Positions 1 through 38,742 of a stretch of 38,742 nucleotides of DNA are shown piece by piece. The notes below the pieces were generated by a model that did no database searches, was not told the origin of the DNA, and worked only from the letters and a program-made list of their open reading frames with translations. The translations under genes were made by a program, and so were the position numbers. How positions within the stretch are numbered: position 1 is the stretch's first letter; every line of letters starts with the position of its first letter. Where the stretch lies: contig CAMYLR010000028.1 in assembly GCA_947259315.1 (NCBI GenBank), positions 1-38,742 on the forward strand. The letters run 5' to 3'. This DNA comes from an uncultured Gemmatimonadales bacterium (GTDB lineage: Bacteria; Gemmatimonadota; Gemmatimonadetes; JACCXV01; JAHWKZ01).

Positions 1-671
1 TAGCTGGCGAGGCTTTCGTACGCTTCGATCGCCCCGGCCCGGTCGCCGAGCCGGTCCAACATCGAGATCAGCGTTCGGACCACGCGTTCGTCGGCTGGAT
101 CGAGCGACGACCAGTGGCGCAACCAATCGGCCGAGCGGGGCAAGTCATCAGCTTCCTCGGCCTTCTTTGCCAGCTTGGCGACAGCCGAGATGGCGCCCTG
201 GCCCAACCTTGCGCGCTGCAGCTCCAACCACTCTTCGAACGCCTGGGACGCGTCACCGATGAAGAAACCCGGTAGAAAGTCGCCGTCCCCGTAGAGCTCC
301 ATCGCGGCTTCCATGTCGCCGGCCTCGAGGGCCGCGTCAAACGCCAATGCATCGCACCAGATCGATCCGGGAGCGATCCCGATCTCCTCGCGACCACGGG
401 TCACGATGACTCCGCGGCCGATCTTCGAACGCAACAGGTAGAGCGCCTGGCGGAGGGAGTGACGCCCGGCGTCTTGAGTGTGCTCGGGCCAAAACAGACC
501 CAGCAGCGTGTCCCGGTGGTGGAACCCACCCGGTCGCGCCAACACCAGATACGCGAGCAGCGCCAGTCGCTTGTGTTGGGTCAGGATCGATTCTCGCCGA
601 CCGCCATTCTGACGATACAGCTCGACCGAACCCAGCGTCCTAAAACGAACTATCGGTTCTTTTTTTGGCAT
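1..671 (-). CDS. SARP/BTAD-family transcriptional regulator, C-terminus off the window
   Basis: About 223 codons are visible, starting at the ATG at 671-669 and running off the left edge, so the C-terminal part is missing. The N-terminus (about residues 8-95) reads as an OmpR-like winged helix of the SARP type, with the recognisable stretches KRLALLAYL, RDTLLGLFWPE and HSLRQALYLLR. A BTAD helical-repeat region follows (about 105-223), with LYGDGDFLPGFF and DRLGDRAGAIEAYE. Such proteins are DNA-binding activators, often followed by ATPase or TPR modules. This wording is typical of Gemmatimonadota and is the best taxonomic clue in the window. A good sigma70-like promoter lies 52-80 bp upstream on the same strand. 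Target genes are unknown. The missing C-terminus could be a TPR, FlgO-like or kinase module. Confidence 0.85.
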   Translation of the reverse strand, partial: MPKKEPIVRFRTLGSVELYRQNGGRRESILTQHKRLALLAYLVLARPGGFHHRDTLLGLFWPEHTQDAGRHSLRQALYLLRSKIGRGVIVTRGREEIGIAPGSIWCDALAFDAALEAGDMEAAMELYGDGDFLPGFFIGDASQAFEEWLELQRARLGQGAISAVAKLAKKAEEADDLPRSADWLRHWSSLDPADERVVRTLISMLDRLGDRAGAIEAYESLAS

Positions 672-729
672 CCGAAGGTCCGGTGACGATGCGATGACAG
701 AAAAGTGACGGACACTACCTATGTTGTTG

Positions 730-758
730 ATTTTAGCGCCGCTAGCAAGGGTGTTCAA
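730..758 (-). promoter_or_regulatory. Predicted sigma70-type promoter of the SARP regulator
   Basis: On the minus strand TTGAAC (758-753) and TAAAAT (735-730) are separated by exactly 17 bp. The predicted transcript starts near 723, giving a leader of about 52 nt before the ATG at 671. The -35 hexamer overlaps a tandem repeat on the plus strand, GTTCAACC (753-760) followed by GTTCAACA (761-768). SARP proteins bind direct repeats near -35 elements, so autoregulation is possible. That last point is inference. Confidence 0.5.
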
Positions 759-788
759 CCGTTCAACAAGACCGAACAGGAGCCCAAA

Positions 789-929
789 ATGAACCGTTTA
801 ATCGCTCTGTGTCTGCTTGCTTCAGCACTGACGATCGGTTGCCAAGCCAGCTCACCGCTCGATCCGCTCGAGAACGACCGTTCGTTGACACCGGCTAACG
901 AGTGTCGCCTGGACGCCGAGATTTGCTAA
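789..929 (+). CDS. Small predicted lipoprotein (46 aa)
   Basis: This 46-residue protein has a positively charged start (MNR), a hydrophobic stretch and a lipobox LTIGC ending at Cys18, so it is predicted to be lipidated and exported. The mature part is only about 29 residues, acidic, with two further Cys residues near the end that could form a disulfide. An AGGAG ribosome site lies about 6 nt before the ATG at 789. An in-frame ATG at 705 would add 28 residues but would bury the signal peptide, so the later start was chosen. No family is recognised. It lies head to head with the SARP gene, with its own start inside the intergenic region. Confidence 0.6.
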   Translation: MNRLIALCLLASALTIGCQASSPLDPLENDRSLTPANECRLDAEIC

Positions 930-947
930 CGAGAACACTACTCTGTT

Positions 948-970
948 GAGGAGTTTCCTCGCATGAGGAA
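948..970 (+). promoter_or_regulatory. Two mutually exclusive small hairpins after the lipoprotein gene
   Basis: The run GAGGA (948-952), TCCTC (956-960), GAGGAA (965-970) means the central arm can pair leftwards (5 bp, 3-nt loop) or rightwards (TTCCTC 955-960 with GAGGAA, 6 bp, GCAT loop). No T-run follows, so this is not a classic terminator. It may affect 3' processing of the lipoprotein mRNA. Confidence 0.25.
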
Positions 971-1018
971 TCGACCTTCTCCGGACATCAAAACCTGGAA
1001 CTCCGGGTTACAATCGGT

Positions 1019-1036
1019 TTGTGAAATAGTTCACAA
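1019..1036 (+). promoter_or_regulatory. Perfect CRP-type palindromic operator
   Basis: TTGTGAAATAGTTCACAA is a perfect inverted repeat with 7-bp arms and a 4-bp centre. It contains TGTGA-N6-TCACA, the exact consensus half-sites of E. coli CRP (cAMP receptor protein). It lies 41 bp upstream of the GAF/HD-GYP start codon and about 90 bp after the lipoprotein stop. A CRP/FNR-family regulator is the obvious candidate ligand. No such regulator gene is in the window, but two nucleotide cyclases are. Binding is an inference from the sequence match. Confidence 0.55.
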
Positions 1037-1076
1037 GTCGTCAGGCTTTTCCCTGCATCTGGGGACGCGCTGAACG

Positions 1077-2084
1077 ATGACCCAAGGATCATCAACCGTC
1101 GCCAACAACGTGTTGGAAGGAATGTTGGCCCAGCCCGAGATCACGGCCGGCGCGATCTACTTGTTGGATGAGCGGAAGAGCACGCTCGAGCAGGTGGCGT
1201 GCAAGGGCCTTCCCGAAGACTCCGCTCGCGAACCCTCGATCTCGGCTGGTGAGGGGCGCCTCGGCAGGGTTGCATCAACCGGCCGACCGGTCATCTCGGA
1301 TGTGCAGCTTGGTGACGACAGCATGAGCGTCCACTGTGTCTATCCGCTCAACGACCGTGGAACCGTGCGCGGGGTACTCGAGGCCTACCTGAGCGCCCCG
1401 CCCGATTCCGTGCCCGGGTTCTCACGCGTGCTCGACGTGCTGACCACCAACGCGGCCGCCACCCTGCGCGGCGCGCAAGAACTCGACGCGCTACAACAAA
1501 GCGTTCGTGCGGCCGACGAATCGTACGACAAGTTCGTCGACGCGTGGTCACAGACGCTCAGCTGCCGCGACGAAACACGTCGAAAGCATTCGCTTCGGGC
1601 AGCTGAGTTGACGCTGGAGACCGGCCGCGAGCTGGGTTTGTCGGAAACGGATCTTGTTCACGCCCGTCGCGGGGCGCTGCTTCACGACGTGGGGTTGACC
1701 CGGGTCCCGGAATCGATCCTCGAGAAGCCCGGGAAGCTGACTGAATCCGAGTGGGAGATCATGCGGCTTCACCCGGTCTACAGTTACGAGATGCTCCAGC
1801 ACATCCCGGCTCTTTATCCGGCCATCGACATCCCCTACTGTCACCACGAGCGATGGAACGGAACCGGCTATCCGAGGGGAATTGAAGGCACCGAGATCCC
1901 GCTGTCGGCGCGCATCTTCGCCGTCGCCGACGTGTGGATCGCGCTCTGCTCCCGCCGCCCCTACCGAAGCGAGATCAGCCCACAGGAAGCGTCTACAGTG
2001 GTCAGCGACGCCAGCGGCTCGCTGTTCGACCCTCAGGTTTTGGAAGTTTTTCTCGGCGTCGTCCGCGACGCCGACGCGGCCTAG
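1077..2084 (+). CDS. GAF domain / HD-GYP-type phosphodiesterase-like protein
   Basis: The protein has 335 residues and no signal peptide or membrane segment. Residues about 5-140 look like a GAF sensory domain. Residues about 155-320 are an HD-GYP domain, a family that hydrolyses cyclic di-GMP. Visible motifs are H171, H203-D204, H232, H256-H257, GTGYP (262-266) and the ADV aspartate D285. Two positions are unusual: the Lys of the usual HDxGK is Leu207, and the usual VADVFDA reads VADVWIA. The metal ligands look intact but activity may be reduced or altered. It is preceded by a perfect CRP-type palindrome. The cyclase-TPR gene follows 65 bp downstream on the same strand, so they may be co-transcribed. 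Confidence 0.85.
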
Positions 2085-2149
2085 TCAGCCTCAACAGAAG
2101 TAGGCTCGGCCCCGCTAGCTGTTCGGCGCTAGACTTTCGAGGCGCGGAC

Positions 2150-4681
2150 ATGAGCCACGAACGTTCCCTCCGGACCGTTCTGTTCACCGACATCGTGAGG
2201 TCGACAGAGCGGGCTGCCGAGCTCGGCGATAGAGCCTGGCGCGAGCTGCTCGACGAGCATCACACGCGGGTGCGAGCAGAGCTCAGGCGATTTGGCGGGC
2301 GTGAATCGAACACCGCCGGAGATGGCTTCCTCGCGACCTTCGATCGACCGGCGCGCGCCATTCACTGTGCGTGGGCGATCCGCGAAGCGCTCAAAGACCT
2401 CGGCCTCGAAGTCAGGAGCGGCATACACGCCGGTGAAGTCGAAGGTCACGGTCGCGAGATATCGGGAATCGCCGTTCACACCGGTGCGCGCGTGGCCGCC
2501 GCCGCTCACCCCGGCGAAGTACTCGTCTCGAGCACCGTCCGTGATCTGGTCGCCGGAACCGGTTTCCGTTTCAGCGATCGCGGTACCCAAGAGCTCAAGG
2601 GCGTGCCCGGCAAGTGGCAGTTGTTCGCGCTCGATGCTCTACCCGCCGGTACCGGGCCGGGAACCAGTCGCTGGACTTCGACACTACCTGCTCGGCCGCT
2701 TCAGATAGCGGCTGGGATCGGGCTGGTGGCGATCATCGCCTTGGCGGTCGTGTTCGTTGGGCGCGACCGAACTCCCGCCATCTCGCCCGGTGTGGCGCTC
2801 GCCGAGTACGCCTCCCCCGGGGTCGCCGTTTTGCCGTTTCAGGTCACCGGAAGTGAACTCGACGAGTGGCGCGAGGGGATGGTCACGCTGCTGTCGACCA
2901 ATCTGGACGGAGCCGGTGATCTGCGGGCGATCGACAGCCGAACCGTGCTCGCACAGTGGGACGCGGCCGGCGGGCTAGATAGCGCGCCGCCGTTGGACGT
3001 AGCCCGTGCCTCGGGAGCTCGCTACGCCGTCGTCGGATCGGCGGTGGCGATCGGTCCGGACATCCGTTTGGTGGCCGACATCTACGACGTCGAGAGCGGA
3101 GAAGTCCTAGGCCAGGGACGGGTCGAAGGCGCCCCCGACAGCGTGCTGGTGCTGGTCGATCAACTCACCGTGGAAACGCTCGGTATCATTCAAGCCGGTG
3201 GCGGCGGCGAGCTACCCGAGATCGATCTCGCCAGCTTGACGACATCGTCGATCGCGGGTCTGAAAGCGTTTCTCGAAGGTGAGACGTTGTTCCGAGCGGC
3301 CGAGCTGCGCGACGCGATCAAAGCCTACGAGCAAGCGGTCGCGGCGGATTCGACCTTCGCCTTGGCGTGGTACCGGATCGGCCAGGCGTGGGGATGGCTC
3401 GAGAGCTCGACGCCGCGCACCGTCGCCGCGATCGACAAGGCGGCCCAATACTCCGAGCGACTCCCCGAGCGCAAACGGCTGCTCGTCGAGGCCGACGTCC
3501 CACGCCACCGCGGCTTCGCCGACGGCATAGAGTCAGTCCGCGAAGCGACACGACGCTATCCTGACGACGCCGAAGCGTGGTACATGCTGGCCGAGATGTA
3601 CTACCACTTGGCCGAGCTCCGAGCCGGCTTCGACGATGCGCAGCAAGTGTTTGAGCGCGCGATCGCACTAGACCCCGCTTTTCTGCCGTACCGAATCCAT
3701 CTCGACGAGATGGCGTTCTTCAATCCCCCGGACAGCGCCCGGGCCGCGAATCTCGTGGCCGAGTTTCGCGAGATCTCGCCATCGTCCGAGCACGGCCAGG
3801 CGGGCCAGCTGGCGCTAGCGATCGCATTCGGAGATTCGACAGCGCGCGCACAGACGATCGCCGCGTTCGACACGCTGGCCACGGAACAGCTGCGCCCGAT
3901 CGTCGCCCACCTGTTCCATCCCCGGTTTTGGGAGCCCGCAGAAGCGTTGCTTCTCGAGCTCGCCGAGCGCGATATCGCGCGTCCTCACGCTGTGTACTGG
4001 GGGAACCTCTTCAAACGCGGAAAGCTGAAGCGCGCGTTGACGTTTATCGACGACCCCGGCAGCCCCGAGTGGTTCCCGGTGTGCACGCTGTTCAACTCGT
4101 GGACGATGGGGGTCCCGATCCCCGACGAGTTGCTCGAGGAGCGGCTCGCACTCACGGCGGCGGACACGATCCCCAGCGCGCTAACAGCATGTGGGGGCGC
4201 TTACGCCGTAGACAAAGGGCGTTGGGCGATCCACGAACGGAGCGTGGCTACCCATCGTCGCGGCGGCGAGTGGGCGTTGGGCAGGGGCGACTCAGTCTTG
4301 TATCGCACACAGCGCGGCACGAGCAATACTCTGGAAGCGTACGCGCTCTGGAAGCGTGGCGACCTCGAGGGTGCGCTATCGCTGTTCGAGTCAGCCGCGC
4401 TGGAAGCGACGTGGACCGAGGTCCATTTCTGGATCGGCCAGATCTTGTTGGAGCTGGGCCGACCCGAAGAGGCGATCCCCAACTTCCGCGTGTTTCGACA
4501 CAACCCGCTGGTCGATCTCTACATCGCTCGCGCGTACGAGATGATGGAGGAGTACGACCAGGCCCACGAAGCGTACGGGTCGATCGTCGAGCACTGGGAC
4601 GAGGCCGACCCAGAACTCGAGCTGTGGGTCGAAGAGGGGCGACAAGGTCTGATTCGTACCGGTGGGTTGCGCCGCGAGTAG
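2150..4681 (+). CDS. Class III nucleotide cyclase with membrane helix, FlgO-like domain and TPR region
   Basis: This 843-residue protein begins with a class III adenylate/guanylate cyclase domain (about 5-165: [33 protein letters not shown]). A single membrane helix follows (about 184-206), then a FlgO/TolB-N-like segment (about 220-340: [24 protein letters not shown]) and an extracytoplasmic TPR region to the end. Both metal-binding Asp residues are present. The Lys that usually sits three residues before the second GD motif is Asn, so substrate choice cannot be read from sequence. The reading frame is open further upstream (to 1934), but that stretch lies inside the HD-GYP gene and has arginine-rich out-of-frame composition. 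The ATG at 2150 begins the cyclase fold directly. Such architectures are abundant in Gemmatimonadota. Confidence 0.85.
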
Positions 4682-4690
4682 AGGCCTGCA

Positions 4691-4723
4691 AAACAAAAAG
4701 GGCGAGACCGTAAGGCCTCGCCC
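4691..4723 (-). terminator. Rho-independent terminator of the minus-strand gene at 4751-5566
   Basis: Read on the minus strand, GGGCGAG and CTCGCCC (4723-4717 and 4706-4700) form a 7-bp stem with a 10-nt loop, followed at once by TTTTTGTTTTG. It lies 28 nt after the stop codon of the minus-strand gene. On the plus strand it sits just after the cyclase-TPR stop but lacks a strong T-run in that direction. Confidence 0.8.
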
Positions 4724-4750
4724 CTCCGTGTTCCTGTTGACTGGCTGAAT

Positions 4751-5566
4751 CTAGTTCGTCGCCAACGCTGGCTCGCCCCAGTACTGCAGCTCCGGGCGGT
4801 GCCGCATAATCGTCTGATCCCAATCGTCGATCGTCGGGGTAAACTTGGCCCACAGCTCCTGCATCCGCTCGGTGGCGTTGGCATTCGCTACCGTCTCCTG
4901 GAAGCTGTTTGCGCCGTAGAAGTCAGACAGGTTGTCGATGACCGTCACGAACGCCGCGCGGCCCGACTGTCCGAACTTCATTTCGTGTCCCATGATCGGG
5001 TAGGGATAACCGATCTCCTTGAAGAACGTCATGTACTCCTTGACGATCCCGCTGAACTCCTCGTTCTTGCCCGGACGGATCGAGAACTCCAGCACCTCGA
5101 CGTACGTGTGGTTCTCGATCTTCTGCTGAAAGTCCGCCATGTCCCCGGGCATGTAGCTCCAATCCATCTTGTGCACGGAGATCTGTTCGTTGAGCACCCG
5201 ATGATCGATCGCGTTGATCGATGCCATCGCCGCCTGCAGTTGCTCGTTGCCTTCGGTCCCTTCGAACTGCCGAATCCACTGCATCGGGTCGTCGAAGTAA
5301 CCGAAGCTGGCTATCGGGTAGATCAAAGTGTAGTCGTTGTTCTTGCTGTAGAACGTCCAGCCGTACTCATGGGTGAGGTTGGCCGCCTGGGCCGCCTCGA
5401 CGATCTGCACGATCGCGGCTTCCCATTCGTCCGTCTGATCGGGCGCGACCTCCCAAGTCATCACCTGGACCAGACTCGGATCCTTCATTTCGTGCTCGGC
5501 CTCCTGAGCCAGAGCCGCGACCGGCAGAGCCAGGGCGGCGATCAGGAGCGCGGAAAGGAACTTCAT
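4751..5566 (-). CDS. Exported protein with two related alpha/beta halves, function unknown
   Basis: The 271-residue protein has a clear signal peptide (MKFLSALLIAALALPVAALAQ, cleaved after ALA), so it is periplasmic or secreted. The mature part seems to be a duplication. One half, from about residue 33, starts VQVMTWEVAPDQTDEWEAAI; the second, from about 156, starts VEVLEFSIRPGKNEEFSGIV. Both then continue with helix-rich stretches and aromatic strands. This pattern of strand, Pxx-acidic-helix, strand resembles dimeric alpha-beta-barrel (ABM/NIPSNAP-like) folds, where two copies pack as a pseudo-dimer. That assignment is an inference. No catalytic residues are evident. The start is supported by AGGAGG (5578-5573) 6 nt upstream, and the gene ends in its own terminator, so it is probably monocistronic. 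Confidence 0.75.
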   Translation of the reverse strand: MKFLSALLIAALALPVAALAQEAEHEMKDPSLVQVMTWEVAPDQTDEWEAAIVQIVEAAQAANLTHEYGWTFYSKNNDYTLIYPIASFGYFDDPMQWIRQFEGTEGNEQLQAAMASINAIDHRVLNEQISVHKMDWSYMPGDMADFQQKIENHTYVEVLEFSIRPGKNEEFSGIVKEYMTFFKEIGYPYPIMGHEMKFGQSGRAAFVTVIDNLSDFYGANSFQETVANANATERMQELWAKFTPTIDDWDQTIMRHRPELQYWGEPALATN

Positions 5567-5614
5567 GTGCTTGCCTCCTAGAGTTGGCGAACGGCGTACC
5601 GTAGCTGGTCGGGT

Positions 5615-5631
5615 GGCGAGCGATTCTCGCC
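5615..5631 (-). promoter_or_regulatory. Hairpin in the 5' region of the exported protein gene
   Basis: GGCGAG (5615-5620) and CTCGCC (5626-5631) form a 6-bp inverted repeat around CGATT, 49 bp before the minus-strand start codon. It could be a leader structure or an operator. No known family is recognised. The rest of 5567-5760 holds no gene I can support. Confidence 0.25.
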
Positions 5632-5762
5632 CGCGCCTAGTGGCCCGACGGATACGTTTTCGCCTTTGCCATTATGTGTGCGAGTTGAAAAAGCGACCTC
5701 GATAAGGTCGAGGGAGATTAGCTCGCCTAGGATCGGGCGTCAACGGGCACGAGTCACCAGAT

Positions 5763-5791
5763 TTGAGATCGACTTGATGATCGTGTATGCT
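5763..5791 (+). promoter_or_regulatory. Predicted sigma70-type promoter of the cytochrome c gene
   Basis: TTGAGA (5763-5768) and TATGCT (5786-5791) are separated by exactly 17 bp. Transcription would start near 5798, leaving a leader of about 38 nt that contains the ribosome site GGAAGGAG (5821-5828), 7 nt before the ATG at 5836. Confidence 0.6.
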
Positions 5792-5835
5792 GTTTTCCGG
5801 AGGGACCCGAGCGAATCTCTGGAAGGAGTTCAAGC

Positions 5836-6429
5836 ATGCACAAAGCCCTACCGCGCGTGCTTTTGCCGATCCTTGTGGCCGTGTCGGCCTGTGGTCAGCA
5901 GGAGCCTGCGGAAACTGAAGTACCAGAAGAACCCGCGGCAGCCGCAACAGAAACGGAGATCGATCCCGCACGTGTCACCCAAGGTGATCGGGCACTCAAC
6001 CCTGGCGGTCTCGACGACGCCGCGCTGATCGCGCGCGGTGGGGAGCTCTGGGACGACAGCAGCTTGAGCACGAACGGCTCGGCGTGCTCGACGTGCCACG
6101 TCGGGAACTACGCGCTGATGAAGGCGACCTTCGCCGAACCGTACCCGCATCCGGTCGCGATGGCCAAGGATCGCGCCGGGCTCGATCAAGTCAACGCCGC
6201 GGAGATGGTGCAGCTGTGCATGATCGTGCCGATGGCCAACGAGCCGCTGGCGTGGGATTCACAGGAACTCGCGGCGCTGAGCGCCTACGTCGAGCACATT
6301 CGACCGGGATTCGACCCGGCGGCTACGGCGGCCGGAGCCAACCCGTGCAATCCGTGCGCAGGAAACCCCTGCAATCCGTGCGCTGGCAACCCATGCAATC
6401 CGTGGGCAGGAAACCCCTGTAAGGGGTAA
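5836..6429 (+). CDS. c-type cytochrome lipoprotein with Cys-rich NPCNPCAG repeat tail
   Basis: The protein has 197 residues. A hydrophobic leader ends in VSAC, so Cys19 is the likely lipidated residue. An acidic, Pro/Ala/Glu-rich tether (about 20-45) leads to a single cytochrome c domain (about 55-160) with the haem-binding motif CSTCH (84-88). The sixth ligand is not obvious: Met129, Met133 and Cys128 all lie in a plausible place. After residue 168 the chain ends in tandem 8-residue units NPCNPCAG, NPCNPCAG, NPCNPWAG and a partial NPCKG, giving six Cys in 29 residues. Cys-rich tails may bind metal or form disulfides. It is an electron-transfer protein at the membrane surface, partner unknown. 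A strong promoter and ribosome site precede it. Confidence 0.85.
   Translation: MHKALPRVLLPILVAVSACGQQEPAETEVPEEPAAAATETEIDPARVTQGDRALNPGGLDDAALIARGGELWDDSSLSTNGSACSTCHVGNYALMKATFAEPYPHPVAMAKDRAGLDQVNAAEMVQLCMIVPMANEPLAWDSQELAALSAYVEHIRPGFDPAATAAGANPCNPCAGNPCNPCAGNPCNPWAGNPCKG
6340..6426 (+). repeat. 24-bp tandem repeat encoding the NPCNPCAG tail
   Basis: Units start at 6340, 6364 and 6388, with a partial unit at 6412-6426. Each encodes Asn-Pro-Cys-Asn-Pro-(Cys/Trp)-Ala-Gly. The DNA units differ at a few bases, mostly third positions, so the repeat is maintained at protein level and is not a very recent duplication. The third unit has Trp (TGG) where the others have Cys (TGC). Confidence 0.85.
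6413..6427 (-). terminator. Possible weak terminator hairpin shared by convergent genes
   Basis: ACCCCT (6413-6418) and AGGGGT (6422-6427) form a 6-bp stem with a 3-nt loop over the stop codon of the cytochrome gene. On the minus strand it lies 23 nt after the stop of the membrane protein gene and is followed by TTTCC. The T-run is short, so termination is uncertain. Confidence 0.3.
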
Positions 6430-6449
6430 ACCAGCACTGACAATCGGGA

Positions 6450-6953
6450 TCAGACGTTAGCGGTTTCTGGGCGTTGGCCCCGGAGGATATCCGGCCACAC
6501 CAGCGTCAGCGCCCAGCAGATCGCGAAGAACCCGACGTGGTTCCAAAACGCGAAGCCGAGCGACGTGTTGGGGCCGGGAAGGGCGGTTGGCCATCCCTGA
6601 CCGGCCAACACGCTGATCGTGACGGCGATCGCCGGAGCGGTCGCCAGCGTCGTGAGCCAACCGAGCAGGAGTGCCAGGACGAGGCCTGCCGACCAGCGGG
6701 CGGTCCGACTGGCGGGCATCATCGGCTGATGAGACGCGAAGGCGTAGAGGGCGGCATAGGTCAGCGAAACGCCGAGGTGAATGGTCCACCCGATAGCGCC
6801 GGCCAGCGACTCGCTGTAGCCCCCCTGGTTGACGATCTGGCGTCCCATAAACTGGGCGATGTTGGGCGAAAACCCGCCCAACGCTTGAACGACGACGAAC
6901 TCGATCGCTCCCACCAACGCGGCGAGAACGACCCACGGGGCTAGTCTCCTCAC
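6450..6953 (-). CDS. Four-helix integral membrane protein, function unknown
   Basis: This 167-residue protein has about four hydrophobic segments (roughly residues 5-27, 48-70, 85-112 and 135-155) and no recognised catalytic motif. The GTG at 6953-6951 was chosen as start because it lies 2 nt after the stop of the upstream small membrane protein gene. Starting further upstream would overlap that whole gene end and add a charged non-membrane stretch. The two genes look like a small operon. An HLGVSLTYAALYAF stretch contains the only membrane-embedded His that stands out. No family is identified. It converges on the cytochrome gene. Confidence 0.6.
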   Translation of the reverse strand: MRRLAPWVVLAALVGAIEFVVVQALGGFSPNIAQFMGRQIVNQGGYSESLAGAIGWTIHLGVSLTYAALYAFASHQPMMPASRTARWSAGLVLALLLGWLTTLATAPAIAVTISVLAGQGWPTALPGPNTSLGFAFWNHVGFFAICWALTLVWPDILRGQRPETANV

Positions 6954-6955
6954 GT

Positions 6956-7144
6956 TCAGTTGGTGTCGAAGATCAGCTTGAGGAACCCCCACACGGCCGC
7001 GACCGCGATCAGGAGGAACCACTTGTTCTCCATCGCGAGCTTGGCTGTCTTGCGGAGGGAGTTCTCGATGAATGAGCCGACGTCCCCGAGACCGCCGTAT
7101 TCAGCGGCTGCCTGGCCGAGTGCGGAAATGGTGATATCGAGCAT
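6956..7144 (-). CDS. Small single-helix membrane protein (62 aa)
   Basis: The 62-residue protein has a soluble N-terminal part containing the Gly-rich stretch YGGLGDVGSF, a basic patch (RKTAK), and a C-terminal membrane helix (about 42-58, WFLLIAVAAVWGFLKLIF). The ATG at 7144 is preceded by AGGGGA. It sits 2 nt upstream of the four-helix membrane protein gene, suggesting co-expression and perhaps association in the membrane. No known family is recognised. The coherent hydrophobicity profile and close spacing support it as a real gene. Confidence 0.6.
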   Translation of the reverse strand: MLDITISALGQAAAEYGGLGDVGSFIENSLRKTAKLAMENKWFLLIAVAAVWGFLKLIFDTN

Positions 7145-7259
7145 CGTCCCCTTGACTCCGTTTCAAAAGCTACGTCTGGTGTCGAAACGGTCTTAGCAAA
7201 GTACCCAGCAACAACTGGAATTAGCAACGGTCTCCACGAACTCGACCGATAAGGTGAAT

Positions 7260-7349
7260 CACGGTGGTGGAGGCAACCGGGCTCGAACCGGTGACCTTCG
7301 GCTTGCAAAGCCGATGCTCTCCCAACTGAGCTATGCCCCCACCACCGTG
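7260..7349 (-). repeat. Inverted repeat extending the tRNA-Ala acceptor stem
   Basis: On the minus strand CACGGTGGTGG (7349-7339) lies at the 5' side and CCACCACCGTG (7270-7260) at the 3' side of the tRNA. They are perfect complements and are continuous with the acceptor stem. In the primary transcript the stem would be 16 bp with one G-U pair, and the 5' leader would pair with the discriminator base and the encoded CCA. Confidence 0.8.
7265..7340 (-). tRNA. tRNA-Ala (anticodon TGC), CCA encoded
   Basis: The minus strand shows a complete cloverleaf. The acceptor arms are GGGGGCA and TGCCTCC (7 bp, one G-U). The D arm is GCTC/GAGC, the anticodon arm TCGGC/GCCGA around TTTGCAA, and the T arm ACCGG/CCGGT around TTCGAGC. 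The anticodon TGC reads alanine codons GCN. The discriminator is A and the 3' CCA is encoded (7267-7265). Without CCA the gene ends at 7268. The flanks extend the acceptor stem by nine more pairs. Confidence 0.97.
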
Positions 7350-7583
7350 CCTCGAAAAGCTGTCGCTCGCAGCGCTCGAGTACAAGCCGCGACGGTCGGG
7401 CCGCAGGACGCGGGCCACGGATCGCAATCTGCACCGCGGTCAGTGAGCGGTGAGCGGCTATCGCGACGCTCGCCAAAGTCAATCACACCCCTCGATCATA
7501 CCAAGGTATCCATTGCTGTCCAAATAGCGTGAATCTGACCGGCCGAGTGGCGGTTGGCGTCATAGTTGCAGCCCCGCGGGGGC
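7341..7583. other. Intergenic region between tRNA-Ala and the 147-aa gene
   Basis: These 243 bases hold the predicted tRNA promoter (7495-7523) and a long predicted tRNA leader (about 7488 to 7341). I see no supportable gene here. Open frames in this stretch, including one crossing the tRNA, are incidental. No promoter for the rightward gene at 7584 could be picked with confidence. Confidence 0.6.
7495..7523 (-). promoter_or_regulatory. Predicted strong promoter reading toward tRNA-Ala
   Basis: On the minus strand TTGGAC (7523-7518), a 17-bp spacer and TATGAT (7500-7495) match the sigma70 consensus well. The start would fall near 7488, which gives the pre-tRNA a leader of about 148 nt, unusually long. 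It is the best promoter match found upstream of the tRNA. Confidence 0.55.
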
Positions 7584-8027
7584 ATGAAACACAAACTGGT
7601 AGTCCTACTCGAGGACGGTCGACGCCTCAAAGGTACCGCCGACGTCTTCGACCCCGAGAAACCGTTCCTGCTCCTCCGCAGGGTCGACGTCGAAGATCAC
7701 GTCCTGGGCTTTCTCGACATCGAGATGAAGGACGTCGTGGCGGCGTTCTTTGTTCGCGACCTGGCGCTCGATCGGACCAGCCGCCAGACCGCGAACGATC
7801 CAGAGGTCGAAGCCGACCTCCCCGATCCGTCCGGCGGAACGACGATCCGCTTGCGGTTTAGCTGGGGAGAGGTCCTCGACGGCGTGGTCTATGATTACGA
7901 CCCAGCCGCCGATTGGTTCTTCCTGTTCCCGGTGGGGATGTTGAACCGGGCATCGAACAACGAGCGCGTCTTCGTCACCAAGAAGGCACTCGCCGCGACC
8001 GAAGTTCTAACCGCCCCGGCGGTCTAG
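7584..8027 (+). CDS. Cytosolic protein with two SH3/Sm-like half-repeats, function unknown
   Basis: The 147-residue soluble protein seems to consist of two related halves. The first begins VVLLEDGRRLKGTADVFDP and the second (about residue 87) IRLRFSWGEVLDGVVYDYDP. Each continues into a hydrophobic strand (FLLLRR and FFLFPV). The pattern of strand, Gly turn, strand, aromatic-Asp-Pro is compatible with small beta-barrel (SH3/Sm-like) folds. Proteins of this look are found beside signalling genes in several phyla, but their role is not established. The ATG at 7584 follows a G-rich stretch (7577-7582) and was preferred over alternative starts up to 18 bp upstream. The CHASE2 cyclase gene starts 52 bp downstream on the same strand. 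Confidence 0.65.
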   Translation: MKHKLVVLLEDGRRLKGTADVFDPEKPFLLLRRVDVEDHVLGFLDIEMKDVVAAFFVRDLALDRTSRQTANDPEVEADLPDPSGGTTIRLRFSWGEVLDGVVYDYDPAADWFFLFPVGMLNRASNNERVFVTKKALAATEVLTAPAV

Positions 8028-8079
8028 CTCCAAGCGACACAGTCTCGCTCCACCCGCGCGGCAGCGATAGGTTCGCGTC

Positions 8080-10038
8080 GTGGTGAGCCCTGTTTCGCGC
8101 CAACGACTTCTCATCGGACTCCAGGCCGGGGCCATAGCCTCGGCGATCGTGCTCGCGCTAATGGCGACCGACGCGGTCCAAACGGTCGAGCGCAAGACAG
8201 GAGACGCTCGGCTCCGGCTCGAACGCGTAATCCGGGGCGCCGGGGTGACCGACTCGACGCTCGTCATCATCGACATCGACAACCGTTCGCTTCGACTTTA
8301 CGAGAGTGATCTGGGTCGTTGGCCGTGGCCTCGAAACGCCCACGGCGCGATGCTCGAGTTCATCGCGCTCGGCGACCCGCAGGTCGTGGCTTACGACGTT
8401 CTGTTCAGCGAGCCCGATCTCGCTCGGCCCCAAGCCGACTCACTGTTTTTCGCTGCAGCCAAACGAGGCCCGCCGGTCGTCCACGCGGTCGCGTTCGATG
8501 ACCCTGAGGGTGAGACAACGATCGCAGAGCTGGAGCGCGCGTTCATCGATCGCGATCGTCGGCTCGACGCACTCGAGCGATTCGCGCTCCCTGAAGCGAC
8601 CTCGCTCTCGGTTCCGCTATTTGCAAACGTCAACCCGCCGGTAATCGAGCTGCTCGACAACGCGATCGGGGTCGGGGCGATAAACCGCGCTCCCGATCGC
8701 GACGGCGTCGAGCGACTCGAACCACTGCTGGTCGAGTACGGAACCCGGCTCTACCCGTCGATGGGTCTAGCGGCAGTCACAGGCGGTTCGCGTGGATACG
8801 ATCGCCTGGCGATCGTCGAGGGTGAGCTGTTACTGGACGGTCGCTCGGTACCGCTCGAGGCGGGCCGGCTGAGAGCCCATTGGCGCGGCCGCTACGGTGA
8901 ACCGTATCGCGTCATCTCGGCACACGAAGTCCTGAATAGCTACGCGCAGATCGCGGTCGGCGCCGAGCCCGATCTCGACCCAGCCGAGCTCACCGACCGG
9001 ATCGTCCTGATCGGTTCCAGCGCTACCGGGGTTGGCGATTTCGTGGCGGGTCCGTTCAGCCCCACTGAGCCTGGCGTGTTTCTCCACGCCACGATCCTCG
9101 ACACCTTGCGATCGGGCGACTTTCTGCGCGTCCTGCCGATCGGTTGGGTCGTGATCCTGACGCTGCTCGTCGCGTGTGTCACTGGCGTAGTGGTAGCGCT
9201 CGTCCAATCGGCTCGACGGTCGGCAGTCGCGTTGACGGGCATACTCGCGACGCTCGGGGTGCTGGCGCTGGTTGTGTTTCTAATCGGTGGCTGGCTCGCA
9301 CCGGTAGTGGCACCGGCCACCGGCGCCGTGCTCGCCTACGCCGGTGCGATGGCTGGGTCGTACGTGGTCGAGGGAAGACGCCACCGCCAGATCCGACGCA
9401 TGTTCGCGAAGTTTATCCCACCTGAGGTCGCCAATCAGCTGGCCGAATCGGGTGAGGACCTCCATCGCACCGTCGAGCGTCGCGAGGTGACCGTGTTGTT
9501 CAGCGACATCCGGAACTTCACCACTCAATCCGAGGGAGTCGAACCCGAGATCGTGGTCGACACTTTGAACGAGTACCTCACCGCGATGGTCGAGGTGCTG
9601 TTCAATCACGGTGGCACACTCGACAAATATCTGGGCGACGGGTTGATGGCCTTCTTCGGAGCCCCGATCGTCGAACCTGAGCACGCCACGCAAGCCTACC
9701 ACGCGGCAACCGGAATGCTGGATCGCCTAGAGAGGCTCAACCAAGACTGGACCGCGGCCGGACGGCCACGCCTCGACATCGGGATCGGCATCCACACCGG
9801 CCCCGCCGTGGTGGGTTTTATCGGCGACCCGGACCGGCGCATGGACTACACCGCGATCGGAGACACCGTAAACGTGGCCAGCCGACTCGAAGCTCTGAAC
9901 AAGGAGATCGGCACGGCGATCCTGCTTTCCGCCGCGACGGCTCAAAAACTCGACGGCGCGCTGCCGTTGAAGTCGATCGGCGAACGCGCCGTCAAGGGCC
10001 GTGCAGAACCGATCGAGCTCTACACGATCACGGCTTAG
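8080..10038 (+). CDS. CHASE2-domain class III adenylate cyclase (membrane sensor)
   Basis: The 652-residue protein has an N-terminal membrane helix (about 9-30), a large extracytoplasmic CHASE2 sensor domain (about 40-330), and three closely spaced membrane helices (about 345-440). A cytoplasmic class III cyclase domain follows (about 455-650). The catalytic domain has VLFSDIRNFT (first metal Asp), DKYLGDG (substrate Lys three residues before the second GD), GIGIHTGPAVVG and YTAIGDTVNVASRLE (transition-state Asn and Arg). The Lys and Thr specificity residues point to ATP, so the product is probably cAMP. The start is GTG at 8080 or 8083. Immediately downstream lies a channel with a cyclic-nucleotide-binding domain, a likely receptor for its product. 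The CHASE2 ligand is unknown. Confidence 0.92.
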   Translation: MVSPVSRQRLLIGLQAGAIASAIVLALMATDAVQTVERKTGDARLRLERVIRGAGVTDSTLVIIDIDNRSLRLYESDLGRWPWPRNAHGAMLEFIALGDPQVVAYDVLFSEPDLARPQADSLFFAAAKRGPPVVHAVAFDDPEGETTIAELERAFIDRDRRLDALERFALPEATSLSVPLFANVNPPVIELLDNAIGVGAINRAPDRDGVERLEPLLVEYGTRLYPSMGLAAVTGGSRGYDRLAIVEGELLLDGRSVPLEAGRLRAHWRGRYGEPYRVISAHEVLNSYAQIAVGAEPDLDPAELTDRIVLIGSSATGVGDFVAGPFSPTEPGVFLHATILDTLRSGDFLRVLPIGWVVILTLLVACVTGVVVALVQSARRSAVALTGILATLGVLALVVFLIGGWLAPVVAPATGAVLAYAGAMAGSYVVEGRRHRQIRRMFAKFIPPEVANQLAESGEDLHRTVERREVTVLFSDIRNFTTQSEGVEPEIVVDTLNEYLTAMVEVLFNHGGTLDKYLGDGLMAFFGAPIVEPEHATQAYHAATGMLDRLERLNQDWTAAGRPRLDIGIGIHTGPAVVGFIGDPDRRMDYTAIGDTVNVASRLEALNKEIGTAILLSAATAQKLDGALPLKSIGERAVKGRAEPIELYTITA

Positions 10039-10170
10039 CCCACACAGCGATAAACCGGCCCGAATCGTCGTGACCCTGGACGTCGTAGAGGCGATACCCC
10101 TCGGCCTCGGCATTGACCCGGCGACCCTGCCTTTACGAACACCGCCGCCAGTCTGGATTGCAGGTGGGTC

Positions 10171-10199
10171 TTGTTTCGTCCGCCGGGCGGACTGATTAT
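10171..10199 (+). promoter_or_regulatory. Possible promoter with embedded palindrome before the channel gene
   Basis: TTGTTT (10171-10176), a 17-bp spacer and GATTAT (10194-10199) form a weak promoter match 12 bp before the channel start codon. The spacer carries the palindrome GTCCGCCGGGCGGAC (10178-10192). The palindrome could be an operator, or the terminator stem of the cyclase gene, although only a weak T-rich run follows. If this promoter is used, the channel mRNA would be nearly leaderless, and no ribosome site is visible before 10212. Confidence 0.3.
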
Positions 10200-10211
10200 G
10201 ATTAGATACCG

Positions 10212-11792
10212 ATGAACCATCCCATATTCGAGTTACTGCTGTCGGGGTCCGGCATGCTCTACCTGCTCAAAGCGCTGTTGGCGGTCATGGCGCTGCTGTT
10301 ACGCCAGCTCAGCCACGATCCCTTCGTGCGTCGCCGCGGGCTGGTCGTCGTTGCACTGCTTGCGATATCGGCGCTCATCCAAACGCAGCTCGCCGGCATC
10401 CCGGAGCGCGTGAGCGGCTTCGTCACGCTGCCCAGCGGCGAGCAGATGTCGACGCTCGTTTCGAACCCGACGTTCCAGCTGGTAAGCGTAACGATGCTCA
10501 TCGTCAGCTTCCTCGCGCTGGTGCTGCTTCTCACGATGATCGTCGACTTCCTGATTGTCCGGAAGTTCAAGGTCGACAGCCCCAACATTCTTCGCGACGT
10601 GGCCGCCTTCACGCTGTTCTTCTTTGGCGTGCTGATGATCCTCTACTACCGCACCGATCTCGACATCACCGGGCTGTTCACGACATCGGCCGTCATCTCG
10701 GTGGTGATCGGCTTGGCGCTCCAGGACACGCTCGGGAACGTGTTCAGCGGTCTGGCGCTTCAAACCGAGCGTTCGTTCAACGTCGGCGACTGGGTTCAAT
10801 TCGGTGAGTTCGAGGGCATGATCACCGACATCACCTGGCGATCGACGAGTCTCCGCACGCGGACCAACGATCTGGTCATCATCCCGAACTCCGTCATCAG
10901 CAAGGACACGGTGGTCAACTACAGCGCTCCGACTCGGATTCACGCCATCACCGAGCCGATCGGGGTCCACTACCGACATCCCCCGGCCGACGTCATGGGC
11001 GCACTCGAGGAGGCCGCCGACCACACCGAGGGGATCCTCAAGCGACCGCGGGTCGACGTCCGGACGTACCATTTCGGTGATTTCGCGATCACCTACGACG
11101 TCAAGTATTGGATCCGTGATTACACCGATCTGGAGGACATCAAAGACGCGTTCATGACTCACGTCTGGTACGCGTTCAATCGGCGCGGCATCGAGATTCC
11201 ATTCCCGATCCGGAACGTCTACCTGCGCGAGGTCACCCCGGAGAGCGAACAGGCCGAAGCCGAGGCCGACGACGAGCAGATCTATTGTCACCTGAAGCGG
11301 ATCAACCTGTTCGACGTGCTGAGCGAAGAGGAGGCACGCGCGCTGGCAGCCCGAGTGCGCGTCGAGCGCTACTTCGCCTCCGAGACTGTGCTACAACAAG
11401 GTGCCGCCGGAGACTCGCTGTACATCATCGAAGACGGCTTGGTCGAGGTCATCGTGAGCCACAACGGCAGACGGGAGCGAATCGCCCAGCTCGGGGACGG
11501 CTCGTTCTTTGGCGAGATGGCGTTGCTGACGGGTGCCGAGCGGCAAGCCAGCGTGGTCGCACTGAAACCGACCCACTTCTTCGTCATCGATCGTGATGCG
11601 TTCCGCGACACGCTCGAGGCTAACCCCAGCCTGGCCGAGCGGATCGCCCAAATACAAGCCGAACGGAACCAGGAGCTGGAGGCGACGCACGCCGCGCTCC
11701 ACGAAGCAGCGGCCGAGCAAGTCGAGGAGGAAAAGCGCCAGATCTTGTCGCGCATCAGAGACTTCTTTGGTTTCCGAGCGACCGAGCTTTAA
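10212..11792 (+). CDS. MscS-family channel with C-terminal cyclic-nucleotide-binding domain (bCNG type)
   Basis: The protein has 526 residues. Four or five membrane helices lie within residues about 12-185, the last being the Gly/Ala-rich pore helix typical of MscS (ISVVIGLALQDTLGNVFSGLAL). The MscS beta domain follows (about 190-345; FNVGDWVQF, IIPNSVISK). A cNMP-binding domain lies at about 365-475, with DSLYIIEDGLVEV and the phosphate-binding cassette FGEMALLTGAERQASV, including the conserved Glu and Arg. A charged helix closes the chain. Family members are known as bacterial cyclic-nucleotide-gated channels, opened by ligand rather than strongly by tension. The CHASE2 adenylate cyclase lies 173 bp upstream, which supports cAMP as ligand. 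Confidence 0.92.
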   Translation: MNHPIFELLLSGSGMLYLLKALLAVMALLLRQLSHDPFVRRRGLVVVALLAISALIQTQLAGIPERVSGFVTLPSGEQMSTLVSNPTFQLVSVTMLIVSFLALVLLLTMIVDFLIVRKFKVDSPNILRDVAAFTLFFFGVLMILYYRTDLDITGLFTTSAVISVVIGLALQDTLGNVFSGLALQTERSFNVGDWVQFGEFEGMITDITWRSTSLRTRTNDLVIIPNSVISKDTVVNYSAPTRIHAITEPIGVHYRHPPADVMGALEEAADHTEGILKRPRVDVRTYHFGDFAITYDVKYWIRDYTDLEDIKDAFMTHVWYAFNRRGIEIPFPIRNVYLREVTPESEQAEAEADDEQIYCHLKRINLFDVLSEEEARALAARVRVERYFASETVLQQGAAGDSLYIIEDGLVEVIVSHNGRRERIAQLGDGSFFGEMALLTGAERQASVVALKPTHFFVIDRDAFRDTLEANPSLAERIAQIQAERNQELEATHAALHEAAAEQVEEEKRQILSRIRDFFGFRATEL

Positions 11793-11802
11793 TTTGCCAC
11801 GC

Positions 11803-12579
11803 GTGCGAATCGTGACCCTGCTCTCAATCGTCCCGAGCTTGGTGCTCGTCGCCTCGCTGTCTGCCCAGGACGATATGGCGTCGATACTCGATGCGCGCCG
11901 TCAAGCGATTCCCAAGGAGAAGCGAGTCTTCGAGGAGACCTGGCTCACTCCAGCGGAAGGGGCGGCACCGACCGCCGAGCCGAGTTTCGCCGGCCGGGTG
12001 GTCGTGTTTCAAGATCGGCCCAAGGAGCGGCTCGAGATCCGGCGCGTAACGGGTGGCGAATTGGAAGACCCCCTTGTCATCGTGAGCGACGGCCGGGGCT
12101 ATTACCTGGTCACCCGAGTAGGGGCGACGGATTTGATCTCCAGCGAGCCTATTGGTGATCCCTTCGTTCAGCGCGTACTCCGTAGCCCACCGGGCACGAT
12201 CGAGCCCCACCGCGCGGTACGCGACCGCGACGGGACAACAACGGCGATCGTCCTGCGACACCCGCGAGAGGCCGACTTCGACGAGGACGAGGTGTTCGAG
12301 CTCAAGAGCCCGCAGATCGAGTCGAGCTTGCTAAAGAAAGGCTTGTCTTCGTTCAGCGCGGCTCAAGAGCGACACGTCGCCGCGTCCGCCGGTGCCCGCG
12401 GCGTTGATGAGATCGAAACCGCCGATGGTAAGGTCGACGTCACACCTGACCCTGCAGCGGTTCAGTGGATGGAGGAGCAGTCCGTCCCACCGTTGGAGTT
12501 CGAGGAGTTCCGGATCGAGGCTCGGCTAGCACCGTACAACGATTTGCCAGAACCAGAAACGGAAGGCCCCGAAGCATGA
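11803..12579 (+). CDS. Exported protein of unknown function, coupled to an M48 peptidase
   Basis: Starting at GTG 11803, the protein has 258 residues with a signal peptide (MRIVTLLSIVPSLVLVASLSAQ). The mature part is acidic. It has a beta-rich middle (VVVFQDRPKERLEIRRV, PLVIVSDGRGYYLVTRV) that resembles small outer-membrane-lipoprotein-type folds, and a Glu-rich disordered C-terminus. No catalytic motif is recognised. A TTG at 11794 would add three residues. The gene starts 10 bp after the channel stop, and its stop codon overlaps the start of the M48 peptidase gene (ATGA, 12576-12579). Translation of the two is therefore probably coupled and the proteins may work together in the periplasm. 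Confidence 0.7.
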   Translation: MRIVTLLSIVPSLVLVASLSAQDDMASILDARRQAIPKEKRVFEETWLTPAEGAAPTAEPSFAGRVVVFQDRPKERLEIRRVTGGELEDPLVIVSDGRGYYLVTRVGATDLISSEPIGDPFVQRVLRSPPGTIEPHRAVRDRDGTTTAIVLRHPREADFDEDEVFELKSPQIESSLLKKGLSSFSAAQERHVAASAGARGVDEIETADGKVDVTPDPAAVQWMEEQSVPPLEFEEFRIEARLAPYNDLPEPETEGPEA

Positions 12580-13442
12580 CCATCGGTTGCCGTCACCTCA
12601 TCGCAACGATTGCGGCCCTGCTCGGCGTGATCGCTGCCGTCTCGCCGGCCGAGGCCCAACTCCTCGATCGAATCAAGAAGGCGGCCGGGATCGCGCAACG
12701 CGTAGCACCGGCAGTGATCACCATCTCGACCGAGCAAGAGGTGGAGATCGGTCGGGGCATCGCGGCCACGATCGCCGGCTACTACGGAGTCGTCCAAGAC
12801 CCCGAACTGACCCGCTACGTCAATCTGGTCGGTTTGACGGTCGCTTCTGTCAATCCGCGACCCGACATCATCTATCGCTTCGCGGTCCTCGACAGCGACG
12901 ACGTAAACGCGCTGGCGGCACCGGGCGGGTACGTGTTCGTGACCCGCGGCGCACTGGCATTGATGAACGACGAGGCGATGTTGGCCGGCGTGCTCGGTCA
13001 CGAGATTGGCCACGTCAATCGCCGCCACGTCGTCAAGGAGATCCAAGCTCGTGCTCGGACCGAACTGGGGTTGGAAGGGATCGTCGAGCAGATCGACGTG
13101 ACCGGCGAAGAGTATCTCGAACAGACGATTCAGCTCGGCACGACCGCGCTCTTCATGGGGCTATCGCGAGAAGACGAGCTGGAGGCGGATGGTTACGGGG
13201 TCGAAGTCGCCGCCGGCGCCGGGTACGATCCCAACGGTCTGACCCGTTTCCTGGCAGCGCTGCCGAACGCCGAAGCCGAACGTCGCTCACTGCTCACGAA
13301 GACGCATCCCGATATCGACGATCGGTTGGACGAGGTCGAGGACGCGATCGACGACCTGAAGACCGATGGGGGAACGGTGACCGCCAGCGACCGATTCGAC
13401 AACCGGAGCACCGTCGAGACCCCCTCAGCCGGGGGGCGGTAG
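12576..13442 (+). CDS. Exported M48-family zinc metallopeptidase
   Basis: The 288-residue protein has a signal peptide (about 1-27, cleaved near AEA-Q). The zinc-binding motif is HEIGH (142-146), and Glu201 in ELEAD is the likely third ligand, as in Ste24/HtpX/BepA-type peptidases. VNALAAPGGYVFVTRGAL (about 110-128) is characteristic of the secreted M48 group. The family average with TPR repeats is longer; this one lacks a TPR tail and ends in a low-complexity acidic stretch. The substrate is probably misfolded or assembling envelope proteins, by analogy with BepA. The ATG at 12576 overlaps the preceding stop. The 3' end overlaps the convergent membrane protein gene by 18 bp. Confidence 0.9.
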   Translation: MTIGCRHLIATIAALLGVIAAVSPAEAQLLDRIKKAAGIAQRVAPAVITISTEQEVEIGRGIAATIAGYYGVVQDPELTRYVNLVGLTVASVNPRPDIIYRFAVLDSDDVNALAAPGGYVFVTRGALALMNDEAMLAGVLGHEIGHVNRRHVVKEIQARARTELGLEGIVEQIDVTGEEYLEQTIQLGTTALFMGLSREDELEADGYGVEVAAGAGYDPNGLTRFLAALPNAEAERRSLLTKTHPDIDDRLDEVEDAIDDLKTDGGTVTASDRFDNRSTVETPSAGGR

Positions 13443-14309
13443 TCGCTCGGCGGCCAGCTCGAGAGCGTAGACACCGAGACACAGGGCACCCGCCAGCTCG
13501 ATCACCTCTTCCGGTCTCGGCCGCTCCAACACCCAGCCAAAAAACTGCGCCTCCTGAATGGCCGCGATCCCAAGGATCGCGAACCCGAGAACCAGCCACG
13601 CGGTTTCGGGTTGCGCCAACCGCTGGCGCACGAACGTGAGGTTCAAGTAACCCGCGCGCCAGAGCGCAGCCGCCACAACCAGCAGGATAACCGCCACGAT
13701 CACCATCCCGGTCGGTGACAGCACCCGCTCCGAAGCGAGCCGGAACAGATCGTGGAGGCTGCCCGTGTACACACCGTCAATCCTGCCGATCAAACCGCCG
13801 AAGATGCCGAAGTAATCGATCTCTTCGAGGCCGAGCAACGCGTAAAGGCCGACCAACAGCAGCCACGGCCTGCGGTCGGAGGGCTCAAGACCGCGCACAT
13901 GGCGATACAGCAAGATTGCGCCACCCCAATACATGAGCAGACACAGGGGCTCCCACAATCCGTTCTCACGCGAGAAGCGGCGAAAGAGTTCGGGCGCGGT
14001 CTCACGCACGACGAGCCCGATGACGAGCGTGGCAATGACGACCACGAGCGTTGTGCTCCAGCGCCGCCAACGCCCCACCGATCGCCACCACTCGCGCATC
14101 GTCGCCGACCCCAGCCAGACCTGACGCAGCAACAACGCCACCGTCGCGTACCCGATCACCCACAGCACCGCGCCGCCGACCGGATGACCCTGGAAAGCTG
14201 GTAGTGTCAACAAGACAGCCAACACCCCGAAGAGAGCGAGGCCAATCAGCGTTGTTCGAGATGACGCGGTTGCAGCGCGCGGCTGCACGGTTTGATCGGT
14301 ACTCTGCAT
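13425..14309 (-). CDS. Polytopic membrane protein, function unknown
   Basis: The protein has 294 residues and about eight hydrophobic segments, with no signal peptide. Conserved-looking polar residues sit near the membrane: GLEEIDYFGIFG in the middle and a Glu-rich QEAQFFGWVLERPRPEEVIEL near the C-terminus. Charged pairs at such positions recur in uncharacterised bacterial membrane proteins, but no function can be assigned. Its 3' end overlaps the M48 gene on the opposite strand by 18 bp. Its start is only 29 bp from the start of the divergent FAD oxidoreductase gene, so the two probably share a control region. Confidence 0.7.
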   Translation of the reverse strand: MQSTDQTVQPRAATASSRTTLIGLALFGVLAVLLTLPAFQGHPVGGAVLWVIGYATVALLLRQVWLGSATMREWWRSVGRWRRWSTTLVVVIATLVIGLVVRETAPELFRRFSRENGLWEPLCLLMYWGGAILLYRHVRGLEPSDRRPWLLLVGLYALLGLEEIDYFGIFGGLIGRIDGVYTGSLHDLFRLASERVLSPTGMVIVAVILLVVAAALWRAGYLNLTFVRQRLAQPETAWLVLGFAILGIAAIQEAQFFGWVLERPRPEEVIELAGALCLGVYALELAAERLPPPG

Positions 14310-14338
14310 AGCTCGAGACCCTATGATAATTTGCGGCC

Positions 14339-15838
14339 GTGACGATGGGGACCCGCCGCGAGTTTCTCCGCTTCTTGGCCGCCACTCCGATCGGTGCCTG
14401 GGCGTGTGCCTCCGGTACCGCCGACCAGATGATTCGCGTCCCGATCGGAGAACGCGTCAACGACATTCACGCCCGGCTCAACGAAACGTGGGTCGAGCGC
14501 GTCATCGTTCCACAATCGACGACTGAGATACAGGCAGCGGTCGTGGCCGCTCGCGACGCTGGCCAGAATCTGGCGATCGCCGGTGGGCGGCACGCGATGG
14601 GCGGCCAGCAGTTCGTGAGTGACGGATGGCTGCTCGACATGCGTGCGCTCAGCCTGGTCCGCGATTTCGACACCGACCGCGGTTTGCTCACCGTCGATGC
14701 GGGCATGTTCTGGCCAGACGTGTTTGCGTTCCTCGAGACGACATGGGAGAGCGATGGCTCGGGCTGGGGCATCGTCCAGAAGCAAACCGGCGCCGATCGT
14801 CTCTCGATCGGCGGGACGCTGGCCGCCAACGCGCACGGCCGGGTGCTCACCCGGCCACCGATCGTGGCCGACGTCGAGCGATTCATTCTGGTCGACGGCG
14901 ACGGCCAGGTCCACACGGTGAGCCGCCAGGAAAACCGCAATCTGTTTCGGTTGGCGATCGGTGGGTACGGCCTGTTCGGCGCCATCACGCAGGTCACGTT
15001 GCGGCTTGCACCGCGGCGTAAGGTCGAGCGCTTTGTCCGCGAAGCGATGATCGAAGAGGTGCCCGACTTGATGCGCGAGCGGATCGATGACGGTCACCTC
15101 TATGGCGATTTCCAGTTTGCGATCGACCAGGCGTCAGAGACCGAGTTTCTCCGACGCGGAATCCTCTCTACATATCGACCGGTTCCGCTCGCCAGGCTCA
15201 TCCCGCCCGGTCAGCGCCGGCTGGCGCCGCGCGACTGGGAGGAGCTGCTCGTGCTGGCACACACCAGACCGTCGGAAGCGCTGAAAGCGTACGTCGATCA
15301 TTACCTGAAGACGAACGGTCAGATCTACTGGGCCGATACGCAGCAACTCGGATACTACCGCGAGGGGTACCACGTCGAGCTCGATCAGCTGCTCTCGGCA
15401 CCCGCCGCAGCCACTGAGGTGATTTCTGAGCTCTACGTCCCGCCCGAGGAGCTGGCCGGTTTCATGGCCGCCGCAGCGCAGCGGTTGCGTACGATCGGCG
15501 TGCCGGTGATCTACGGTACGGTGCGGTTCATCGAGCCGGACGTCGAGACGTTTCTGCCGTGGGCGTCGCGGCGCTACGCGTGCATCGTGTTCAACCTCCA
15601 CACCGAGCATACGCCCGAAGGTCTGCAGCGCTCGAGAGCGGCGTTTCGCGCGTTGATCGATGAAGCGCTGGCGCGCGAAGGATCGTTTTTTCTGACCTAC
15701 CACCGGTTCGCCACTCGGGAGCAGGTCGAGACGGCTTACCCGCTGTTCCCTCGGTTTCTGGGGCTCAAGCAGGTGTACGATCCGGCCGAACGTTTTCAGA
15801 GTGACTGGTACCGTCACTACCGTGAGCTGTTCGCGTGA
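14339..15838 (+). CDS. Tat-exported FAD-dependent oxidoreductase (VAO/PCMH family)
   Basis: The 499-residue protein starts at GTG 14339, or ATG 14345 two codons later. The N-terminus contains a twin-arginine motif, TRREFLRFL, and a short hydrophobic stretch ending in GAWAC, so it is probably folded with FAD before export and could be lipid-anchored. A PCMH FAD-binding domain spans about 50-225 (AGGRHAMGGQQ, GIVQKQTGADRLSIGGTLAANAHG). A C-terminal region continues to about 490. The family includes D-arabinono-1,4-lactone oxidase, sugar-lactone oxidases and GlcD-like enzymes; the substrate cannot be named. His in GGRHAMGG is in the usual place for covalent flavin attachment. The upstream TATGATAAT (14322-14330) looks like a -10 element, with no good -35. 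Confidence 0.8.
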   Translation: MTMGTRREFLRFLAATPIGAWACASGTADQMIRVPIGERVNDIHARLNETWVERVIVPQSTTEIQAAVVAARDAGQNLAIAGGRHAMGGQQFVSDGWLLDMRALSLVRDFDTDRGLLTVDAGMFWPDVFAFLETTWESDGSGWGIVQKQTGADRLSIGGTLAANAHGRVLTRPPIVADVERFILVDGDGQVHTVSRQENRNLFRLAIGGYGLFGAITQVTLRLAPRRKVERFVREAMIEEVPDLMRERIDDGHLYGDFQFAIDQASETEFLRRGILSTYRPVPLARLIPPGQRRLAPRDWEELLVLAHTRPSEALKAYVDHYLKTNGQIYWADTQQLGYYREGYHVELDQLLSAPAAATEVISELYVPPEELAGFMAAAAQRLRTIGVPVIYGTVRFIEPDVETFLPWASRRYACIVFNLHTEHTPEGLQRSRAAFRALIDEALAREGSFFLTYHRFATREQVETAYPLFPRFLGLKQVYDPAERFQSDWYRHYRELFA

Positions 15839-15913
15839 GGATCGCCACGCTCGCGCCGAGGCCGAAGCGGTCGCGAAACGCCCGAGTAAAGCCCCACTGC
15901 CCCCCCTACTCAC

Positions 15914-15933
15914 GGTCAGCTGACGAGCTGACC
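15914..15933. repeat. 8-bp inverted repeat over the dehydratase stop codon
   Basis: GGTCAGCT (15914-15921) and AGCTGACC (15926-15933) are perfect complements around GACG. The minus-strand stop codon lies in one arm (15918-15916). No T-run follows in either direction, so it may stabilise the 3' ends of these converging transcripts rather than terminate them. Confidence 0.4.
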
Positions 15934-16878
15934 CAATCTCCTGAAATCGAGGTTGCCGCCCGACAGGATGATACCTACGCGCTGCACATCGGAGGGTAGA
16001 AGCCCTTCGAGTGCCGCAGCAGCGGCCAGCGCAGCGGTGGGCTCGACGACCAGTTTCATCCGCGTCATGACCAGCGTCATGGCGCGTACGATAGCCGCCT
16101 CGGGAACTCGCACTACGTCTTCTGCAAGCTCACGCACGATCGGGAACGTCAGCTCGCCCGGTATCTGCACCCGTGCGCCATCGGCGATCGTCTCCGGTGG
16201 CGCGATCCCGATGCGCTCCCCGGCTTCGAGCGAGCGCGCGGTGTCGTCCGCAGCTTCGGGCTCGGCGCCAAACGCGCGAACCGGGGGATCTTGGGCGGCT
16301 CCGACTATCGCGGCTCCCGCCAACAGCCCGCCGCCACCAACGGGCGCCACGATCGCGTCCAGGTCGGCGACATCTTGCAGTAGCTCGAGCGTCGCCGTGC
16401 CCTGACCGGCGATGATCGTCAGATCATCGTACGGCGGAACCAAGACGCGCCCATCGCGTTCCATAATCTCTGCGGCGATGGCGACACGATCATCGGTTAG
16501 TCGATCGTACGTCACGATGTCGGCGCCGTATCCACGCGTGGCCTCCAGCTTCGCGCTTGGCGCGTCGGTTGCCATGACGATTACTGCGCTGGCGCCGAGG
16601 TCGCGCGCCGCCAGTGCCACCCCCTGGGCGTGGTTTCCCGACGAGTAAGCCACGACGCCGCGCCGTCGCTCGTCGTCACTCAGCTGGCGCAACTTGTTCG
16701 TCGCGCCGCGGATCTTGAACGATCCGCCGCGTTGCAGGTTCTCACACTTGAAGAAGAGCTGCCGCCCCGCGATCTCGTTCAGCAGCTGCGAAGTCATCAC
16801 TGGCGTCCGATAGACTCCGGTCGTGATGCGTTCTTGGGCCGCTGTCACATCAGAGGCGTTGATCGTCAAGTCAGTCAC
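15916..16878 (-). CDS. PLP-dependent threonine/serine dehydratase-type enzyme
   Basis: This 320-residue protein is a fold-type-II PLP enzyme. Lys55 in GSFKIRGA forms the Schiff base, SSGNHAQG (79-86) is the substrate/cofactor loop, GGGGL is the phosphate-binding glycine loop, and the C-terminal LSGGN is conserved. Length and motifs match catabolic threonine dehydratase, serine racemase and 3-hydroxyaspartate dehydratase; there is no ACT regulatory domain, so it is not the biosynthetic IlvA form. It deaminates a beta-hydroxy amino acid to a 2-oxoacid. The start is GTG at 16878, overlapping the stop of the upstream membrane protein gene (GTGA), so translation is coupled. Exact substrate is not resolved. 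Confidence 0.88.
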   Translation of the reverse strand: MTDLTINASDVTAAQERITTGVYRTPVMTSQLLNEIAGRQLFFKCENLQRGGSFKIRGATNKLRQLSDDERRRGVVAYSSGNHAQGVALAARDLGASAVIVMATDAPSAKLEATRGYGADIVTYDRLTDDRVAIAAEIMERDGRVLVPPYDDLTIIAGQGTATLELLQDVADLDAIVAPVGGGGLLAGAAIVGAAQDPPVRAFGAEPEAADDTARSLEAGERIGIAPPETIADGARVQIPGELTFPIVRELAEDVVRVPEAAIVRAMTLVMTRMKLVVEPTAALAAAAALEGLLPSDVQRVGIILSGGNLDFRRLGQLVS

Positions 16879-17552
16879 GCGGCCGGGCCTGCATTTCGGT
16901 CGCTCAACAACAATCCTCCACGATAGAACAAGTACATGCTCACGATCTGAATCACGTGAAAGAGATCGTTATGGTTGAAGTACAGGTGCGGGGCGAGGCC
17001 GGCCTGCTGAATCCCCGCGCCCACCGCGGCGACGACCACACCGGACGCGATCCAGCGCGCGCTCGGGACCCTGAATCGGACCCACGCCATTGCTTGCTGA
17101 ACCAGCAACACTCCCAGCCCAACGGCCGATGCCACACTCGCGTATCGAAACTCGGGATGGCCGCTCACCCACGCCAGATAACCCACCAGGGCGATCACGG
17201 CGATTCCGATCAGTGACGATCGCCAGCGGCGATTCACACCGCCCACGATCGCCGTCAGGACCGCAGCCAACGCAAACCCGCCAGTCGCAAACAAGCTGGC
17301 CTTCCAAAAGACCGGCTCCCAGTTCGGACCCAGCGGGCCGCGAAACCCGTGAACCGTGCCGCCGGCGAACGCGGCCACCGCCACCGCCAAAAAGCCTGCC
17401 CCCCACCACAGACCCGCGGTCACCTTGTCGATGCGGGCCCGACGCCATACGATTCTACCCAACATCAGCGAGACCGCCCCGAGTACGTAATCCGTTATCG
17501 TCGTCGCGGGCTCGGTGATCACGGCGGGCAGTCTAGACCACCAAACGAACAC
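16875..17552 (-). CDS. Seven-helix membrane protein, possible CREST-superfamily hydrolase
   Basis: The 225-residue protein has seven predicted membrane helices. Polar residues inside or near the helices include GTVHGFRGPLGP after the second helix and HLYFNHNDLFHVIQIVSMY before the last. A His in the second helix and paired His residues at the last one recall the CREST superfamily (haemolysin III, PAQR receptors, alkaline ceramidases), whose metal site hydrolyses amide or other bonds in the membrane. That relation is an inference from pattern. It is translationally coupled to the dehydratase gene downstream. It diverges from the nitrilase-family gene, with 40 bp between them. Confidence 0.65.
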   Translation of the reverse strand: MFVWWSRLPAVITEPATTITDYVLGAVSLMLGRIVWRRARIDKVTAGLWWGAGFLAVAVAAFAGGTVHGFRGPLGPNWEPVFWKASLFATGGFALAAVLTAIVGGVNRRWRSSLIGIAVIALVGYLAWVSGHPEFRYASVASAVGLGVLLVQQAMAWVRFRVPSARWIASGVVVAAVGAGIQQAGLAPHLYFNHNDLFHVIQIVSMYLFYRGGLLLSDRNAGPAA

Positions 17553-17592
17553 TCGCTAACCGCCCATTGAACGAGACGATAGGTTAGGTCAC

Positions 17593-18444
17593 TTGCTTCG
17601 TATCGCACTCATACAACAGCATGCCTCTCCCGATCGCGACGAGAACATCGCCCGTGGACTCTTCGCGTTGGCCGAGGCTGCCCAAAGCGGTGCCGAGTTG
17701 GTCTGTTTCGCGGAGCTAGCGTTTGAGCGGTTTCATCCGCAGAGCCCGGCTGACGGACCGGTCGTCGGCCTAGCGCAACCGGTGCCGGGCCCCCTCACCG
17801 ACGCCTTCACCGCAGCCGCGCGTGAGCAAGGCGTGGTCGTCATTCTGAACCTGTTCGAACGTGATGGCCAAAAGACCTTTGATACATCGCCGGTCATCGA
17901 TGCCGACGGTACGTTGCTCGGGAAAACCCGCATGGTTCACATTACCGACTACCCGTGCTTTCATGAACAGGACTATTACGCACCCGGCGACACCGGCGCT
18001 CCGGTCTACGCGACCGCGGTTGGCTCGATAGGGGTCGCGATCTGTTACGACCGCCACTATCCCGAGTACATGCGTGCGCTGGCGCTATCCAGCGCCGAGA
18101 TCGTGGTCGTCCCTCAAGCTGGCGTCGAGGGCGAGTGGCCAGACGGTCTGTATGAGGCCGAGATGCGGGTCGCAGCCTTTCAGAATGGCTACTTCGTCGC
18201 CCTTTGCAACCGGGTAGGCGAAGAAGAGCACCTGGCCTTCAGTGGCGAGTCGTTCGTCAGTGCGCCCGACGGGACGGTAGTTGCGCGTTCCCCTGGTGGG
18301 GAGGATTCTATTCTGTACGCTGACGTTGACCTCCACGCCGTGCACGACTCGCACGCACGGCGTCTGTTCTTGCGTGATCGGCGGCCGAGCCTCTATCCCA
18401 ACTGGCTCACCAGCACGGATCGCGTCTGCAATCCAGGTGTATAG
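17593..18444 (+). CDS. Nitrilase-superfamily carbon-nitrogen hydrolase
   Basis: The 283-residue cytosolic protein carries the nitrilase-family triad: Glu41 (CFAELAFERF), Lys110 (LLGKTRMVHI) and Cys150 (GVAICYDRHYPE). The motif pattern and length are closest to N-carbamoylputrescine amidase and beta-ureidopropionase-like enzymes, which release ammonia and CO2 from N-carbamoyl amines. The substrate is not certain. The start is TTG at 17593; AGGT lies upstream, and no ATG fits without losing the first strand. The phosphatase gene follows after 9 bp, suggesting co-transcription. A link to nitrogen release fits with the neighbouring amino acid dehydratase, but that is inference. Confidence 0.85.
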   Translation: MLRIALIQQHASPDRDENIARGLFALAEAAQSGAELVCFAELAFERFHPQSPADGPVVGLAQPVPGPLTDAFTAAAREQGVVVILNLFERDGQKTFDTSPVIDADGTLLGKTRMVHITDYPCFHEQDYYAPGDTGAPVYATAVGSIGVAICYDRHYPEYMRALALSSAEIVVVPQAGVEGEWPDGLYEAEMRVAAFQNGYFVALCNRVGEEEHLAFSGESFVSAPDGTVVARSPGGEDSILYADVDLHAVHDSHARRLFLRDRRPSLYPNWLTSTDRVCNPGV

Positions 18445-18453
18445 TCGAGGCCG

Positions 18454-19752
18454 ATGAAGAACAGACACCTGATCGCCTGCCTTTTTTCGGTTCTGATCGC
18501 CACCGGTCTGGCGTTCGCCGCATGCTCCTCTGTACCCGAAGCCGCGAACTTCGATGGCGGGGCGCCAATGCCGCCCGGAGGACTCGAACGCCGACCGTAC
18601 CTCATCGCCGTGACGGATTCTTCGGCCATCGTTCGTTGGCGGACGTTCACGCCATCGACACCAACGCTTCGGTTCTGGGGCCCTGGCGACACGATCCCCG
18701 TCCGCGCCCCACTGCCCGGTCCAAACACCGACCACACCGTGCTGCTCAAAGATCTGAGCCCCGTGACCGAGTATACGTACCAGATACAAACTGAGGATCT
18801 CGGATGGAACAATCCGGCCAAGTTCCGGACCTTCGCCTCCCCGGGTGCGGATGACCCGTTCACGTTTCTCGTCTTTGGAGACTCGGGCACCCGCAACACC
18901 GGTCAGATGGCCCTGGCACAGCAACTGAACAACGAGAATCCGGCATTCATCATCCATACTGGGGATCTTGCCTACAAGTCGGGCACCGAAGCCGAACTCA
19001 GCATCAACCACTTTCAGGTTTATGCGCCACTGTTACGCCGCGCCGCGTTCTTTGCCACGCCGGGTGATCATGACCTAAGAACGAGAAACGGCGGCCCGTT
19101 CATCGCCGCTTTCAATCCGCCGGGCGGTTGGGATTCGGGGGCCGCGTTCTACTACACGTTCGATTACGGCAACGCTCGGTTCATCGCGCTCGACACGAAA
19201 GACACGGATCGACACAAACGGCTCTACGGCAGCCTGGCTAATAAGTCCGGCAAGTCGTACCGATGGTTAGTCGCTCAACTCGAGGCCGCCCGGGCTGATC
19301 CCAATGTGGATTGGATCTTCCTTTTCTTTCACCACTCACCATACAGTGCATCGACCGGGTGGGGCGGACATGGTTCAGACGAGGACATCCAGGAGATTCT
19401 CGTTCCGTTAGCTGATGAATATGGAGTCAACTTCACGTTCAGCGGCCACGATCACGACTATCAGCGGTCGCACTCACTGCGCGGTGACGAGATCGTCCAG
19501 GACGGCTACGGAACGGTGTACGTCGTGAGCGGCGGCGGTGGCGGGAAACGCACGTTTCGCGGCACCGGAAGCAAGTGGTTCACCGCCTACGCTGATCAGG
19601 TTTACCACTACATTCGCGTGCACGTCAACGGTTACACCGCGCGGATGGAAGCGATCGACACCGAAGGCCAAGCGTTCGATTCCTACACGGTGTCGATCCC
19701 TCTCGAGCGCCGAAAGACCCGCGAAACAGAGGCTTTGCCCGCCGCCCAATAA
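18454..19752 (+). CDS. Exported purple-acid-phosphatase-like metallophosphoesterase
   Basis: The 432-residue protein has a signal peptide with a Cys near the cleavage site (LAFAAC), so it may be a lipoprotein. Residues about 45-125 look like the N-terminal fibronectin-III-like domain of purple acid phosphatases. The catalytic domain (about 135-385) shows the five metal motifs in order: FGDSG, GDLAY, GDHD, HHSPY and GHDHDYQRS. In the third motif Asp stands where most families have Asn (GNHD/E). It probably hydrolyses phosphomonoesters outside the cytoplasm. The gene starts 9 bp after the nitrilase-family gene. Confidence 0.88.
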   Translation: MKNRHLIACLFSVLIATGLAFAACSSVPEAANFDGGAPMPPGGLERRPYLIAVTDSSAIVRWRTFTPSTPTLRFWGPGDTIPVRAPLPGPNTDHTVLLKDLSPVTEYTYQIQTEDLGWNNPAKFRTFASPGADDPFTFLVFGDSGTRNTGQMALAQQLNNENPAFIIHTGDLAYKSGTEAELSINHFQVYAPLLRRAAFFATPGDHDLRTRNGGPFIAAFNPPGGWDSGAAFYYTFDYGNARFIALDTKDTDRHKRLYGSLANKSGKSYRWLVAQLEAARADPNVDWIFLFFHHSPYSASTGWGGHGSDEDIQEILVPLADEYGVNFTFSGHDHDYQRSHSLRGDEIVQDGYGTVYVVSGGGGGKRTFRGTGSKWFTAYADQVYHYIRVHVNGYTARMEAIDTEGQAFDSYTVSIPLERRKTRETEALPAAQ

Positions 19753-19825
19753 CGACGGTGGCGACTTCGAGTCGTTCGTTATAACTCAGCCATCACGGCG
19801 TGCAGGCGCGGCCACGGTCGCGTCT

Positions 19826-19850
19826 TTGACGACCGCCCCAGGGGGGTCAA
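19826..19850. terminator. Possible hairpin between convergent genes
   Basis: TTGAC (19826-19830) and GTCAA (19846-19850) flank a C-run/G-run inner stem, making an imperfect hairpin between the phosphatase and malic enzyme genes. Neither side has a T-run, so it is at best a weak bidirectional terminator. Confidence 0.3.
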
Positions 19851-19853
19851 ACT

Positions 19854-21470
19854 TCAATCGAGAGGAGTGTACTCCGGACTGTACATCGCAGCTTCCACGT
19901 GGCTCTCGAGGTCTTCGGGCAGCTCAGCTCTAGCCAACCCTTGCTCAACCGCCCGGCGGCACACGGCGACTGCGATCGCCGCCGAGACCTTCCGGATCTC
20001 CGCGAGTCGTGGATAGATGGAACCTCTGTCGAGGCGCTCTTGTGTGACGATGTTCGCAAGCGCACGAGCGGCGTCAAGGAACATCTCCTGCGTCACTCGG
20101 GTCGCCTTGGACACCATCACACCCAACCCGACTCCAGGAAACACGTAGACGTTGTTCCCCTGTCCAGGCACAAACGTCTTGCCGCCGTACTCGACCGGAT
20201 CGAACGGGCTGCCGGTCGCAAAGACCACCCGACCGTCGGTCCACTCGTAGGCTTGTTCGGCGGTGCACTCGGACTTCGAGGTCGGGTTCGACAGCGCGAA
20301 GACGATCGGCCGTTCGTTGATCCGCGCCATCGCTTCCAGCGCAGGACGGTCGAAGGTCCCCGGGTGTCCCGTCGCACCGATCAAAGCCGTCGGTTTGATC
20401 GCTTCGATAATCTCGAGCAGATCCGTCATAGGCTCGTGCTCGTGAGCGAACGAGAGCTTGTGGGCTTCGAGATCCGTCCTCGAGCGAACCACTAGACCGC
20501 GACTGTCGATCAACCAAGTACGAAGACGCGCTTCGTCCTCGTTCATGCCCCCCTCGACGAGTGCCCGGATGAGAAGGTCGCTGATGCCGGTGTTCGCCGC
20601 CCCGGCTCCGAGGAGCACCAGCCTCTGATCCGCCAAATCGTCACCGGTGATTCTGAGCGCGGCGAGCAAACCCGCCAGGACTACCCCCGCGGTGCCTTGG
20701 ATGTCGTCGTTAAACGAGCAGTGACGATTGCGGTACCGTTCGAGGAGCTTGTGCGCGTTGGGCGTCGAGAAATCCTCGAACTGGATCAGACTGTTTGGGA
20801 AGACGTTATCAACCGCTTCGAGAAACTCGTCGACAAACTCTACGTACTCAGCACCCACCAACCGCGGTTGGCTCAACCCCAAGTACATCGGGTCGGCGCG
20901 CAGCGACTCGTTATTGGTGCCAACATCGAGCAAAATCGGCAACGTCTTGGTCGGATCGATGCCTCCCGCCGCGGTGTACAGCACGAGCTTCCCGATCGGG
21001 ATCACCATCCCGTTGGCCCCGAGATCCCCCAAACCGAGGATCCGCTCTCCGTCGCTCACTACGATGACTCGAACATCACGCTCAGGCCAATTTGCGAGCA
21101 CCCGATCGATCGACCCTCGATCATCGGCGGTGACGTACAACCCTCGTGCGCTGCGGAAGATGTGACCGTATTCTTGACCCGCTTCCCCCACTGTGGGCGT
21201 GTAAACGAGCGGCATGATCTTGCGAAGATGATCGATGATCGTGCGGTAGAAGAGCGCTTCGTTCCGATCCTGTTGCGCCATCAAGAAGATGTAGCGCTCG
21301 ATATCGGAGGGTTTCCGATCGCACTGCTCGATGATGCGTGCGACTTGTTCTTGCTGGGTCTCTACGCGCGGCGGCAGGAGACCGTGAAGCCCCAAATGGT
21401 CTCGCTCCTCCTCGGTGAACGCCGTACCTCGATTGAGCATCGGATCGTGAAGAATGTCGCGCCCTCGCAT
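19854..21470 (-). CDS. maeA: NAD-dependent malic enzyme (malate to pyruvate and CO2)
   Basis: The 538-residue protein aligns in layout with E. coli MaeA: LNRGTAFTEEER near the start, VYTPTVGEA (catalytic Tyr), GLGDLGANGMVIPIGKL (catalytic Lys and malate-binding region), FNDDIQGTAGV (metal ligand Asp) and GAGAANTGI (dinucleotide fold). It decarboxylates malate to pyruvate with NAD as the usual cofactor in this group. The frame is open 69 bp further upstream, but the ATG at 21470 gives the N-terminus expected from family members. It is probably transcribed alone or with the short gene upstream at 21557-21781. Confidence 0.92.
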   Translation of the reverse strand: MRGRDILHDPMLNRGTAFTEEERDHLGLHGLLPPRVETQQEQVARIIEQCDRKPSDIERYIFLMAQQDRNEALFYRTIIDHLRKIMPLVYTPTVGEAGQEYGHIFRSARGLYVTADDRGSIDRVLANWPERDVRVIVVSDGERILGLGDLGANGMVIPIGKLVLYTAAGGIDPTKTLPILLDVGTNNESLRADPMYLGLSQPRLVGAEYVEFVDEFLEAVDNVFPNSLIQFEDFSTPNAHKLLERYRNRHCSFNDDIQGTAGVVLAGLLAALRITGDDLADQRLVLLGAGAANTGISDLLIRALVEGGMNEDEARLRTWLIDSRGLVVRSRTDLEAHKLSFAHEHEPMTDLLEIIEAIKPTALIGATGHPGTFDRPALEAMARINERPIVFALSNPTSKSECTAEQAYEWTDGRVVFATGSPFDPVEYGGKTFVPGQGNNVYVFPGVGLGVMVSKATRVTQEMFLDAARALANIVTQERLDRGSIYPRLAEIRKVSAAIAVAVCRRAVEQGLARAELPEDLESHVEAAMYSPEYTPLD

Positions 21471-21556
21471 CACCGATAAACCTACTGAGTCGGATCGTGT
21501 TAGGCGACCACTATTTGTGTGGGAATTAACCCTTCGCACGGGAGTGTAGGCGCCGT

Positions 21557-21781
21557 CTACGCCGTCGCTCGGAGAGGTTCCTCAATCGGCACATCGCCGT
21601 TGTCGTGACGCAGGAACCGCCAGTAGTTGGGTCGCAACGAGGCGAGGAGCTCACCCCGTGTCTTGATCTCAATCGGCTTGCCAGCGTAGATCTTGCCGAT
21701 CTTGGCATATGGAAGCTCGGAGTCGCCTACCGGGTTGTTTAGGAGTCTCGTATGAGACAATTTGACGCGATCAGGCGTCAT
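21557..21781 (-). CDS. Hypothetical small protein (74 aa)
   Basis: An open frame of 74 codons, mixed charge, no signal or membrane segment, with AKIGKIYAGKPIEIKTRGEL and a Trp/Arg/His-rich stretch after it. Composition is protein-like rather than arginine-rich as in shadow frames here, and it fills the otherwise empty 21540-21780 interval. No family is recognised and no good ribosome site precedes 21781. The start could lie further in, because the first codons overlap the predicted promoter of the divergent operon. It is 86 bp upstream of the malic enzyme gene on the same strand. Confidence 0.4.
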   Translation of the reverse strand: MTPDRVKLSHTRLLNNPVGDSELPYAKIGKIYAGKPIEIKTRGELLASLRPNYWRFLRHDNGDVPIEEPLRATA

Positions 21782-21788
21782 CTATGCA
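21745..21788 (+). promoter_or_regulatory. Possible promoter with two inverted repeats before the dikinase operon
   Basis: TTGACG (21762-21767) and TATGCA (21783-21788), 15 bp apart, form a suboptimal promoter. The spacer is nearly filled by the inverted repeat GACGC-N6-GCGTC (21764-21779). A second inverted repeat, GTCTC-N4-GAGAC (21745-21758), lies just upstream of the -35. Paired operators at a divergent start region would suit a regulated operon; this is inference. Confidence 0.35.
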
Positions 21789-21803
21789 CAGGAAGGACGG
21801 GCC

Positions 21804-22028
21804 ATGGAAGCCAGCCAATCGGGTCACGAGGAAGAGCGGCGCTCCGGGGCGGACCGGCGTTCGGGCGCGGATCGACGATCCGGGACAGACCGCCGGTCGG
21901 GTGAGGACCGTCGGAAGGAAGACGTCCCGGTTCCCGAGGATCGCCGCAGTGGAAAAGACCGTCGGGGCGGGAAAGACCGCAGGAGCGGAACGGATCGTAG
22001 ATGCGGCAAAGACCGACGCAGCCCTTGA
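21804..22028 (+). CDS. RRSGxD repeat protein (74 aa)
   Basis: The 74-residue protein is almost wholly tandem six-residue units of the form RRSG(A/T/E/K)D, about nine copies, interrupted once by KEDVPVPE. It is highly charged, with alternating basic and acidic residues, and likely to be disordered. Similar DRRSG runs occur as linkers in other bacterial proteins but no function is established. AGGAAGGA (21790-21797) is a strong ribosome site 6 nt before the ATG. Its frame differs from that of the dikinase-like gene downstream, whose frame is open through this region but gives no matching domain. It is the first gene of the operon. Confidence 0.6.
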   Translation: MEASQSGHEEERRSGADRRSGADRRSGTDRRSGEDRRKEDVPVPEDRRSGKDRRGGKDRRSGTDRRCGKDRRSP

Positions 22029-22056
22029 GTGCTCGCCGACCGTTCGGGCCCGGCAC

Positions 22057-25011
22057 GTGATCGGGCGAGCCAAGTCACCGCTCGTCTGCGTCCTCGCGCT
22101 GGCACTGGCGATGCCTTCTTTGGCGTCGCCGCAAACCAATCGAGCAGCAAGCGAAGAAGCCCGTAGCCTGTTGGAGCGGGTCAAGACAAACCAGCGTGGT
22201 CCTTTTGTGGGGCTGCGTTGGTTCTGCAACGACGGCACGAACCACCCGCCGAGACCGTACCCGTGTGGCGACCGGGGCGGTGGACATCAACACGGGCAGC
22301 TCTCGTCAGACGCCCTCCGGCTGAGCGAGTTGGGCTACCCGGTGGGAACACTGTTCATCGCACTGCCGTGGGAACGGTTCTTCGATGTTGACAACCGCCA
22401 CGAACGATTGCGGGAACTTGCGTTGCAAGGGTATTTGCGACGCGCCGACGACGGATGGGACTTCCGCCAAGCCCAGTATTATCGCGGCGCGCGACAGGCC
22501 GAAGACGAGGAGGCCGCTGGCCGCGCGCTCCTGAGCCGGCTGTTGAGCGATCCGGCGTGGACCAGCAAGAATTTCTTGCTGGCGGTTCAGTTGGTGCGCG
22601 AGGTCCCACACGCACCGCAGTCATCTCGAATCGATCGCATTCGGCAGCTGTCCAAGGAGATCGGCAACGCCGTCCCCACTTTTCAGCCCATTCGGGTCAA
22701 GATCCACTCGTATCCCGACGCCAGCGATATCGATGCGGTCGAGCGCTTCATCGCGACCGGAAGCACCGTTGGTCATGAGCAAGCGTTGCGGTCCCTGCTG
22801 GCCGATTTGCGTGCCTACTACGACCGAGATCCAGCCGAGCGCCTGGAACCGTTTCTTGGTATGGAACCCTTCCGGGGTGGCGCTTGGGGCGACGACCTGA
22901 GGCAACTACAGGACCTCCTCGGAGGGGCGTCCCCGGCCGAGATCAGCCGCACCATCGCCGATCTGACTGCCAGGCTCCGCAACGACGTCGAGACATCGAG
23001 CGACGGCGTGGCCAATCTCCGGCGAATCGACCTCGACCTCGTGCTCCAAGAACTCTTGCTCCAGAACGGGGTCGCGGCATCACGTCGCCTGGCCGACCGC
23101 CGACAAGCGATCGATGTCGCGCGCACCTTGGTCATCGGCACCTACGGTCGCGGGCTCTTGTCACGCCTGGAGCTAGCAGCGCAGCTCGAGATGATCGATC
23201 AACTGACGGCACAGGAGGAAGTCACCGCGGAGCAGTATCGGGGCTCGATTCGATATCTGGAGCGTGTCGGACTGTGGGTTCAAGCGACGATTGAAGCGGT
23301 TTTTGGTCAAACCGTGGAGCACTACACACAGATCGAGCCCGTGGCCGAGTCTTTCTCCGCCGATCTATTGCGTGCGACGGCGCTCTTGCCGTTGGCCAAC
23401 GTGGTCGAGTCTCTGACGCTCGATGCCAACGGCGAGCTTGGTGTCACGCACACCGCGTTCGGACACTCACTCGGTGGAGCGATTTACGGACTCAATCCGG
23501 GTGTCGCCCGTGGGGTGCTGGAGCGAGTCACCGAAGCCGAGGCCGCTGACTTCGACTATCGACCGGACCGCATCTACATACTGCCGCAGACGCTTGCCGA
23601 CCTGCCTCCGGTTGGTGGGATCTTGTCGCTCGATCAAGGCAACATGCTCTCGCACCTGCAGCTGCTAGCACGAAGTCTTGGCATACCCAATAGCGTTATC
23701 GCCAGCACCGCGCTCGAAGCGATCTTGCCACACGTGGGCGAGGAGTTGTTCTACGCAGTGTCCGGCTTGGGCGTCGTTGTTCTGAAGGAGATCGATCAGC
23801 TGACCCCGGAGGAACGCGCACTCCTGGCCGAGAAAGAAACCGGCCCGGAGCGCACGTTCCGGATCGATGAAGACGCGCTCGACCTCGACGAGCGGCGTGT
23901 GCTTCCGCTCAACGCGCTCGATCTCGACCGTGCGGGCGAGGTTGTGGGACCCAAGGCGGCTGGTGTAGCGCGCCTCCAGCGTGCATTCCCGGCACAGGTT
24001 TCTCCCGGCGTGGCACTCCCGTTCGGGATCTTCCGTTCTCATATCGAGCGCCATCGCACCACCGTCGGCGCCAATCTCTACACTGAGATGATCGCGTTCT
24101 ACGACGCCGTGGACAGGATGGAGGAGGCTGGCGAACCGGCATCGGAGATCGATGCATTTATTTCTCAACGTTTGGCGTCATTCCGCCGCGAAATCGTGCA
24201 GATCGATCTCGATCCAAGTCTGGTTTCAGATCTCAGAGAGCAACTGTCGGCATGGGGACCGCTGGGGTCGTTTGGTGTCTTTATTCGGAGCGATACCAAC
24301 GTTGAAGATCTGGCTGAGTTCAGCGGTGCGGGTTTGAATCTCACGGTACCCAACAAAATCCAGTTCGAGGACATCCTACACTCGATCAAGCGGGTGTGGG
24401 CGTCCCCCTTCACCGAGCGGGCTTTCGCGTGGCGCCGGCCGATCCTCGAGAACCCGGAGCACACATACGTTTCGGTCCTGATTCAGCGCAGCGTGCCGGT
24501 CGCGAAATCGGGTGTTCTCGTAACTGTAGATCTGGTGACCGGCGATCCCGGCTACCTGACCGCGACCGCGTCCGAGGGTGTCGGCGGTGTCGTTGGGGGC
24601 GAAGCCTCGGAAGCGTTGCTGCTACCCATTGATGGCGACCAGCCGATCCTGCTGGACCAGTACAAGGCGCCGACGCGCAGCCAGCTCAAGATGACCGGCG
24701 AAGGAGGTTTCGAGAAAATCTCACCTTCTGGCGCCGAACGGGTCCTGCTCGATCCCGAGATCGCGGCACTCAAGTACCTTGCACAGACGTTACGAGAACG
24801 GTTCGACCCGCCACGAGACGAAGCCGGTCGAGCGCTCCCCTGGGACGTCGAGTTCGGGTTCCTCGATGGCGTGCTGTGGCTGTTTCAGATCCGTCCCCTG
24901 TCATCCGACTCGCCGACCGCCCAGTTGGCTGGATTGGCGGCGATGGACCGCGCCGTGCTCGATCGCGCGAGCCGGCCGGTTCGATTGGACGAGCCGATGC
25001 GCGCACCTTGA
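22057..25011 (+). CDS. Exported dikinase-like protein: phosphohistidine domain followed by ATP-grasp (PPDK_N)
   Basis: From GTG 22057 the protein has 984 residues with a predicted signal peptide (about 8-25, VCVLALALAMPSLAS). Residues about 30-480 are mostly helical and unrecognised. A phosphohistidine-type motif, NMLSHLQLLARSLGIP, places the catalytic His at 533. The PEP-synthase/PPDK ATP-binding domain fills about 625-950: VGPKAAGVARLQ, RSDTNVEDLAEFSGAGL (Arg744), VWASPFTERAFAWRR, VLIQRSVP and FQIRPL. PEP synthase and PPDK have ATP-grasp first; this order, and the NVEDLA-x2-SGAGL wording, recall alpha-glucan, water dikinase. Substrate is unknown. If truly exported, its ATP source is a puzzle. 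The next gene starts 2 bp after its stop. Confidence 0.78.
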   Translation: MIGRAKSPLVCVLALALAMPSLASPQTNRAASEEARSLLERVKTNQRGPFVGLRWFCNDGTNHPPRPYPCGDRGGGHQHGQLSSDALRLSELGYPVGTLFIALPWERFFDVDNRHERLRELALQGYLRRADDGWDFRQAQYYRGARQAEDEEAAGRALLSRLLSDPAWTSKNFLLAVQLVREVPHAPQSSRIDRIRQLSKEIGNAVPTFQPIRVKIHSYPDASDIDAVERFIATGSTVGHEQALRSLLADLRAYYDRDPAERLEPFLGMEPFRGGAWGDDLRQLQDLLGGASPAEISRTIADLTARLRNDVETSSDGVANLRRIDLDLVLQELLLQNGVAASRRLADRRQAIDVARTLVIGTYGRGLLSRLELAAQLEMIDQLTAQEEVTAEQYRGSIRYLERVGLWVQATIEAVFGQTVEHYTQIEPVAESFSADLLRATALLPLANVVESLTLDANGELGVTHTAFGHSLGGAIYGLNPGVARGVLERVTEAEAADFDYRPDRIYILPQTLADLPPVGGILSLDQGNMLSHLQLLARSLGIPNSVIASTALEAILPHVGEELFYAVSGLGVVVLKEIDQLTPEERALLAEKETGPERTFRIDEDALDLDERRVLPLNALDLDRAGEVVGPKAAGVARLQRAFPAQVSPGVALPFGIFRSHIERHRTTVGANLYTEMIAFYDAVDRMEEAGEPASEIDAFISQRLASFRREIVQIDLDPSLVSDLREQLSAWGPLGSFGVFIRSDTNVEDLAEFSGAGLNLTVPNKIQFEDILHSIKRVWASPFTERAFAWRRPILENPEHTYVSVLIQRSVPVAKSGVLVTVDLVTGDPGYLTATASEGVGGVVGGEASEALLLPIDGDQPILLDQYKAPTRSQLKMTGEGGFEKISPSGAERVLLDPEIAALKYLAQTLRERFDPPRDEAGRALPWDVEFGFLDGVLWLFQIRPLSSDSPTAQLAGLAAMDRAVLDRASRPVRLDEPMRAP

Positions 25012-25013
25012 TC

Positions 25014-26291
25014 ATGAAAACGACCGCCAAGCTTTTGATGGTCGCCGGCGTGACGTTGTTGGTGCCAACCTCGATCCCGAGCTACCCGCTCGACGGATAC
25101 GAGCGCACGGGGATCCGGCGACTCGAGGCGTACCGGCAGGTTCAGGAGGGCACGCTCCCGGGGCGCAAGGTGCCCAACGGTGCGCTCCTCGGCGAGGCCG
25201 ACATCGAGCTCCGGATGGCGGGGGTCAACACGACTTTCGAGCTCACTGCCGACACGCCGCGTGACCCCTATTTGCAGCAGGGAATCGAGTCGATCTTCCG
25301 GGGACGGAACCGGAGTTACTCGATCGCCGTACTGGACATCACCGACCCGGCCAGCCCGAAGTATGCGGCGCTGCGAGAAAACCAGAAGTACGCCCCGGGA
25401 AGTATCGGCAAACTGGTCGTGATGACCGGGATCTTCTCCGAGCTGGCGCGGCATTGGCCTGCCCCGGGCGACCGGTTGCGCGTTCTGCGCGATACCCAGA
25501 TCACCGCAGAGTCGATCATCCACACCGACTCCCACTCGGTCCCGATCGTCGACATCGAGAGAAACTCGCTCGTTCACCGCCCGATTCGCGTGGGTGATGT
25601 GTTCAGCCTCTGGGAGTGGGTCGACCACATGGCGTCTCCAAGCTCCAACGCCGCCGCCAGCACGGTGTGGCGCGAGGCGATGTACCTCTCGCGTTTCGGT
25701 CGCGATTACCCGGCTTCGCCTGAAGAAGAGCGCGTGTATTTTCGGGACACCGCCAAGTCCGAGCTACAGGCGGCCTCGGTCGAGGTGATCAACGGGCCGC
25801 TGCGGCGGATCGGGATCGGCGAAGAGGAGTGGCGGCATGGAACGTTCTTCACCCGCGGGGGTCAGAACCTGGTTCCGGGGATTGCGAGTTATGCCAGCCC
25901 GTTCGCATTGCTCAAGTGGCTGGTCAAACTCGAGCAGGGGAAGGTGATCGATCGGTGGTCATCGCTCGAGATGAAAAAACTCCTCTATTTCACTCGCCGG
26001 CGTTATCGCTACGCGTCGTCTCCGGCACTCAACGATGCAGCCGTCTACTTCAAGTCCGGCTCGCTTTATAGCTGTCGACCGGAAGAGGGTTTTACGTGCG
26101 GCAAGTACCGTGGAAACCGACTCAACTACATGAACTCGGTGGCGATCGTGGAGTCGCCGGCCGACGCAGACAACCCGAGGGTCTATCTGGTCGCGATGAT
26201 GTCGAACGTGCTCAAGATCAATTCCGCCGTCGAGCACCAGACGATCGCGACTCTCGTCGAGCGATTGATCCGCGACCGACCGGATAGCTGA
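25014..26291 (+). CDS. Exported serine beta-lactamase-fold hydrolase
   Basis: The 425-residue protein has a short signal peptide (about 1-23). The three signature motifs of serine beta-lactamases and penicillin-binding proteins are present in order: SxxK as S130-IG-K133, SxN as S210-S-N212, and KSG at 347-349. Spacing is longer than in class A beta-lactamases and there is an N-terminal extension of about 90 residues, so it is more probably a peptidoglycan- or ester-acting hydrolase than a resistance enzyme. No Omega-loop Glu can be named. It begins 2 bp after the dikinase-like gene and ends 4 bp before another hydrolase of the same fold, a clear operon. Confidence 0.82.
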   Translation: MKTTAKLLMVAGVTLLVPTSIPSYPLDGYERTGIRRLEAYRQVQEGTLPGRKVPNGALLGEADIELRMAGVNTTFELTADTPRDPYLQQGIESIFRGRNRSYSIAVLDITDPASPKYAALRENQKYAPGSIGKLVVMTGIFSELARHWPAPGDRLRVLRDTQITAESIIHTDSHSVPIVDIERNSLVHRPIRVGDVFSLWEWVDHMASPSSNAAASTVWREAMYLSRFGRDYPASPEEERVYFRDTAKSELQAASVEVINGPLRRIGIGEEEWRHGTFFTRGGQNLVPGIASYASPFALLKWLVKLEQGKVIDRWSSLEMKKLLYFTRRRYRYASSPALNDAAVYFKSGSLYSCRPEEGFTCGKYRGNRLNYMNSVAIVESPADADNPRVYLVAMMSNVLKINSAVEHQTIATLVERLIRDRPDS

Positions 26292-26295
26292 AGCC

Positions 26296-27228
26296 GTGAC
26301 ACGCTCCATGACATCCGTGGTCGCGCTAGTCGCTGGGGTCGGGGTGACTTCGACGTGCGGCATGTACTCGCCGTCGGAAGCCGGCGATAAGGGATCGAAT
26401 GTGCTCGCCACGCCGATGGCGCTCGAGCAGATCGACCGCGGTCTTCAGGCCGAGCTCCAAGAGGCCTTGGTGGGACTCGACCTGCAGCCGCTGGTTCGTC
26501 GCCAACAGATCGGCGTCGCGCTGGTCGATCTCACCGTCCCGGAAGCGCTGCGCTATGCAGGGGTCAACGACGACGTGATGTTCTACGCCGCAAGCCTGCC
26601 CAAGATCGCGGTTCTGTTGACGGTTTTCGAAAAGATCGAGGCTGGCGAAATCGACGATTCCGGCGCGCTTCGACGAACACTCACCGACATGATCCGCGTG
26701 TCGAGCAACTCGGCGGCCACGCGGGCCATTCGGCTGGTTGGATTCGATTCGATCGCCGAGACATTGGAGAAGCCCGAATACCGGCTCTACGATCTGACCG
26801 GGAACGGCGGCTTGTGGGTCGGCAAGGCTTACGATCCCACCCCCGCAGTGCGGCGCGATCCGCTGTTCAACTACTCACACGGTGCCACCGCACGCCAAGC
26901 GGCGCGTTTCTTCGCGTTGCTCGACAAGGGGCTTCTGGTCAGCCAAGAGCGCAGCCACGAGATGCTGGAGATCCTCGGTGACCCGGGGATCCAGCACAAG
27001 TTTGTCAGAGGGCTGGCGAACCGTCCCGAGGCAACGATCTACCGCAAGTCGGGGAGCTTCCGGCAGCACCACGCCGATGCGGCATTGATCGAACACGACG
27101 GACACCGTTACATCGCAGCCGCGCTGGTCGATGATCCGCGCGGAGGTCGAATCCTCGAGAAGCTCATCCTCGCACTCGACGACATCATCGTGGCGGGCGA
27201 CGCCGTGGAAGCGACGGCTAGACGCTGA
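26296..27228 (+). CDS. Exported class A beta-lactamase-like serine hydrolase
   Basis: The 310-residue protein starts at GTG 26296 (an ATG at 26308 is also possible). A hydrophobic leader ends near Cys21 (VTSTC), which is not a good lipobox. Motifs are S100-LP-K103, S136-S-N138 and KSG (251-253), with spacing close to class A beta-lactamases. It is the paralogue-like partner of the preceding gene but with low visible similarity, suggesting different substrates. It closes the tight operon that starts at 21804. After it, 127 bp separate it from feoB. Confidence 0.82.
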   Translation: MTRSMTSVVALVAGVGVTSTCGMYSPSEAGDKGSNVLATPMALEQIDRGLQAELQEALVGLDLQPLVRRQQIGVALVDLTVPEALRYAGVNDDVMFYAASLPKIAVLLTVFEKIEAGEIDDSGALRRTLTDMIRVSSNSAATRAIRLVGFDSIAETLEKPEYRLYDLTGNGGLWVGKAYDPTPAVRRDPLFNYSHGATARQAARFFALLDKGLLVSQERSHEMLEILGDPGIQHKFVRGLANRPEATIYRKSGSFRQHHADAALIEHDGHRYIAAALVDDPRGGRILEKLILALDDIIVAGDAVEATARR

Positions 27229-27355
27229 GGGTCACCACCTCGATCAGAATCAGCGCTTCACTGCCCGCAAAAGTCAGGATTTTCCCCTCAGAAGACGACA
27301 GCCATCGCCCGACAGACGGGGCTCGCGTGTCGCTCTAGCGTAGTTGTCAGGCGAC

Positions 27356-29302
27356 ATGAGCGAGACCACACTGATCAAGTCGGGCGCGACGGAAGACACC
27401 GTAGTCCTGGTGGGGAACCCGAACGTCGGGAAGAGCGTGCTCTTCAAGAACCTCACCAGCCGCTACGTCACGGTCTCCAACTATCCGGGAACAACCGTCG
27501 AAATCGTTCGCGCCGGCGCCAGCTTCAATGGCCGGCGGTTACAGGTCATCGACACACCGGGCCTCAACGACCTCTCGCCCACCAGCGACGATGCCTGCGC
27601 CACGCGGGATCTGCTCGACGAGCACCAGGGTTGCACCGTCGTCCAGGTGGCCGACGCCAAGAACCTGCGGCGGGCGCTCCTGCTCACGATGCAGCTGGCC
27701 GAGATGGGATGCCCTTTGGTTCTCGTCCTCAACATGCTCGACGAGTTGGATGAGCGCGGAGGGAGGATCGACACCGAGGCGTTGAGCGAGATCCTGGGGG
27801 TGCCGGTCGTTTCGACCGTCGCCACCCGCGACTACGGCACCGCGGATCTCATCACCGCGCTTGAGAAAGCTTCCCCGCCGCGGTTGGCAACGAGACCGGC
27901 GGCTGATACCGACGACGCGTACGAGCGCAGCCGGGCACGGCTCGATCAAGTCAACGAGATCGTCGCCAAGACGTACTCCATTTCCCAGCCAACAAGCGCT
28001 TCGCTTCGGACGCGACTGGGCTTTTGGGCGATGCACCCGGTCAAGGGGTTGGGGGTCTTCGCGCTGATCCTGCTGGGGATCTTCTGGTTTGTCGGACTGT
28101 TTGGCGCCGGCACCCTCGTCGACGTACTCGAGGTCAGGGCCTTTGAGCAGCGGGTCACCCCAGCGGCGATCCAGGTGGCGGACGCGATACTGCCCTTCCC
28201 TCACGTGCACGAAATCGCCGCGGTGCCCCACTCGATCGACCTGCCGACTAGCCCATTCCACGAGGTCACGATCAGCTCGGGCACGCACCAAACGATCCAA
28301 CCGACCTATTCGCTATCCCCGGAGGCCTCGCTGAGCTGGCTTCAAAGTGTCCTCAGGTTTTTCCACGACCTGTTGATCGGCGAGTATGGAACGATCACAA
28401 TGGCGTTGAGCTACGCGATCGCGATTGTGCTCCCGATCGTAACGACGTTCTTCCTGGTTTTCAGTGTGCTCGAGGACTCGGGCTATTTCCCCCGCATGGC
28501 GATCATGGTGAACCGAGCGTTTCGGATCATGGGACTGAACGGCAAGGCCGTTCTGCCGATGATCCTCGGTCTCGGCTGCGACACGATGGCCACGATGACG
28601 ACACGCATCCTCGATACTCGTCGAGAGCGAGTCATCACAACCTTGCTGCTGGCGCTCGCCGTTCCCTGCTCAGCGCAGTTGGGCGTGCTGTTGGCCATGA
28701 TGTCAGTGCTGTCGCCCGTTGGAGCGGTGTTGTGGGTGGGGCTGATCGTTGGCGTCATTCTGCTTGTCGGCTGGTTGAGCAGCCGCCTGTTCAAGAGCGA
28801 CACCAGCGACTTTATCCTGGAGATCCCACCGCTTCGTCGACCTCAGCTATCGAACGTACTTGTCAAGACATACAGTCGGTTGAATTGGTACCTGCGAGAG
28901 GTGATCCCGCTCTTCGTGATCGGCACCGCGATTCTGTTTCTGCTCGATAAGCTCCAACTTCTCCGCGTCATCACGCGCATTGGAGAGCCACTGGTGACCG
29001 GGTGGCTCGGGCTGCCGTCGCCGATGACAAACGCCTTCCTGCTCGGGTTTCTCAGGCGCGACTTCGGTGCGGTCTACATTCTCGACGCGGCCACGGCGCC
29101 AGACCCATTGCTCACACCACTACAGATCTTTGTATCGATGGTCACGATCACGCTCTTCGTGCCATGCATCGCCAATGTCCTCATGATCGCCAACGAGCAC
29201 GGTTCCAAGGTCGCTTTGAGGATGGCCGCGTTCATCTTTCCGTTTGCGTTTCTTGTCGGTGGAACTGTCAACCAAGTAGGCAAATGGCTACTGGCTACCT
29301 GA
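27356..29302 (+). CDS. feoB: Ferrous iron transporter FeoB
   Basis: The 648-residue protein starts with a GTPase domain: GNPNVGKS (G1), SNYPGTTVEI (G2), DTPGL (G3), NMLDE (G4) and STVATRDYGT (G5). A linker of about 50 residues and then about eight to ten membrane helices follow, including the conserved gate regions with VLEDSGYFPRMA, GLGCDTMATMTTRIL and AVPCSAQLG. It imports Fe2+ across the cytoplasmic membrane. It is shorter than E. coli FeoB (about 773 residues), mainly at the C-terminus. A TTG 12 bp upstream is an alternative start. No Fur-box-like palindrome is visible in the 127 bp upstream. Its stop overlaps the FeoA-like gene by 19 bp. Confidence 0.95.
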   Translation: MSETTLIKSGATEDTVVLVGNPNVGKSVLFKNLTSRYVTVSNYPGTTVEIVRAGASFNGRRLQVIDTPGLNDLSPTSDDACATRDLLDEHQGCTVVQVADAKNLRRALLLTMQLAEMGCPLVLVLNMLDELDERGGRIDTEALSEILGVPVVSTVATRDYGTADLITALEKASPPRLATRPAADTDDAYERSRARLDQVNEIVAKTYSISQPTSASLRTRLGFWAMHPVKGLGVFALILLGIFWFVGLFGAGTLVDVLEVRAFEQRVTPAAIQVADAILPFPHVHEIAAVPHSIDLPTSPFHEVTISSGTHQTIQPTYSLSPEASLSWLQSVLRFFHDLLIGEYGTITMALSYAIAIVLPIVTTFFLVFSVLEDSGYFPRMAIMVNRAFRIMGLNGKAVLPMILGLGCDTMATMTTRILDTRRERVITTLLLALAVPCSAQLGVLLAMMSVLSPVGAVLWVGLIVGVILLVGWLSSRLFKSDTSDFILEIPPLRRPQLSNVLVKTYSRLNWYLREVIPLFVIGTAILFLLDKLQLLRVITRIGEPLVTGWLGLPSPMTNAFLLGFLRRDFGAVYILDAATAPDPLLTPLQIFVSMVTITLFVPCIANVLMIANEHGSKVALRMAAFIFPFAFLVGGTVNQVGKWLLAT

Positions 29303-29736
29303 CCTGCCCACTCTGTGGATTCGAGTTCGAGAAACTCGACACGCTCTGTGCGCACGGGTGCCCGCTCGGCGCGATGTGCAGCCTGGTGCGGTGCCCGAGC
29401 TGCGCCTTCGAGTTCCCCGAAACGCCGCGCAGCGTCTCCTGGCTTCGCGAGCTGTTTCGAAGGGAGTCGCCCGGTTATTCCACGCTACCGGAGGGCGTCC
29501 GTCCGATCGACGATCTCGACAGCGGTGACCGCGCGAAGGTGCTTTGCCTGGGGGCGAGGAAACCGTCGCGCCAAGACACGCTGGCGGTGTTTGGCATCGT
29601 GCCCGGGGCGGAGATCACGCTCCTGCAAAAGCGACCCTCGTGTGTCCTCCAGATCGGCGAGACCGAGCTGGCCCTCGACTCTGATATCGCGCGCACGATC
29701 CTCGTGCAGCGGATCGATCATGCCGTGACGTCGTAA
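29284..29736 (+). CDS. Cys-rich ribbon plus FeoA domain protein
   Basis: The 150-residue cytosolic protein has an N-terminal Cys cluster (C8, C11, C22, C26, C32, C37, C40), then a FeoA-type SH3 domain (about 70-145, with LGARKPSRQDTLAVFGIVPG and LALDSDIARTILV). FeoA binds FeoB and supports iron uptake. The Cys cluster could hold zinc or an Fe-S cluster and so report iron or redox state. This combined arrangement occurs in several lineages with FeoB. The start ATG at 29284 lies inside the end of feoB, giving a 19-bp overlap. Confidence 0.82.
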   Translation: MATGYLTCPLCGFEFEKLDTLCAHGCPLGAMCSLVRCPSCAFEFPETPRSVSWLRELFRRESPGYSTLPEGVRPIDDLDSGDRAKVLCLGARKPSRQDTLAVFGIVPGAEITLLQKRPSCVLQIGETELALDSDIARTILVQRIDHAVTS

Positions 29737-29758
29737 TCGGGAGGTCGACGTTCGCGAC

Positions 29759-29775
29759 TAGGGGGAAAACCCCTA
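29759..29775 (+). promoter_or_regulatory. Perfect inverted repeat between feo genes and the oxidoreductase operon
   Basis: TAGGGGGAAAACCCCTA has 6-bp perfect arms (29759-29764 and 29770-29775) around a GAAAA loop. It lies 22 bp after the FeoA-like stop and 72 bp before the oxidoreductase start. It could be an operator or a hairpin at the end of the feo transcript; no T-run follows. Confidence 0.35.
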
Positions 29776-29847
29776 CATGTGGCCGCAAAGACCCTCCCAC
29801 AGACGGTTGTTTTCTGGGCACTTATGCTGGAATCGGCGAAGAATACG

Positions 29848-32115
29848 ATGGTCGAGATTCGCATACACGGTCGAGGCGGCCAGGGCGGTGTCACGCTGGC
29901 CAAGCTCATCGCGACGTCCCGGTTCCTCCAGGGCCAGTCGGTGCAGGCTTTTGGCTTATACGCCGCCGAGCGCTCGGGCGCTCCGATCCAGGCGTTCTGT
30001 CGCTACTCTGACGACACGATCCACAACCGCAACCTCATCTACGAGCCCGACCACATCATCGTCCTCGATCCCACGCTGGTCGGTCCGGGGATCACGGGCG
30101 GTCTGAAACCGGGCGGATGGATCCTCATAAACACCCCGGCATCGCCCGACACGTTGCAGGAGCAGTTTTCGAGCAATCGACTGGCCACCGTCGATGCGAC
30201 ATCGATCGCCCGACGCAACAAGCTCGGCACGCGCACGGTTCCGATCGTGAACACGGCACTCGCCGGTGCGGCAGCCCGGATGCTCGGCTTCGATCTCGAC
30301 GAGATGCGAGCCGCCGTCGAGCACCTGGGGTTCGCCGGCTCCAACATCACGGCGGCCGAGGAAGCATACGATCAGCTCCGGGTATTCGAACCAGCGAGTC
30401 TTCCAACGGTTAGCCGATCGAAGGGTGCATCATCGACCGGGCTTTACCATACGGACGAGGAGCGAGGTCCGAGTTTCGTCGAGGGGGCGGGTGGCGGTCT
30501 CCCCGGAATTGAAACTGGATTGTGGGCAACCGAACAGCCGCACCGCCAACAGTTCGTCCCACCCTGCAACCACGTATGCCCGGCAGGCAACGATGTCCAA
30601 GGTTTCCTGGCGGCGCTCGCCAATGACGACGTCGATAACGCGTTGGCGATCATCGTGCGCACTTCCCCGTTCCCGTCTATCTGCGGACGCGTCTGCCCTG
30701 CACCTTGCATGGCGTCGTGCAACCGAATCGAGCTCGATGAGGCGGTCAACGTTCGACAGCTCGAGCGGTACGCCGGGGACAATGGACAAGCCACTGTCGA
30801 ACCGCTAACCACGCGCGACGAACACATCGCGGTGGTCGGATCCGGGCCCGCCGGCCTCACGGCGGCATACCATCTCGCACGCCTCGGCTACTACGTGACG
30901 ATCTACGAGCAGGGCTGGGAGATCGGCGGGCTCCTGCGAACGGGGATACCCGGTTATCGCCTGCCACCGGATGTCCTCGATCGGGAGATCGGACGCATTC
31001 TGTCGCTCGGGGTCGATGTTGAGGTTGGTGAGGTGATCGACCGCAACCGGATGCTCGAGCTCACACAGAGCCACGACGCCGTGCTCGTGGCCACCGGGCT
31101 GCAAGAGCTTCAAGCGCTGCGTTTGGGCGTGGGTGACGCCGAAGCCGTGGAACAAGGGATCGACTTCCTCGATCGATCTCACCGTGGCGAGGTGCGAGTG
31201 GACGACGAGCACGTGGTCGTCGTTGGGGGTGGAAACACCGCCATGGACGCGGCACGGTCGGCGCTGCGTCTCGGCGCCACCAACAGCCAGGTGATATACC
31301 GCCGCACGCGAAACGAGATGCCGGCTATCAAGGAGGAGATCGAAGAAGCACTGCAAGAGGGTGTGGCGATCGACTTCCTCATCCAGCCGATCACGCTCAA
31401 GGTCAACGACGGGGGTGGGTCGAACCAGCGTCGACATAAGCTCGTCTGCCGTCGGATGGAGCTCGGCGAGCCCGACGAATCGGGTCGACGAAGGCCGGTC
31501 GAGTTGGATGGATCCGACTTCGAGCTTGAGTGCGACCGCGTGATCCTGGCGCTCGGTCAATCCCCCGACCTGAGCGTCTTCCCCGAGGGCACAGAAGTCA
31601 GGCAGGGTCAAGAGCTGTTGGGGCTTTTGGAGACCCCCGTATACGCGATCGGCGATCTCGCCACGCGGGACGGGACGGTCGCCGGCGCCATCGGTAGCGG
31701 TCGCCGCTCGGCGTTCCACATCCATAACACCTTGAACGACCTCGAAGTCCCGGTCACGATACAGACCGAGACCTCGAGCAACGTAGAGGTCTGGCACAAC
31801 GACGTGATCCGATCGGACAGCTTGAAGCTCCACCTGTTCGAACGGCGCCCCGCCTCCGACGGTGTGGCGATCGCTCCCGAAGTCAGACGCACCACGTTCG
31901 ACGAGATCCACGCCGGACTCACCGATCCGAGTGAGGCCAAGCGGTGCCTGTCATGCGGCGTGTGCAACAGCTGCGACCTCTGCGTGACGTTCTGCCCAGA
32001 GGGTGTGCTGAAGCGGGTCGGGAGCGATCTGATATTCGATTATGCCCATTGCAAGGGGTGCGGGATCTGTGTCACAGAGTGCCCGCGGAACGTTGTCTTC
32101 ATGAGTCACCTGTAG
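29848..32115 (+). CDS. 2-oxoacid:acceptor oxidoreductase gamma subunit fused to GltD-like flavoprotein and ferredoxin
   Basis: This 755-residue protein joins three units. Residues about 1-185 are the gamma domain of pyruvate/2-oxoacid:ferredoxin oxidoreductase (IHGRGGQGGVTLAKL, AERSGAP). Residues about 238-640 resemble the GltD/YgfK NAD(P)H-FAD flavoprotein, with Cys clusters (CNHVCPAG, CGRVCPAPCMASC), FAD site GSGPAGLTAAY, NAD(P) site VGGGNTAMDAAR and a second FAD motif YAIGDLATRDGTV. Residues about 690-755 carry two ferredoxin clusters (six Cys in CLSCGVCNSCDLCVTFC, then CKGCGICVTECP). The start ATG at 29848 precedes the gamma fold; upstream ATGs at 29779 and 29824 would add non-homologous residues. 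Electrons probably pass between NAD(P)H and the alpha-beta core. Phenylglyoxylate oxidoreductase has similar parts as separate subunits. Confidence 0.88.
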   Translation: MVEIRIHGRGGQGGVTLAKLIATSRFLQGQSVQAFGLYAAERSGAPIQAFCRYSDDTIHNRNLIYEPDHIIVLDPTLVGPGITGGLKPGGWILINTPASPDTLQEQFSSNRLATVDATSIARRNKLGTRTVPIVNTALAGAAARMLGFDLDEMRAAVEHLGFAGSNITAAEEAYDQLRVFEPASLPTVSRSKGASSTGLYHTDEERGPSFVEGAGGGLPGIETGLWATEQPHRQQFVPPCNHVCPAGNDVQGFLAALANDDVDNALAIIVRTSPFPSICGRVCPAPCMASCNRIELDEAVNVRQLERYAGDNGQATVEPLTTRDEHIAVVGSGPAGLTAAYHLARLGYYVTIYEQGWEIGGLLRTGIPGYRLPPDVLDREIGRILSLGVDVEVGEVIDRNRMLELTQSHDAVLVATGLQELQALRLGVGDAEAVEQGIDFLDRSHRGEVRVDDEHVVVVGGGNTAMDAARSALRLGATNSQVIYRRTRNEMPAIKEEIEEALQEGVAIDFLIQPITLKVNDGGGSNQRRHKLVCRRMELGEPDESGRRRPVELDGSDFELECDRVILALGQSPDLSVFPEGTEVRQGQELLGLLETPVYAIGDLATRDGTVAGAIGSGRRSAFHIHNTLNDLEVPVTIQTETSSNVEVWHNDVIRSDSLKLHLFERRPASDGVAIAPEVRRTTFDEIHAGLTDPSEAKRCLSCGVCNSCDLCVTFCPEGVLKRVGSDLIFDYAHCKGCGICVTECPRNVVFMSHL

Positions 32116-32123
32116 CGGAGACG

Positions 32124-33299
32124 ATGATGAGCGTCGAGGTCGTATCTGGGAATCACGCAGCCGGTTACGCGCTGAGCGTGGCGGGCGAAGCGAACCGCGC
32201 CGCCCGCGGCGCGAGCTGCGGGATTTACCCCATCACACCACAGACCGAGATCGTCGAATACGTCGCCAGTTTCCCGTTCCAAAAGAGCCGTGTGGTACCC
32301 GTCGAGAGCGAGCACAGTGCGATGGCGGTGTCGATCGGGGCCTCGCTGGCTGGTGCACGCGCGTTCACCGCCAGCTCCTCGAACGGGATCGCCTACATGG
32401 TCGAGAACATCATGGTGGCCGGGTACTACCGGTTGCCAATTGTCATGGTGGCGGTGAACCGCACGCTGGGCCCACCGTGGAACATCTGGGCCGACCAGGG
32501 AGACACCCTGATGTTGCGTGATTTTCCGTGGATTCAGTTCTATGCCGAGGACAATCAAGAAGTGCTCGACGCGACGCTGATGGCGTTCCGGCTGGCCGAA
32601 GACCATCGGATCCTGCTCCCCGCCCTGGTCGCCATGGACGCCTTCATCGTGTCCCACACGCAAGCCGAGACCGTGCTGCCGGATCAGTCCGCGGTCGATC
32701 GCTATCTCCCCGAGCTGGACCTGCCGCATCGGTTGCTGCATGAAGATCCAAAGACCCTGGGTGGCCTGGCCTGGCCGGAGGTCGCGATGTCGCTCCGGCT
32801 CGAGATCGACGAGGCGATGGACCGGGTAGACGAAGTGTTCGGGGAGTGTCGGGCCGCGTTCCGCGACGTGTTCGAGCGCGATCCGGGCGGCGCCATCGAG
32901 ACTCTGGGGACCGAAGACGCAGAAATCGTCGTCGTCGTCTCGTCATCGATCGCGACGACGGCGCGCGAGATCGTGAAGCAACGACGAGCAGCGGGTGAGA
33001 AGATCGGCTTCGTCAAGATCAAGATGTTCCGCCCCTTCCCCGAACGCGCATTGCGAGAAGCCTGCAACACAGCCAAGGCGGTAGCGGTCCTCGATCGTAA
33101 CTACGCGGCTGGCGTTGGCGGCGTCTTCTGGCAGGAAGCAAAAGCCGCGTTCCAGGGGCACCGCGACGACCTCATTATTCAGGACTACCTAACCGGGCTC
33201 TGTGGAGGTGACGTGACTCCCCCGATGATCGATGAGGTCATCGCCGACGTCACGACTCGCGACGCCGAGACGAAACCCATCTGGATGACCGCACCATGA
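32124..33299 (+). CDS. 2-oxoacid:acceptor oxidoreductase alpha subunit
   Basis: The 391-residue protein matches the alpha subunit (domains I and II) of pyruvate/2-oxoacid:ferredoxin oxidoreductases. It starts SGNHAAGYA, then GIYPITPQTEIVEYVA, then VESEHSAMAVSIGASLAGARAFTASSSNG with the activation Glu. The C-terminal half has the domain-II pattern VKIKMFRPFPERALREA. With the beta subunit it forms the thiamine-diphosphate site where a 2-oxoacid is oxidatively decarboxylated to an acyl-CoA. Which 2-oxoacid is used is not apparent. There are two consecutive ATG codons (32124, 32127) after GGAG. Its stop overlaps the beta start (ATGA). Confidence 0.9.
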   Translation: MMSVEVVSGNHAAGYALSVAGEANRAARGASCGIYPITPQTEIVEYVASFPFQKSRVVPVESEHSAMAVSIGASLAGARAFTASSSNGIAYMVENIMVAGYYRLPIVMVAVNRTLGPPWNIWADQGDTLMLRDFPWIQFYAEDNQEVLDATLMAFRLAEDHRILLPALVAMDAFIVSHTQAETVLPDQSAVDRYLPELDLPHRLLHEDPKTLGGLAWPEVAMSLRLEIDEAMDRVDEVFGECRAAFRDVFERDPGGAIETLGTEDAEIVVVVSSSIATTAREIVKQRRAAGEKIGFVKIKMFRPFPERALREACNTAKAVAVLDRNYAAGVGGVFWQEAKAAFQGHRDDLIIQDYLTGLCGGDVTPPMIDEVIADVTTRDAETKPIWMTAP

Positions 33300-34231
33300 A
33301 TGGCGATCGACCGATATCGACGCTGGAACAAGCACCACCGATCCCATGCACCGAAGAGTGTCTACTTCGCCCGGGCAACACGAATTGCGGCGGTTGCGGT
33401 ATGGGCGTGGGATTGACGATGCTCGGCCGCGCGCTGGCCGAAGCCGACGACACGTGCACGCTGGCGATCCCCGCGTGCTGCGGAATCGTCACCGCGGGCG
33501 CCTTCCCGACCACGAGCTACGGTGTACCGACGGTGGCCACGACTTTCGCCTCCGCGGCGGCGGTTGCCGCCGGAATCGCCACCGTACGCGATCTAAATGA
33601 AGAACGTGGTCAGGTGATTTGTTGGGCCGGAGACGGCGGCACGTACGACATCGGGATCGCCACGCTCTCCGCTGCCGCCGAGCGCAACGAGAACATCATC
33701 TACATATGTTATGACAACGAGATCTACGGAAATACCGGTGGGCAGCGCTCGTCCGCCACGCCCCCAGGCGCCCGCACGACAACGACACCGGGCGGGAAGA
33801 GCGAAGAGAAGAAAGACATCATGGCCATCATGGCAGCGCATCAAATCCCGTACGCCGCGACCCTGTCGATCGCCCACCCCGACGATTTTTCTCGCAAGCT
33901 AAAGACCGCGTTTAACACCCCCGGAACGCGGTTCCTCCTAATGCACTCGCCGTGTCCAACCGGATGGAAGTCGGAGCCCGCCGATTCCGTGGAGCTGGTG
34001 CGTCTGGCCGTTGCGAGCGGGCTCTTCCCTCTTTACGAAGTCTGGAACGGCAGTGCCTGGCGCATCAACGTCGAGCCCGACTGGACCAGTCCAACCGAGT
34101 ACTTCCAACGCCAACGACGGTTCAAGGATGGTGAGATCGATCTTCAGGCGACCGAGCGGTCGTGCCGGGACCAGTTCAAGCGCCTGAAGACCCTGGCCCA
34201 AGAATTTCCGCACAAAACCGAGGAAGGCTGA
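33296..34231 (+). CDS. 2-oxoacid:acceptor oxidoreductase beta subunit (thiamine diphosphate)
   Basis: The 311-residue protein carries the thiamine-diphosphate motif GDGGTYDIG...YDNEIYGNTGGQRSSATPPGA (split here), typical of pyruvate:ferredoxin oxidoreductase beta subunits. NCGGCGMG (Cys31, Cys34) with Cys in PACCG and in CPTGW would ligate a 4Fe-4S cluster next to the cofactor. Together with the alpha gene and the fused gamma-flavoprotein-ferredoxin gene it completes an oxidoreductase. The start overlaps the alpha stop by 4 bp (ATGA at 33296), so the subunits are made by coupled translation. Substrate is not assigned. Confidence 0.92.
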   Translation: MNGDRPISTLEQAPPIPCTEECLLRPGNTNCGGCGMGVGLTMLGRALAEADDTCTLAIPACCGIVTAGAFPTTSYGVPTVATTFASAAAVAAGIATVRDLNEERGQVICWAGDGGTYDIGIATLSAAAERNENIIYICYDNEIYGNTGGQRSSATPPGARTTTTPGGKSEEKKDIMAIMAAHQIPYAATLSIAHPDDFSRKLKTAFNTPGTRFLLMHSPCPTGWKSEPADSVELVRLAVASGLFPLYEVWNGSAWRINVEPDWTSPTEYFQRQRRFKDGEIDLQATERSCRDQFKRLKTLAQEFPHKTEEG

Positions 34232-34232
34232 G

Positions 34233-34532
34233 ATGGCAAAGATCGAAGTGGAACAGCTGGATGACACGAAGTATCGCGTCACCATCGAAGGTCCCGAAAA
34301 GACGACGAACCACGAAGTGACGATCGATCACCCGTACGTCGAGCGGTTGACCGGCGGATGGCACACCACGGAGTCGCTGCTCGAGCAAACGTTCGAGTTT
34401 ATGCTCGAACGGGAGCCCAACACGTTGATCTTGAAGAAGTTCGAGATCACGACACTGCCTCGCTACTTCCCTGACTACGAGCGCAGGGTCAAAGAGATGC
34501 TCGACAACGCAGATCAAGTGAAACACGGTTGA
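34233..34532 (+). CDS. Hypothetical 99-aa operon protein
   Basis: A soluble 99-residue protein with a beta-strand N-terminus (KIEVEQLDDTKYRVTIEG) and a helical C-terminus rich in charged residues; it includes HEVTIDHPYVERLT and LPRYFPDYERRV. No Cys, signal or membrane helix is present. It starts 1 nt after the beta-subunit stop, with AGGAAGG in the end of that gene as ribosome site. Its stop overlaps the TTG start of the molybdenum hydroxylase gene (TTGA). The strict coupling suggests a structural or assembly role for one of the neighbours, but no family is recognised. Confidence 0.75.
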   Translation: MAKIEVEQLDDTKYRVTIEGPEKTTNHEVTIDHPYVERLTGGWHTTESLLEQTFEFMLEREPNTLILKKFEITTLPRYFPDYERRVKEMLDNADQVKHG

Positions 34533-37174
34533 CAGACGCCGTCGAGACGGTTCGGTTTTCGCTCAACGGTCACCCGGTCGAGTTTGAACCGCGAACGGGT
34601 GAGACGCTGCTGGAGGCGTTGCGTGACCGTTGCGGTGTGCGTTCGGTAAAGGACGGCTGTTCGCCGCAGGGACAATGCGGAGCATGCCTGGCGATCGTGG
34701 GGGGGCGCGCGCTCGTTACCTGCGCGATGCCGGTCGAGAACGCGGCCGACAAGGAGATACTGACCCTCGAAGGGGTGTCGGACGAGGAGCGCGGAATGCT
34801 GGCCGACGCGTTCGTCGCCGCGGCTGGCCTCCAATGCGGGTTTTGTATCCCTGGCATCGCCCTTCGGGCTAAGCACCTGCTCGACAAGAATCCGCACCCG
34901 ACACGTACCGAGATCGCCAAGGCGATCGACGTCCATCTGTGTCGCTGCACGGGCTACACGAAAATCCTGGACGCCGTTGAGCTCTTCGCCCGTATCCGTG
35001 ATGGCGAGGGCACGCTGGTCGTTTGCGAGGACGGAGGGGTCGGCAAGCGGTTGGCGCGGTACGAGGGCCGGCAGCTCGTTCTGGGCGACCGACCATACGT
35101 AGCGGACATGACCCGCGACGACATGCTCCATGGCGCGGTCGTGCTTTCGCGTCATCCGCGCGCACGCGTCCGTAGTATCGATACGTCACGCGCAGAAGCC
35201 ATGCCTGGCGTCATCGCCGTTGCGACGGCCATCGACGTTCCCGGTGAACGCTGGTACGGGCTCATCGACAACGACTGGCCCGGCTTTGTCGCCGAGGGTG
35301 AGGAGGTGCGGTGCGTGGGTGATTTCCTGGCAGTCGTCGCGGCACTCGACGCGTCCTCTGCACGTGCAGCAGCGGAACGGGTCGATGTCGAGTACGAGAT
35401 CCTCGATCCGGTACTCGACATGGAAGCCGCGATCGCCGACGGAGCACCACGGGTCAACCCCAAACATCCGAACCAGCTATCACACACGGTGATTCGTCGT
35501 GGCGACGTGGCTCGTGGCTTTGCGGATAGCGCGCATGTAGTCGAAGGCGTGTGGACCACTCAGCGCGTCGAGCATCTGTACCTGGAACCCGAGAGTGCGC
35601 TCGCCGAGCCAGGCGAAGAGCCAGGAACGTTTCGCCTCTACACGCAGGGCCAGGGAGTATTCGATGACCGTGAGCAGGTGGCGGCTTTCCTCGGTATCCC
35701 CGCGGACGAGCTCGACGTCGAGCTCGTTCCAAACGGCGGTGCGTTCGGCGGCAAGGAAGATCTGTCGATCCAGCCGCACGCAGCGCTGCTCGCCATGATG
35801 ACCGGTCGCCCGGTTCAGGTCACGCTCAATCGGGAAGAGTCGATTCGGGTGCACCCGAAGCGACACCCGATCCGCATGCGGTACAAGGTGGGTTGCGACA
35901 TCGACGGTCACCTCACAGCGGTTGAGGCGCACATGCTCGGCGACACCGGCGCCTACGCGTCGGTCGGGGCAAAGGTCCTCGAGCGCGCCGCCGGCCACGC
36001 TTGCGGTCCATACCGGGTTCCCAACGTCGCCGTAGACGCGATCGCCGCCTGCACGAACAACCCGCCTTGCGGCGCCATGCGTGGCTTTGGCGCCAACCAG
36101 GCCCACTTCGCGATCGACGGCTGCCTCGATCTCCTGGCGGAAAAAGTGGGCATCGATGGGTGGGAGATGCGCTGGCGCAATGCGGTCGACATCGGGGATC
36201 AGTTTGCAACCGGGCAGGTGTTCGAGAAATCAGTCGGGCTCAAGAAGACACTCCAAGCCGTTCACGACGAGTACTACCGAGCGCGCGGCGACGGCCGCGC
36301 TGTCGGTATCGGGTGTGGCATCAAGAACAGCGGCATCGGCAACGGCGCCATAGAGTGGGGAAAGGCGCGGCTCGCAGTCGAGCCGGATGGCACGATCTCG
36401 TTGTACAACGGTTACACCGAGATGGGACAGGGGCTGCTGACGGTGCTGGTGCAATTTGCGGTCGAAGTCACCCGGCTGCCTGCAGCGATCTTCCGCCCCA
36501 AGGTCGACTCGACCTTCGCGCTGGCTTGCGGTCAAACGACGGGCTCGAGGGCGACCCTGTTTGGTGGTAACGCGGTCGTGGGGGCCGCGACCAAGCTCAG
36601 GGCCGCGCTCGACGCCGGCTTCACTCTCGAAGAGCTAGCCGGACAGGTGTTTGCCGCCGACGTCATGGTCGACGACACCACTAGCACCGAGATGGAAGTC
36701 GATAAAGTCAAAACACACACGGCTTTCGGGTTTGCGACCCAGGTCTGTATCCTCGACCCAAACGGCCGTGTGGAGAAGTTTATCGCCGCGCACGACGTCG
36801 GTCGGGTCGTGAACCCAGCGCTATGCGAAGGGCAGATCGAAGGATCGGTTCACATGGGGCTCGGCTACGCGCTTACCGAGGAGCTGCCGTGCGAGAACGG
36901 CTGGCCGGTGACGTTCAAGATGCGCGAGATCGGCCCGTTGCGCGCGCGCGACATGCCTGACGTGGAGGTGCTCCTCGTTGAGGAGCCCGAGCCGGAAGGG
37001 CCGTTCGGCGCAAAAGGTGTCGGCGAGATCGGACTCGTGCCCACAGCGGCGGCGGTGGCGGGAGCGCTGGCCGCGTTCGATGGCACACGGCACTACACGC
37101 TGCCGATGAAGGACTCGCCTGCCGCCCGCGCGATGAGCGTCGGCCGCATCCGGCAGAGAGCGCCCAGCCGATAG
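34529..37174 (+). CDS. XdhD-type molybdenum hydroxylase (2Fe-2S plus Mo domains, no FAD domain)
   Basis: The 881-residue protein joins a ferredoxin-type [2Fe-2S] domain (Cys44, 50, 53, 65) and a second helical [2Fe-2S] domain (Cys103, 106, 138, 140; CRCTGY) to a molybdopterin-binding domain (about 195-865). Mo-domain motifs are [30 protein letters not shown] and [13 protein letters not shown], with Glu833 as the expected catalytic base. Aldehyde-oxidase/xanthine-dehydrogenase enzymes hydroxylate purines and N-heterocycles. The FAD domain is absent, as in E. coli XdhD, so electrons must go to a partner, plausibly the fused flavoprotein/ferredoxin subunit. The start is TTG at 34529, overlapping the preceding stop. 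Substrate is not determined. Confidence 0.9.
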
Positions 37175-38178
37175 CTTCCGGCCACGTCAACGCGCACACC
37201 CACATCTACAGCGGCCTAGCGCCCTTTGGGATGCCCCGGCCAGACCCCGAGCCGCGCAATTTCGTGGAGATCCTCGAACGCGTTTGGTGGCGTCTCGACC
37301 GCGCATTGGATGCCGACTCCCTGCGCGCGAGTGCGCGGCTGTACGTAGCCGAGGCGATCGAGCATGGGACGTTCTCGCTGATCGATCATCACGAGTCACC
37401 GGGCATGATCGACGGCTCACTCGATATCTTGGCCGACGCTTGCCAGCAGCTCGGGGCACGCGCCGTGCTCTGCTACGGAGCCACCGAGCGCAACGACGGA
37501 CGAGACGAAGCGCGCCGCGGGTTGGAAGAGTGCCGGCGTTTTCTGAGCGAGAACCGGCGCCCGCTGGTGCGTGGCGTGGTTGGGCTGCACGCGTCGTTCA
37601 CCGTATCCGACGAGACCATCCAAGAAGCAGCTGCGCTGGCGCGTGTGCACTCTACGGTGCTGCACGTTCACGTTGCCGAGGACGGCGCCGATGTGCGAGA
37701 CGCACGCGAGCGCGGCTACACGGGGGTCATCGACCGGTTCGATCGTTTGGGGGCGCTGATACCAGGTTCAATCTTCGCCCACGGCGTTCACCTGACGCCG
37801 GATGAGGTCCGTAGCTGCGCGACCAACAACTGTTGGTTGGTGCAGAATCCACGTTCCAACCGCGGTAATGGGGTCGGGTATCCGGGCGCGCTCAGCGAAA
37901 GCGACCGGGTCGCGCTCGGCACCGATGGCTATCCGGCCGACATGGCGGTCGAAGAGGAAACGCTAATCGAGGAGGCGCGCGCCGCGGGAGACGATCTTTC
38001 GCACGCACAAAAACGGTTACAGGCGGGATCTCGCTTGATTGCGGAGCGCTTCACGAACGTGGATACACTCGACGAATCGGAAAGCCTGCGGGCGCAAGCA
38101 ACGTCCGAGATGGCCGCCATTCGCGAGGAGGCGCACGTGCAGGCCGAGAAACTCTGGACCCGGATGCAGGCGCTGTAG
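37171..38178 (+). CDS. SsnA-like amidohydrolase lacking the beta-sandwich, probable ATA start
   Basis: The conserved part continues upstream of the first ATG (37231). In the same frame, codons from 37171 encode [15 protein letters not shown], the first metal-binding strand (HxH) of SsnA-type amidohydrolases. No ATG, GTG or TTG is found in frame upstream for at least 100 bp. ATA at 37171 overlaps the hydroxylase stop (ATAG), matching the ATGA/TTGA junctions of this operon. That gives 335 residues, against about 442 for E. coli SsnA. The barrel is retained: [40 protein letters not shown]. The N-terminal strands and about 60 C-terminal residues of the beta-sandwich are absent, though the end (WTRMQAL) still matches. 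It is expected to hydrolyse an amide or deaminate a ring. Confidence 0.75.
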
Positions 38179-38204
38179 CCGGGAAACAGAGGATCTGACG
38201 CGAT

Positions 38205-38742
38205 ATGAACTCTCTGGAACTGGAATACGAGGTTGTTGATCGCACCGTTCGCGATCGTACGGTCGCGCACTTCCGCGAGTGTGGCATCGGGTTGCCAACA
38301 CTATCTGAGCTCGCAGACCCCACGACGATCGACGAGCCGTTCCAAACAGCGCTTGGTTCCATCGATCCCGACAAACCAGAAGCCCTGAACCTCTACCGAG
38401 TGCATTGGTACAACGGCGTCGAGGATCGGCACCCGGTTCCGGTGCCAGATCACGTCGTCCTGCCCCCAGAGCTTACCGGGGTCGAGAGTCCGATCGTGGT
38501 CGTGTACGGCGACCGATTCCCGATGATCCACGCTCACAAGGTCCTCCCCGCGTACAGCTGCATCGTTTCACGTCTCGTAACCGGACGGTTCGACCCCACG
38601 CGCCACCGCGCCATCTGGCCATCGACCGGCAACTACTGTCGCGGTGGGGTCGCGATCTCTCGCATCCTCGGTTGTCGTGGGGTTGCCGTTCTTCCCGAGG
38701 GTATGAGCGACGAGCGTTTCCAGTGGCTCGAGGCCTGGGTCG
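38205..38742 (+). CDS. Fold-type-II PLP-dependent enzyme, C-terminus off the window
   Basis: Only 179 codons are visible. [10 protein letters not shown] places the likely Schiff-base Lys at 112, and STGNYCRGG (140-148) is the substrate/cofactor loop of cysteine-synthase/threonine-synthase-type enzymes. The N-terminal 80 residues are an extension not typical of small cysteine synthases. AGAGG precedes the ATG at 38205, 26 bp after the amidohydrolase stop. In E. coli the related cluster includes YgeX, a 2,3-diaminopropionate ammonia-lyase of the same fold, so a comparable lyase role is possible. Exact activity is open. Confidence 0.8.

Follow-up and report, generated by a model that had tools for sequence, protein, structure and literature searches.

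A barrel-only SsnA-like amidohydrolase with a putative ATA start overlapping the xanthine dehydrogenase stop codon

We analyzed a stretch of 38,742 nucleotides from an uncultured Gemmatimonadales bacterium (hereafter the window), which is the entire contig C28 of a draft genome of 2.4 Mb in 33 contigs. At positions 37171 to 38178 (stop codon included; forward strand, as for all window features below) it carries a gene for a compact, barrel-only SsnA-like amidohydrolase of 335 amino acids if started at an ATA codon, identified by its Pfam match (PF01979, E-value 2.4e-25), its relatives and an AlphaFold2 model. The compact form, its recurrence, the conservation of its active site and the position of its overlap with the upstream xanthine dehydrogenase gene (xdh) are direct observations. 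We propose that the gene would encode a minimal working SsnA hydrolase within a urate operon, translated by re-initiation at AUA following a switch of the xdh stop codon, and place the probability of this whole proposal at about 0.6.

A compact protein with a complete barrel

The nearest homology of the window protein is to SsnA and not to other amidohydrolases. The two NCBIfam SsnA models match with E-values of 1.6e-77 and 3.9e-71, both below cut-off (models TIGR03314 and NF005540; 261.1 bits against 444 and 240.2 bits against 455.5), while the next family follows at 1.8e-22. The match to the SsnA profile is restricted to positions 58 to 336 of about 444. Profile, alignment and model agree that the protein lacks ~58 residues at its N terminus together with the greater part of the C-terminal sandwich, and the full-length N- and C-terminal beta-sandwich that surrounds the barrel in SsnA is absent from both alignment and model. 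The C-terminal helix with its LW..M motif is retained. The original prediction that sandwich residues are lost at both ends while the barrel and final helix remain is thus borne out.

The active site is intact. Seven residues (H9, H11, H73, H167, E170, H204 and D252) are invariant across an alignment of 43 sequences. The HTH sequence formed by H9-T-H11 (37195 to 37203) is the HxH metal-binding motif and lies on barrel strand 1 (residues 5-10). On strand 5 (residues 164-168), H167-x-x-E170 (37669 to 37680) occupies the metal ligand and catalytic glutamate positions of deaminase-type amidohydrolases. H204 (37780 to 37782) is located on strand 6 of the model, and D252 (37924 to 37926), at a metal ligand position, at the end of strand 8. 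The AlphaFold2 model built from the 43 sequences (mean pLDDT 95.7, pTM 0.93) has a complete barrel of eight strands (5-10, 67-74, 97-104, 137-141, 164-168, 201-204, 222-225 and 247-249) and a long C-terminal helix (residues 303-334; 38077 to 38172), with the sandwich strands gone. Profile, alignment and model therefore place the protein in the amidohydrolase superfamily (PF01979), with a TIM barrel and the HxH, H, H, D metal site.

Scanning genome contigs and searching by phylum yielded dozens of relatives with 50-67% identity. The barrel-only form is found in Acidobacteriota, Myxococcota, Planctomycetota and others, and the relatives lacking both sandwich halves are 56-67% identical to the window protein with intact frames. 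Given the same short form in many relatives, the complete barrel model and the intact active site, the compact enzyme is very probably real, as had been predicted, rather than the product of a frameshift.

The xdh-ssnA junction and the putative ATA start

The first canonical start in the ssnA frame is an ATG at 37231 to 37233 (Met21). It lies downstream of the H9-x-H11 motif, as originally noted. Upstream of it the frame is open to 36982 with no ATG, GTG or TTG codon, and the ATA at 37171 to 37173 is the sole NTG or ATN in the 68-codon stretch 36982 to 37185, in agreement with the claim that it is the only in-frame start-like codon. Together with the TAG stop of xdh (37172 to 37174), this putative start forms a 4-nt ATAG overlap (37171 to 37174).

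Initiation at Met 37231, the first canonical start, would shorten the product to 315 residues and remove the HxH motif, and with it the first strand of the barrel and two ligands of the metal; the Shine-Dalgarno sequence there is weaker still than that at ATA. Upstream of this Met, the family shows constraint on the protein sequence: codons 37186 to 37230 and their counterparts in relatives show 377 synonymous and 189 nonsynonymous codon differences against a ratio of ~1:3 expected from single-base changes, indicating that this segment has evolved as coding sequence within the family. We therefore reject the start at Met 37231 as extremely improbable. We also reject, as very improbable, an XDH-SsnA fusion produced through -1 frameshifting. 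The ssnA frame is indeed open for 63 codons upstream and stands in a -1 relation to xdh, but the xdh frame contains no X-XXY-YYZ heptamer from 36982 to 37174, and the upstream open frame is not conserved, with in-frame stops just upstream of ssnA in two relatives (L032 and L038).

To place the putative ATA start among its homologs, we compared the junctions of 30 relatives having a short N terminus, xdh upstream and a canonical start, measuring from the VNAHTH core. The start nearest the xdh stop falls within -8 to +11 nt of that stop in 29 of the 30, and 19 of the 30 have the exact 4-nt NTGA overlap. The window shows the same overlap geometry, though with a non-canonical start, and its gene pair is a candidate for translational coupling, for which stop and start overlap by 1 or 4 nt. 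In relatives with GTGA (L111 and L034) or ATGA (L098), stop and start are separated from the core by as many nucleotides as the ATAG of the window. The short form, which the original prediction took for a real compact enzyme, occurs in many relatives, and relatives use ATG or GTG exactly at the ATA position.

In the window, xdh ends 11 nt before the VNAHTH core with a C-terminus that matches those of the relatives, which leaves no room for a hidden ssnA N-terminal domain, and no full N-terminal domain is reachable by correcting one base. With the short form shared by relatives, we reject a frameshift artefact.

Any single substitution from ATAG to an ATG start abolishes the xdh stop. With G at 37173, xdh is computed to gain 15 residues and to run 49 nt into ssnA. 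No relative has such an arrangement, the xdh stop being located at the start region or before it, which argues that the base A at 37173 is genuine. The same result, along with the intact frames of the neighbouring operon genes, weighs against the possibility that a real compact enzyme has a canonical start, such as ATG, which an error of sequence or assembly has turned into ATA. We consider such an error rather unlikely, despite the ATG or GTG found at exactly this codon in relatives, the draft state of the genome and the location of the site 1.6 kb from the contig end.

No Shine-Dalgarno sequence was found at the ATA, the value of -2.9 kcal/mol being equalled or bettered at 47% of random positions. 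The poor codon, the missing Shine-Dalgarno and the incomplete set of pathway genes described below would fit a recent mutation that weakened or destroyed the start, leaving ssnA poorly translated or not translated and beginning to decay. Yet the frame is unbroken over its 335 codons and no active-site residue has been lost, the position of the stop-start overlap is kept, and the passage from NTGA to ATAG takes two changes, which looks more like a stable condition than the result of a single recent mutation. We regard incipient decay as unlikely.

Initiation of ssnA at AUA is, in our assessment, likely. Overlapping stop-start pairs are coupled through termination-reinitiation (PMC6728339), and a putative start of this type is what the position of the ATA best supports. 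Ribosomes terminating at the UAG of xdh would load fMet-tRNA at the AUA that overlaps it and start anew, and SsnA output would be both coupled to XDH output and lower. Because re-initiation still requires initiator tRNA, IF2 and IF3 (PMC2268962), coupling need not relax codon choice. AUA initiation in E. coli is reported to reach up to about 1% of that at AUG (Hecht 2017, as cited in PMC12864459); for an rpoS ATG>ATA SNP, about a fifth of the protein remained, and other regulation may have compensated (PMC12864459).

The ATA itself may be a side effect of a change of stop codon. The only stop that can share a 4-nt overlap with NTG is TGA, so that once the xdh stop became TAA or TAG the overlapping start would have become NTA. 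Such a switch would account for the ATA without any special mechanism. As a counterpoint, chance alone would place an A ahead of a TAG stop in this phase in about one case out of four. The ATAG junction predicts that, where two genes overlap tightly, replacing the stop codon of the first can impose a non-canonical start on the second. Gene callers limited to ATG, GTG and TTG would miss such starts, and in this gene would remove the metal-binding motif.

A second compact SsnA without ATG, GTG or TTG is present in L045 (5935-7005), where the sole candidate start is a CTG in a CTGA overlap with a fair Shine-Dalgarno; the same contig set (CAJQNK) also carries a long-form copy (L041). Separately, the infC gene of the window's own genome (L149; C8, about 19143-19352) lacks ATG, GTG or TTG near its start and has an apparent ATC start after a strong Shine-Dalgarno (AAGGAGG), as expected for IF3 autoregulation. 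This apparent ATC start makes it probable that the organism has non-canonical starts.

Loss of the sandwich domain across the family

We aligned 96 distinct proteins and scored each for the N-terminal strands (N), the C-terminal hairpin VxxVxVxGxxVV (C) and the loop DYxPPTPL...NLAGHLLFG (L). All three elements are present in 26 proteins and only the loop is missing in 34. Another 17 retain the hairpin without N-terminal strands or loop (N-C+L-), two of them contig-edge artefacts, and the one N-C+L+ protein is also an edge artefact. The remaining 18, including the window protein, lack all three. Loss of the hairpin with retention of the N-terminal strands (N+C-) was never found among the 96. 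The N- labels of L055, L066 and L139 originate from contig edges and were excluded as evidence, and that of L050 is doubtful. In about 14 clean intermediates the hairpin is kept and the N-terminal strands are gone.

On a tree of the barrel alone, the proteins without the loop form a single clade of 67 (support 100/100), the distant L087 aside. The hairpin-less form accounts for up to 8 changes on this tree, at least 4 of them on supported branches. These intermediates and repeated hairpin changes imply that the losses were ordered and repeated, each having occurred several times, rather than one event: erosion of the sandwich is stepwise, proceeding from the C-terminal loop to the N-terminal strands and then to the C-terminal hairpin, as read from the alignment and tree. 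The association between N and C loss over independent pairs is in the expected direction, with too few pairs for significance. The original prediction of a coordinated loss is therefore only half right: both halves are absent from the window protein, but they were not lost together, as intermediates without N-terminal strands retain the hairpin. We reject a single coordinated loss of both halves on the strength of these intermediates and the changes on supported branches.

We give even odds to the broader statement that a native AUA in a 4-nt overlap with UAG re-initiates a catalytically complete amidohydrolase devoid of its entire beta-sandwich, a domain that the family lost repeatedly and each time in the same order.

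Current SsnA models miss the 67-member clade, as judged from nine tested members. In addition to the window protein, all eight relatives tested from the clade fall below the cut-offs, scoring 222-265 bits against 444 and 455.5. By contrast, E. coli SsnA scores above both cut-offs, and L068 exceeds that of NF005540. Acidobacteriota, Myxococcota and Planctomycetota all have members of the clade, and none of the three is named in a published SsnA network (PMC12507026). Because the tested members of this large clade of probable urate-breakdown hydrolases score below the models, reductive purine degradation is probably underestimated in surveys that use SsnA as a marker. The clade also offers a natural series of intermediates with which to probe the role of the amidohydrolase sandwich domain.

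Operon context and comparison with known systems

The window operon encodes, in order, a PorG-YgfK C-half fusion, PorA, PorB, XDH, SsnA and a PLP lyase. The first gene (29779 to 32115) joins a PorG-type gamma domain to the C-terminal half of a YgfK/GltD-type oxidoreductase with a ferredoxin domain (YgfK residues 449-951). It is followed by genes for the alpha (PorA-like, 32124 to 33299; start picked by its position beside the preceding stop) and beta (PorB-like, 33296 to 34231; profile match) subunits of a 2-oxoacid:ferredoxin oxidoreductase. The upstream partner of ssnA (34529 to 37174) encodes a xanthine dehydrogenase of the Se-dependent type (TIGR03311, 881.6 bits, cut-off 830). Downstream, the 5' part of a gene for a PLP-dependent lyase with a cysteine-synthase fold (38205 to 38742; weak PALP match) runs off the contig end; its homologs lie immediately 3' of ssnA in every compact locus examined. 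Between PorB and XDH, a small 99-aa ORF (34233-34532) has no Pfam or NCBIfam match.

Neighbours of the compact loci include YgeW (52-59% identity), YgeY, HyuA, a separate YgfK N-half and the PLP-dependent lyase. The SsnA-type neighbourhood of XDH, YgfK, YgeW, YgeY, HyuA and PLP lyase is thus found in relatives, and the window holds XDH, the YgfK C-half and the PLP lyase. YgfK is split: the N-half stands alone in L047 (12824-11646), L048 (12912-11743) and L153 (15998-14991), and the C-terminal half follows the PorG domain in the window.

E. coli SsnA hydrolyses YgfK-reduced yanthine in the reductive urate pathway (PMC12507026). Gene context places compact SsnA in reductive urate/purine breakdown, where its product would be a working minimal metal-dependent hydrolase of the SsnA type, cut down to the TIM barrel, that by analogy with the E. 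coli enzyme would open the reduced dioxopurine ring hydrolytically. The HyuA-like genes of the window's genome are on other contigs. Neither the YgfK N-half nor YgeY turned up in this MAG, so that the pathway it encodes may be incomplete, or an assembly gap may hide the two genes. An N-carbamoylputrescine-amidase-like (AguB-like) C-N hydrolase is encoded 3' of ssnA in L034, L038, L042, L047 and L048 and also in the window at 17593-18444; it might take over cleavage of the ureido group.

The putative ATA of ssnA resembles the starts of infC (AUU/AUC), Streptomyces sigR (GTC; PMC5472188) and the rpoS SNP allele (PMC12864459) in being a codon that IF3 discriminates against. Unlike these, it would be imposed by the overlap with the upstream stop, has no Shine-Dalgarno and is predicted from sequence.

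At the level of fold, a Foldseek search of the PDB returned deaminase/chlorohydrolase amidohydrolases, with TM-scores by query length mostly of 0.7-0.75. The barrel is shared with ATZ/TRZ and nucleobase deaminases (PDB 4dzh, 3lnp, 4f0r, 7ww2 and guanine deaminase 2uz9). Solved structures among the best 50 PDB matches have 380-474 residues against 335 for the window protein, an extra length that we take to be the sandwich domain. Adenosine deaminase and phosphotriesterase are barrel-only amidohydrolases with a TIM barrel and no sandwich domain. They constitute separate subfamilies, whereas the family of the window protein ancestrally has the sandwich and has lost it repeatedly.

The closest characterized counterpart is E. 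coli SsnA (b2879; TIGR03314/PRK07203), which is 37% identical over 304 barrel residues and has the same active-site residues. Compared with E. coli SsnA, the window protein is ~53 residues shorter at the N terminus and lacks the larger part of the C-terminal sandwich. Both E. coli SsnA and compact SsnA adjoin XDH and other urate-breakdown genes.
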